NCBI GenBank assembly: GCA_024228555.1
Contig: JAAETI010000263.1
Coordinates: forward strand, 1 to 46,146
Reading direction: 5' to 3'
Source: a bacterium
GTDB lineage: Bacteria; Actinomycetota; Acidimicrobiia; Spongiisociales; UBA5794
DNA: 46,146 bases
The notes beneath the pieces are model-generated. The model had not been told where the DNA came from. It worked only from the letters and a program-made list of their open reading frames with translations, and made no database searches. The translations under genes and the position numbers were made by a program. Shown one piece after another: positions 1-46,146 of the stretch (positions are counted from its first letter, which is position 1; each line of letters starts with the position of its first letter).

Positions 1-303
1 CGGCACACATGCGTGCGGGGTATCGAACACTATCGGTGACGATCGTCATCCCCGAGAAGCGCCCGATCTGCCAGTTCGGTCGCGGGCATGAAGTGCCACC
101 ATGTCGGCGGTGCGTCTCGCTTCCTACGTTCGGTGACAGTTTTGGCACTGTTCGCCCTAGACCGAACCACCAACTCCGTTGTGCACAGGGGTCCGCTTTC
201 TCCCTTATTCAGGTTGACGGGAAGAGGCAGTCTGGTCTTCGCTCAGCGGAGCCGCGTGCAAGAGCTTTCAACCAGTTGGCCGCTGTGCCACACTTCTGGG
301 ACG
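1..303. other. Left edge without a recognisable gene
   Basis: I see no convincing gene here. The reading frame of the DUF4304-like gene is open from about position 88, but the residues it would encode before position 304 are Arg/Ser/Leu-rich and resemble out-of-frame translation rather than a domain. An overlapping frame at 9-413 is equally unconvincing. The stretch probably holds the promoter of the next gene and the end of something outside the window. Confidence 0.4.
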
Positions 304-1065
304 GTGGCTTGGATTACAGATGCGATAAGAGAGATAGTCGATACGGGGGTTGCCCCTGTACTGAAAGCAAACGGGTATCGCCGCAAGCGCCGTCATTGGA
401 TGCTCCAACTTGAGGATGCCACTCGGACGCTCAACGTCCAGTCCAGCAATTCCAACTGGCTAGACCCGGGCCGCTTCACCATAAACCTTGGACTTGCGCA
501 CCATGACCTGGAGGGGCGACCTGAGGGGTTTGCAACGTGGGACGACATCTCCGGGATTCCGATCCGTATCGGACATGTGATGCCGGTGCGGCGGGACTAT
601 TGGTGGGAGCTTTCCGAAGACGACGATTTCGGTGCGGTGGCTGCAGAAGTCGAGGAAGCTTTGACCCGGTACGCCTTGCCGTGGCTTGGTCGCTGTAGTG
701 ATCCGATGGAGTTAGTGGATGACTTCTTTGAGCGCGATCTCAGTGCGGGACATGGGTTCAAGATCGCCCGCAAGCTCGGTATTGACGTTGCGCAGCGCTC
801 GCAACGCAGCCTTGAACGGTGGCTCAGCTACCCGGTACCCGAGCTACTTGGAAGTGACGTGAGGGAGTCGGCCCGATGGATACTCACACATCTGGATCTG
901 TCTGCCCCGGGCGGCAAGCGCCTCACGTCAGCACAGCGCGACACGATCCAGGCGCTGATCGATCGCGATTGGCCGATGGGTGCCGATGCGCGATCCGAAG
1001 GAGAGCGCGAAGACATCAGGTGGCTCCGAGCAGCACTCGACCGGCGGTTGGCAAACGAAACCTGA
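304..1065 (+). CDS. DUF4304-like hypothetical protein
   Basis: Unknown function. The N-terminal ~130 residues follow the DUF4304 pattern: a helix ending in a Gly-Tyr-Arg-Arg-Lys-Arg segment, then a beta strand with LNVQSSNSN, then FTINLGLA. The C-terminal ~110 residues are helical and charged and match nothing I recognise. I place the start at the GTG at 304 because the domain begins right after it, although the frame is open upstream to 88; no strong ribosome site is visible. DUF4304 proteins are often found in accessory or polymorphic-toxin neighbourhoods, which fits the toxin-antitoxin pair and the tRNA scar that follow. It is transcribed toward the convergent mazF-like gene. Family assignment is from pattern memory only. 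Confidence 0.55.
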   Translation: MAWITDAIREIVDTGVAPVLKANGYRRKRRHWMLQLEDATRTLNVQSSNSNWLDPGRFTINLGLAHHDLEGRPEGFATWDDISGIPIRIGHVMPVRRDYWWELSEDDDFGAVAAEVEEALTRYALPWLGRCSDPMELVDDFFERDLSAGHGFKIARKLGIDVAQRSQRSLERWLSYPVPELLGSDVRESARWILTHLDLSAPGGKRLTSAQRDTIQALIDRDWPMGADARSEGEREDIRWLRAALDRRLANET

Positions 1066-1343
1066 TTCTGCAACGGAATCCGGAGCAGGACTCGGAGATG
1101 ACACTTGCAGCATTGACTGATCGAGAGCCTCTATTCACGATCACCCAAGGATGCCGTCAGCGCCGCTGACCTTCCCGCCCGAGATCAACAATTCTGCAGG
1201 CATATCGCCCGCTTCGCCAGGTGCGCCGGATCGGCACCTCGGAGGGCGTAGACATGAACACTGACGGTGGCTATGCCCGGGCGCTCGGCACGTTCGACTT
1301 GCCCGCGGATCAACCCATACGCGCACGGATTGGGGCGGGTCGG

Positions 1344-1676
1344 TCAGCTGCCGGCAAGCCCGAAGAACACCACGATGGCACGCATGAGTCTCACCATGTC
1401 TTGGTCGCTGAGGCGACCGATGTGCTCTCCAAGCTTGGATCGGGGCACTGTTGTGATCTTGTCGACCATCAGGCTGCTTGCCTCACGGAGACCGTTTTGC
1501 CCATCGGGGACAATAGGGAGCCGAATCAGCGGAGCCTCGGTCGGGTCGGTTGTAACCGCACATACCGTCACTGAGTCAGTGGCATCAAATCGGTCGTCTT
1601 GAATGATCACCACAGGCCGCGGTTTGCCCGCATAGCCAGTCCCGGCCGCTGCCGTCCAGACTTCGGAGCGTCTCAC
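1344..1676 (-). CDS. mazF: MazF/PemK-family mRNA interferase toxin
   Basis: Likely ribosome-independent endoribonuclease that cuts mRNA when its antitoxin is lost. The 110-residue length and order of motifs fit MazF: an N-terminal RRSEVW, then KPRPVVIIQDDRF, a VCAVTTDP strand with the conserved Thr pair, then NGLREASSLMVDKITTV and a C-terminal LGRL-like helix (here HIGRLSDQDMVRLMRAI). The start is GTG; its GTGA overlaps the stop of the antitoxin gene by four bases, so translation is probably coupled. It lies second in the operon, as is usual for mazEF. Regulation probably runs through the palindrome at 1903-1916. The cleavage specificity cannot be read from the sequence. Confidence 0.88.
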   Translation of the reverse strand: MRRSEVWTAAAGTGYAGKPRPVVIIQDDRFDATDSVTVCAVTTDPTEAPLIRLPIVPDGQNGLREASSLMVDKITTVPRSKLGEHIGRLSDQDMVRLMRAIVVFFGLAGS

Positions 1677-1894
1677 GTGTCGTCGACACTAATCGCATCG
1701 ATGAATGCCTGATCGTCCGCTGCGTGCTGGCTGGCGGCGACCGCGGCAGATTGCCGGTGCGCCTCTGCAGCGAAAGCCGGGGAACGCACATCGGCCACCC
1801 AAAGCTGGATTGGCCGCATACCTTGAGCCCGCATTCGCTTGCGGTAGTTGCGTACTCGCTCTGAGACGGAGGAGTCTTCGTGTGGTGTAGCCAT
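1673..1894 (-). CDS. mazE: MazE-like antitoxin (DUF3018 type)
   Basis: Antitoxin partner of the adjacent MazF-like toxin; 73 residues from the ATG at 1894. The segment SERVRNYRKRMRAQGMRPI followed by QLWVADVRSPAFAAEAHRQS and ADDQAFIDAI is characteristic of the 'antitoxin MazE family' DUF3018 group, whose N-terminal helices bind DNA and whose C-terminal tail masks the toxin. The frame is open 15 codons further upstream, but those residues are unlike the family and would run across the palindromic operator, so the inner ATG is preferred. The stop codon overlaps the toxin start. The protein probably represses its own promoter together with MazF. Confidence 0.85.
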   Translation of the reverse strand: MATPHEDSSVSERVRNYRKRMRAQGMRPIQLWVADVRSPAFAAEAHRQSAAVAASQHAADDQAFIDAISVDDT

Positions 1895-1902
1895 AGGACT
1901 GA

Positions 1903-1916
1903 TGTTACATGTAACA
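1903..1916. promoter_or_regulatory. Perfect 14-bp palindrome, candidate mazEF operator
   Basis: The sequence TGTTACATGTAACA is an exact inverted repeat with no spacer, ending 8 bases before the antitoxin ATG at 1894. On the minus strand it contains TAACAT, which could serve as a -10 hexamer, so a bound repressor would cover the promoter. Toxin-antitoxin operons are usually autoregulated through such a site. The role is inferred from symmetry and position only. Confidence 0.6.
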
Positions 1917-2190
1917 ACGGCCCGATAGAACCCCATCATGAATCACCTTGCGCAATTCACAGATCCGCGAGGTCACAGCACCTCTCAGAGAGCTGACGTC
2001 GGGCCGCGTTCGGTCTGAGGGATTGTCTCGGGGCGCGCTGGGGGCGCGAAAGGATGAAAGATGTCCGAGCTTACTGAAAGACGGTGGGCACTCGCCGATA
2101 CCGACAATCCTCAATGAGTACGGGACGAATCGGCCGATTCTGCTGGGGCAGCGTGCATCCTCAGAGTCGCCCGAAGACCCCCTGGACCAC
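1917..2190. other. Intergenic stretch without a gene
   Basis: Between the mazEF promoter and the tRNA fragment I see no gene with a plausible start and ribosome site on either strand. Short open frames on both strands here lack recognisable domains. The stretch does not contain the 5' half of the tRNA whose 3' half follows, so it is probably element-derived DNA that replaced it. Confidence 0.45.
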
Positions 2191-2235
2191 CCTCTCAAGG
2201 CGGTAACGCCAGTTCAAATCTGGTCGGGGCTACCA
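2191..2235 (+). pseudogene. 3' fragment of a tRNA-Glu(CTC) gene, probable attachment site
   Basis: The 45 bases read as the 3' part of an actinobacterial tRNA-Glu(CTC): anticodon loop CTCTCAA, the 3' strand of the anticodon stem GGCGG, variable loop, a T arm with stem GCCAG/CTGGT around TTCAAAT, the acceptor strand CGGGGCT, discriminator A and an encoded CCA. The matching 5' acceptor strand (AGCCCCG) and a D arm are absent in the 100 bases upstream, so no complete cloverleaf can form. A 3' tRNA end left beside accessory genes is the usual product of integrase-mediated insertion into a tRNA gene. The amino-acid assignment rests on the CTC loop and overall similarity to tRNA-Glu. Confidence 0.65.
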
Positions 2236-2238
2236 AGC

Positions 2239-2268
2239 CAGAAACCCTCGCCTTGGCGGGGGTTTCTG
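2239..2268 (+). terminator. Rho-independent terminator behind the tRNA fragment
   Basis: A hairpin of about 13-14 pairs: AGAAACCCTCGCC pairs with GGCGGGGGTTTCT around a two-to-four-base loop, three bases after the CCA of the tRNA fragment. Its position and composition fit the terminator of the original tRNA gene, kept together with the 3' end. No long T tract follows. Confidence 0.6.
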
Positions 2269-2302
2269 TGCGTCTCGGTTGGCGTCCCGCCGCACCGTCT
2301 GT

Positions 2303-2338
2303 CCTCTGGCAAGGCGGTAGCGCCAGTTCAAATCCCGC
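2303..2338 (+). repeat. Second, degenerate copy of the tRNA-Glu 3' segment
   Basis: About 110 bases after the first fragment, the blocks AAGGCGGTA and CGCCAGTTCAAATC recur, separated by one variable base, and both copies are preceded by CCTCT (the second with GG inserted before CAA). After CAAATC the copies diverge: the second cannot close a T stem and lacks the acceptor strand and CCA. It therefore looks like a partial duplicate of the same tRNA segment, perhaps from a second insertion event, rather than a working tRNA. Confidence 0.55.
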
Positions 2339-2376
2339 TCGCAGGGTGGGGGATTGACCGTGAAATGCTTCTGGGG

Positions 2377-3321
2377 CTAGTTGGAGTCCTGCCGCTCCAG
2401 CCAGCGCAAGATCGTTTGATTTGTCTCTTCGGGCTTCTCTTGCTGGATCCAGTGACCGCAGTCCATGGTGACCACTTCAACGTTTGGCACGAACTCTGTC
2501 AGGTTTTCGGATCGTGCGACCGGATCCTGGTCGCCATAGATCATGAGTGTGGGCTGTTGGATGATTGGGTCCACGTCTGCCAGCAGGTGCCAGTTGCGGT
2601 CAAGGTTTCGGTACCAGTTGATGCTGCCTGTGAACCCGGTTGACTCGAAGGCGGAGACAAAAACGGCCAGTTCGCTGTCGCTCATGATTGGCTCACCGAG
2701 TGGTGTCTCTTCCCTGGCGACATTGATCATCGCCATACCGGGCTGAGGCTCTGCGGGGGGCACGTTCTTCCGGTACATGTTGCGAAGAAACTGGGTTGTG
2801 TTCTCGTCCAGGACGGCGTCTGCGACGCCCGGCTGTCGGTTGAAGTGGACGAAGTAGAGGTCGCCGCCAAATACGCCTTCCATGAATTCGATCCAGGGTT
2901 GTTCTCCGCGCTCTTGGTAAGGCACGCTGAGGTTGATCACTCTGTTTACGCGGTTCGGGTGCAACAGGGTCAGCCACCAGACGACCATTGCACCCCAGTC
3001 ATGGCCGACAAAGGTGGCATCTTCGTATCCGTAGTGATCGAGAAGTGCGACGAGGTCACCCGACAAGTGTTGAATGTCATAGTCGGTCACTTCGGTCGGG
3101 CGGGATGAGTTTCCATAACCGCGTTGGTTTGGAACGATGACGTGGTAGCCCGCTGCGGCAAGGGCCGGCACCTGATGACGCCAAGAAGATGCGTGCTCGG
3201 GCCAGCCGTGACAGAGCACAATGGGGTTCCCTGCATTGTGCCGGCCAGCTTCAAAAACTTCGAGATCCACACCGTTGACCGAAACAAGAGTGGGCTCGGG
3301 GAATTCGGTTTGATTGACCAT
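2377..3321 (-). CDS. Epoxide-hydrolase-like alpha/beta hydrolase
   Basis: Probable soluble epoxide hydrolase or related dehalogenase-type hydrolase, about 314 residues. The oxyanion-hole motif HGWPE is at residues 38-42, and the nucleophile elbow GHDWGA places an Asp (D108) rather than Ser as nucleophile, typical of epoxide hydrolases and haloalkane dehalogenases. The C-terminal MDCGHWIQQEKPEE holds the catalytic His, and a PTLMIYGDQDPVA strand precedes it. A helical cap region with WIEFMEGVFGGDLYF lies between. The start at 3321 is preferred over upstream in-frame codons because an AAGGACA ribosome site precedes it. It is divergent from the WYL regulator at 3403, which is a candidate controller. 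The substrate is unknown. Confidence 0.85.
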   Translation of the reverse strand: MVNQTEFPEPTLVSVNGVDLEVFEAGRHNAGNPIVLCHGWPEHASSWRHQVPALAAAGYHVIVPNQRGYGNSSRPTEVTDYDIQHLSGDLVALLDHYGYEDATFVGHDWGAMVVWWLTLLHPNRVNRVINLSVPYQERGEQPWIEFMEGVFGGDLYFVHFNRQPGVADAVLDENTTQFLRNMYRKNVPPAEPQPGMAMINVAREETPLGEPIMSDSELAVFVSAFESTGFTGSINWYRNLDRNWHLLADVDPIIQQPTLMIYGDQDPVARSENLTEFVPNVEVVTMDCGHWIQQEKPEETNQTILRWLERQDSN

Positions 3322-3402
3322 TGCATTGTCCTTTTCTTGGGTTGGTTCACTGTAGAAACCATTGCGGACAGAATCGGTCCGCAGCTGTGATAGGTTCGAA
3401 CT

Positions 3403-4389
3403 ATGCGAAACGATCCGACGGGACGGGCCCTGCATCTGCTCTCATTGCTGCAGACCCACAGGGTGTGGAGCGGCTCGGAACTCGCCGAGCGTCTCGACGT
3501 CACCGAGCGAACCGTGCGCCGCGACGTCGACCGGTTGCGCGACCTTGGCTACCCCGTCGACGCAACACCGGGAGCCTACGGGGGCTACCGGCTCGCGGTC
3601 GGAGCGCATCTGCCGCCCTTGGTGCTCGACGACGACGAAGCGGTCGCAGTAGCGATCGGGCTGCGGTCCGCCGCCGGGGCCGCTATCAGGGGAATCGAGG
3701 AGAGATCGCTACAGGCCCTAGCCAAGATCGAGCAACTGCTGCCGGATCGGCTTCGTCGACGAGTGTCCGCCCTCGACTCCGCCATCACCACGATGCGCTG
3801 GTCACCGAGCAACACCGAACTCATTGAATCCGACGCCCTCGCCGTACTCGCAGGCGCATGCCGCGATCACGAGGAGGTGCGCTTCGACTATCGACGCCGC
3901 GACGGCGAGGGCAGCCGCCGCCTCGTCGAACCCCATCAGATGGTTACAGTCGGACGTCGTTGGTACCTCGTGGCCTGGGACCTTCGTCGCGATGAATGGC
4001 GCACGTTTCGGCTGGACCGCCTCAGCGGTGCCGCTCGAGCCGGCCGCAGATTCACCACTCGCGAGATCCCCGGCGGGGACGCCGCGGGCTTCGTCGCCAC
4101 TTCACTTTCCTCGATCCCCAGGGAGGTCGAAGCGGTCGTCGCTGTTGGCGCCCCCTACACGCAGGTCGAGGATGTGCTGCGGTGGACCGAACACAACCTG
4201 GCCGAAACGGGACCGCACACCTGCGTGGTCCGCCTCCGGACAGAGAAACTCGACTGGCTCGTCCTCACAATCGCACGCATCGCCCTCACCGCGCGGACGA
4301 CCGTCATCGAACCAGCCGATGTCGCCGAAGCCGTCGGCCTACTCGCCGAACGCCTGACGGCCTTGGCGGACACCGCACAGCCCGGATAA
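3403..4389 (+). CDS. WYL-domain transcriptional regulator (YafY type)
   Basis: DNA-binding regulator of the HTH-WYL family, 328 residues. Residues ~8-55 form a DeoR-like winged helix (LLQTHRVWSGSELAERLDV then TERTVRRDVDRLRDLGYPV) followed by PGAYGGYRL, the hallmark wing. A linker precedes the WYL domain at ~140-225, which contains RRWYLVAWDLRRDEWRTFRL, and a WCX-like C-terminal domain follows. WYL domains sense nucleotide or oligonucleotide ligands in some members, so an effector is likely but unknown. The divergent gene on the left encodes an epoxide hydrolase, and the 81-bp gap between the two start codons probably holds a shared operator. It converges on the small protein gene at 4428. Confidence 0.9.
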   Translation: MRNDPTGRALHLLSLLQTHRVWSGSELAERLDVTERTVRRDVDRLRDLGYPVDATPGAYGGYRLAVGAHLPPLVLDDDEAVAVAIGLRSAAGAAIRGIEERSLQALAKIEQLLPDRLRRRVSALDSAITTMRWSPSNTELIESDALAVLAGACRDHEEVRFDYRRRDGEGSRRLVEPHQMVTVGRRWYLVAWDLRRDEWRTFRLDRLSGAARAGRRFTTREIPGGDAAGFVATSLSSIPREVEAVVAVGAPYTQVEDVLRWTEHNLAETGPHTCVVRLRTEKLDWLVLTIARIALTARTTVIEPADVAEAVGLLAERLTALADTAQPG

Positions 4390-4427
4390 CAGCACGCCTG
4401 TGCTCGTCGGGAGCAACGGCGAGCGGG

Positions 4428-4751
4428 TCACGCCTGCTCGGTATCTTCCCCTGCTTCGTCGTCGGCCGTGGTCTCGGCGGAGTCGGCCGAGGTGGCGCCG
4501 TTGTCCTCAGGCGCCGGCGTTGTGGCTTCATCTTCCTCAAGAAGCATGTCACGTTCCCGCATCTTGGAGACAACCTTGTCGCTGACTTCAGCGCGCTTGT
4601 CGTCCGGCATGCGATCGGGTAGCTGCGAGTCGAGTTTCTCGCGCACCTGAGATTCGGTGAGACCCTGCCACTCGGCCTTCTTGGCGGTGACCAGTTTGGC
4701 CACGGCAGTTATGGCGCCGACCACCAGAGCGACCTTCAGTAGTTTCTTCAC
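4428..4751 (-). CDS. Small single-span membrane protein with acidic tail
   Basis: Function unknown, 107 residues. An N-terminal hydrophobic helix (KLLKVALVVGAITAVAKLV) would anchor the protein in the membrane. It is followed by a helical charged region (AEWQGLTESQVREKLDSQL) and an acidic, low-complexity Glu/Asp/Thr/Ala tail. I choose the GTG at 4751 because AAAGG lies six bases before it; an upstream in-frame TTG at 4757 is the alternative. A promoter-like pair is visible at 4770-4799. No family is recognised. Confidence 0.6.
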   Translation of the reverse strand: MKKLLKVALVVGAITAVAKLVTAKKAEWQGLTESQVREKLDSQLPDRMPDDKRAEVSDKVVSKMRERDMLLEEDEATTPAPEDNGATSADSAETTADDEAGEDTEQA

Positions 4752-4769
4752 AAGCAACCTTTCGTCTGA

Positions 4770-4799
4770 GACTTATCGGCATTCTATGTCGCTGATCAA
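4770..4799 (-). promoter_or_regulatory. Possible promoter of the small membrane protein gene
   Basis: On the minus strand TTGATC and TAAGTC are separated by 18 bases, a reasonable -35/-10 pair, with the -10 about 18 bases before the GTG at 4751. TAGAAT lies between them as an alternative -10. This is a match to a loose consensus only. Confidence 0.3.
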
Positions 4800-4952
4800 G
4801 ACTGTCGGAACACGACTTCAACACCTCGAGCAGAGCATTCAATATTGGTCAGCTACGAGCGTCGCAACCTGGAGGAACTGGCATCGGATCATGGCTGTGT
4901 AGCCGCGTTCCGATTCGGTGCGACCTGGCGTGAGGACTTTGGAGCAGCAGTG

Positions 4953-5111
4953 CTAGCGAGAACCTGCGGTGGCCGGTTGCCGGTGCGAGACCCTTGTGTC
5001 CGATGGGGGTTCTGCTCGGGTGTGGTCCGTTGTTGCAGCGACCCGGCACAGCACTAGGGCTAAGAACAGTGCAAGGACGTAGATACCGCTACCGATGAGC
5101 CAAGGGTTCAT
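4953..5111 (-). CDS. 52-residue small hydrophobic protein
   Basis: A short gene below usual calling limits. ATG at 5111 follows GGAGG with a four-base spacer, a strong ribosome site. The product has one hydrophobic helix near the N terminus (LIGSGIYVLALFLALVLC) and a short polar, Arg-containing tail, so it is probably a single-span membrane peptide. There is no recognised family. It lies between the small membrane protein gene and pgk, on the same strand as both. The good ribosome site and a clean hydrophobic segment argue for it; the lack of homology evidence keeps confidence moderate. Confidence 0.5.
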   Translation of the reverse strand: MNPWLIGSGIYVLALFLALVLCRVAATTDHTRAEPPSDTRVSHRQPATAGSR

Positions 5112-5224
5112 TTCGCCTCCGTTCTGCCTATCGGTGCGTAGTCCCCAAACCTGTAACGCAGCAGTGCAGCTCTTCGTGGCAAACGTCTGCCACGGGCGTC
5201 AGGACGCCGGTCGATACTGATAAA

Positions 5225-5273
5225 GCCTCTTGAGAGGCAAGTACCCGAGGGGTCTCAACTGCAATTCCCTCGG
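5225..5273 (-). terminator. Paired hairpins after the pgk gene
   Basis: Two inverted repeats follow the stop of pgk on its own strand: CCGAGGG (5245-5251) with CCCTCGG (5267-5273) across a 15-base loop, and GCCTCT (5225-5230) with AGAGGC (5233-5238) around two bases. There is no clear T tract, so termination efficiency is uncertain. Confidence 0.4.
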
Positions 5274-5291
5274 TTCATCTGGTTCGCGGGA

Positions 5292-6548
5292 TCAGCCAGT
5301 GTTGGCTTTGCGCGCTGCCGCCCGCTGCATTGCCTCGAGCATCGGCAGGGACTGCCCGCTCAGGAAGCGAACCAACGCACCGCCACCGGTGCTGACAAAG
5401 CCAATGTCGTCGAGATCGACGAAGCGTCGGGCGCTGGCGACCGTATCGCCGCCGCCGATTACGGAGTTGCCGGATGCCGCGGCAACAGCCTCCCACATTG
5501 CCCTGGTCCCCGGTTCTCCGGCCTCAGACTCATACACGCCGGCCGGGCCGTTGACGAAGATGGTTGCCGCATCTTCTATCAGCGTTCGATAGCGTGCGAT
5601 TGTGTCCGAACCGATGTCGATGATCAGCTGATCCGTTGGGAGGTCGCCCACCTGGAGCTCGACGCGGCTCCCATCCGGAGCTGCAACCGCCAGGTCCGTT
5701 GGTACCTGGATCCGGTCACCAAACTCTCCCTGCCATTTTGCCGCCTGGGGGAGGAAGCTATTCAGCGAGCGGTCGGTGATAAAGGTCTTGGATGGGTCTC
5801 CGATGTCGACCCCCTTGGCCCAGAGCATGACGTTTGCGGTGACCCCTGAGGTGACGATTGTGTCCGCCGTGCCGTCGCGCAGCACCTTGGCCATCATCGC
5901 AAATGCATCCGAGATCTTCAGTCCTCCGAGAACAAACAGGCAAGGCCGCATCGGGTCATCGGCGACGCTGGATAGCGTGTTGACCTCATCGACGAGGAGC
6001 CGCCCGCCTGCTGAAGGCAGAAGCTCCTGGAATCCCACCAAGGATGGAGCGTTGCGGTGGGCGGCGGCGAATGCATCGTTGACGTAGAGGTCCACCAATG
6101 GTGCCAGTTTGCGCACCAGATATGTTCCCGTCATCTCTTGGGGCGTCAGCTTGACCGCACTCTCGAACGTGGATACCTCCTCGGTGAGGATTCGGATATT
6201 GTCCAGCAGCAGGATCTCGCCGTCCTGGAGATCACCGATCGCTGTGCGAGCCGCCGGTCCGGCTACATCGTCGATGAACTTCACCGGGCGGTTCAGCTTC
6301 GTCGATAGCTTCTCGGCGTGCTCATCCATCGACACAAGATTGTGGTAGTCGAGCGTGTCGCCCTGGTGAGCGATTATGACCAGCCGCGCCCCGGAGTCGG
6401 CAAGGTCGGCGATCGTTGGCAAGCTCTTGTCGAGTCGGTTCTCGTCGGCAATCTTGCCCGTAGCCCGGTCGATGGGGGAGTTGATATCGGGCCGGAGCAG
6501 CACGGTGCGGCCCCGTACCTCGACGTCGTCGAGCGATGTGATTCTCAC
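5292..6548 (-). CDS. pgk: Phosphoglycerate kinase, archaeal-type
   Basis: Cytosolic glycolytic/gluconeogenic enzyme: 1,3-bisphosphoglycerate + ADP to 3-phosphoglycerate + ATP; 418 residues. The N-terminal domain shows LLRPDINSPID where bacterial enzymes have RVDFNVP, then IIAHQGDTLDYHNLVSMDEH, PVKFIDDVAGPAAR, LYVNDAFAAAHR and PSLVGF. The nucleotide domain has FVLGGLKISDA, GPAGVYE and SVIGGGDTVA, ending with STGGGA. These motifs follow archaeal PGKs much more closely than typical bacterial ones. Start: GTG at 6548 with GGAGG seven bases before it; the upstream open frame is not PGK-like. It is divergent from the DUF1015/SerK-like gene. Either the organism's only PGK or a second form acquired from archaea; the window cannot tell. 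Confidence 0.93.
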   Translation of the reverse strand: MRITSLDDVEVRGRTVLLRPDINSPIDRATGKIADENRLDKSLPTIADLADSGARLVIIAHQGDTLDYHNLVSMDEHAEKLSTKLNRPVKFIDDVAGPAARTAIGDLQDGEILLLDNIRILTEEVSTFESAVKLTPQEMTGTYLVRKLAPLVDLYVNDAFAAAHRNAPSLVGFQELLPSAGGRLLVDEVNTLSSVADDPMRPCLFVLGGLKISDAFAMMAKVLRDGTADTIVTSGVTANVMLWAKGVDIGDPSKTFITDRSLNSFLPQAAKWQGEFGDRIQVPTDLAVAAPDGSRVELQVGDLPTDQLIIDIGSDTIARYRTLIEDAATIFVNGPAGVYESEAGEPGTRAMWEAVAAASGNSVIGGGDTVASARRFVDLDDIGFVSTGGGALVRFLSGQSLPMLEAMQRAAARKANTG

Positions 6549-6790
6549 TTCGGTGCCTCCAATCTCAGGCCGACGACGCTGGTGCCGGTGTCGCCACCAG
6601 TATGCAAAAGAGAGACGGCGGCAGCGAATCGCTGCCACGTTCCCATCGACAGAATCTCCGCCTCGCTGGTGGTGGCCACTCGAACGCATTGTCGCTGTTG
6701 CACAGTCTGCATCCGTATCGTGGGCGGTCCAGCCGGCGAACCCCGGTGATCAATTCGATTCCACCGGTGCGTGCCTGCGAAGATGGCGCC

Positions 6791-7951
6791 GTGTCTGTGT
6801 TCTTGCATCCCTTTACCGGTCTAATCCCAGCCAGCGAATTCGCTCGTCGTGTCGTGGGCCCGCCAGCTTTGACGCTGTCTGTAGATCAGCGCGACGCCGC
6901 ACGTCTTGATCCTCTCAGCTTTCGGTACTCCGTTGGCCGGGGCGTTGGGACATCTCACAGCAAGGGCGTTGCGTGGCTCAGCGAGTGCCAGGATCGTGGT
7001 GCGCTGCGGCCGGCGGGTCCGGCGATCCTGGTGTATCGGCAGAGCGATGCGAACGGTTCCGCAACGGGCATCGTGGCCGATGTCTCGCTTAGGGCATATG
7101 ACGATGGTCTCATAAAACGTCATGAGAAGACGGTGGGGAAGACCCGTCGGAAGATGGAGAAGTACATCCGGTCGACCCGTATCTATGGCAATCCGGTGGC
7201 GCTGGCGCACGAACCTCACTACGCCGTTGACGCGACGATCGCAGCCCACGTGGAACGCGCTCCTGATGCAGGTTTCTCCACCACCGATGGTGTCGAGCAT
7301 CAGCTTTGGATTGTCGGAGGTTCCGAAGCAATCGAGGTGTGTGCGAGTTTCGACACAGGCCTATACATAACTGATGGGCACCACCGACTTGCGGCAGCAT
7401 CGGCGGTTGCCGCAGAGGAAGGTCGGTCTGATGCGTACTTCCCGGCGGGCCTATTTGCGACGTCACAATTGCGTCTCCGCTCTTTTGCGCGATGTGTGGA
7501 TGACCCTGGCCTCGACGCAGGCAGCATTATCGACCGGCTGCAGAGCGAACACCGTATGAAGGAAGTGAAGAAATCCAAGGCGCGTCCGCGAAGGCGTCAC
7601 GAGTTCGGAGTGAAGATCAGGGGCCACCACTTCCGGCTCCGTCTCGGTGGACAGTTGCCCGACGCGGAGATGCTTGATGTCGACCTTCTGCAGGAGCGCA
7701 TTTTGGGGCCGGTCTTCGGTATCACGGACCCGAGTACCGACAAACGTCTCCGCTTTGTCGCTGACATCCCCGAACGCAGCGAGCCTGTTCCTGATGCCGA
7801 TGCCTGGCTGCTTCCGTTCCCGATCGAAGTTGATGACGTTATGGCCGTTGCAGACTCAGGGCGAGTGATGCCGCCGAAATCGACGTGGTTCGCACCCAAG
7901 ATGCCAAGCGGTCTGGCCATCAGGACAGTCGACGAAGTCACTCTCGCTTAG
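6791..7951 (+). CDS. DUF1015 family protein (SerK/SbnI-like kinase fold)
   Basis: About 386 residues. The signature DGHHRLAAA near residue 195 marks the ParB/Srx-like fold of DUF1015, a family that includes free-serine kinase SerK of Thermococcus and the SbnI serine kinase. Other family features are VFLHPFTGLIPA at the N terminus, FRYSVGRGVG, and a C-terminal segment with LRFVADIPE. The probable reaction is phosphorylation of serine or a similar metabolite, but this is inference from the family. Start: GTG at 6791, chosen because the domain begins there; an earlier in-frame ATG at 6602 would add residues unlike the family and run close to pgk. The gene is divergent from the archaeal-type pgk, which suggests a link to phosphoglycerate/serine metabolism. 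Two hairpins follow its stop. Confidence 0.75.
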   Translation: MSVFLHPFTGLIPASEFARRVVGPPALTLSVDQRDAARLDPLSFRYSVGRGVGTSHSKGVAWLSECQDRGALRPAGPAILVYRQSDANGSATGIVADVSLRAYDDGLIKRHEKTVGKTRRKMEKYIRSTRIYGNPVALAHEPHYAVDATIAAHVERAPDAGFSTTDGVEHQLWIVGGSEAIEVCASFDTGLYITDGHHRLAAASAVAAEEGRSDAYFPAGLFATSQLRLRSFARCVDDPGLDAGSIIDRLQSEHRMKEVKKSKARPRRRHEFGVKIRGHHFRLRLGGQLPDAEMLDVDLLQERILGPVFGITDPSTDKRLRFVADIPERSEPVPDADAWLLPFPIEVDDVMAVADSGRVMPPKSTWFAPKMPSGLAIRTVDEVTLA

Positions 7952-7952
7952 A

Positions 7953-7971
7953 GACGAGCGAACTGCTCGTC
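7953..7971 (+). terminator. Hairpin just after the DUF1015 stop
   Basis: GACGAGC pairs perfectly with GCTCGTC around a five-base loop, starting two bases after the TAG of the DUF1015 gene. No T tract follows. Confidence 0.5.
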
Positions 7972-8030
7972 GGTCGGCTCCGCTCAGCGGTACCACGGCT
8001 CGGTTAGGTAGGGGATCGTCGTAGCCGGCA

Positions 8031-8054
8031 GCCCTCCCGTTGTTGTGGGAGGGC
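8031..8054. terminator. Perfect 8-bp hairpin between convergent genes
   Basis: GCCCTCCC and GGGAGGGC form an exact stem around an eight-base loop. It lies between the ends of the rightward DUF1015 gene and the leftward GntR gene and could serve both directions. No T tract is seen. Confidence 0.45.
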
Positions 8055-8161
8055 GGGGCTGGGGCTGAGCGAAGCGAGGGACAAGACCGGGAGGGGGAGA
8101 GGGTGCACACCTAGCGGGATGCAGATCATGTCTTGACCTCCCCTCGTGCGACCTGCGGTTG

Positions 8162-8884
8162 CTAGTCGTTGTTCGATCCGTGGGGGCGGAGGACCACGCT
8201 CTCGGCGGCTCCGCCGGCACTGGTCAGGGAGGCGAGGATCGCTTCGAACATCCGCATCCGTCCGGTTTCCACCTGTTGCTCGGCGATCTGCCTGGCAAGG
8301 TGATGGTTGCCCTTGAGCAGGGCGTCGAGGAGTTCGCGGTGCTCGCCCGCCTGCAGGTTGACGCTTTGCTCGATATTCAGACCAAGCGAGAGGAGGCGTC
8401 TCATTTCGTCGAGCAGATTGCCCAAGATTGCCGCCAGACGCGAACTGCCCGATGCTTCGGCGAGGATCTCGTGGAAGCGGATGACCCGGCTGGCACGTTG
8501 CTCGTACGTATCGCCGTCGTGTTCCTCGACAAGAGAGCGCAATTGTTGCAGTTGCTCGGGGGTGGCATTTGTCGCCGCCAACTCGGCTGCCGCCGGTTCG
8601 ATTACCTGTCGAAGCTGATAGATCTCTTGCACATCGGCAAGGGTGATCTCGGTTACCCGATAGCCATGACGAGGTCGAACCTCGACAAAACCCTCATGAA
8701 TCAACATTCCGAGCGCCTTCTTCACCGGGGTTTTGCTCATCCCAAGACGTTCGGCGATTTCGCCTTCGACGATGCGAGTTCCCGGCGCCAATTTGCACGA
8801 CAGGACTTCAGCCCGCAACACCGTGTAGGCCTTATCCGTGGCGCTTCTTGCCGATCCGTCGAGGTTGGCTTGAAAGTGTGGCAC
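8162..8884 (-). CDS. GntR-family regulator with FCD domain
   Basis: Transcriptional regulator of 240 residues. Residues ~15-85 make a winged helix: KAYTVLRAEVLSCKLAPGTR, EGEIAERLGMSKTPVKKAL, then HEGFVEVRPRHGYRVTEI. The C-terminal half is an all-helical FCD ligand domain with RQVIEPAAAELAA, VIRFHEILAEAS and AGEHRELLDALLKGNHHLA; the Asp/His metal-binding positions typical of FCD appear to be present (FHEIL, EHRELL). FCD members usually bind small organic acids. It is divergent from the CDF metal exporter across a 100-bp gap and might control it, but GntR control of metal export is unusual, so the true target may lie elsewhere. Confidence 0.88.
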   Translation of the reverse strand: MPHFQANLDGSARSATDKAYTVLRAEVLSCKLAPGTRIVEGEIAERLGMSKTPVKKALGMLIHEGFVEVRPRHGYRVTEITLADVQEIYQLRQVIEPAAAELAATNATPEQLQQLRSLVEEHDGDTYEQRASRVIRFHEILAEASGSSRLAAILGNLLDEMRRLLSLGLNIEQSVNLQAGEHRELLDALLKGNHHLARQIAEQQVETGRMRMFEAILASLTSAGGAAESVVLRPHGSNND

Positions 8885-8984
8885 TTTAGCTTGACGCCTC
8901 TGGTATCTCTGCTTAACTATGCTGAAATCTTACACGGTTCGAGATCTTTGATGTTGAGACCTCACATGGACAAAGGATAGCGCC

Positions 8985-10088
8985 CTGAAATCCGATAATC
9001 CCGCAGCGACAGATTCTCCAACGACAGACCATGAGCACGATCATGGTCATACCCACGATGACCATGGGCACAGCCACGAGCACGGCAACAGCTTGTGGAG
9101 CCGGTTGAGATCCTTCTACGTTCCCCACAGCCACGATTCTGCCGATTCGATCGATAATGCCCTCGAGTCTTCGGAAAAGGGAATCCGAGCGGTCAAGATC
9201 TCCCTGGTCGCCCTGATGGTGACTGCGATCCTTCAGGTCTTGATTGTGTTGGTTACCGGATCTGTTGCGCTTCTAGCCGACACCATCCACAACTTCTCAG
9301 ATGCGCTCACATCTATCCCGCTCTGGATTGCCTTCGTGCTGGGGAGGCGTGCAGCGACCAAGTCGTACACCTACGGCTACCGGAGAGCTGAGGACATTGC
9401 CGGACTGTTCATCGTCGCCATGATCGCCCTGTCTGCTGTTCTTGCCGCATGGGAGTCGGTCGACCGGTTGTTCAATCCTCGAGACGTTGAGTACCTGGGT
9501 CTGGTCGCAGCTGCCGGGGTCGTCGGGTTCATTGGCAACGAGTTCGTCGCCATCTACCGGATGCGGGTGGGGAGGGAGATCGGATCTGCTGCCCTCGTCG
9601 CCGACGCCCACCACGCCCGCACCGATGGCCTGACCTCGCTGGCGGTCTTGTTTGGCGCCATCGGTGTTGCTGTCGGTTTCCCGGCCGCCGACCCCATCAT
9701 CGGGCTAATGATCACAGTCGCCATCCTGTTCATTCTTCGTGACGCCACCAAGCAAGTGTTGTGTCGCCTCATGGACGGTGTTGAACCGCAAACAGTCGAA
9801 GAGGTCGAAGCCAATGCAGCCAGGATCGCTGGCGTGCTTGGTGTCGAAGACGTGCGAGTACGCTGGATCGGGCATCGCCTTGATGCAACTGTCCAGGTCG
9901 TCGTTGACGAGAGACTCTCGTTGGTCGACGGGCATGACATAGCGCACGAGGTGACAGACGCGCTGGAGGGTGCGATGCCAAATCTCGACAATATCGTGGT
10001 CCACGTGGAGCCGGGTGCCGCAGGCAACCACGACCAAGCCCTGCTCCAACGACATGATCACAGCCATTCGGAGTCGCCACCCTCGTGA
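8985..10088 (+). CDS. Cation diffusion facilitator metal exporter, CTG start
   Basis: Inner-membrane proton/metal antiporter that exports Zn, Co or similar ions; 367 residues from the proposed start. Six membrane helices run from about residue 65 to 245, with the CDF metal sites HNFSD in helix 2 and HHARTD in helix 5; a cytoplasmic C-terminal domain follows, with a His-rich end (HDHSHSE). The frame has no ATG, GTG or TTG before the TTG at 9093, yet the codons from 8985 encode a classic His-rich leader (HEHDHGHTHDDHGHSHEHG). The CTG at 8985 has AAAGGA seven bases before it, so I start there. The stop overlaps the GTG of the following ABC relic. Confidence 0.85.
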   Translation: MKSDNPAATDSPTTDHEHDHGHTHDDHGHSHEHGNSLWSRLRSFYVPHSHDSADSIDNALESSEKGIRAVKISLVALMVTAILQVLIVLVTGSVALLADTIHNFSDALTSIPLWIAFVLGRRAATKSYTYGYRRAEDIAGLFIVAMIALSAVLAAWESVDRLFNPRDVEYLGLVAAAGVVGFIGNEFVAIYRMRVGREIGSAALVADAHHARTDGLTSLAVLFGAIGVAVGFPAADPIIGLMITVAILFILRDATKQVLCRLMDGVEPQTVEEVEANAARIAGVLGVEDVRVRWIGHRLDATVQVVVDERLSLVDGHDIAHEVTDALEGAMPNLDNIVVHVEPGAAGNHDQALLQRHDHSHSESPPS

Positions 10089-10321
10089 TTGGGAGCGCAC
10101 CGACGTCGAGCCAGTCCCGCCTGGGAGTGGATTCAACAGACACCGGTGCGCTGCTTTCGATCAACGACCTGGCCGTGCGTTTTTCGACGCCTGATCGGGA
10201 TGTCAACGCCGTCAACGGTGTCGACATCGATGTGCATGCCGGTCTCATGATCTTGGCTGCATCACTGGGGTTTGCGTTGATCGCATTCGCCATGCAAGAA
10301 CGAATCAACCCTCGTCTGTGA
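10085..10321 (+). pseudogene. Fused relic of a peptide ABC transporter (ATPase N-end + permease C-end)
   Basis: A 78-residue open frame made of two unrelated pieces. Residues ~21-53 (LLSINDLAVRFSTPDRDV onward) look like the N terminus of an OppD/DppD ATPase up to the strand just before the Walker A loop, which is absent. Residues ~54-78 (LMILAASLGFALIAFAMQ then ERINPRL) look like the last membrane helix and C-terminal PRL of an OppC/DppC-type permease. The simplest reading is an in-frame deletion that removed most of a multi-gene transporter operon. The GTG start overlaps the CDF stop, and the frame ends 11 bases before the hutH ATG, so it may still be translated. It cannot act as a transporter. 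Confidence 0.7.
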
Positions 10322-10332
10322 GGTCGATAAAC

Positions 10333-11838
10333 ATGAACTCAGTAGTCCTCGACGGCGGTGCAATCGCCAGGGCCGACGTGATCGCGGTGGCACAGCGCCA
10401 GACCTCGGTAACCCTCGGGGATGTCGCCAGACAACGAATGCTCGCAGCCCGAGCTGTGGTCGAGGAGGCCGTGACGGGCGACGATGTTGTCTATGGGGTG
10501 ACAACCGGTTTCGGGGCATTGGCCTCAACGCACATCGGTCAGGACGAAGTGGACGAACTACAGCACCGTCTTGTGCGATCTCATGCCGCGGCGGTGGGTG
10601 AACCACTCGCCGACGAGATTGTACGGGCGATGCTGGTGCTGCGAGCGAGAACACTCTCCCAGGGCCACTCTGGAGTCCGGCCTGTGGTTGTGGAGCGTCT
10701 CCTGCATCTTCTGGAGCACGACATCCTGCCGGTGGTGCCAAGTCATGGCTCAGTTGGCGCCAGTGGTGATCTCGCCCAATTCGCTCACCTTGCCCTGCCC
10801 TTGATCGGCGAAGGGCTGGTCAGCGTGCACGGGGAGATCGAGCCCGCGACTACAGCACTTGCCGATGCCGGTGTCGAGCCCCTGACTCTTGCCGCAAAGG
10901 AAGGGTTGAGTCTTCTCAACGGCACCGAGGGGATGCTGGCGATAGGCATCATTGCGTTGAACCAAGCGGAGACGCTTGTCGCTGCCGCCGACGGTGCGTG
11001 TGCTTTGAGCGTCGAAGCCCTTCTCGGCTCCTCGATTCCATTCCAAGCCCGTATCCATGATCTGCGTCCCCATCCTGGGCAGAGCGAGTCGGCGCGTCGG
11101 ATTCGATCGTTGTTGGCCGGATCGGGAATCGTCGAATCGCACGCCGCAGACTTCGACCATGCCGTCCAGGACGCCTACAGCTTGCGCTGCGCCCCTCAGG
11201 TGCATGGGGCGGTGCGCGACGTTATTGGGTATGCCACCGCCGTCTTTGATCGGGAAGCGGGAGCGGTTGTCGACAACCCGATCGTGTTCGCCGATAGCGG
11301 TGACGTTGTCTCGGGAGGCAACTTCCACGGTCAGCCGCTGGCGTTTGCACTGGACTTTCTGGCCATCGCCGTTGCGGAACTCGGTTCGATATCGGAGCGA
11401 CGCACCGATCGTCTCCTCGACCCTTCCCGTTCATCCGGTCTGACACCATTTCTGGCCAGTAAGCCTGGGGTCGATTCCGGCTACATGCTTTCGCAGTACA
11501 CGGCGGCCGCATTGGTGGCCGAAAACCGCATCCTTGCTCACCCCGCTTCTGTTGACTCGATTCCGACCTCGGGACTCCAGGAGGACCACGTATCGATGGG
11601 TTTTGGCGCCGCGACCAAGCTGCTTCGGGTGCTCAAGTCGGTGAGCCAGGTGTTGGCGGTGGAATTCATGTGCGCTGCCCAGGGCGTCGATCAGCGAGCT
11701 CCGCTGCGACCGGCGGCGGGGACAGCGGCTCTTCATGCGACGATCCGTTCCCGTGTTCCCAGGCTGGACCACGACCGCCCGATTGGCGGCGACATCGTGG
11801 CGATAGCGGAGCAAATCCGCAATGGAGACCTGGCGTGA
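10333..11838 (+). CDS. hutH: Histidine ammonia-lyase
   Basis: Converts L-histidine to urocanate and ammonia, first step of histidine degradation; cytosolic homotetramer in the family. 501 residues from ATG 10333, the usual length. The MIO cofactor triad Ala-Ser-Gly is at residues 143-145 within GSVGASGDLAQF. Other hallmarks are VYGVTTGFGALAST near residue 50, LLNGTEGMLA, the QDAYSLRCAPQVHGA block, and a DNPIVFADSGDVVSGGNFHGQ segment. GAGGT lies eight bases before the ATG; an in-frame GTG at 10318 is the alternative. No other hut gene is in the window. The ABC relic just upstream suggests this was once an uptake-plus-degradation operon. The 3' end overlaps the start of the cupin-like gene. Confidence 0.95.
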   Translation: MNSVVLDGGAIARADVIAVAQRQTSVTLGDVARQRMLAARAVVEEAVTGDDVVYGVTTGFGALASTHIGQDEVDELQHRLVRSHAAAVGEPLADEIVRAMLVLRARTLSQGHSGVRPVVVERLLHLLEHDILPVVPSHGSVGASGDLAQFAHLALPLIGEGLVSVHGEIEPATTALADAGVEPLTLAAKEGLSLLNGTEGMLAIGIIALNQAETLVAAADGACALSVEALLGSSIPFQARIHDLRPHPGQSESARRIRSLLAGSGIVESHAADFDHAVQDAYSLRCAPQVHGAVRDVIGYATAVFDREAGAVVDNPIVFADSGDVVSGGNFHGQPLAFALDFLAIAVAELGSISERRTDRLLDPSRSSGLTPFLASKPGVDSGYMLSQYTAAALVAENRILAHPASVDSIPTSGLQEDHVSMGFGAATKLLRVLKSVSQVLAVEFMCAAQGVDQRAPLRPAAGTAALHATIRSRVPRLDHDRPIGGDIVAIAEQIRNGDLA

Positions 11839-12240
11839 CACCGAGAGCATCATCTACACGATCTCGGGCCGGTGGTGTTTTGTACCGCCGAGGACGGGGA
11901 AGAGGTTCATACTGCGATCAACGCCAACGATTTGTTCCATTTCCCCTGCGGAGTACCGACGGGTTTTGAGGCTCCGTTCCCCGAGCCGGCCGTGATTCTC
12001 ATCCTCAAAGAGGGGAGCGAGTCGTACGACGAAATGATTTCAGGAATGGTCTGGGCCAAGAACCAACTGGAGAAGGAGGCCGTCGGGGGGAGAGCCGTTC
12101 TACTACCGCGAGCTTCCAGAGGGCATCTGGTGGCCCTTCAGGAGGCATTTGAGGAGTTCTACGAGCAACTCGATTTCAGAACTTGGCAGTTGAGGACCAC
12201 CTCAACCGGTGGAATGTCGTTCCCTGGGTACATGTATTGA
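11822..12240 (+). pseudogene. Frameshifted cupin-like gene after hutH
   Basis: Two frames together give one plausible small protein. The ATG at 11822, inside the end of hutH, opens METWRDTESIIYTISGR, whose E-S-I-I-Y-x-I-S-G resembles the end of a cupin first motif. The continuation EDGEEVHTAINANDLFHFPC and GVPTGFEAP, resembling the second cupin motif, is in another frame that runs from a GTG at 11872 to 12240. The frames can be joined by a -1 shift, for example at the T run 11878-11881. It may be a true mutation, a base-calling error or a programmed shift. The C-terminal ~65 residues, ending MSFPGYMY, match nothing I know. If only the GTG frame is real it is a 122-residue protein. Confidence 0.45.
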
Positions 12241-12390
12241 TCTGATCTAGATGCGGAGGCAGCTGCGCTCTAGGGTCTTGTCCCGCCGTTCGTTGTGGCC
12301 CACGACGGGCCAGCGCCTTCCCATATGCATTTTCGGCCTCTATCGTTGGTTGGTAGGGAACGGCATCGGGGATACTGTGAGACAAGCCGC

Positions 12391-14262
12391 ATGATGAAGG
12401 CGAGGCTGACAGCGATCGTCAGTCTGCTGCTGGTGGGCAGCGTGATCGCGCCCGCTGCGGCCGGTGCCCAAACGGACGACACCGACACGGTGCCCGACGT
12501 CTATCCGATGGTTTTTCCTGTCGGCGGTTCGCACTCATTCACCGACACATTTGGTGCTCCCCGGTCCGAGGGTCGCAAGCACCAAGGCGCCGATGTCTTT
12601 ACCGACAAGCTCACTCCAGTGTTGGCAGTGGCCGATGGCACCGTCCGGAGGGTCGCAACAGGTGATCGCTCCGGTCGATACATCGTCATCGAGCACGACG
12701 ATGGATGGCGGTCCTACTACCTGCATCTCAACAACGATTCCCCCGGCACTGACGACGGGCTTGCCGACGACTGGATCGTCGAGGCGGGCACCGAGGTCGA
12801 GGCCGGCGACGTGATTGATTTTGTGGGCGACAGCGGAAACGCCGAGTCGACCCCGTCCCACCTACATTTCGAGCTGCACACTCCTGACGGTCTTGCGGTC
12901 AATCCGACACCGCACCTTTTGGCAGCAACCGGTGTACCGCTTGATGAGATCGCAGTGACCCCAAGCCCAGCATCGGCAGCGCCATCCCCCGAAACTAGGA
13001 ATACGGAGTTGGTGGGTCACGTGGATCCGGGTGGTGGGTTCGCCGCCGGTCTCGCGATCCGCTCCGACATCGTCTACATGGGTACCTGGGGTCGACCCGA
13101 CGCATGCCCTGCATCGGGTGTCCGTCTGATTGACGCTGCCGACCCTGCAGCCCCGGAAGTGATCGGGTCGATTGCCTCGGGTGAAGAGTTTCCCGGTACT
13201 GACACCGACAGTGTCTGGGTCGGTGAGATCGAAACTGACACATACACCGGAGATCTGGCGGTCGTTGCGGTCAGTCTTTGCGACAACGGGGAGCGGGAGC
13301 GGCGCCGGGATGCCTTCCGCGGTCTTGCCATCTACGACGTGACCGATCCGCTGCAGCCCGAATTGTTGAGCACTATCGAGTCCGGTACCGGTACTCAGGG
13401 AGTCCACGATGTTGATGTTGCCGCTCGCACCGACGGGCAGGTTCTGGCTGCGGCGACGGTGATGCAGTCGGCAATCCATAGCGAGGGTGCAGCCGGAGAC
13501 GTACGATTGGTCGATCTCAGCGACCCGTCGCGACCATTTGCGGTGGGGACCTGGGACTTCCGCACCGACGGGGATGCCGACGAGGTTGCCGCACTGCTCG
13601 AGCAGGGCCCCGAGGAAGAGCTTCATTCGCACAGCGTTGCTTTTGCGGCGGGTGGAAGGCGATTGTGGGTTGGCAATTGGGACGCAGGCGCAACGCTTCT
13701 TGCTGTCGATGACCCCGGGCGACCACGGATCGTTGATCGAGTCGCTGAGGTCGCAAGTGGCGAGGGCAACCTTCATACGGTCGTCTCAGATGCGCAGCGC
13801 GGTGTCGTAGTCGTCACATCCGAGGATCTGTACCCAACCGACCGCGGCATCCACACCGCAGGGTGGGGCCATCAAGTTGTACTCGACTTGTCCGGCGATC
13901 CGATCGGCAGCTTCTATGGACCGGCCGGCAACCCTGATGACGAGGATATTCCGATGGATGGATTCTTCTCCGCCCACGACTTCGAGATACAGGACGGCCT
14001 CGTATTCACCTCGTGGTATTCAGGGGGAGTACGCATCGTTGACTTGGCCGACCCGACCGATCCAAGCGAAGTTGGGTATTTCGTCCCGCCCGCCCGCTCT
14101 GACCCGCAGGGATATTGGACTGCACCCGATGGTGGCTTGAGTTTCCCAATGGTCTGGGATGTGCTGGTCGAAGGCGATCGACTGTACATCAGCGATATGA
14201 ATAGCGGTCTGTGGATTGCCCGATTCACCGGAAACGATCCAACACCCTTCGCAGGGGCTTAG
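12391..14262 (+). CDS. Secreted M23 peptidase with LVIVD-repeat propeller
   Basis: A 623-residue exported protein. Residues 1-27 are a signal peptide (SLLLVGSVIAPAAAGAQ). Residues ~40-175 are a LytM/M23 zinc peptidase domain with ligands H64 and D68 in HQGAD and H159 in SHLHFELH; H112 in YYLHL is the other conserved His. Such domains cut peptide crosslinks in peptidoglycan or act as degenerate activators. From ~190 to the end are LVIVD-type beta-propeller repeats (for example VRLIDAADPAAPEVIGSIAS, LAIYDVTDPLQPELLSTIES, VRIVDLADPTDPSEVGYF), usually surface adhesion or binding modules. The start is the ATG at 12391 because the signal peptide begins there. The combination suggests a wall-associated protein. 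It ends at a strong bidirectional terminator. Confidence 0.87.
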   Translation: MMKARLTAIVSLLLVGSVIAPAAAGAQTDDTDTVPDVYPMVFPVGGSHSFTDTFGAPRSEGRKHQGADVFTDKLTPVLAVADGTVRRVATGDRSGRYIVIEHDDGWRSYYLHLNNDSPGTDDGLADDWIVEAGTEVEAGDVIDFVGDSGNAESTPSHLHFELHTPDGLAVNPTPHLLAATGVPLDEIAVTPSPASAAPSPETRNTELVGHVDPGGGFAAGLAIRSDIVYMGTWGRPDACPASGVRLIDAADPAAPEVIGSIASGEEFPGTDTDSVWVGEIETDTYTGDLAVVAVSLCDNGERERRRDAFRGLAIYDVTDPLQPELLSTIESGTGTQGVHDVDVAARTDGQVLAAATVMQSAIHSEGAAGDVRLVDLSDPSRPFAVGTWDFRTDGDADEVAALLEQGPEEELHSHSVAFAAGGRRLWVGNWDAGATLLAVDDPGRPRIVDRVAEVASGEGNLHTVVSDAQRGVVVVTSEDLYPTDRGIHTAGWGHQVVLDLSGDPIGSFYGPAGNPDDEDIPMDGFFSAHDFEIQDGLVFTSWYSGGVRIVDLADPTDPSEVGYFVPPARSDPQGYWTAPDGGLSFPMVWDVLVEGDRLYISDMNSGLWIARFTGNDPTPFAGA

Positions 14263-14288
14263 TCGCGCTCTGGCCCCCCGGTGCGCGC

Positions 14289-14321
14289 AAAGGGGGCGCC
14301 CGATGTTCGGGCGCCCCCTTT
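14289..14321. terminator. Strong bidirectional terminator
   Basis: AAAGGGGGCGCCCGA and its exact complement form a 15-bp stem around the three-base loop TGT, with A and T runs on the outer sides. It lies between the stops of the converging M23 gene and 5'-nucleotidase gene and should work in both directions. Confidence 0.92.
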
Positions 14322-14332
14322 CTTCGCTTTGG

Positions 14333-16576
14333 CTAGCTGGCTCGGGTGATTCTGTCTTGTGGTCCTGGCGGCATCGGATCGATTACACCGAAGTAGTCGA
14401 CCAACGCATCGACATCGACCATTCCGATCAGTCGGTCGGTCCCTTCCGTCAGCAGTGCGAATTCGTCTCCGCCACCTGCCAGGAAGCTATTGACTGTGAT
14501 CCGATACGAATCGGTCAGGACAATCGCTGTGCCGTCAATCGCGATCGTTGCCGCATCGATCTTGCTGCCTTCGGGCATGGAGTCGTCCCAGGTGTAGGTG
14601 AAGCCGTCGGACACTTGGAGTATCTCCGGCTTGTCATCCTCATCCCGGCCGACCCACTGCTGCTCGAGCAACGTGTCGATTTGGGCCCCGGTCAACGTCA
14701 TGGTGACCAGATCGTTGTTGAACGGCTGCGTGGTGAACGCCTCGCCATAGGTGACGACTCCGTCTCCCTCAGTGCCGCCGGCTGCAAACAGGATGTCTGC
14801 CCTGATCCCGCCTGAGTTCATGAACGCAGCTACTGCGTTTCCTGTCGTCGGGCTTGATGTTGCCGCCAGTTGAGCATCAGCGATGATGTCGCCTAGCGCA
14901 GACTCGCCGGCAGCGGTCTCATCCTCGGTCAGGTCTACCTCGATGTGGCCGATCACTTCGTTGGCCAAGGTCGCCGACAGAGCGTCGTACTTGTCGATCA
15001 GCGCCGTCAGATCCGCAGCGGGCGTAACGTCAGCCTGATAGTTCGGCACGTTGTCGATCGCTTGAATCGTCATGTCCTTGGTGATCCGGTTCAGGCTGAC
15101 ATCGATGTCGGTGTACATCCGTCCAGACCAGTAGGCCATGGTCACGGCCTTGCCGTCAACGTCCATGCAGACGAACCGCTGGTTGTTGTGGCCACCGATC
15201 ACGAGGTCCACGGAGTCATCGAGGCCGTCGACAATGTCATACAGCGGACCCGAGAGCGTCCCGCAGGTATCTCCACCGTCGGTGCCTGCATCGACGAGAC
15301 CGCCCTGGTGCATCAGCACCACGATCGACTCGATGCCCTGGGCTCGGATCTCAGGGATCAGAGCGTTAACAGTCTCGACCTCGTCCACGAACGTCAACCC
15401 CGCAACCCCTGCTGGGGTAACGATGCTGGGTGTCCCTTCGAGGGTCATTCCGATGAAGGCCACCGGGATGCCCTGATATTCCTTGACCGTGTACGGTGCA
15501 AACAGAGGTTTACCGGTACCGGTCACGATGACGTTGGCTGCCAGGAACTCGAAGTCGGCACCCAAGAATGGGTCACCATCGACGTCTCCATCGACGGGAT
15601 GTGCGCCACCGTTCTGAAGACGAAGCAGTTCCACTCCACCCTCATCGAACTCATGGTTGCCGACCCCGTTGATCTCGAGACCGAGGAGGTTCATCGCTTC
15701 GATGGTTGGCTCGTCATGGAACAGCGCAGAAATCAATGGCGATGCGCCGACGAGGTCACCCGCTGAAACTGTGATCGAGTTTGCTGCACCGACTTGGCTG
15801 GCACGCATGTTGGCTGCCAGGTAGTCGGCACGGCCGACGGCTTCGCGTTCGGCGCCACCGACGTACGAGTAGGACGTCGTTGCGATGTTGCCGTGGAAGT
15901 CGTTGATGGCCAGAACTTGCAGCTCGACCTCCATATCGGCCCTATGCAGGAACGCCGCCATTTCGCCACGACTTACCGGATCGTCGGGGCAGAACTGGTC
16001 CCCGGTGGGCGGGTTGCACCCAAGAGTGATGCCGGCAGTGCCCAGCTTGTCGATGTCTTCCTCGAAGACGGATCCATCGTCGTCGGTGAACAGGTCGCTG
16101 CCGCTGCCGCCGAGCAGGCCCAAGGCCCTGTTCATGAACGCAGCCATTTGTCCGCGAGTGACTGTGTCATCGGGGCAGAACTCTGTGTTATCCGGCGGAT
16201 TGCACCCTGCGGTGATGCCGGCAGTGCCCAGCTTGTCGATGTCATCCTCAAACAGCGAGTTGTCGTCATCGGTAAACAGGTCGTCGCCTGCGCCATCGGT
16301 CAAGCCGAGGCTACGGGACATGAATGCTGCCATCTGGCCGCGAGTTACCGGGTCATCTGGGCAGAATTGGTCGTTGGCCGGCGGGTTACAGCCGGTTGTC
16401 AGGCCATTGTCGGCCATCCATTGAATGTCGTTCTCGAACACCGAGTTGTCGTCATCGGTGAAGGTTCCACCGTCGGCGGTGACCGCAACTGGGCTCAGGA
16501 ATGCCATTACGACACCCACTGCCAGCGCGATCGTCACAAACCGATTTCTAATTCGGGCTCTGGGCTCCTGTGACAA
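14333..16576 (-). CDS. Surface 5'-nucleotidase with three SLH-like repeats
   Basis: Exported UshA/5'-nucleotidase-type metallophosphatase of 747 residues. A signal peptide (VTIALAVGVVMAFLSPVAV) precedes three repeats of ~58 residues, each with FTDDD, an acidic helix, GCNPP, FCPDD and TRGQMAAF, the Acidimicrobiia-style SLH-like module that carries two Cys. The catalytic domain (~222-480) shows AINDFHGN, SAGDLVGASP, GNHEFDEG, VLMHQGG and GGHNN, the di-metal ligands. A 5'-nucleotidase C-terminal substrate domain follows, with GGIRADI. It probably releases phosphate and nucleosides from extracellular nucleotides. Start: TTG at 16576 with GGAGA seven bases before it. The leader region 16577-16809 holds no gene that I can see. 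Confidence 0.9.
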   Translation of the reverse strand: MSQEPRARIRNRFVTIALAVGVVMAFLSPVAVTADGGTFTDDDNSVFENDIQWMADNGLTTGCNPPANDQFCPDDPVTRGQMAAFMSRSLGLTDGAGDDLFTDDDNSLFEDDIDKLGTAGITAGCNPPDNTEFCPDDTVTRGQMAAFMNRALGLLGGSGSDLFTDDDGSVFEEDIDKLGTAGITLGCNPPTGDQFCPDDPVSRGEMAAFLHRADMEVELQVLAINDFHGNIATTSYSYVGGAEREAVGRADYLAANMRASQVGAANSITVSAGDLVGASPLISALFHDEPTIEAMNLLGLEINGVGNHEFDEGGVELLRLQNGGAHPVDGDVDGDPFLGADFEFLAANVIVTGTGKPLFAPYTVKEYQGIPVAFIGMTLEGTPSIVTPAGVAGLTFVDEVETVNALIPEIRAQGIESIVVLMHQGGLVDAGTDGGDTCGTLSGPLYDIVDGLDDSVDLVIGGHNNQRFVCMDVDGKAVTMAYWSGRMYTDIDVSLNRITKDMTIQAIDNVPNYQADVTPAADLTALIDKYDALSATLANEVIGHIEVDLTEDETAAGESALGDIIADAQLAATSSPTTGNAVAAFMNSGGIRADILFAAGGTEGDGVVTYGEAFTTQPFNNDLVTMTLTGAQIDTLLEQQWVGRDEDDKPEILQVSDGFTYTWDDSMPEGSKIDAATIAIDGTAIVLTDSYRITVNSFLAGGGDEFALLTEGTDRLIGMVDVDALVDYFGVIDPMPPGPQDRITRAS

Positions 16577-16809
16577 GATTGGTTCTCCCTCCGTCTCTTG
16601 TTGGATCCGCAGCCAGCACCACCTGAGGCGGTGCTCAGAACGGCACGATTATTTGGCTCGCAGCTGCGGAGTATTTCCCGCTTCCAACCTACCTCTTTGG
16701 CCGGCGTTACGCGGCCTGGAGTGGCAGATTCTTTCGTGATTTCGGCGGCTACCTCTTCCCAGCGGCGGTGGGGCGAGAGATAATGGACACAAGGAGTTGA
16801 GGAGTCCCG

Positions 16810-17049
16810 ATGCAGACCTGCCCACTCCCGAAGCACCCGGCAGAGACCGGTATTCACAACCGGTCTCCCGATCTGGCCCAACTGGAGGGCGCTCATTTGC
16901 TCGCCAACGAGGTGCGTGGCTTCCTAGTTGGTTGCCGATTTAGCGACCAGCAGATTCTCGAATGGGCGCGGTGCTATATCGCAGAAGAGGGATCGGGCGA
17001 TGTTGAATCATTCGTCGCGTGGATCCACGACTGCGAGGGAGCGACCTAG
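16810..17049 (+). CDS. Small hypothetical protein
   Basis: 79 residues, function unknown. GAGGAG lies a few bases before the ATG. The C-terminal half is a clear helical segment (LANEVRGFLVGCRFSDQQI then LEWARCYIAEEGSGDVESF) with a regular pattern reminiscent of short regulatory or adaptor proteins in actinobacteria. There is no membrane segment. It lies alone between two leftward genes. Confidence rests on the ribosome site and compositional sense. Confidence 0.6.
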   Translation: MQTCPLPKHPAETGIHNRSPDLAQLEGAHLLANEVRGFLVGCRFSDQQILEWARCYIAEEGSGDVESFVAWIHDCEGAT

Positions 17050-17085
17050 AAACCGATCATCGGCTCAGGCCAGTGTTGGGTCTGG

Positions 17086-17793
17086 TTAGACCTTGCCGTA
17101 CACCGGGATAGCTGCTCCGTTTATGACCTCGGAAGCCGGGCTGAGCAGGAAGTCGAGAACCGCAGCGATGTCAGAGGGCTTTGGCCAGTGCATGTAGTCG
17201 GCATAGGGGAGGGCAGCCCTGGTAGCTCGGGTGTCAATGACCGCAGGAACCAAGACGTTTGCAGTCAGGTTGGTGTCATCGAGTTCGGTCGCTAGAGACT
17301 GAACCAGGGACATCACTGCAGCCTTCGATGCGTTGAACACAGCTTGCCCGGCGGGGTTCTCTCTGGCGGCGCGACTACCAACGGCGATCACGCGGCCCCA
17401 GTCGGCATCGAGCATATGGGGTAGTGCTGCCCGCAGGGTGTAAAACGTTGAGCGGAGATTGAGGTCGATCATGCGGTCGAAGCGCAATGGGTCGGTCTCG
17501 GATACGTCGCGGCCACCGGCCCAACCACCCACGAGTGCCGCAACAACGTTGATGCCCCCAAGAGTCTCAGCGACTTCTTTCATCACCGACTCGATTGCTT
17601 CCATGTCGGTGCAGTCACAACGCCGCAACATGAGCTGATCCTCGTCGAGGTCGAGTTCCTCCTCGAGTCGGCGTGCCTCATCGGGGATGAGATAGGTGAC
17701 GGCGACCTTGAAGTCGCGGCGGATCAGATAGGGGATCAGCGCCCGGCCCAAGCCACCGGTACCGCCGGTTACAACGGCTACGTTCTCTTGCAT
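17086..17793 (-). CDS. SDR-family protein with Phe in place of catalytic Tyr
   Basis: Rossmann-fold short-chain dehydrogenase-like protein of 235 residues. The dinucleotide motif TGGTGGLG is at residues 9-16, Asn112 sits in LNLRS, Ser140 in VGSRAA and Lys157 in ASK. At the position of the catalytic Tyr the sequence reads AVFNASK, so F153 replaces it. Family members without Tyr are often non-catalytic or use another mechanism. The rest is canonical, with a C-terminal SPASEVINGAAIPVYG segment as in acetoacetyl-CoA-reductase-like proteins. The start has AGGGTG six bases before it. It is the last gene of the leftward run from the epimerase gene at 20418, though the broken gene between may have cut it off from its partners. 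Confidence 0.85.
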   Translation of the reverse strand: MQENVAVVTGGTGGLGRALIPYLIRRDFKVAVTYLIPDEARRLEEELDLDEDQLMLRRCDCTDMEAIESVMKEVAETLGGINVVAALVGGWAGGRDVSETDPLRFDRMIDLNLRSTFYTLRAALPHMLDADWGRVIAVGSRAARENPAGQAVFNASKAAVMSLVQSLATELDDTNLTANVLVPAVIDTRATRAALPYADYMHWPKPSDIAAVLDFLLSPASEVINGAAIPVYGKV

Positions 17794-17897
17794 AGCGACA
17801 CCCTAATACCCCCAGGCCGATGCGGTGCAGAGGCTCACCTGACTTGAGCCTGTATGCCGACCTGGCTCAGTTCCTGTCATGAGCAGGTCGGCCGGTG

Positions 17898-18557
17898 CTA
17901 CCGAGTGCATCGCGGCGGCGCCGGAATAGCCGACCCGGCCGCATCCGATGAGATCATCCGGCCGTGGCCGGGGAAGCGCAGGGTCTTGTGCTCGAGATGA
18001 CCGATGCGACCGGCATACTCCTGACACATCGTTACGTACCCCTGCAGTCGCGAATGCTTCGAGAACAAGACCATCGCCCACCCAGTCAATCTCCTCGAAA
18101 CGGGTCAAGGGGTCGATCGTTGTCACCACACCGTCTTCGATGATCTCGCTTGGTCCGGCGTACTCGTTGATCAAGCCACCTGGGTAGAAAGCCAGCTGGT
18201 AGCCAAGGGTGCCAGTCGATCCTTGAGGGAGGACACCAACTCGGATCTGCACGTCGTCGTTTTGGCAGCTGGGGCCCTTCTATGAGCCCAGCAGCCAGAA
18301 CGTTGGCGAATCCGGGGGCGAGACCGCAGTCGGGCACGATGGCAACGCCGGCACCGGTCGCCTCATAGTGGAGTTCGAGCTGTTGTTTGACAATCGTTGG
18401 GTTGCCAAGGAACCTCGAGTTCTGCACCGACTCGTTGCGCCGCTTCGCTGTCGGCATCGGCGATGATGACGTGGTGGCCGCGACGCTGCAGATCTCAGGC
18501 AGCCGCTCGTCCAACGACACCGGCCCCCAGAACGAGGGAGTGTTGCCGATTGCTCAC
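17898..18557 (-). pseudogene. Decayed saccharopine-dehydrogenase-like oxidoreductase
   Basis: Pieces of one NAD(P)-dependent saccharopine/lysine-6-dehydrogenase family protein lie in different frames. The GTG at 18557 opens SLVLGAGVVGRAAA, the Rossmann loop, then meets a TGA; the same frame continues with GHHVIIADADSEAAQRVGA. After an apparent deletion of ~70 residues, another frame gives GAGVAIVPDCGLAPGFANVL, the family's signature. A third stretch reads LPQGSTGTLGYQLAFYPGG and GLINEYAGP, and a last shift gives CQEYAGRIGHLEHKTLRFPG near 18020-17940. At least one stop, two or more shifts and an internal deletion make it non-functional. The start overlaps the PIG-L stop (GTGA), so it was once translationally coupled in this operon. 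Confidence 0.8.
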
Positions 18558-19318
18558 GGGTTGATCCTCTTGAATGATTCGGCAGCCGTCAGACCGACGG
18601 GTTGTCCCAGCTTCATCGACCACGCCCGCATCTTGGAGACGAAGACCGATCGATTCTCGTCTGTCTGTTCTGCTCCGCCCATCGTGGTGGTTCCCTGCGA
18701 CGAGTGGCAGAGCAGTGCCTCGATCTTGGCGTCGAAATAGCCCGCGATGTCTTCCCAATGGTCAGGGGTATCGGCCGACCACAACAGAACAGCGGTAGGG
18801 CGGTGTTCGGGGAGACCTTGCTCAGGGAAGAACAGATGATCTCGTGCTGATATGACACCGTCCATCACCGCCCACCCTGTTGCCCTGTGGTCGGGATGTA
18901 ACTGATACCGCTGCCACGGGTCGTGGCTGAGCACGATATCCGGTCGCAGCGTACGGATCTGCCTGCACATTTCCTTGCGCAGATCCATCGTGTATTCGAG
19001 TTCGCCGTCGATTCTGTCGAGGTGACGCACCTCGGCAACACCCAACGCCGCTGCTGCACCCTGTTGCTCGGCGGCCCGAGTCGCGACCAGGTCGACGGGG
19101 CTCACGCTGGGATCCCAAGTTCCCTTGGATCCGTCAGTGACGATGAGCATGGTCACCTGACATCCTGCTTGCGCCCACTTGGCCAATGTGGCGCCAGCAC
19201 CGAACTCGATGTCGTCGGGGTGGGCCCCGATGGCGAGCGCTCGCTCCGGGACGGGGAGGGAGTCTGCGGTGCGGTCGATCTCGCCATGGAGATCCTGCTT
19301 CTGCTCACTCGTGGTCAT
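18554..19318 (-). CDS. PIG-L family zinc deacetylase
   Basis: LmbE/PIG-L-type amide hydrolase of 254 residues, probably removing an acetyl group from an N-acetylglucosamine-like or related substrate. Zinc ligands are in AHPDDIEFG (H33, D36) and HPDH (H144); D35 is the usual base. Related enzymes act in mycothiol, bacillithiol and antibiotic synthesis, but the substrate here is unknown. The first ~25 residues are polar and precede the fold. It sits 18 bp after cofC in a leftward run with the epimerase, and its stop overlaps the start of the decayed dehydrogenase. The context hints at a small-molecule pathway rather than a lone housekeeping gene. Confidence 0.88.
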   Translation of the reverse strand: MTTSEQKQDLHGEIDRTADSLPVPERALAIGAHPDDIEFGAGATLAKWAQAGCQVTMLIVTDGSKGTWDPSVSPVDLVATRAAEQQGAAAALGVAEVRHLDRIDGELEYTMDLRKEMCRQIRTLRPDIVLSHDPWQRYQLHPDHRATGWAVMDGVISARDHLFFPEQGLPEHRPTAVLLWSADTPDHWEDIAGYFDAKIEALLCHSSQGTTTMGGAEQTDENRSVFVSKMRAWSMKLGQPVGLTAAESFKRINP

Positions 19319-19336
19319 GTTGTTGGCTCTCTATTG

Positions 19337-19936
19337 CTAGCGGACATAAGTACTCAACCAACCACCGCTCTCAAGCACCCGGTCTAGATCGTCGGTTGTG
19401 TCGAGATCAAGCGCAAGTTGCGGTTTGGTCAGGACCTGGGCGCTCGGATTCATCGCAAGGTGACGGTGGAAGCTGGCCTTGCCGTATGCGAATCTGAACA
19501 TGGCTCCGCGACCACCCACAACGTTGGTGCCACCGTCGTAAGACGGAACCAAAACGGTCCCTTGCTCGGCTGCCCTAAAGACCTCGTGCAGCACCGCGGG
19601 GGTGACCAGAGGCAGGTCGGCGTGGATGATGGCCCAGGGTCGTTGTCGACATGTCGCTTCGAAGATGGCGGCTTCGGCGGCACCGTCGAGCCCAGCTCGC
19701 GGCAAGTCGGGCTCCGCGATTGTGAGATAGCCAAGCCCTTCCGCCCAGCGCTTCACGCCTGGGTCACCGGTCACTATGGCTACCAGGGCGCCGGCGTCGG
19801 TTGCGGCCGCTGCAGTTCGTTCCGCGATCGCTTTGCCTATATGTGACCTGGTCGCGGCGTCCAACCGCTCTGACAAACGTTGCTTGGCGACACCGAACGG
19901 CTTGATGGGAAGTGCGGCGAGGATCGCCTTGCTCAT
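19337..19936 (-). CDS. cofC: 2-phospho-L-lactate (or PEP) guanylyltransferase
   Basis: CofC/FbiD-type nucleotidyltransferase for coenzyme F420: joins GTP to 2-phospho-lactate or, in actinobacteria, to phosphoenolpyruvate. 199 residues from the ATG at 19936. Family features are PIKPFGVAKQRLS near the N terminus, a Val-Thr-Gly-Asp strand, AIIHADLPLVTP, and a SYDGGTNVV segment, followed by LALDLDTTDDL. The ATG overlaps the stop of the epimerase gene (ATGA), which fixes the start and indicates coupling; longer in-frame starts exist upstream but would run inside that gene. Presence of cofC implies that the organism makes F420. Confidence 0.9.
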   Translation of the reverse strand: MSKAILAALPIKPFGVAKQRLSERLDAATRSHIGKAIAERTAAAATDAGALVAIVTGDPGVKRWAEGLGYLTIAEPDLPRAGLDGAAEAAIFEATCRQRPWAIIHADLPLVTPAVLHEVFRAAEQGTVLVPSYDGGTNVVGGRGAMFRFAYGKASFHRHLAMNPSAQVLTKPQLALDLDTTDDLDRVLESGGWLSTYVR

Positions 19937-20418
19937 GACGTTTCCGTGCCCAGGAATTCTTCGAGACTCCGCGGCACCAAGGGGACGTCGATCCATTGGG
20001 CGATTTGAATCAGGACGCCGTTGGCCGAGCGAGGGTGGATAAACGCCTCCTGCCAGGCAGAGTCACTCTTGTCGATGCCAACGACCTTCAATCCGAGTCC
20101 CTTGGCGGAGGCGATGGCGTCGTCGAGGTCTGTCACCTTCATGGTTACGTGGTGGAGACCCTCACCGTGCTTGTCGATAAAGCGAACCAGGAAATTGCTT
20201 GGGCCGGCTGATCTGCTTGGGGTGATCAGCTCCAACTTCCCCGCTTCCGGCAGATCGAACTGGACCCAGTGGAAGCTACCCCGGACGCTCTCGCCTCCCT
20301 CACGAAACCTGCCGTTGAGGACCGAGACAAGCGGCAAGGTACCGCGGATGTCTCTGACGGCAACCGCCACATGGTCGAAGCGTTCCACTGTGTCGCCGAG
20401 GTCAAAAGATGCATTCAT
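19933..20418 (-). CDS. VOC-family protein, methylmalonyl-CoA epimerase-like
   Basis: 161 residues with two beta-alpha-beta-beta-beta modules of the vicinal oxygen chelate fold. The first ligand is H16 in DHVAVAV; Q53/E63 lie in WVQFDLPEAGKLELI; H90 is in GEGLHHVTM. The fourth ligand of methylmalonyl-CoA epimerases is Glu in GVLIE, but here the sequence is GVLIQIAQ, so a Gln (Q138) stands there. The overall layout, with FLVRFIDKHGEGLHH, is otherwise that of the epimerase, which interconverts (2R)- and (2S)-methylmalonyl-CoA. It may be an epimerase variant or another VOC enzyme. First gene of the leftward run with cofC; it lies 54 bp from the divergent pyruvate kinase gene. Confidence 0.7.
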   Translation of the reverse strand: MNASFDLGDTVERFDHVAVAVRDIRGTLPLVSVLNGRFREGGESVRGSFHWVQFDLPEAGKLELITPSRSAGPSNFLVRFIDKHGEGLHHVTMKVTDLDDAIASAKGLGLKVVGIDKSDSAWQEAFIHPRSANGVLIQIAQWIDVPLVPRSLEEFLGTETS

Positions 20419-20472
20419 GTTTCGTCGAGCCTAATTGTCAGGCGGGGGCGCTGCGTTCTGTATGGTGCTGCC

Positions 20473-21888
20473 GTGAGAAAAACCAAGATAATTGCAACAC
20501 TTGGCCCGGCAGTCGCCAGCCTCGCGAAGATCACAGAGCTTGTCGAGGCCGGTATGGATGTGGCCCGGCTCAACTTCTCGCATGGCGACTACGACAGCCA
20601 CCATCAGTTCACACAATGGGTGCGAACCGCTGCACACAACCTGGGCAAGCCGGTCGCGGTGCTTCAAGACATCCAGGGCCCGCGGATTCGCGTCGGTACG
20701 TTTCCCGACGGATCCGTGACACTCACATCGGGTTTCGAGGTGGTCCTCCGATCGGGGGAAGGCGAAGGGTCGGCCGAAGAGGTCTACATCGAGAATCTCG
20801 ATGCGGCTCAACTCGCGGTTGACGCTCGCATTCTCATGTCGGACGGTCTGATCATCCTCAGTGTTCGGACATGGGATGGAGAGGTGGCCAGAGCCGAGGT
20901 CATTGAGGGGGGTCTCCTCCGGGATCACAAAGGGGTTGCTTTCCCCGGATCGATCATTGACGTTCCCGCTGTGTCCGAGAAGGATGTGGCCGACCTTGCT
21001 TTCGGTCGTACCCTCGAAGTTGACTACGTGGCAGCCTCATTTGTCTCGTCTGGTCTCGATGTCAAACGTGTCAAGAATCTGGTGCCTGGGACTCCGGTGA
21101 TCGCCAAGATCGAGAGCGTCGTTGGCTACGCAAACCTCGACGACATTCTCAAGGAAGCGCACGGGGCGATGGTTGCTCGCGGTGACCTTGGCGTCGAATT
21201 GTCGTTTGAGGCTGTGCCTCGTGCCCAGAAGGAAATCCTGCACCTCAGCAACGCCAAGGCGAAGATTTCCATCACAGCAACCGAGATGCTGGAGTCGATG
21301 AATCATTCACCGCGGCCCACTCGAGCCGAAGTCAGCGACGTCGCCGCCGCCGTGCTTGATGGCAGCGATGCGGTGATGCTGTCGTCCGAGACTGCGGTTG
21401 GGGAATACCCGGTTCGTGCCGTATCCGCGATGAGCCGGATCTGCTGCGAGGCTGAGTCAAGCCCTGAGTACGGCCGTGGACCAGAAATCCTATTCCTGGA
21501 GGATCGTGCCCGTTTTGCCTCGGCGACGGCGCAGGCATGCGTTGATGCCGCCGAGAACCTGAACCTGTGCGCCATCGTGGCGTTCACCGAATCGGGTAGC
21601 ACCGCCCGCCTGATCTCCAAGTACCGCCCCCACACGGATATCTTTGCCTATACCCCCCACGAGGGGACCTATCGAAGAATGGCGCTCTATTCGGGGGTCA
21701 CACCGCTGCGTTTTGAGGCTGTCGACTCGACCGATCTGATGATTGAGTACGCCGAGGAGAGCTTGCTCGAATTGGGGATGGTCGAAGCCGGTGACGGAGT
21801 GGTGATGGCCGCAGGTAGCCCGCCAAATCAAGCGGCGACAACCAACCTGATGAAGCTGCACTCGATCGGCTCCGTCGGCCATCGCTGA
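20473..21888 (+). CDS. pyk: Pyruvate kinase
   Basis: Glycolytic enzyme: phosphoenolpyruvate + ADP to pyruvate + ATP; 471 residues, usual length. Motifs in order: RKTKIIATLGPA, GMDVARLNFSHG, DIQGPRIRVG, PVIAKIESVVGYANLD (the active-site strand with Lys), GAMVARGDLGVEL, TATEMLESMNHSPRPTRAEV and DGSDAVMLSSETAVGEYP. The C-terminal regulatory domain contains FTESGSTARLISKYRP. Start: GTG at 20473, directly before the conserved RKTK; the frame is open further upstream into the divergent gene, but those residues are not PK-like. No strong ribosome site is visible. Confidence 0.96.
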   Translation: MRKTKIIATLGPAVASLAKITELVEAGMDVARLNFSHGDYDSHHQFTQWVRTAAHNLGKPVAVLQDIQGPRIRVGTFPDGSVTLTSGFEVVLRSGEGEGSAEEVYIENLDAAQLAVDARILMSDGLIILSVRTWDGEVARAEVIEGGLLRDHKGVAFPGSIIDVPAVSEKDVADLAFGRTLEVDYVAASFVSSGLDVKRVKNLVPGTPVIAKIESVVGYANLDDILKEAHGAMVARGDLGVELSFEAVPRAQKEILHLSNAKAKISITATEMLESMNHSPRPTRAEVSDVAAAVLDGSDAVMLSSETAVGEYPVRAVSAMSRICCEAESSPEYGRGPEILFLEDRARFASATAQACVDAAENLNLCAIVAFTESGSTARLISKYRPHTDIFAYTPHEGTYRRMALYSGVTPLRFEAVDSTDLMIEYAEESLLELGMVEAGDGVVMAAGSPPNQAATTNLMKLHSIGSVGHR

Positions 21889-21937
21889 TCAGGTACGCCA
21901 CTACAGTTGCGGGCAATAAGGCAAGTCAGGAGAGCCA

Positions 21938-22231
21938 ATGGGCCAGTCAATAACCGTTGCACCAAAGCAGATTGACGGTTTCTATGTGTTCACGACGGAT
22001 CGCAGCTTGACCGGTCAGGATGGCGCCCGCTTCTCTTCGCCTGAGGAAGCAGAAGGCGACGCCAGCTTCCCCGCTACCCTGGCTACGAGATTGTTCAGCG
22101 GCGATACCGCTATTGAGAATGTCTATGTCGCATCAAATGATGTGATCGTGGGACGAATGGGGGAGTGGCATCCGAAGGCAGTTGAGGCCGCCTCCTCCAC
22201 AATTGTTGAGCTGTTCCGCTTCTACGAGTAG
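21938..22231 (+). CDS. Small protein resembling the Nfu/NifU N-terminal domain
   Basis: 97 residues. AGGAGAGCC precedes the ATG. The pattern of a Phe-rich strand, ARFSSPEEAEGDASFPATLA, RLFSGDTAIENVYVASNDVI and GEWHPKAVEAA resembles the Nfu_N scaffold domain (SPLAxxLFxIxGVxxVxFxxDxITV, then xxW). The CxxC-bearing Fe-S domain that normally follows is absent. If the match is right, it could be an accessory factor in Fe-S assembly or a protein that borrowed the fold. It ends one base before the stop of the convergent VanW gene. The assignment is tentative. Confidence 0.45.
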   Translation: MGQSITVAPKQIDGFYVFTTDRSLTGQDGARFSSPEEAEGDASFPATLATRLFSGDTAIENVYVASNDVIVGRMGEWHPKAVEAASSTIVELFRFYE

Positions 22232-22232
22232 A

Positions 22233-24266
22233 TCAGCCGCCTCCGCCGTCACCGTCACCGTCGTCGCCATCATCGGGTGGTGGTTCCTCGGGTGGAACGT
22301 ACACCCCAACACTGATGGTTATCGTCGTTCCGACGTCCACCCATTCTCCCGACTCAGGGGTCTGGTCCACGATCAAGCCGCTGTTTGCTTCCTCCGTGAT
22401 GCCAACGGTCGGCCCTTCAACAAACACCAAGCCAAGGGCTTCGACAGCGGCCCTGGCGCCGTCACTGGTGCCACCGAGCAGCGCCGGTACCTGGACGGGG
22501 CAATCCGGCGGGTCACCAGACGGGATGTTGCAAGAATGAACCTCGCGGATCTTGGGAGCCGGCCGGTACACCCATACGTATTCCTCTTCGATGACCGTCC
22601 CGTCCGGGTACGTCATTATTCGCTTGACCGTGTTGGAGAATCCACCCCAGCCGCTCTGTGTCACCTTCTCATCTAGAGGCGTGAGATCGGAGTTTGCTAC
22701 GTATTCCTCTGGTGGGTCGGTGAAGTTGTAGCGGCTCCCCAACTCGCGCTCTGCGACACAGCCGCCATTGTTGCCGTAGAACTGGACTGTGATGTCGGTT
22801 GCTGTGTACTGGGTCTTGATGATGACGACCGTGTCCGTGTTGTTTCTGAAGGTCAGATTTGGCACGGGCCACGAGATAGTGGCTTCGTTCACCTCTGGAT
22901 ACCGAGAGAAGTAGTAGCTGTGAGGCTTGTGGTCGACGTCCTCATAGCACCCGAAGAAGCTGGCGTTGTAGAACGTGGTGGCGAATTGACTGACTCCGCC
23001 GCCGACATCGTCGACGAGCTTGCCGGCGAGGATCATCGGTGCGGGGACGTAGCCCTTCTCTGTTGTGCGTTGGCCAACGTATTCGTTGAGGGAGAACTCG
23101 TGACCAGGCAGAACCATGGCCCCGTCGATGGCGTCTGCTATCAGATGGATGTTGGTGACCCGCGCCTGGCCGGCCGGATGCGAAGTAGTGAAACCAGAAA
23201 CGAATCCAATGTCGCCCATTGCCTCGGCTGCTGCGGTGGTGAACGCAGGTTCGCTGCCGTAGCCAAACGGAAATTCGCCGGAATTGCTTGGCGACGCTGC
23301 GGCATCGGCAAGCGAAGCGGCCACAAGGTCGGCGTCGAGGAGAGTCGCCGGGCGTGACTCTTTGAGGCTGACGCTCGAAGTCTCTTCATTGATGACAAAC
23401 TCGGCATCACGAGGCGGTTGCTCGATTTCGGGCTTCAGGGGAAGAAGGATTGGTTCGATTTGCTCGGGATCAAACGACAGAACGATCGTGGCCCCTGGGT
23501 TGCTCGTAACGTCGGAGACGAGGGCGGCCGCCAACTCTTCTCGGCTGAAGATCACGCTGAACTCGGGATCGTCGGCAGAAAGCGTGGTCGGACTGTCGAT
23601 GAGCTTCGCCGCATCGAGCGTGGCGGCATCGACGTCAGCGTTAGTAAGTTCTGGCTCAATCTGCACGGTCTCAAGGTTGAGCGTGCGACGCTCCAACGTT
23701 TGCAGCCCCGCCAAGATGACTCGTTGAGCATGGGTGCGGTCGATGCCTTCACCGGGACGGGGATAGTCGGGCAGCACTCGCGTGTCTCGAACAACGACTC
23801 CGCCTTCGTAGGCCGGAAGGTCGATAGCCTCCGCTTCCCAGTCTCCAAGGATCTCGTCGAGAAGGTCCTCATCGACACTGACGGGGACGACAAGGTCTAC
23901 CGGGTCACCAAAGCTTCCGATCCATGCGAAGAATCCGGAGAAGAACCCGGTGCCGCGCCTTTGCTCCATAGCCAATGCAAGGATGGCCTCCTCGTCGATA
24001 TCGAGGTCGACGTCGGCAGGCTTGAGAATGAATGTTTCATCCTTGACCGTGGAGCGTGCTGTTGTCTGCGCCAACTGGGTCTCGTAGTCCAGCAGGACAG
24101 CCCGAGCGTCCTCTTCGCCAAGACCACCCAGGTCGATACCTGCCGCAGAGACGTTACGGGCGACCTCTCCATTCGAGCGTGCGCTATCGGCTGCGTAGAT
24201 CAGCCATGGCAGCAATACGAGCGCGGCGATGCCACCGATCAGGATCCAACGTCGTTGTTTGCTCAT
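22233..24266 (-). CDS. VanW-domain cell-wall protein with PASTA domain
   Basis: 677-residue envelope protein. A basic N terminus and one membrane helix (WILIGGIAALVLLPWLIYAA) are followed by two YoaR-type peptidoglycan-binding-like domains (~50-300), a VanW domain (~330-470, with GFVSGFTTSHPAGQARVTNI, LPGHEFSLNEYVG and GGGVSQFATTFYNASFF), a G5-like strand region, and a PASTA domain (~590-650). It ends in a Pro/Asp/Gly-rich tail. Both VanW and PASTA associate with peptidoglycan. The start at 24266 is chosen because the helix begins there; the open frame upstream is not convincing. Two paired Cys (GCYED and GGCVAE) in the VanW region may form disulfides outside the cell. Confidence 0.88.
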   Translation of the reverse strand: MSKQRRWILIGGIAALVLLPWLIYAADSARSNGEVARNVSAAGIDLGGLGEEDARAVLLDYETQLAQTTARSTVKDETFILKPADVDLDIDEEAILALAMEQRRGTGFFSGFFAWIGSFGDPVDLVVPVSVDEDLLDEILGDWEAEAIDLPAYEGGVVVRDTRVLPDYPRPGEGIDRTHAQRVILAGLQTLERRTLNLETVQIEPELTNADVDAATLDAAKLIDSPTTLSADDPEFSVIFSREELAAALVSDVTSNPGATIVLSFDPEQIEPILLPLKPEIEQPPRDAEFVINEETSSVSLKESRPATLLDADLVAASLADAAASPSNSGEFPFGYGSEPAFTTAAAEAMGDIGFVSGFTTSHPAGQARVTNIHLIADAIDGAMVLPGHEFSLNEYVGQRTTEKGYVPAPMILAGKLVDDVGGGVSQFATTFYNASFFGCYEDVDHKPHSYYFSRYPEVNEATISWPVPNLTFRNNTDTVVIIKTQYTATDITVQFYGNNGGCVAERELGSRYNFTDPPEEYVANSDLTPLDEKVTQSGWGGFSNTVKRIMTYPDGTVIEEEYVWVYRPAPKIREVHSCNIPSGDPPDCPVQVPALLGGTSDGARAAVEALGLVFVEGPTVGITEEANSGLIVDQTPESGEWVDVGTTITISVGVYVPPEEPPPDDGDDGDGDGGGG

Positions 24267-24444
24267 GGGTACCCGCAGAAGACAAGAGAAATTCAGGAAG
24301 GCCGGATTGTACTGGTTTCCTGCACCAACGGATGGTGGTCTCAGCGGAAATCCAACAGAGACGGAGCGTAGCAGAAGGACGACATACGGTGGCATGACAC
24401 CGAGATGACGGAGAAAGCAGATTGCGGTCGATACCATCGGTGCG

Positions 24445-25221
24445 GTGATTGAGTTCCCCCCGGTGCCACCGGGCGAAGTAATAGCGGTTTCCGCCACGCT
24501 CTATATGACATACACGCGATGCCCCGACCAGGCGCTGGGACGGCTTCGCGGGCTCTACCCCGAGGAGAGCAAGGCCGCCTTCAAGGGCGGCCTTGCACAT
24601 CGCGTTTTCGCTCGTCATCTCAGCAGTGGCTCGATAGACGATGTGGACTTTGACCGGGTCTGCAAAGAGGAGATCGGAGCTGGCCTCAATCCAAAGCTGG
24701 GAGCACTTGGGCTGCGCCCTTCCCAGCTCGGCGCCATCATCAACGAGGTAGGGGATCTCTACCAGCGATTCAAGGCTCTGTCTGCCGAGGGATTCCGGGT
24801 TGCCGAGGTCTTTGTCGAGCTGGAGCCTGCTGCAGGACTCAAGCTGCGCGGGTCGATCGATGCCGTGTTTGATGATCCCGAAGGGGTTCGGCTCGTCGAT
24901 TGGAAGACCGGCGGGCTCTATGAGACGGAGCAGCAACTCCGTTTCTATGCGATGTTGTGGGCGATGGACACCGGTGAGTTGCCGGCATATGTGGAGGCCG
25001 TCTCGATTGGTTCCGGGGAACGGGTTGCCGAAACGCCGACAGTTGCAGCGCTCTCCGCTACTGCCGGCGAGGTGGCCGACCTGGTTGGCGTGCTACGTCG
25101 CGCATTCCTGGATGGCCGGCAGCAGATCGAACGGATTGCGGGCCCCTGGTGCCGATTCTGCCCGCAGCTTGACGGCTGCGATGAGGGGTCAGCCGCCGTC
25201 AGGGTCGCCGACGCCGGCTGA
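24445..25221 (+). CDS. RecB/Cas4-like PD-(D/E)XK nuclease with Fe-S cysteines
   Basis: 258-residue nuclease of the PDDEXK_1 group. Catalytic residues in order: H52 in AHRVFARH, D139 in GSIDAVF, D152-W-K154 in VDWKTG, and the QxxxY-type motif QQLRFYA at ~163-169. Four cysteines, C26 near the N terminus and C236, C239 and C245 at the C terminus (WCRFCPQLDGC), match the split 4Fe-4S staple of AddB, Cas4 and related exonucleases. It probably degrades or processes DNA ends. Start: GTG at 24445. It converges with the coiled-coil PD-(D/E)XK-like gene, nine bases away, and stands near two GTPases. No helicase or cas gene is present, so the partner is unknown. Confidence 0.87.
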   Translation: MIEFPPVPPGEVIAVSATLYMTYTRCPDQALGRLRGLYPEESKAAFKGGLAHRVFARHLSSGSIDDVDFDRVCKEEIGAGLNPKLGALGLRPSQLGAIINEVGDLYQRFKALSAEGFRVAEVFVELEPAAGLKLRGSIDAVFDDPEGVRLVDWKTGGLYETEQQLRFYAMLWAMDTGELPAYVEAVSIGSGERVAETPTVAALSATAGEVADLVGVLRRAFLDGRQQIERIAGPWCRFCPQLDGCDEGSAAVRVADAG

Positions 25222-25230
25222 CCCAACTCT

Positions 25231-26517
25231 TCAGGCGACGCTCTGTGCCCTCGCATCCGGGTTGTGGATAGCGCGAACAACATCTTCGACAAGGTCCAGA
25301 AGCTGGCCGCGCAGCGAGTCGAGTTCCTCCCGAACCGTGTCCAGGCCGGACTGGGCATTGCCGAGAACCTTCTTGCTGCGAGAGAAGTGTTGAGCCAGAT
25401 CGCGGAGGCGAGACAGCCGCTCTAATGCTGCTCCCGTATCTACTTGGTCTTCGCCGGTAGCCGCGGCCCGAGCCGCCGCGGCTATCCAACGCAGCGCGAC
25501 CCTGGTCAAGGTCCCTTCTCCCGAGTCGACTACGAGCAGGCGGTTTCCGTATATGCCGAAGCTCCCAACCTCGCCTGGGTAGGCTTCGGTTCTGGAGATG
25601 CAAAGGGCCCACGAGGCTTCTCTGTTGTCCATTGCTTGATCCAGCTCATGCAGGATTCCAGTGGCTCCGGTGAGGCCCACCCGGTTGGTGTTCTTCACCT
25701 CGATCGCCACCCTCGTCCCTTCAGGAAGGACAAGCGCAAAGTCGCCAACCTTTGACTGGGTGCCCAAGCTCCCGCTCAGTTGGCCGGTTCGCTCCACTAT
25801 GCATCCGCTGTGCGAGCGCGCCTCATTGCGGAGCATCGATTCGATCTCGTCTTCGAAGGCGACACCCTTGGCTGTGCCCCTTTCGGCCTCCGCGCTGCGC
25901 TGCTGTTCGCCAACCACAAGATCTCGTATCTCCTGGAACCGTTTTTCAATTGTGTCCACAAGCCGTCCCATGCCATGGTCGGCCTCAGCGGAATCAAAAG
26001 CCTCTTCGAGCCGCTGCGAGAGCAACCCTTGCGGCCCCAATAGCTCGCTGATTGACGCCACCAGACGGCTGGTGTGGCTGTCGCTCCGATCGGGGTCGAG
26101 CCGCGCCAACGTCGCCTCATGCAGGGCGCCGAGCTCGTTCACCGTGCGGGCGGTGAGCGAAGAACGGATCTCAGGGTCCAGATGGGCGGCCAGCTCGGAG
26201 CGTCCCGCCTCGACCGCATCGCCAAGGTGGGCGTCCGCTGCCGCGGCCGCAGACTCGAGGATCCGCCCGACCTCCGCTGTCATGTCATCAACCGTGGCTC
26301 TCATGCTCGTTGCCGTGAGACCGTGTACGCCGATGCTGATCGCTCTGGCCAACTCCTCGGCCCGCCGGTCGGGTGAGAAAAGACCAAGGTATCGAGCGAC
26401 ACTGGGATCGGTGATTGACAAGCTGCGAATGACAGTGACGTCGCCTTCGAATCCGACAGTGCCTTCTCGGTCGGAGAATGCAGAGGATGTTGCTGGGGAA
26501 GCGGTGTTTACGTTCAT
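25231..26517 (-). CDS. Coiled-coil protein with PD-(D/E)XK-like domain
   Basis: 428 residues, no characterised homologue recognised. Residues ~40-215 are helical and probably coiled coil. Residues ~215-330 resemble a restriction-endonuclease-like fold: GVAFEDEIESML, then KVGDFALVLPEG with D259, then VAIEVKNTN with E273 and K275, the spacing of a D-(x)n-E-x-K site. GIYGNRLLVVD follows, as in DUF2130/RmuC-like proteins, and the C terminus is helical again. It could be a DNA-end nuclease or a scaffold with a degenerate site. It starts with ATG at 26517 and is divergent from the GTPase pair across ~118 bp, a likely shared promoter zone. Confidence 0.6.
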   Translation of the reverse strand: MNVNTASPATSSAFSDREGTVGFEGDVTVIRSLSITDPSVARYLGLFSPDRRAEELARAISIGVHGLTATSMRATVDDMTAEVGRILESAAAAADAHLGDAVEAGRSELAAHLDPEIRSSLTARTVNELGALHEATLARLDPDRSDSHTSRLVASISELLGPQGLLSQRLEEAFDSAEADHGMGRLVDTIEKRFQEIRDLVVGEQQRSAEAERGTAKGVAFEDEIESMLRNEARSHSGCIVERTGQLSGSLGTQSKVGDFALVLPEGTRVAIEVKNTNRVGLTGATGILHELDQAMDNREASWALCISRTEAYPGEVGSFGIYGNRLLVVDSGEGTLTRVALRWIAAAARAAATGEDQVDTGAALERLSRLRDLAQHFSRSKKVLGNAQSGLDTVREELDSLRGQLLDLVEDVVRAIHNPDARAQSVA

Positions 26518-26635
26518 GCTCTCAAGCTATTCGACCGGTGTGACAAGAACCGCTCGGGGGCGACGTTGTCGACCGCTGGTCGAGTAATCAGCGATGGGTG
26601 CCAGGCAATGGTGCAGGATGTGGTGTAATCCCCCC

Positions 26636-28387
26636 ATGCAGCCAGATGCCGTTGCGATTGGAGCGCTACGCCCGCGACTCGAGAAACTCGCCGAGTTGCT
26701 TGACCGCATTGAGTTCACGCTGCCCACTGATGCCAGGGAAGAGGCGGAGCAGGCACGTGGTGCCATTGTCAAAACGGTCACCGAGTACCTGATTCCGCGT
26801 CTCGATGAGCCAGAGGCCCCGGTTGTTGCCGCTGTTATTGGTGCGACCGGAACCGGGAAGTCCACAATCGTCAACTCGCTGGCCAACGACCGCATCTCCG
26901 ATGTTGGCGCACTTCGACCCACAACCCGCAGTCCGGTGTTGTGGGCTCACCGTGACCACGCCGGACGGTATTGGTCGGAGTTCGTAGCCAGGGTGCGGGA
27001 GCGGGTTGGTGCAACGGTCGAGGTTGTGATCGGTGACGATGAGCTGACCCAGGAACTGACCGTCATTGATACGTCCCCTGCCGAATACATCGCCCCGTCT
27101 GGCCGAAATCCCGCAGAAGATGTCCTGGCACTTGCTGATCTGTGCGTGTTTGTTACGAGCCCCACCCGCTACGCCGACATCTCTGCCTGGCAGTTTCTCC
27201 GCGAGATTCGGTGGCGGGGGGTCCCCATGCTTTTTGTGCTGAACCGACTCCCTCCCGACCGTGACGAGGCGGTTGCTCTCCTCAACGACTTTGCCTCCCG
27301 CCTTCACAACAACGGGCTGCTGCTCGAGCCGGATGCCGCCATGGTGTTTGGCGTCAACGAGGCCGTCGGAGATCGCTGGCATGGTGGCCTGGAACCCTCT
27401 GCAGTAGGTGCGTTGCGCAATGAACTGGGCGCAGTGTCCAACTCTGGGTACCGCGATACCCTTGTTGCGATGACTGCGTACACGACCGGTCGCAACGTGG
27501 TCGATCGCAGTCGGATCGTCCTCGACGAGTTCGACAAAGTAGTTGCCATTGCCGCGGAGCTGGAAGTTGTCGTCGACGAGTCATACGACAATCAGGCGAC
27601 TGAGATCAACGAGTTGCTCGCGAGCGGCGGACTCAGCGATATGGCTAGGCATCGGACATGGTCCGAGGCCGCCGTCGATCTGACCGCAATCGTGACTCGT
27701 CGTGCGGGTGTGGCCGCCCAAGAGACAGCTCGGGTTTGGCTTGCCGATCCGGCGGGGTCGGTCTTGCTCGAAGGCAAAGGTGCCTCCCTGTGGAGGCACA
27801 CAGAGGACACGTCTTGGGATGTGCAGGGACGTCTCGAAGAGTGGGAGGGGACCCTCAGTGAGGTTGCTGTCAAACATGGCCGGTCCGGAACGATGGGCGG
27901 GCGAGCGGCAAAAAAGGTGGCTGCCAAGTCATGGAGTCTCGTGGTTGCTCCGGGGGAGAAGGCACCGTGGGGAGTGCGGCGTCGTCTCGGCAAGAGCATG
28001 GATGCGTACATCAGCGACGCTCAAGACAGCCTGGGCCGTGTAGTTCGAGATGCTCTCGAGGTGGACGCCAGCCGCTTCCGGAAGCACCTCGGGATGGAGA
28101 TCGACGTCGCAAAGCAAATCGACCGCAACGTGGTCGCCATCTCGGCATTGCTCCATGGTGAAGTGCCGCCGCTGGAGAGCGTCCCTGACCCGGCCACTGT
28201 GGAAGAGACCGTGGACTCAATCGGCGAGGATCTCGAGAGCATCGAAAGCGATGAAACAGCGGAAGAACCCGGCAGTCTCGAGGACGGTGACGACCTCGCA
28301 GATGTTGCCAATACCGATGCAGAGCACACCGGTGAAGACCCCCAGATAAAGATCGAACCGATCGAGGAGGAGGACACCGATGCGTGA
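26636..28387 (+). CDS. Dynamin-like GTPase, first of a pair
   Basis: 583-residue P-loop protein. Walker A GATGTGKST is at residues 69-77, with LRPTTRSPV as the likely switch I Thr region, and LTVIDTSPAEY as G3 strand (DTSP in place of DxxG). The G4 position reads VLNRLPPD rather than NKxD, so guanine specificity may be altered. A long helical region follows, with GGRAAKKVAAKSW and SMDAYI, ending in a very acidic Glu/Asp tail. No membrane helix is obvious. The gene overlaps the second GTPase by eight bases. Paired GTPases of this kind occur widely in actinobacteria, and dynamin-like pairs act on membranes in Streptomyces, but the job here is unknown. An in-frame start at 26594 is the alternative. 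Confidence 0.8.
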   Translation: MQPDAVAIGALRPRLEKLAELLDRIEFTLPTDAREEAEQARGAIVKTVTEYLIPRLDEPEAPVVAAVIGATGTGKSTIVNSLANDRISDVGALRPTTRSPVLWAHRDHAGRYWSEFVARVRERVGATVEVVIGDDELTQELTVIDTSPAEYIAPSGRNPAEDVLALADLCVFVTSPTRYADISAWQFLREIRWRGVPMLFVLNRLPPDRDEAVALLNDFASRLHNNGLLLEPDAAMVFGVNEAVGDRWHGGLEPSAVGALRNELGAVSNSGYRDTLVAMTAYTTGRNVVDRSRIVLDEFDKVVAIAAELEVVVDESYDNQATEINELLASGGLSDMARHRTWSEAAVDLTAIVTRRAGVAAQETARVWLADPAGSVLLEGKGASLWRHTEDTSWDVQGRLEEWEGTLSEVAVKHGRSGTMGGRAAKKVAAKSWSLVVAPGEKAPWGVRRRLGKSMDAYISDAQDSLGRVVRDALEVDASRFRKHLGMEIDVAKQIDRNVVAISALLHGEVPPLESVPDPATVEETVDSIGEDLESIESDETAEEPGSLEDGDDLADVANTDAEHTGEDPQIKIEPIEEEDTDA

Positions 28388-29636
28388 CGTTCCCGAACTC
28401 CTCGATGCGATCGATCTCGTGCTGGCGCGCGCCTTCGGCATCGTTCCCCCAGATGTGCTGGAGGAAGCCGAGCAGTACGCAAGTGATATCAGAGAGCGCC
28501 GTGGCTTTCTAGGCGAGACCCTCGTGCTGGCGGTGGCCGGAGGGACCGGCACCGGGAAATCGAGCCTCGTCAACGCTCTGGCCGGTGAGATCATCACATC
28601 GGTAAGCGTCCTGCGGCCCCATACCGATGAACCGTTTGCGGTGATCCCCGAGAATCCAGAGCCGGCGGTGACGGTGTTGTTGGACACCCTTGGCATTCTG
28701 TACCGCCATGAGCACGCCGCGTTCACAAAGACCGCCATCATCGATCTGCCTGATGTCGACTCGATCGCTGATTGGCATCGCGAGCGAGTAGAAGACCTCA
28801 TCCCGCGCGTTGATGGTGTGATTTGGCTCTTCGATCCCGACAAATACCGCGACCCAATCGTGCATGACGAGTTCCTGGCCCAGCTAGCCCAGCATCAGAG
28901 CCAGTTCATCTTTGCGCTCAACAAAATCGATCGGTTGCACCCCGATGATGTGCAAACGGTTCGCGAGGACCTTTTTGAGACTCTTGCCGCCGACGGCTAC
29001 CCCCGGCCGGCGCTATTCGCGCTTGCCGCCGATCCGCCCAGTGCATCGCCGCGTGGAATCGAGCTCTTCCGCGAGCACGTCACCGAGCGGATCGACACCA
29101 AGACCGTCATGTTGCGCAAGGTCATTCGTGACGCTGCAGGCATCGTCAGGACGATTGGCGAAGCTGCCGGCGTATGGGAGGGTGTGTCGGTCGATTTCGA
29201 CAAGTCGTGGGCTCGAGTGCGCACCGAGGTGCTGGCAGGTGTCGGCTCTGGGTCTAGCCAGGCCGATCGGGAGGATGCGTTGTGTCGGCTCGAAGACCTC
29301 ACCGCCTTGATTGCGGTCAAGTCCGGCCCCCTGCTGGGTGAAGAGGTGCGAGATGTTGCCGATCGGTCAGCAATTGAATCAATTGTCGATCAGCTTGCCG
29401 AAGCAGGACCAGCCGAGCCGGCTCCCAACCCTGGCCTGTGGGACAAGCTAACGGGTGCAGAGGACGACGAGGTGGTAGCGAGCCCTCGTGCCGACCTGCT
29501 TGACAGCCGTCTGGGCGATCCGCTGCGCGCAATACTCTGGAAGAGGGCGCTGCTTGCGGCCACGGTGACACACGCCGCAATCGGCGCCATCGAACTCGAG
29601 GACAGGATCAAGGTTGCTGAACCTAACCCCGGTTAG
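28380..29636 (+). CDS. Dynamin-like GTPase, second of a pair
   Basis: 418 residues. Walker A GGTGTGKSS at 54-62, a LRPHTDEP switch I segment, IIDLPDVDSI as G3 and FALNKIDRL as an intact G4, so this partner keeps full GTP specificity. A helical stalk-like C-terminal half follows, and the last ~30 residues contain RAILWKRALLAATVTHAAIGA, an amphipathic or weakly hydrophobic helix that could touch the membrane. Its ATG lies inside the last codons of the first GTPase, which suggests co-translation and a heteromer. The 3' end overlaps by 14 bases the stop region of the convergent lipid-kinase-like gene. Confidence 0.82.
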   Translation: MRDVPELLDAIDLVLARAFGIVPPDVLEEAEQYASDIRERRGFLGETLVLAVAGGTGTGKSSLVNALAGEIITSVSVLRPHTDEPFAVIPENPEPAVTVLLDTLGILYRHEHAAFTKTAIIDLPDVDSIADWHRERVEDLIPRVDGVIWLFDPDKYRDPIVHDEFLAQLAQHQSQFIFALNKIDRLHPDDVQTVREDLFETLAADGYPRPALFALAADPPSASPRGIELFREHVTERIDTKTVMLRKVIRDAAGIVRTIGEAAGVWEGVSVDFDKSWARVRTEVLAGVGSGSSQADREDALCRLEDLTALIAVKSGPLLGEEVRDVADRSAIESIVDQLAEAGPAEPAPNPGLWDKLTGAEDDEVVASPRADLLDSRLGDPLRAILWKRALLAATVTHAAIGAIELEDRIKVAEPNPG

Positions 29637-30543
29637 GAACAAGGACCGACAGCGCGTCATAGGCCGGGGTGATCTCAACAGACTCCGCGGTCCCCAGCAG
29701 TTCACCATCTGCTTGGAACGGAACCCCCGGCTCGGCGTGGACTATGAGCTTCTCCACATCGTGAAAGACATGAGTTCCTCCGTGTTCCAACGATCGATGG
29801 AACATTCCGCGGGCGGCCATTGCCACCGTGTTGCCGGCGGCGACACGCTCGATCGCCACGGCCGTCAGACCATCGCCCGGATCGGGAGTGAGGCGAAGCG
29901 GAACCCGTCCCCAGTATGTGTATAGGTCGTGGACCTGAACCAGCACAGTGGCGGCATGAACGCGTTCGCCGCCACACTCAACGAGCATGTCGGGATGCTT
30001 CGATCGGTACTTGCCCAGGACCTGTTTGGTGGCAATGGCGACGAAGTTGAGAGAAGAGAAGTGGTACTTGGCTGCAGGGCGTCGATCCGACACAGCGACC
30101 ACGTCGGCATCTAGGCCCAAGCCAAGCGAAAAGACGGCGTACTCGGAGCGGGCAGCGAGTGGGCTCTCGGTAGCGATGTGCGCGAGGCTCATCAATTCCT
30201 GGCGTCCGTTCACGATCCGTTCGGCGGCCTTCTGCGGTTTCATGGGGACATCGAGGATCCGGGCAACCACGTTCGTTGTCCCCGTTGGGATCACTCCAAG
30301 TGCCGTACCGGTGAAGGCAAGGCCGTTCGCAACGTGGTGAACGATGCCGTCACCACCCATCGCCGCCACGACCGAATAGCCGGTGGCCGCCGCATCGGCA
30401 GCGGCCTGTCTGGATTCGGCTGGGCCATTTGGCCACGACGTTGTGACCTCGAATACATCGCCGAGAGTCTCCTCGACGGTACGCAAAGCTGCACCGGTGA
30501 ACCCGGATGCCGTGGGATTGGCAATTAGAAGTAGTCGTCGCAT
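29623..30543 (-). CDS. Diacylglycerol/sphingosine kinase-family lipid kinase
   Basis: 306 residues of the DAGK catalytic family (YegS/BmrU/LCB5-like), which transfer phosphate from ATP to a lipid alcohol. Visible motifs are LLLIANPTASG at the N terminus, VVAAMGGDGIVHHVANGL (the GGDG nucleotide site) and LGVIPTGTTNVVARIL. The C-terminal beta domain contains the PLRLTPDPGDG and FQADGE segments found in the family. Start: ATG at 30543, before the conserved RRLLL; an ATG two codons upstream is the alternative. The substrate is not determined. The gene is divergent from the phosphoribosyltransferase at 30576 with only 32 bases between starts. Confidence 0.87.
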   Translation of the reverse strand: MRRLLLIANPTASGFTGAALRTVEETLGDVFEVTTSWPNGPAESRQAAADAAATGYSVVAAMGGDGIVHHVANGLAFTGTALGVIPTGTTNVVARILDVPMKPQKAAERIVNGRQELMSLAHIATESPLAARSEYAVFSLGLGLDADVVAVSDRRPAAKYHFSSLNFVAIATKQVLGKYRSKHPDMLVECGGERVHAATVLVQVHDLYTYWGRVPLRLTPDPGDGLTAVAIERVAAGNTVAMAARGMFHRSLEHGGTHVFHDVEKLIVHAEPGVPFQADGELLGTAESVEITPAYDALSVLVPNRG

Positions 30544-30575
30544 GTGCATTGAAGGGTAGAGGTACGCTGGGAGCT

Positions 30576-31235
30576 ATGAGATATGTTGACCGCACCGAAG
30601 CCGGTTATCGCATCGCCGCCGACGTTGCCGCCGTTCTCCCGCAACCCAAAGGAGATGTCCAGGAGCCCATCTTCCTCGGAATCCCACGCGGCGGGGTAAT
30701 AGTGGCAGCAGCTCTTGCCGCCGCACTCTCCGCTGAGCTAGAGGTGGCGCTTGCTCGCAAAATCGGCGCCCCGCACAACCCGGAACTGGCAATCGGTGCC
30801 GTTGGCGAGACCGGAGATGCCATCTTCGACACGGCGTTGGTGGAGCGTCTCGGTGTGGCTGGCGACTATCTGGAGAGAGCGACGGATCGGGAACGGTTTG
30901 AATTGCAGCGACGCCTGGTGCGATACCGCGGAGATCGGCCTCCCCCCGATATCGGGGGACGAGTGGTTGCCGTTGTCGACGATGGAATCGCGACGGGTGC
31001 AACGCTGCGGGCGACTCTCGGGAGCATCCGTGCGCAGCGACCAAAGTGGTTGGGGTGCGTCGTTCCCGTTGGCCCTGCAGATTCGGTACGGCGAATCGCC
31101 GACGAGGTTGATGCGATGGTGTGCCCGCTGCAGCCGAAGTGGTTTTGGGCGGTCGGGGAGTGGTACGAATCGTTTTCCCAGACCACGGACGAGGAAGTAG
31201 TCACAGTCCTGACCGAGGCTTGGAGTCGGTGGTAG
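30576..31235 (+). CDS. Phosphoribosyltransferase-family protein
   Basis: 219 residues of a type I PRTase fold. The PRPP-binding loop is VVAVVDDGIATGATLRA, where two Asp are followed by the flexible Thr-Gly. N-terminal features are LGIPRGGVIVAAALA and LARKIGAPHNPELAIGAV, as in the large group often annotated 'phosphoribosyltransferase' that can be fused to hydrolases. A C-terminal WFWAVGEWYESFSQTTDEEV segment is typical of the same group. Substrate unknown. The ATG at 30576 is chosen because the family begins with RYVDRTEAG; the open frame upstream overlaps the divergent kinase gene. Confidence 0.85.
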   Translation: MRYVDRTEAGYRIAADVAAVLPQPKGDVQEPIFLGIPRGGVIVAAALAAALSAELEVALARKIGAPHNPELAIGAVGETGDAIFDTALVERLGVAGDYLERATDRERFELQRRLVRYRGDRPPPDIGGRVVAVVDDGIATGATLRATLGSIRAQRPKWLGCVVPVGPADSVRRIADEVDAMVCPLQPKWFWAVGEWYESFSQTTDEEVVTVLTEAWSRW

Positions 31236-31241
31236 GGAGCG

Positions 31242-31610
31242 CTAGGAAGCGATCATCTTTGCGACACGATCGCGCAAATCGGTGGGTCGGAACGGCTTTG
31301 TCATGAAGTCATCCGCTCCTCCCTCTTGCGCCTGAACCGCAACCTCGGGTTGGGCGTGAGCGGTCAGGATCAGGACCTTGGTCTCCCGGGTCGCATCGTC
31401 TGCGCGCAGTCGACGCAGTACTTCCCAACCGTCCATGCCGGGCAAACCGATGTCTAGGACGACGGCGGCCGGTTGGGTCTTCCGGGCTGCCTCCAATCCA
31501 GCAACTCCATCGGCGGCACCCATGATGTCCAGGCTCAACTCCCGCAGACAAACCTCGATGAGGCGGCGCACGCTTGCAGAGTCTTCGACGATGAGAATTG
31601 ATTCTGTCAC
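31242..31610 (-). CDS. Single-domain response regulator
   Basis: 122-residue CheY-like receiver with no output domain. The acidic pocket is E9-D10, the phosphoacceptor D53 lies in VVLDIGLPGMDGWE, T83 in LTAHA and K105 in TKPF. All residues needed for phosphorylation are present. Single-domain receivers act through protein contact, often with histidine kinases or diguanylate machinery. No histidine kinase is in the window. Start: GTG at 31610. It converges with the phosphoribosyltransferase gene and is divergent from the aldehyde dehydrogenase gene. Confidence 0.92.
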   Translation of the reverse strand: MTESILIVEDSASVRRLIEVCLRELSLDIMGAADGVAGLEAARKTQPAAVVLDIGLPGMDGWEVLRRLRADDATRETKVLILTAHAQPEVAVQAQEGGADDFMTKPFRPTDLRDRVAKMIAS

Positions 31611-31783
31611 CTAATCACTATCGGCGGTTTGCCGTCTCACTGCAGGACTTTTCTGCACGAGGGGTCGAAGAACCGGCGGTGTCTCCTACGACGGTGATTG
31701 CCGTAGTTGAGGGCTCGGAATGGCAGAGCGCCGACCTTCGGCGTAGCCTTCAACCGAGACCCGGCGAGCAAAGGATGAACGTG

Positions 31784-33331
31784 ATGGAGCCCTTCCGGAA
31801 CGAGCCATATTCCGACTTCTCGGATGAGGGACCAAAAGCGGAGTATCTCGAAGCGATCGACACTGTGAAGTCGAAGCTGGGCGGGCACATCCCGGTAATC
31901 ATTGATGGCAAGCCGGTTGCAACCGACCAGCGGATCGTCAGCATCGATCCGGCAAATCCCGACACCGTGGTTGGCACTACGGGCTCTGCAACACTCGCTG
32001 AGGCCCAGCTGGCAATCACTGCTGCCAAGCAAGCGTACGTCGATTGGTCCCGTCGCTCTGCACAAGAGCGTGCTGAGTTCGTTCATCGCATTGGCGATCT
32101 CATCGCTGAGCGCAAGTTTGAGATATCGGCGTGGATGACACTCGAAGCAGGCAAGAACTGGGCAGAATCGGAAGCCGATGTCGCAGAAGCCATCGATTTC
32201 TGCCGCTACTACGCCCATCAGGCTCTGCGACTCGACGAACCAGTCTCAGTGGTCGGCTACCCGGGCGAATCGAATGAATCATTCCTGATCCCGATGGGGG
32301 TTGGTGCGGTGATCCCGCCGTGGAACTTCCCGCTTGCCATCCTGGTCGGCATGGCTGTTGGTCCGGTGGCTGCAGGCAACACAGTTGTACTCAAACCCGC
32401 ATCGAACACCCCGGTGCTTGGCGCTCACTTCATGGACATCGTTGCTGAGTCTGGTCTGCCTGACGGCGTCATCAACTTCCTTCCCGGGCCGGGATCCCAG
32501 ATTGGCGACTTCCTGGTCGATCATCCCGACACCAGATTTGTCAACTTCACCGGATCCAAGGAGGTCGGACTACGGATCGCACAACGGGCTGCTGTTGTGC
32601 ACCCCGGTCAGAAGTGGATGAAGCGGGCCTATATGGAGATGGGAGGCAAGGACGGTCTGGTCGTTGATGAGACCGCCGACCTCGAGTTGGCAGCTGACGC
32701 TGCGATACGCAGCGCCTACGGCTACCAGGGTCAGAAGTGTTCGGCGTGTTCCCGGCTCATCGCGGTCGGCTCTATCCATGACGAGCTCCTCGATCGGATT
32801 GTCGCCAAGACCGCCGCACTGGAGATCGGTCCCGGTGTCGAGAACAAGGCGGTCGGCCCTGTGATTTCAGAAGCCCAGCATCGTGCGATATTGGGTGAGA
32901 TAGCCAGGGGACAGAATGAGGCCAGCCTGGTGCTCGGTGGCGAACCCATCGACCGTGATGGTGGCTACTACATCGCACCCACAATCTTTGCCGGTGTCGA
33001 GCCCCAATACCGGTTGGCACAGCATGAGATCTTTGGTCCGGTGCTTTCGGTGCTTCGTGCTGCCGACTTCGACGATGCACTCCGTGTCGCCAACGGTACC
33101 GAATACGGTCTCACCGGTGGCTTGTGTTCGTCGGATCCTGACCGCATCGAGCGGGCCAAGCGGGAAATGCATGTCGGCAACCTCTACATCAATCGGAAGA
33201 TCACCGGTGCCCTCGTCGGGGTTCAGCCCTTCGGCGGCTTCAACATGTCGGGCTCGAATTCCAAAGCAGGGGGACCCGACTACTTGCGGCTTTTCATGGA
33301 GATGAAGTCAGTCACGCAGCATCTGCCATAG
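31784..33331 (+). CDS. rocA: 1-pyrroline-5-carboxylate dehydrogenase (RocA type)
   Basis: Aldehyde dehydrogenase that oxidises L-glutamate gamma-semialdehyde to glutamate with NAD, second step of proline and arginine breakdown. 515 residues, the RocA length. Motifs: VGAVIPPWNFPLAI, NTVVLKPASNTP, NFTGSKEVG (nucleotide binding), EMGGKDG with the general base Glu, GYQGQKCSACSR with the catalytic Cys, and EIFGPVLSV. The C-terminal FGGFNMSGSNSKAGGPDYL is characteristic of the P5C-dehydrogenase clade. Start: ATG at 31784 with AAAGG eight bases upstream; ATG 31775 is too close to that site. No proline dehydrogenase gene is next to it. Confidence 0.9.
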   Translation: MEPFRNEPYSDFSDEGPKAEYLEAIDTVKSKLGGHIPVIIDGKPVATDQRIVSIDPANPDTVVGTTGSATLAEAQLAITAAKQAYVDWSRRSAQERAEFVHRIGDLIAERKFEISAWMTLEAGKNWAESEADVAEAIDFCRYYAHQALRLDEPVSVVGYPGESNESFLIPMGVGAVIPPWNFPLAILVGMAVGPVAAGNTVVLKPASNTPVLGAHFMDIVAESGLPDGVINFLPGPGSQIGDFLVDHPDTRFVNFTGSKEVGLRIAQRAAVVHPGQKWMKRAYMEMGGKDGLVVDETADLELAADAAIRSAYGYQGQKCSACSRLIAVGSIHDELLDRIVAKTAALEIGPGVENKAVGPVISEAQHRAILGEIARGQNEASLVLGGEPIDRDGGYYIAPTIFAGVEPQYRLAQHEIFGPVLSVLRAADFDDALRVANGTEYGLTGGLCSSDPDRIERAKREMHVGNLYINRKITGALVGVQPFGGFNMSGSNSKAGGPDYLRLFMEMKSVTQHLP

Positions 33332-33403
33332 GCCGCACCCGGCTAGGCCGTACAACTAACACCCTGATGGAAATACCCTACGTATCGGCAAGGAGGTGCG
33401 AGA

Positions 33404-34609
33404 CTGCCTCAACCGCCTTCCCCGGGTAACAACATGGACATAAAGAATCTTGGCCGCGGCCGGCCGATCCTGATTGCATTTGCGGTCACCGCGGTTATCG
33501 CACTCTTTGCGATAACCGCTTCGATGATGGGGGTGCGTACCGCCCAAGCTGCGTACAGTGGCCCAACATCCGCACAGAGTGTCGCCAGGGATGAAGTCAA
33601 TCCGGTGAACGCCGAGCCGACTGTTGGCGTCGCCTTCGTTCCGGAGGGGGGTGTTGATCTATTCCGGGGCCCGGATCGGGACCCCTACTTCAGGATTCAC
33701 GAAGGATTGGCCCTTCCTTATCTGCACCGCTACGACAACTGGCTGCTCGTCACAACTACCTGCAATGACACAGCCTGGATCAACGTCGAGGACGTAGGGG
33801 TGCAGGACCAGGCGACTGCCCAATCGACGGGAACCGGTTTTGAGGTTTCATCGGCAACGATTGTGCTCGATCCTGGGCACGGCGACCGCGACTGGGGCGG
33901 CGTCGGACCATCGGGCCTCAGCGAGAAATCGGTGAATCTCGACATCGCGGATCGGGTGCGAACTCTCATGGAGTCATCGCAGGACGTGGACTGGGATACC
34001 GGAACGATTTCGTCAGGGACCGCCGTCTCCGCCTTTGGCAGCGTCGTGCTCACCCGTGATGTCATCGGTCCCAATGGTGGCGACTTCGAGGCAGGGCTGG
34101 GCTATCGAGCCACCCTGGGAACTGCAGCCGGAGCCGATGTCTTCGTCTCAATCCACAACAACACGGTGCCGCGCATCGACAGCGACATCCCCGGCTCCGA
34201 GGTTTACTACTCAGCTGGAGTCGATGACTCGGATCGGCTGGCAGGGCTGATCTATGAGGAACTCTTGCGGAGCTTTGCGGCCTTCGATGCCGATTGGACC
34301 GGCGGGGAACTGCTGGGAGCGAGGGCCCGGCTCGACCCGGACACGGGCGAGGATTATTACGGGTTGCTCCGCCGGGCGACGATGCCTGCAGTCATCGTGG
34401 AAGGCGTGTACATCTCGGAACCGGACGAAGAGGCCCTTCTCGACGATCCCAACTTCCGGCAGGCCTATGCCGAGGCGGTGTATCGAGGGACTGTCCGCTT
34501 CCTCTCTACTGCCGACAGTGGGGCATCGGTCAATGATCCCGAGTACTTCCACTACGACTCCGGCACGGTATCCGGAAACGGGTGTCAACTCCCCGCCCAG
34601 CCTGAGTAG
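33404..34609 (+). CDS. N-acetylmuramoyl-L-alanine amidase (Amidase_3), first copy
   Basis: Exported zinc amidase that cuts the lactyl-L-Ala bond of peptidoglycan. One hydrophobic export helix (ILIAFAVTAVIALFAITAS) is followed by an SH3-like region with WLLVTTTCNDTAWI and the Amidase_3 domain: DPGHGDRDWGG (His ligand), LSEKSVNLDIADR (Glu ligand), SIHNN (His ligand) and VIVEGVYIS (catalytic Glu). The obvious ATG at 33434 has no ribosome site, but AGGAGG stands seven bases before an in-frame CTG at 33404, so I start there; this is an inference. A 20-codon frame from the ATG at 33367 overlaps the leader. A paralogue follows directly. Confidence 0.85.
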   Translation: MPQPPSPGNNMDIKNLGRGRPILIAFAVTAVIALFAITASMMGVRTAQAAYSGPTSAQSVARDEVNPVNAEPTVGVAFVPEGGVDLFRGPDRDPYFRIHEGLALPYLHRYDNWLLVTTTCNDTAWINVEDVGVQDQATAQSTGTGFEVSSATIVLDPGHGDRDWGGVGPSGLSEKSVNLDIADRVRTLMESSQDVDWDTGTISSGTAVSAFGSVVLTRDVIGPNGGDFEAGLGYRATLGTAAGADVFVSIHNNTVPRIDSDIPGSEVYYSAGVDDSDRLAGLIYEELLRSFAAFDADWTGGELLGARARLDPDTGEDYYGLLRRATMPAVIVEGVYISEPDEEALLDDPNFRQAYAEAVYRGTVRFLSTADSGASVNDPEYFHYDSGTVSGNGCQLPAQPE

Positions 34610-34615
34610 CCTGGC

Positions 34616-35872
34616 GTGATACTGAAGTCCCTCTTGCTCGTCGTCTTCGTTCTGATGGCGGCATCGTGCACCGCCGCCGCCTCTTCCGACACCACTACGT
34701 CGGCGTCCCCCTCGACAACGGCTGTAGCCCTGACCTCGCTCCCACCGGCGACCACAACGTCGACTACGACTTCGACAACAACAACCACGACCGTACCCAT
34801 ACCGCTCGAATTGGCCGCTGACCCGAGTCCTCCAGACGCGGCTCCCGAACCTCGGCTCGTGGAGGGATTCTCTGGCGTCGGGGCCGTGACGATGGCGCGG
34901 GGCGGGGCGGCGCTGTACGAGACACCCGAGGCCGAAGAGCCGTTCGTGGTCGCTCGGGAGGGCCTGGTGTTTGCAGCTCGCAGCCAGCACGACGAGTGGA
35001 TTGAGGTGTTCACCTCGTGCGATGCACCCGCATGGGTGCACGAGTCCAATGTGTTTGCGGAGCCACCGGCACCCGATGCAACGATCGGTCCCGGGTTCGA
35101 CTTTGCCAAAGCGGTCATCGTTCTCGACCCCGGTCACGGCGGCCCGTGGAACACGGGAGCGGTGAGCCCAGGCGGTCTCGTGGAGAAAGAGATAAACCTC
35201 GATATCGCCAGACGCGTTGACGATCTGCTGGCCGAACCGCACACCGTCGACTGGGAGAGTGGACAGATATTCGTTGGCAGGGAAATTCCTGAGGCGGGAT
35301 GGGTGATGATGACGCGAGCCGGAGACTCTGAGTCTGCCGACTATGAAGCAGGTCTGACCTTCAGGTCCGACCTCGCCAACAGCATCGGTGCCCACGCCAT
35401 GGTTGCGATTCACAACAACGCGGGTTGGGAGGTCAGCCTTGATATCCCCGGAACGGATGTGTACTACCAGTCACAGGTTCCCGAGTCGCGACGATTTGCC
35501 AAGATCATGGTTGCCGAGCTGCGGCGTAGTTTTCGTGGCTTTGAAGCAGACTGGGTAGGAGCGGTGGAGACTGGGGCGAAGTCGCGGCTGAGTGCCGAAG
35601 ATGACAATCCGCAGTACTACGGGATTCTGCGCCGGTCCGAGATGCCGACGGTCATCACAGAAGGTGCGTACATCTCGAACCCGTCCGAGGCAGATCTGCT
35701 GGCGACGCCCGAGTTCCGTCAGGCGTACGCAGACGCTGTCTATCGGGCTCTGGTGCTATTCCTGACCACGGACGACACCGGCGCTGCCCCCGATAGCGAT
35801 CCGGTCATTTGGCAGGGAGTCGCCGGCAGCGGCGATGCCCGCCCCGAATGCGTTATTCCCAGCCAGGGTTAG
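34616..35872 (+). CDS. N-acetylmuramoyl-L-alanine amidase lipoprotein, second copy
   Basis: 418 residues, paralogue of the preceding gene and six bases behind it. A lipobox-like signal ends at MAASC, so it is probably a lipoprotein. A Thr/Ser/Pro-rich linker (~25-60) precedes the SH3-like part (DEWIEVFTSCDAPAWVH) and the Amidase_3 domain with DPGHGGPWNTGA, LVEKEINLDIARR, AIHNN and VITEGAYISNPSE; all zinc and catalytic residues are present. It shares with the first copy the order of motifs, the ADW segment after a Phe and the YYGxLRR block, which supports tandem duplication followed by a change from simple anchor to lipoprotein. Start: GTG at 34616. The 3' end overlaps the stop of the convergent HD-GYP gene by four bases. 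Confidence 0.87.
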   Translation: MILKSLLLVVFVLMAASCTAAASSDTTTSASPSTTAVALTSLPPATTTSTTTSTTTTTTVPIPLELAADPSPPDAAPEPRLVEGFSGVGAVTMARGGAALYETPEAEEPFVVAREGLVFAARSQHDEWIEVFTSCDAPAWVHESNVFAEPPAPDATIGPGFDFAKAVIVLDPGHGGPWNTGAVSPGGLVEKEINLDIARRVDDLLAEPHTVDWESGQIFVGREIPEAGWVMMTRAGDSESADYEAGLTFRSDLANSIGAHAMVAIHNNAGWEVSLDIPGTDVYYQSQVPESRRFAKIMVAELRRSFRGFEADWVGAVETGAKSRLSAEDDNPQYYGILRRSEMPTVITEGAYISNPSEADLLATPEFRQAYADAVYRALVLFLTTDDTGAAPDSDPVIWQGVAGSGDARPECVIPSQG

Positions 35873-37242
35873 TCCCTGAAGATCCAGCCACGTTCTTCGG
35901 CAAGCTCGCGGGCTTCGTCGTCGGTCATCCGGACCAAAGCACCGTAGCGGAGCCCGCGCCGCTTGATCATGGTGATGAACGACTCGACCATCGCCGGGTC
36001 AAATTGCGCACCGGCACCGGATCGAAGCTCGCGGAATGCCTCTTCTTGGGTGAGCGCCATTCGGTATGGGCGGTTGCTCGTCATTGCATCAAAAGCGTCG
36101 GCAATGGCCAGCACCCGTGATTCCTCGGCAGGTACTTCACCATGGTCGGAGTGAGACCCGTGGTACCCCCCACCGTCATAGTGAGCATGGTGATCCGATG
36201 CGATTTCAACCAGCGGGTTTAGCCAGTCGACATCATTGAGTAGATCGTCGATGTGGTGGACATGGCCACGCATGGTTGCTGTCTCATGGGAGGTGAGACG
36301 ACCGCGCTTTTTGAGCAGTTCGCGGGGCACCGCCAATTTGCCCAAGTCGTGGATCAGAGCTGAATGGCGGATCCGTTCTTGCATATCACCGCTGAGACGG
36401 AGTTCCTGGGCGAGCTGCACGGCAAACTGGGCGACTCTCTCGGTATGGCCACGGGTATAGAGATCCTTGGCCTCGAGGGTCTTGACCAAGGTGGCCAGCA
36501 TCCCTTCGCGGGCGACCCGGAGCTTGGCCAACGACGCAAAGAACAGGCGGCTCATCATGAGCATTCCGATTACGAGCAGCAGCATGGCGTTGTACGGTTC
36601 CCGACCTACTGCGTAGTGGACGTATGCGTAGCCCAACAGACCACCCATCGCACCGAGACCGACAAAGCTGGTGAGGATCTGGCTGAGGTTCGACCAGGGC
36701 CCTGCCGCCTTTGAGCCAAAGACCTGGCGGACAACGACACGGGTCATGATCAGGCTTGTGAAGTCTCCCGCAGCTGCTGCGATCGCTCCGACAGCGACAA
36801 CCTGGGCAAGGCTTGCATCAACGGTGTTGGCAGGAAGAAGGAAATAGAGGATCCCGGCCGTCAGGGCCGCCGCGGTGGTGACAATGCCAAGGTTGACCGC
36901 CGGTTGGAAGATTCGTTTCTGGGCGAAGTCGAGCGGCTGGACGAGGCCAAGAGCGGCCATGATGATGATGCCTCCGATGACCTGCTCCTTGCCGAGCACA
37001 ATCCCGGCCGTCACCGTGACCGCGATCACGGGAGAGGCGACCATTCGGTCGTTGACTTCTACAGCCGAGATCTCAAGAGCGAGGAACGTTGCGGCGAACG
37101 CCAGCCACAATCCGATTTGGTCGGGGAGACCCTGGAACGTGTAAGCGGCCGCAATGATGCCAGCTCCCCAGATAGCCAGAAAGGCGCCATAAAGGCGCTT
37201 TCGTGTTCGCTGTATGGGGTATGGAGTTTCGTAGTGAGCCAT
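35869..37242 (-). CDS. Membrane HD-GYP-like protein with altered GYP loop
   Basis: 457 residues. About eight hydrophobic helices fill residues ~18-240, then an HD domain: RGHTERVAQFA, HSALIHDLGKLAVP (HD at 298-299), and HVHHIDDLL. In the second half canonical HD-GYP proteins read HHExxDGxGYP; here it is HHAHYDGGGYHG (351-362) followed by SHSDHGE, so the Glu and the Pro of the signature are replaced and several His are added. The downstream LAIADAFDAMTSNRPYR is canonical. HD-GYP enzymes hydrolyse cyclic di-GMP; whether this one does is uncertain. No other sensor domain is visible, so the membrane part may sense the signal. ATG start at 37242 without a strong ribosome site. Confidence 0.82.
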   Translation of the reverse strand: MAHYETPYPIQRTRKRLYGAFLAIWGAGIIAAAYTFQGLPDQIGLWLAFAATFLALEISAVEVNDRMVASPVIAVTVTAGIVLGKEQVIGGIIIMAALGLVQPLDFAQKRIFQPAVNLGIVTTAAALTAGILYFLLPANTVDASLAQVVAVGAIAAAAGDFTSLIMTRVVVRQVFGSKAAGPWSNLSQILTSFVGLGAMGGLLGYAYVHYAVGREPYNAMLLLVIGMLMMSRLFFASLAKLRVAREGMLATLVKTLEAKDLYTRGHTERVAQFAVQLAQELRLSGDMQERIRHSALIHDLGKLAVPRELLKKRGRLTSHETATMRGHVHHIDDLLNDVDWLNPLVEIASDHHAHYDGGGYHGSHSDHGEVPAEESRVLAIADAFDAMTSNRPYRMALTQEEAFRELRSGAGAQFDPAMVESFITMIKRRGLRYGALVRMTDDEARELAEERGWIFRD

Positions 37243-37313
37243 AGACCTGATCGGTGCCGACTGTTAACGGAGGGGGGAAGTAAATGTGGAGGGGCCGGGT
37301 CGAGAGAATGGGA

Positions 37314-37403
37314 CTAGCCAACTCTGACGCCGGCTGCGCTGCTCACGAGAGCAGCTGCGAGGGTTCCAAGTGCCAATACGATCCGTGTCATCTTGATACG
37401 CAT
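37314..37403 (-). CDS. 29-residue hydrophobic peptide
   Basis: ATG at 37403 is preceded by GGAAG at a seven-base spacing. The peptide starts MRIKMTRIVLALGTLAAALV and ends VRVG, with two or three basic residues, one hydrophobic helix and a short tail, like a minimal single-span membrane peptide or a bare signal sequence. It is too short for domain assignment. It lies between the HD-GYP gene and the nuclease gene on the same strand. Similar short peptides are easily missed in annotation. Confidence 0.45.
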   Translation of the reverse strand: MRIKMTRIVLALGTLAAALVSSAAGVRVG

Positions 37404-37673
37404 GGGATCACTTCCGATTCAATGTTCTCCACGATCGACATAGTCGAGGGGGGTATTGCGCTTCGCTCGGAATGGATCACCCGGCCCGGACCGCTCCACA
37501 AACTTGTGTTGTCTAGGTGCCGATCTGTTACCCCACACCTACCGACTCTCAGGTCGCCAGGTCCGCCTTAGACCACAATTTGTTGCCCTGACAATACGGG
37601 GGTACCGGTGACTAATGCAAGAATGCTTCTCGCGTTCATCCAAGTTCTGGCTGTAGTCGTGGTCTCAGCTCGG
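37404..37673. other. Intergenic stretch upstream of the small peptide gene
   Basis: No gene is convincing here on either strand. The short open frames that run through it are Arg-rich shadows. It should contain the promoter of the 29-residue peptide on the minus strand and ends at the hairpin behind the nuclease gene. Confidence 0.4.
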
Positions 37674-37707
37674 AAGAAATCGCACCAGATCGCGGTAGCG
37701 ATTTCTT
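37674..37707 (-). terminator. Hairpin after the nuclease gene
   Basis: AAGAAATCGC pairs perfectly over ten bases with GCGATTTCTT across a 14-base loop, 22 bases beyond the stop of the nuclease gene on its strand. A short T-rich stretch lies within the arm. It is a plausible terminator for the rhodanese-nuclease run. Confidence 0.55.
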
Positions 37708-37728
37708 GGTGGCCTGCACAAGAGTGGT

Positions 37729-38622
37729 CTAGAAGTCGCCGGGATACGTTTTCCAGGAGACCACAACACCGCTCGAGAGTTGCAGGATGGCGGTATCGCC
37801 ACCGTTCGACCACACCGGGTCGTCGGCGCACCAATACAGATCGGTCGCAGAGTCGCGGCCACACCCGGATCGCACCAGGACCTCATCATTGTTGTCGAGG
37901 ATGAACCCGTCGGGGAACCGGAATCGGTGTTGCGTTGACTCGTCGCGCAGAATCCAAGCTGACATATCGATTGGGTCGGACCCTTCGTTTGCGATCGCAA
38001 TCCACTCGCCATTCGGGTCATCAGCGTCACGGCCCCTTGGGTCGTACACGTAGTCGACGATCGCAACACCTGGTGGAGCGGGCTCAGCGCCACAAACATC
38101 TGGTGCCCACATGCCCAATCGGGCCGCCGCCGCCGATGCGGTCATGGCCACGAATTCTTTGTCCATGCCGTGATCGCTCTGCAGGGCGATAGCGTCACCG
38201 TTGGCGATTAAGGCCAGGTTGACGTTGAGGCCATCGATGTACAGGTAGCGGAGCAGCCGGTTGTACTGATCGGAATCCTCCGACCCTGCCACCAAGGTCA
38301 CGGTGGTTGAGTCCACAAGCTGTTCGAGCGTGTCACGGGCCGCGTCTCCGTGGCACTCAGAGCCCTCGGGTGCATTGATACCAAGCAACCGCACCTCGAC
38401 CTCAGAACCATCGTCAAGTTCAGCGATGAGGGAATCACCATCAAACACACGGACCACGACGGCTTCGTCAGCCGGTGGGGAGACGCCGACGGTTGCTTCA
38501 GCCCCGGGGACTGTGGGTCCTGCGGTGGATGCTGGAGCATAATCCGGGGCTGGCGGAAAACCCGGCGACGGCGAGCACGAGGCGAGTGCAAGTGCCAACA
38601 CGAGATATCGGGAGGTTCGCAT
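37729..38622 (-). CDS. Thermonuclease-like lipoprotein with lamin-tail domain
   Basis: 297 residues. A lipoprotein signal ends at LALASC (C16) and a Pro/Ala-rich linker follows. The SNase domain (~53-170) keeps the staphylococcal-nuclease active-site set: D61 and D63 in VFDGDSL, R78 in VRLLGINAPE with E86, and R122 in YNRLLRYLY. The C-terminal ~175-297 is a lamin-tail domain: VAIVDYVYDPRGRDADDPNG, EWIAIANEG, WILRD, HRFRFPDGFIL and NNGGD-like WSNGGDTAILQL. Surface nucleases with lamin-tail domains probably digest extracellular nucleic acid for nutrition. Four Cys in or near the two domains may form disulfides. It follows two rhodanese genes on the same strand, 43 bp behind. Confidence 0.9.
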   Translation of the reverse strand: MRTSRYLVLALALASCSPSPGFPPAPDYAPASTAGPTVPGAEATVGVSPPADEAVVVRVFDGDSLIAELDDGSEVEVRLLGINAPEGSECHGDAARDTLEQLVDSTTVTLVAGSEDSDQYNRLLRYLYIDGLNVNLALIANGDAIALQSDHGMDKEFVAMTASAAAARLGMWAPDVCGAEPAPPGVAIVDYVYDPRGRDADDPNGEWIAIANEGSDPIDMSAWILRDESTQHRFRFPDGFILDNNDEVLVRSGCGRDSATDLYWCADDPVWSNGGDTAILQLSSGVVVSWKTYPGDF

Positions 38623-38665
38623 GAGACGCCAGCGTAGACCGATACGGCGCCGGCGTCGCGACCGG

Positions 38666-39070
38666 TTACTGCTCTACCGGCAGACCCGCCGAGTACCAAG
38701 CCTGGATACCACCGTCGAGTTCGTATACCTCTGCGAAGCCGATCGAATCCATGACGGGAAGAGCATTGGAGGACCGGTTGCCGGAGTTGCAGTACATGAC
38801 GTAGGGCACCTCGAGATCGAGCTGGCGAAGCTGTGCTTCGAAGTCATCGGCGTAGTAATCGACGTTGATTGCGCCGGCAAGATGGCCGCCTGCAAATTCT
38901 TCTGGCGTGCGGATGTCGAGCACCAACATGTCGGCTGGGGGAGCTGCCACCAACTCCTGCACATCGTCAACGGAGGTCAGCTCCAGTTTCGAGTCGGTTG
39001 CTGCGGAACCGCCACACGCCCCGAGAATCAGAGCGGCGGTGAGGAGAAGGCTGGTGAACAATCGGATCAT
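38666..39070 (-). CDS. Rhodanese-domain lipoprotein
   Basis: 134 residues from ATG 39070. A lipoprotein signal ends at LILGAC; one rhodanese domain follows with VLDIRTPEEFAGGHLAGAIN, DYYADDF and the active-site Cys loop YCNSGNRSS. It would work outside the membrane on sulfur transfer or thiosulfate, or as a thiol-linked sensor. The ATG overlaps the stop of the preceding rhodanese gene (ATGA), so the two are coupled. Longer in-frame starts would lie inside that gene and break the signal peptide. Confidence 0.88.
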   Translation of the reverse strand: MIRLFTSLLLTAALILGACGGSAATDSKLELTSVDDVQELVAAPPADMLVLDIRTPEEFAGGHLAGAINVDYYADDFEAQLRQLDLEVPYVMYCNSGNRSSNALPVMDSIGFAEVYELDGGIQAWYSAGLPVEQ

Positions 39071-39417
39071 GCGAGTCCTATCGAGGTCAGGCCGCCAAAC
39101 ATGTTGGCAGCGTTCTTGAACCCATGTCGCTGTAGAAACTGAGCAGCGAGCAGGCTCCGGTTGCCGGCGCGACACACCACCAAGATGGGGGTGTCTGGGT
39201 TGAGCTCGCCGAGACTACCGGGGAGAAACGAGAGCGAGATCTTGGTGCTGTCAGGGAGGGTTCCCCTGGCCCATTCAATGGGTTCCCTCACGTCGAGCAC
39301 CACACCATTGTGCTCGGCGATCCACGACTGCCATTCGACAGCAGGGACCTGCTCGATATTAAAAAGCGGACTGGGGGGCACTGTGCTCCTTGGATCTTCG
39401 AGCCGGGAACCTAGCAT
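39067..39417 (-). CDS. Cytoplasmic rhodanese-domain protein
   Basis: 116 residues, one rhodanese domain: VVLDVREPIEWARGTLPDS, LNPDTPILVVCRAGNRSLLA with the active-site Cys loop CRAGNRS, and a C-terminal GFKNAANMFGGL. No signal peptide. The start is uncertain: ATG 39417 has GAGGG just upstream, while ATG 39456 shares its bases with the divergent phosphorylase start in the palindrome CCATGG. I choose 39417 because it leaves room for promoters. With the next gene it forms a pair of cytoplasmic and exported rhodaneses. Confidence 0.82.
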   Translation of the reverse strand: MLGSRLEDPRSTVPPSPLFNIEQVPAVEWQSWIAEHNGVVLDVREPIEWARGTLPDSTKISLSFLPGSLGELNPDTPILVVCRAGNRSLLAAQFLQRHGFKNAANMFGGLTSIGLA

Positions 39418-39454
39418 GAGCCCTCTGGTATGCGAAGAGAGATCGGGAGTCGCC

Positions 39455-40258
39455 ATGGCAAAGCAGTACCACCTCCACACCGATTCAGGAGATGTCGCTC
39501 CCTATGTGCTGTTGCCGGGTGATCCCGGTCGCGTTGAGACGATTGCCTCGTTCTGGGACGAAGCCCACCATGTAGCCACCAACCGCGAATATGTCACGTA
39601 CACCGGTATCTACAAAGGAGCCCCGATTAGCTGCACATCGACGGGCATCGGTGCACCTTCGACGTCGATCGCAATGGAGGAACTGGCGCGCTGCGGTGCG
39701 ACGACGTTCTTTCGTGTCGGAACCTGCGGGACCTTCCTTGACGGGGTCGCCAACGGTGACATGGCGATCTTTGATTCAGCGGTGCGGCTCGACGGTGCTT
39801 CCCATGGTTATGCACCACCCGAGTATCCGGCCGTCGCCAGTCACGAGGTTGTGGCGGCTTCGGTTGCGGCTGCCGAGGCGCTTGGGCTCACCTATCACGT
39901 TGGGACCACTCGTTCCGCCGACACGTTCTATGCCAGGCACCCCCGCCCCGGGTCCTCGTACGGTGACTTCTGGCAAGGTTGGTGGCGCGATCACTTCGAG
40001 GATCTGAAGCGCCTCAACGTTTTGGGGGCGGAGATGGAAGCCAGCCTGATCTTCGTGTTGGCCAGGATATGGGGACTCCGCGCCGGCGGCGTAGCGGTAG
40101 TCCTCGACAATGTGCTCGAGGTCACCGCCGACGATGGGGAGTTTTATCCTGAGGAGCAGATCGAACACGGTGCCGACCACATCGAGCGTCTTGCCCATCT
40201 CGGCTGTGAGACGGTTCTTGCTCTCTTCGAGGCCGACAGGAAACGGGTCGTCTCGTAG
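39455..40258 (+). CDS. Uridine phosphorylase-like nucleoside phosphorylase
   Basis: 267-residue NP-I family phosphorylase: nucleoside + phosphate to base + ribose-1-phosphate. Motifs: LPGDPGRVETIAS (phosphate), STGIGAPSTSIAMEEL, RVGTCGTF and LGAEMEASLIF (ribose contacts). The GDPGR and GAPS patterns with Glu-Met-Glu are closest to uridine phosphorylases (Udp). Nucleoside specificity is inferred. ATG 39455 with GGGAG five bases before it. Its last codons and stop are part of the terminator hairpin at 40242-40272. Nucleosides released by the surface 5'-nucleotidase elsewhere in the window could be a source. Confidence 0.88.
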   Translation: MAKQYHLHTDSGDVAPYVLLPGDPGRVETIASFWDEAHHVATNREYVTYTGIYKGAPISCTSTGIGAPSTSIAMEELARCGATTFFRVGTCGTFLDGVANGDMAIFDSAVRLDGASHGYAPPEYPAVASHEVVAASVAAAEALGLTYHVGTTRSADTFYARHPRPGSSYGDFWQGWWRDHFEDLKRLNVLGAEMEASLIFVLARIWGLRAGGVAVVLDNVLEVTADDGEFYPEEQIEHGADHIERLAHLGCETVLALFEADRKRVVS

Positions 40259-40272
40259 CGAGACGACCCGTT
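40242..40272. terminator. 14-bp terminator hairpin with the stop codon in its loop
   Basis: AACGGGTCGTCTCG pairs exactly with CGAGACGACCCGTT, and the three-base loop is TAG, the stop codon of the phosphorylase gene. It lies between converging genes (aceA ends at 40284) and is symmetric enough to act on both strands. Confidence 0.85.
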
Positions 40273-40283
40273 CTCGGTTCGGG

Positions 40284-41561
40284 CTAGAACTGCTCCGACT
40301 CGGTGGAGCCTTCGAGAGCCAGTGTCGATGCCGTGCCGCCGCTGATCGTGGTGGAGACCGTATCGAAGTAACCGGCGCCGACTTCGCGCTGATGGCGAGT
40401 CGCTGTGTACCCCTGGTCCTCCATTGTGAACTCCTCTTCCTGGAGCTTGACGTATGCCGTCATTCCCTCGGAGGCGTAGCCGCGGGCCAGATCGAACATT
40501 GTGGCATTGAGCGCATGGAAGCCTGCCAGCGTTATGAACTGGAACCGGTAGCCCATTGCCCCTAGTTCCTTCTGGAATGAGGCGATCTGAGCGTCGTCGA
40601 GATGGGCCTTCCAGTTGAACGACGGTGAGCAGTTGTAGGCCAGCATTTGGTCCGGGTATTCCTTCTTGATGGCTTCAGCGAATTGCGCCGCCTCCTCGAG
40701 ATTGGGAAGAGCGGTCTCGCACCACAACAGATCGGCGTAGGGGGCGTACGCCAACCCGCGGGAGATGGCAGCCTCCATGCCGTTGCGGACCGTGAAGAAC
40801 CCCTCTGCCGTTCGCTCGCCGGTCACGAACTGACGGTCGCGCTCGTCGACGTCATTGGTGAGAAGAGTTGCTGCAAGCGAATCGGTGCGGGCGAGGATGA
40901 CCGTCGGAACGTTCATCACATCGGCGGCAAGGCGGGCCGAGGTGAGGGTGCGGATGTTCTGTGACGTTGGTATCAAGACCTTTCCGCCCATGTGGCCGCA
41001 CTTCTTTTCTGCCGCCAGCTGGTCCTCATAATGGATACCGGCCGCTCCTGCCGCTATGAAGTTCTTTGCAAGCTCAAACGCATTGAGCGTGCCACCGAAG
41101 CCGGCCTCGGCATCTGCGACGATCGGCAGCATGTAGTCGTGATTGCGGTTTCCCTCCGACCATTCCACCTCGTCCATCCTGAGAAAGGCGTTGTTGATGC
41201 GACGCACCAACGCCGGCGCAGAGTTGACCGGATACAGCGACTGGTCGGGATAGATTTGCTCGGCGAGATTGGCATCGCCTGCGACCTGCCAACCCGATAG
41301 ATAGATGGCTTTGAGACCTGCCTTGGCCATCTGCACGGCTTGCATCCCTGAGATTGCACCAAGCGAATTGATGTAGTCCTCGGTGCCGAGGAGATCCCAG
41401 AGCCGTTCGGATCCGCGGCGAGCGATTGTCTGCTCAACGGTGAACGAGCCCTGCAGGCGCACTACTTCCTCTGCGGTGTAGTCGCGTTTGGCGTTCTTCC
41501 AACGCGGGTTGTTGTCCCAATCCTCTTGGATGGCTGCGGTTCTTTGCTCAAAAGTGGTCAC
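40284..41561 (-). CDS. aceA: Isocitrate lyase
   Basis: Glyoxylate-shunt enzyme: isocitrate to glyoxylate + succinate; 425 residues. The catalytic loop KKCGHMGGK is near residue 187. Other hallmarks: [56 protein letters not shown] and YNCSPSFNW. This is the shorter bacterial form. It lies 22 bp behind aceB in the same direction, so the two form an operon that allows growth on acetate or fatty acids. Control by the RamB-like regulator is likely (see 43281). The stop sits next to a shared terminator. Confidence 0.97.
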
Positions 41562-41583
41562 TGTCTTCTCCTCCGATTGCTGG

Positions 41584-43161
41584 CTAACCGAGTAGTTCGT
41601 AGGCGGGCAGGGTCAGGAACTCCGGGAATTCGTCGCTCACGGCGACCTCCTCGAGGAGTTTGCGGGCTTCCTCGAATCTCCCGTTTGCGTAGTTGTCATC
41701 GCCGAATTCTCGTTTCATACGATCGAGCTCTTCGTCGGCAATCTGGTGGATGGTTGCGGCGGTGATTGGCGTTCCCTCGACTGTGGTGACATCGTTGTGC
41801 AGCCATTGCCAGAGCTGTGATCGCGAGATCTCTGCTGTTGCAGCGTCTTCCATCAGGTTGTAGATGCCTGCCGCACCGTTGCCACGCAGCCACGACGCCA
41901 GATATTGGATGGCCACATCGACGTTCATGCGAACACCGCCATCGGTGATGGTCGATCCCGGGACGCTTACATCGAGAAGAGCATCGGCATCTTCCACGAC
42001 GTCGTCACATTGCCGTTCGATCTGATTGGGATTGTCGCCGAGCACTTCGTCGAAGACCTCGGTGGCGAGTGCCACGAGGTCCGGGTGGGCAACCCAGGTT
42101 CCATCGTGACCGTTTCTCGATTCGAGTTCCTTGTCCTCGCGGACCTTGGCGAACGCCTTCTTGTTGATCTCCTCGTCGCGGCGACTTGGGATGAATGCCG
42201 CCATGCCTCCCATTGCATGGGCCCCGCGCTTGTGACAAGTCTTGATGAGCAGTTCGGTGTACGTCTTCATGAAGGGCACCTTCATCGTGACTTGAGCACG
42301 ATCGGGGAGGAGCATTTCCGGACGATTTCGGAACTTCTTGATCAGCGAGAACTGGTAGTCCCACCTGCCCGCATTGAGACCTGCAGAGTGGTCGCGCAAC
42401 TCGTAGAGGATCTCCTCCATCTCGAATGCCGCCAGGATCGTTTCGATGAGGACGGTCGCCCTGATAGTTCCGACGGGGATACCGAGCAGCTCTTGGGCAG
42501 CGACGAACACGTCGTTCCACAGACGAGCCTCGAGATGGCTCTCCAGCTTGGGCAGATAGAAGTAGGGGCCGCTTCCCCGCTGGATCAACTCGGCGGCATT
42601 GTGGAAGAAATACAGCCCGAAATCGAGAAGGCTCCCCGAGATTGCTTGGCCGTCGACAAGGACATGTCGCTCGACAAGATGCCAGCCGCGCGGCCGCACC
42701 ATCAACGTGGCGACTTCATCGTTCAGTCGGTATTGCCGGCCGTCCGGTGCGTCGAATTCGATGGTGCCGCGCACTGCATCCTTGAGATTGGACTGGCCGG
42801 TCATCATGTTCTCCCAGGTGGGGGAGGCGCTGTCCTCGAAGTCTGCCATGAAGACCCGGGCACCAGAGTTCAGTGCGTTGATCATCATCTTGCGTTCAAC
42901 GGGACCCGTGATTTCGACCCGTCGATCGAGTAAATCGGCGGTCGGCGCGGCTACCTGCCAATCGCCGGAACGAGCTTCGCTGGCCCCAGATAGGAACTCG
43001 GGGCGAATGCCGCTATCGAAGCGCTTCTGCAACTCACGGCGGGCGGCGAGGAGATCGAGGCGCCGCTGGTCAAAGCGACGGTGGATATCGGCAACGAATG
43101 AGAGCGCATCTTCGGTCAAGATCTCGTCGTAGCGCGGTGATCCAAGAATCTCAATGGCCAT
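41584..43161 (-). CDS. aceB: Malate synthase A
   Basis: Condenses glyoxylate with acetyl-CoA to malate, second step of the glyoxylate shunt; 525 residues, the length of form A. Features: [73 protein letters not shown] (catalytic Arg and Glu) and FGAGMGG-like [13 protein letters not shown]. The C-terminal domain, with [20 protein letters not shown] and [12 protein letters not shown], carries the catalytic Asp region. First gene of the aceBA operon. Its promoter region contains the candidate RamB box at 43209-43221, 48 bases upstream of the ATG. Confidence 0.97.
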
Positions 43162-43208
43162 GATCGGGTTCTCCTCGTTTGGTACCCCGATTCCAACATC
43201 AAACGAGC

Positions 43209-43221
43209 GGTTTGCAAAACC
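43209..43221. promoter_or_regulatory. Candidate RamB-type box between aceB and its regulator
   Basis: GGTTTGCAAAACC is a near-perfect palindrome that contains TTTGCAAA, the core I recall for RamB boxes in Corynebacterium. It lies 48 bases before the aceB ATG and 60 bases before the ATG of the RamB-like gene, suited to control both. Confidence 0.45.
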
Positions 43222-43280
43222 CTGTTGGGCGCAAGATCTACACTTATTATCGTTTCGTGTACAAATCGTGAGGATTCACA

Positions 43281-44726
43281 ATGAAAGATTCTATCGATCC
43301 CCTGGTTCTTGGTCATCGGGTGCGTTACTTCCGTCGGCGGGCGGGGATGACGCTTGATCAACTCGGTGAGTTGGTGGGCAAGCCGGCTCCATATCTGTCG
43401 ATGTTGGAGAACGGCAAGAGGGAACCACGGCTTGGTCTGATCAACGCCTTGGCCGAGGCTCTCGATGTCGGCGCCGCCGAGCTGCTGCTGCCCGATCCGC
43501 CAACCCGTCGCTCTCGTCTAGAAATCGGCGTTGCTCGTGCCCAGCAAGACCCGATCTACCGTGATCTCGAGCTTCCGCTTCTCAAGCCCCATGCCAAGCT
43601 GCCCGATACCGCGCTCGAGCACATACTCGGCCTGTTTGGTGAACTCAAAGGCAGGGCGCAGGCCACCATGGCCACTCGTGAGGAGGCCCGTATCGCCAAC
43701 TCCGATCTGCGTGCGGAGATGAGGCGAAGAGGCAACTACTTCGAGGAGATCGAAGAGATCGCTGCCGAAGCCGTGGCGGGGGCTGGCTACACCGGCGGTG
43801 GGTTCACCGAGGGGACGGTTCAGGCCATGGCCGCCCAGTTCGGGTTCACTGTTCATCGGTCCAGGGAGATCCCATCCGCGGTGCGGTCCCTCACCGACTT
43901 GCGCAACCGCAGGATCTACATCCCGCAACGTGACTCCATTTCGGTGCGGGCCAGTCGATCCGTTGTGCTGCAAACCCTCGGTCACTTTGCGCTCGATCAT
44001 CCCGAGCCACAGCACTTCGCAGATTTTCTCAGGCAGCGGGTCGAAGCCAACTACTTTGCGGGTGCCGCGCTCATGCCGGAGGTGACGTTGGCGCCATTCC
44101 TGCAACGAGCGAAATCCGAGCGCGATATCGCGGTGGAGGACATTCGTGATGCGTTCTATGTGTCGTACGAAATGGCCGCACATCGCTTCACCAACATGGC
44201 AACGAGACATTTGGACATACCTGTGCACTTCGTTCGGTCCGATGAGCTGGGGATCATCTGGAAGGCCTACGAGAACAACGATGTTCCCTTCCCGCACAAC
44301 TCGGTCGGCGCCATCGAAGGGCAGCGTCTCTGCCGTGAGTGGGGCACCCGACAAGCCTTCCGTTCCGACGATCGCTACTCGATACGTCACCAGTACACCG
44401 ACACGGTTGCGGGTACGTTCTGGTGCAGCACTCGGGTCGAAGACACAAGACATCCCCCGCATGCGATCACGGTGGGTGTTGGATTTAGCGATGCCCAGTA
44501 CTTCAGGGGCAGAGAAACCGACCACCGGTCGATCTCGCAATGCCCCGACGGTGTCTGCTGTCGGCAGCCAACCGAGGAGCTTGCGGCGCGCTGGGAAGGT
44601 TGGGCATTCCCTTCTGTCCGCCCCAATAGTCACGTGCTTGCGGCAATGCCGGTCGAGACCCTACCCGGGGTCGACACGACGGAGATCTACGAATTCCTGG
44701 ACAGACACAGCGCCCCGCCCGGGTAG
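43281..44726 (+). CDS. ramB: RamB-like XRE regulator of acetate/glyoxylate metabolism
   Basis: 481 residues with the RamB architecture: an XRE helix-turn-helix at ~10-65 (HRVRYFRRRAGMTLDQLGEL, KPAPYLSMLENGKREP), a middle ImmA/IrrE-like region at ~180-300, and a C-terminal DUF2083-type domain with paired Cys and Trp (FWCSTRVED, SQCPDGVCCRQPTEEL). At the metallopeptidase position the sequence is LGHFALDH, without HExxH, so it is probably a ligand sensor rather than a peptidase. In Corynebacterium RamB represses aceA and aceB; here the gene lies divergent from aceBA with a candidate box between. Five Cys in the C-terminal domain could bind a metal or sense redox. Confidence 0.88.
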   Translation: MKDSIDPLVLGHRVRYFRRRAGMTLDQLGELVGKPAPYLSMLENGKREPRLGLINALAEALDVGAAELLLPDPPTRRSRLEIGVARAQQDPIYRDLELPLLKPHAKLPDTALEHILGLFGELKGRAQATMATREEARIANSDLRAEMRRRGNYFEEIEEIAAEAVAGAGYTGGGFTEGTVQAMAAQFGFTVHRSREIPSAVRSLTDLRNRRIYIPQRDSISVRASRSVVLQTLGHFALDHPEPQHFADFLRQRVEANYFAGAALMPEVTLAPFLQRAKSERDIAVEDIRDAFYVSYEMAAHRFTNMATRHLDIPVHFVRSDELGIIWKAYENNDVPFPHNSVGAIEGQRLCREWGTRQAFRSDDRYSIRHQYTDTVAGTFWCSTRVEDTRHPPHAITVGVGFSDAQYFRGRETDHRSISQCPDGVCCRQPTEELAARWEGWAFPSVRPNSHVLAAMPVETLPGVDTTEIYEFLDRHSAPPG

Positions 44727-44780
44727 CGCTGTCGGATCGAGAGGCTGTTGCCACGATGTCGGTCTGCCTACAGTGGCGCC

Positions 44781-45203
44781 ATGAATGCAATGGTCGCAAT
44801 CGAGGTTCCGCTCGTCGGAGATCCGCGCCACAAGAATTGGGCGAAGGTCATCGACAATGTTGATGAAACCAAGTCGTCCGGCTGGGCATTCGATGGGGAG
44901 TTCATTGCTGCCGGCGGGATCCAAGATGTTCCGGTCGGATCGATTGTGATGGTCTACGGCGAGAAGGGATCGCGGGCAAACCCACAGATCGAGGCAAGCG
45001 TTTTTTTGGCCAACGGCGACGGGACCCTCTCGCATGAGCAGTCGGCGACCGGTCGGGCCTGGGCCCGCACTTTGCGTGATCGCGTTTCTGATCTTCTGAT
45101 CAGGAATGTCGAGCAACCGCTGTCTGGTGTGGACTGGGATGTTGATCTGATGCGATATCGCGACGATGCGATTGTCGAGGAGTTCCGACGCAGGAAGCTC
45201 TAG
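44781..45203 (+). CDS. Hypothetical protein
   Basis: 140 residues, no domain recognised. It begins MNAMVAIEVPLVGDPRHKNW and contains a strand-rich middle with QDVPVGSIVMVYGEKGS, followed by a helical end (RTLRDRVSDLL, RYRDDAIVEEFRRRKL). There is no signal or membrane segment. ATG 44781 or 44790 may be the start; neither has a strong ribosome site, and the frame is open from 44748. It sits between the RamB-like gene and an alpha/beta hydrolase 17 bp downstream, so it may be co-transcribed with the latter. Confidence 0.6.
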   Translation: MNAMVAIEVPLVGDPRHKNWAKVIDNVDETKSSGWAFDGEFIAAGGIQDVPVGSIVMVYGEKGSRANPQIEASVFLANGDGTLSHEQSATGRAWARTLRDRVSDLLIRNVEQPLSGVDWDVDLMRYRDDAIVEEFRRRKL

Positions 45204-45220
45204 ATTCGAGGGAGGACGAA

Positions 45221-46006
45221 ATGCCATACGCAGAGTTCGACGAGGTCCGACTACACATACGACAGGCGGGGTCCGGCCCTGTCGCGCTTTTCGTCCATGG
45301 CTTTCCCCTCGATTCCTCGATGTGGATTGACCAGTTGCATGCCCTGTCCGAGGTGCGGCGGTGCATCGCCGTCGACCTCCGTGGCTTTGGCCGCTCCTCA
45401 GCAGTAGACGGCTCCCCGCTACGGATGGAGGAGCTGGCCAATGATCTCGCCGGAGTTCTCGATCTAGTGTCCGAGGAGCGTGCGGACATCATCGGTTTCT
45501 CCATGGGGGGATATGCCGCGCTTGCCTTCGCCGAGATCTATCCGAAGCGGATGCGCACTCTTGCGCTGGTCGACACGAGATCCGGAGCCGATTCGGCAGA
45601 CGGGAAGGCTGGGCGCGACGCCATGGCACAGAAGCTTGTCGCCGACGGCAGGGCTGCGATCGCGGAACTCATGCAATCTGGGTTGCTTGGGCCGCAGGCA
45701 TCGATCGCGGCCCAAGCACGATTGCGCACAATGATCGAAAACTGCCCGTATGAGACGATCGTGGGTGCGCTTGGCGGAATGAGGGACCGTACCGACCGAA
45801 CCGAGGTGCTGGCCACAATCGATGTGCCCACAGCCGTAATCGTGGGACAAGACGATGGCGTGACGCCACCGGCCGAAGCAGAAGCGATGGCGGCCGCGAT
45901 TGGGGACGCAACGCTAACGATCGTTGCCGAGTCGGGGCACATGAGCCCCATTGAGCAGCCCGCCGCCGTCAACGATGCATTGCTGGAGCTCTTCAGCCGA
46001 GTGTGA
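45221..46006 (+). CDS. Alpha/beta hydrolase
   Basis: 261 residues. Oxyanion loop VHGFPLDSSMW, nucleophile elbow GFSMGG with Ser, acid Asp in VGQDDGVTPP and catalytic His in SGHMSP complete the triad. The compact form, without a large cap, is that of esterases and of 3-oxoadipate enol-lactonase-like enzymes, but the substrate cannot be inferred. GGGAGGACGAA gives a strong ribosome site before the ATG. There is no signal peptide, so it is cytosolic. Confidence 0.9.
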   Translation: MPYAEFDEVRLHIRQAGSGPVALFVHGFPLDSSMWIDQLHALSEVRRCIAVDLRGFGRSSAVDGSPLRMEELANDLAGVLDLVSEERADIIGFSMGGYAALAFAEIYPKRMRTLALVDTRSGADSADGKAGRDAMAQKLVADGRAAIAELMQSGLLGPQASIAAQARLRTMIENCPYETIVGALGGMRDRTDRTEVLATIDVPTAVIVGQDDGVTPPAEAEAMAAAIGDATLTIVAESGHMSPIEQPAAVNDALLELFSRV

Positions 46007-46044
46007 CTGCGGGTTGCGGCGGGGACCGTTCGGTTCGTAGTCTG

Positions 46045-46056
46045 CCCTGCGCAGGG
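46045..46056. promoter_or_regulatory. 12-bp palindrome before the transporter start
   Basis: CCCTGCGCAGGG is a perfect palindrome that ends four bases before the ATG at 46061 and contains part of its AGGGGG ribosome site. It could be an operator or a small hairpin that affects translation; it may also be chance in GC-rich DNA. Confidence 0.3.
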
Positions 46057-46060
46057 GGAC

Positions 46061-46146
46061 ATGAGTGAGGGAGTGGGCTTGAAGAACGACAAACGCACCA
46101 TTTTCGGATGGGCGATGTACGACTGGGCCAACTCGGCTTACATCAC
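46061..46146 (+). CDS. Start of an MFS (UMF1/Atg22-like) transporter, cut by the window
   Basis: Only the first ~28 codons are present. The sequence FGWAMYDWANSAYIT matches the N-terminal signature WxxYDWANSA of UMF1/Atg22-like major-facilitator permeases. Start: ATG 46061 with AGGGGG directly upstream, or a TTG at 46079 with GGGAG five bases before it. Substrate unknown. Confidence 0.7.
   Translation, partial: MSEGVGLKNDKRTIFGWAMYDWANSAYI

Follow-up and report, generated by a model that had tools for sequence, protein, structure and literature searches.

A vertically inherited gene block with a dynamin-like GTPase pair and two predicted nucleases in uncultured Acidimicrobiia, possibly serving genome maintenance

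Dynamin-like pairs are common in bacteria. In Streptomyces, DynA and DynB stabilise Z-rings, and DynB carries two transmembrane segments (PMC8748795). In Bacillus subtilis, DynA delays phage lysis (PMC8844932). The nuclease RmuC of Escherichia coli consists of a helical arm, a PD-(D/E)XK core, and a helical C-terminus, and it has been linked to McrC (PMC1189080). RmuC-domain proteins cut DNA, and one of them, ShdA of the Shield system, is an anti-phage DNase (PMC10270631). Here, we describe a block of four consecutive genes from an uncultured member of Acidimicrobiia, in which a dynamin-like GTPase pair is accompanied by an RmuC-like protein and a RecB-type nuclease. In the literature searched, no paper on a dynamin–nuclease gene pairing was found, in agreement with the preliminary description, which had called the combination undescribed.

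The ORF listing of the window (the whole stretch of DNA analyzed, 46,146 nucleotides) places the four genes where they had originally been reported, between a VanW gene and a diacylglycerol-kinase (DAGK) gene and amid metabolic neighbors. The features are as follows.

22233..24497, minus strand: VanW/PASTA protein, left flank anchor outside the block; likely true start ~24266
24445..25221, plus strand: NUC, RecB-type PD-(D/E)XK nuclease, 258 aa (ORF, Pfam, alignment)
25231..26517, minus strand: coil, RmuC-like helical protein, 428 aa (ORF, alignment, predicted structure)
26518..26635, no strand: divergent control region, with a conserved GATGTGGTGTAATC directly 5' of ATG 26636 (genus-level conservation)
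26636..28387, plus strand: GTPase A (GTA), dynamin-like, 583 aa from the likely start (ORF, motifs, model)
28380..29636, plus strand: GTPase B (GTB), partner GTPase, 418 aa (ORF, motifs)
29623..30549, minus strand: diacylglycerol-kinase-type protein, right flank anchor outside the block

The NUC gene converges on the coil gene, the two stop codons being exactly nine bases apart (25222–25230), and the coil gene diverges from GTPase A over the control region, both as first described. In this region, a TAGCKT element lies ~6–7 bp 5' of the coil ATG, and a TTSTGTCAC element is found further upstream. Judging from the sequence, the coil and GTPase A transcripts both look leaderless.

NUC matched the Pfam family PDDEXK_1 (E 7.8e-15). 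The RecB catalytic motifs (H52, D139, D152-W-K154, and QLxFY) are complete and invariant or nearly so among 29 homologues, in which four cysteines (Cys26, Cys236, Cys239, and Cys245; C..CX2CX5C) are also invariant. By its pattern, the cysteine set is of the AddB/Cas4 Fe–S type, and the four residues are predicted cluster ligands. The family match, the motifs, and the cysteines bear out the earlier assignment as a Cas4/AddB-like nuclease. NUC as Cas4 proper was rejected because the window has no CRISPR array; no CRISPR-like repeat family was found in it, and the score of NUC against the Cas4 model was only 14 bits. NUC orthologues were found only within this order of Acidimicrobiia. In three species of another family (f53), a gene just past the same GTPase pair encodes a RecB-type nuclease that is distinct from NUC but shows a comparable C-X2-C-X5-C motif.

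The coil protein is composed of helices (residues 38–211), a PD-(D/E)XK domain (~214–350), and a C-terminal helix (361–418), and no transmembrane segment was predicted. Its catalytic residues E222, D259, and E273-x-K275 are invariant, initially in 28 and then in 35 homologues. The nuclease-like "EVK" site proposed from the first inspection corresponds to E273-V-K275, and the surrounding region models as a PD-(D/E)XK domain. Uncertainty about how the helical arms are oriented keeps the overall pTM of the model at only 0.40. The core is predicted to adopt the PD-(D/E)XK fold; this assignment rests on VIA-align because Foldseek alone gave only E values of 0.08 and above. In VIA-align, every leading match with a clear identity was a PD-(D/E)XK protein, and the matches included McrC, Can2/Cdn1, Bax1, Hjc, and EndoMS. 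No solved structure was matched by sequence. The window protein gave no match to the RmuC (PF02646) and DUF2130 (PF09903) models up to E 1 and did not reach the curated score of either family. Among the 28 homologues, four matched RmuC weakly (best E 0.0016) and nine matched DUF2130 (best E 0.00042). No Pfam or NCBIfam family covers the protein, none of the libraries searched gave it an assignment, and from its alignments we regard it as a conserved nuclease-type family without an entry in either collection. Distant solitary relatives exist; a search of the genome contigs with the single coil protein gave no match.

The longest form of the GTPase A ORF has 597 aa and starts at 26594. The ATG at 26636 is more likely to be the start, because the homologues begin at about this position and a conserved GATGTGGTGTAAT box lies just 5' of it within the genus. 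The G1–G4 GTPase motifs (G83..S90, T111, D159, and N217) are complete and invariant. The model (pLDDT 85.9, pTM 0.77) has a G domain followed by a long dynamin-type helical bundle; Foldseek matched it to BDLP (E 1.5e-10) and IniA (E 9.6e-9), and VIA to Fzo1 (Z 22.9, rmsd 4.2, 324 aligned). On the strength of this model, GTPase A is predicted to be dynamin-like. Its tail is acidic with low model confidence, and no transmembrane segment was predicted. Taken singly, the two GTPases score borderline against Dynamin_N (26.8 and 27.3 bits, with a cut-off of 27). In GTPase B, the G1, G2, G3, and NKID motifs are invariant among 25 homologues (GGTGTGKSS, T82, D122, N181, and D184). The window protein has no predicted transmembrane segment, and two such segments are predicted in the homologues from most other families and most Actinobacteria. 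We compared the presence of coil with the loss of such segments from the two GTPases and saw no relation. The A and B genes overlap by 8 bp, which, with the dynamin-like predicted structure of A, confirms the paired GTPases of the preliminary description; the two genes always occur as a pair, nearly always with an overlap, and this holds for distant lineages outside the order as well.

Co-occurrence was counted in 75 good genomes within the order. NUC and the GTPase pair were both present in 59, the GTPases alone in 3, and neither in 13; NUC alone was found in none, and the joint absences were confined to about two clades. In one family (f6, four genomes), the whole block is missing, and VanW and DAGK are adjacent. 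The coil gene is directly beside and divergent from GTPase A in 23 of 23 loci, although in many genera NUC and coil are separated by other, inserted genes. The view of the four genes as a conserved unit is therefore upheld in part, by NUC never occurring without the GTPases, by coil staying beside A, and by the f6 absence as a unit. The other part is not: coil disappeared several times from lineages that kept NUC and the GTPases, it has solitary relatives, NUC is located ~13–34 kb away from the GTPases in one sub-clade, and the GTPase pair is widespread throughout Actinobacteria, mostly without these nucleases alongside. The joint loss in one genus (g47) was dropped as independent evidence of coupling, because its placement in the PK+VanW tree is poorly supported, next to lineages with compact arrangements, and one deletion could explain it. 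For all block genes, distances correlate with housekeeping-gene distances, and the block is vertically inherited with the chromosome. Horizontal transfer of coil was considered and found unsupported, as its distances track those of pyruvate kinase (r 0.83).

The block is passed on with the chromosome, and one related family lacks it as a unit; these observations suggest that the GTPases and the nucleases may act jointly on DNA, perhaps at the cell envelope or the division site. The reading we tentatively put forward, at a little less than an even chance, is that a vertically inherited block of a DynA/DynB-type pair, an abutting RmuC-like nuclease, and a co-occurring RecB-type Fe–S nuclease helps to maintain the genome at the envelope or septum. 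Driven by GTP, A and B would assemble into a heteromer at the cytoplasmic face of the envelope or at the division site. The proteins of this lineage would have given up the membrane anchors that related proteins carry and would have to bind the membrane peripherally or via a partner. Placed beside the assembly, the RmuC-like protein, whose catalytic domain is flanked by long helical arms, would cut aberrant or trapped DNA, and the RecB-type Fe–S nuclease would trim the ends. Because lineages can lose the RmuC-like part, the net role in genome maintenance would be accessory. What we infer for these proteins is that they cleave DNA and interact physically, as well as where they act and to what end. 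A mild SepX-like role or a purely divisional role of A and B would make a nuclease unnecessary. A more tightly coupled system of two nucleases and two dynamins seems unlikely to us; in it, the pair would control coil through the shared divergent promoter and by contact, GTP-driven membrane assembly would gate DNA cleavage at the septum or wherever the envelope is damaged, and the RecB-type Fe–S nuclease would be the processing partner.

Direct support covers the gene content, the motifs, the folds of A and the nuclease domain, the linkage, and the joint presence or absence. General conservation of gene order is a serious rival explanation, with a substantial probability that nevertheless stays below even. 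The block would then consist of genes with separate roles, namely an exonuclease acting alone in repair, a recombination nuclease of the RmuC-like type, and a DynAB-type division pair, and only the rarity of rearrangements in this chromosomal region within the order would keep them together. The region from pyruvate kinase and VanW through NUC to DAGK is syntenic, so that adjacency alone is weak evidence; these flanking genes are as well kept as the block (VanW is beside NUC in 60 of the 60 loci with enough sequence), and the housekeeping-like distances of all genes, the solitary coil relatives, and the nuclease-free GTPase pairs of most Actinobacteria agree with such passive retention. It accounts less well for an f6 absence that removes exactly the block genes and leaves both anchors, for the 59 good genomes in which NUC never lacks the GTPases, and for a coil gene never parted from A despite common insertions next door.

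The preliminary description had also named an anti-phage module as one possibility and proposed enrichment in defense islands as a check. A chromosomal module against phages or plasmids, in which A and B respond to infection by sensing or patching damage to the envelope and license the nucleases against incoming DNA, has a precedent for each half in DynA (PMC8844932) and ShdA (PMC10270631), and PADLOC gave weak matches of NUC to DruK (39 bits) and of GTPase B to LeoA (24.7 bits, P-loop only). No Druantia partner was seen for the DruK-like match, and PADLOC on 10 other window proteins found no defense gene; its only finding was a regulator-like protein with similarity of the helix-turn-helix and peptidase types. 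The neighbors are metabolic, the inheritance is vertical, the genes track housekeeping-gene distances, and one site is kept across many families, unlike defense cargo. Such a module is therefore quite improbable, and an anti-phage island was rejected as the main reading for want of defense neighbors and because of the vertical inheritance.

Most likely, the block extends a DynAB-type pair by an accessory function in DNA processing. A lineage in which such a pair and two nucleases are inherited together offers a concrete hypothesis linking membrane remodelling and DNA processing. NUC has the RecB motifs of AddB/Cas4-type nucleases and arranges its four cysteines as they do, with one at the N-terminal end and three at the C-terminal end, but it is a stand-alone protein of 258 aa without a helicase partner. 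The coil protein has the same order of helical arm, PD-(D/E)XK core, and helical C-terminus as RmuC, but it lacks the N-terminal transmembrane helix that is a feature of RmuC. Shield ShdA resembles coil as an RmuC-type nuclease and possible effector (PMC10270631); ShdA is membrane-anchored and encoded in Pseudomonas defense loci, whereas coil is soluble, vertically inherited, and located beside dynamin-like GTPases. Campylobacter Cj-DLP1/DLP2, BDLP, and mycobacterial IniA, with the bacterial dynamin fold and paired genes (PMC6104087), belong to the best matches of A or B in fold and sequence, although the identity in these matches is low (11–17%) and their operons, as described, contain no nuclease. 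A and B are DynAB-like by comparison with the published description of Streptomyces DynA/DynB (PMC8748795), likewise a side-by-side dynamin-like pair in Actinobacteria. They are not classed as DynAB because the window B lacks the two transmembrane segments of DynB; the window A has none either, nuclease genes adjoin the window pair, and the host order is not known to sporulate. In a large-genome actinobacterial genus, possibly Streptomyces (G170 and others), the A and B homologues are adjacent, and B has two predicted transmembrane segments, as in DynB.

The four genes of the preliminary description were all found where it had placed them:

24445-25221, forward strand: RecB-type nuclease gene (NUC, 258 aa), convergent with the coil gene
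25231-26517, reverse strand: gene of the coiled-coil, RmuC-like helical protein (coil, 428 aa), convergent with NUC, 9 bases separating the stop codons
End at 28387, forward strand: dynamin-like GTPase A, overlapping B by 8 bases
28380-29636, forward strand: dynamin-like GTPase B, overlapping A by 8 bases

For A, 26636 is the likelier start, because homologues begin at about this position and the box GATGTGGTGTAAT precedes that ATG, to which it is immediately 5' in six sequences from the genus. The divergent promoter region (26518-26635) carries a genus-conserved GATGTGGTGTAATC box directly 5' of the GTPase A start. On its coil side, the genus shows a TTSTGTCAC element and, between this element and the coil start, a TAGCKT box. 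Judged from the sequence, the A and coil transcripts both look leaderless.

The NUC protein belongs to the RecB-type nucleases (PDDEXK_1, E 7.8e-15), and its H52, D139, D152-W-K154, and Cys26/236/239/245 are invariant in 29 homologues. Based on its predicted structure (pLDDT 85.9, pTM 0.77), GTPase A is a dynamin-like protein, matching BDLP in Foldseek (1.5e-10) and Fzo1 with a Z score of 22.9 across 324 residues. The GTPase motifs of B are complete, and the best solved match to its profile was the Campylobacter dynamin pair. The A/B pair is widespread in the phylum (sample of 346 genomes), and both genes occurred together in 33/33 loci examined beyond the order. Relatives there mostly have two predicted transmembrane segments in B and one in A, whereas none was predicted in A and B of the window. 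Among these 33 loci, a RecB-type nuclease was near the pair in only three species of another actinobacterial family, f53, and it is a different protein from NUC (PDDEXK_1, E 3.9e-36). The f53 nuclease (L311, L331, L332) has a C-X2-C-X5-C motif and lies just downstream of the pair, convergent with B.

The four-gene block is located between VanW and a diacylglycerol-kinase-type gene (DAGK), 3' of pyruvate kinase and a 98-aa gene. The nuclease scan gave about 72 loci with a NUC orthologue; nearly all those with informative taxon labels were Acidimicrobiia or Actinomycetota MAGs, and a few were labeled with another class or without class. Of 149 relatives, 113-116 gave A/B-type matches, 115 gave NUC matches (in some cases to paralogues only), and 37 had coil. 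VanW adjoins NUC in all 60 named loci whose upstream sequence is long enough, the GTPases were found in 42 of the 52 loci having at least 3 kb downstream, and coil adjoins A divergently in 23/23 loci. In several genera, the NUC-to-coil/A gap or the place of coil is taken by unrelated genes, encoding a PIG-L deacetylase, an epimerase, an HD-domain protein, or a histidine kinase. A sub-clade of family f2 has NUC and VanW about 13-34 kb away from the GTPases.

Presence and absence were scored by hand from match listings for 75 good genomes of the order. NUC and the GTPases were both present in 59, NUC alone in 0, the GTPases alone in 3, and neither in 13 (Fisher 4e-12, a p-value that ignores kinship). 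The 13 absences are confined to family f6 (10) and one f2 genus (3), which points to about two absence events. Four f6 genomes carry pyruvate kinase, the 98-aa gene, VanW, and DAGK as an uninterrupted run and have no NUC, A, or B. Coil is spread across most deep branches of the pyruvate kinase-VanW tree, whose root was assumed to be f6; the gene was therefore probably present in the ancestor of the ingroup, with several losses since. Pairwise distances for coil are correlated with the distances for both A (r 0.84) and pyruvate kinase (r 0.83), as would be expected from vertical inheritance.

Elsewhere in the window, the listed start of the VanW gene (22233-24497), whose product has a C-terminal PASTA domain, overlaps NUC; the actual start is likely about 24266. 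Gene 14333-16576 (reverse strand) has matches to models of the SLH domain and of the C-terminal part of 5'-nucleotidase and contains a 186-nt tandem repeat in three copies (16008-16462). Two 25-nt repeats (CAAGGCGGTAACGCCAGTTCAAATC), 114 nt apart at 2196-2334, resemble a tRNA T-arm, although ARAGORN found no tRNA in the window.

Family searches with the coil protein alone gave no assignment. Weak matches came from members of its family, to DUF2130 (9/28, best E 0.00042) and RmuC (4/28, best E 0.0016). All 35 homologues, with identity down to about 20%, retain E222, G258-D259, and E273-x-K275. The AlphaFold model (mean pLDDT 74, pTM 0.40; core about 85-93) has an alpha/beta core at 214-350 flanked by long helices, and the core matches PD-(D/E)XK proteins (VC1899, Z 10.5; Bax1, 9.6; Can2, 9.5; McrC, 9.5). 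Distant relatives occur outside the order in six other genomes and inside it in a single one; none adjoins an A/B pair. Those in other Actinobacteria (L303-L308, L322) retain the E...D...ExK residues. Their neighbor genes differ, presumably including glutamate synthase-like and LOG-family-like genes.

Beyond gene content, fold, and linkage, whatever is said of the block's function is what we infer. A defense role is the least likely of three readings and seems improbable. That the genes are separate housekeepers within a slow-moving region is a serious possibility, close behind the reading we tentatively place foremost, in which, at the septum or envelope, the block may couple DNA processing to a dynamin-like assembly. 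The latter is suggested by three precedents combined: Streptomyces DynA/DynB stabilize Z-rings, DynB being anchored in the membrane (PMC8748795); B. subtilis DynA guards against lysis by phage (PMC8844932); and RmuC-domain proteins cleave DNA and are able to act at the membrane (PMC10270631). The coil protein lacks the transmembrane helix of RmuC, but its model has the same layout as that published for RmuC (PMC1189080).
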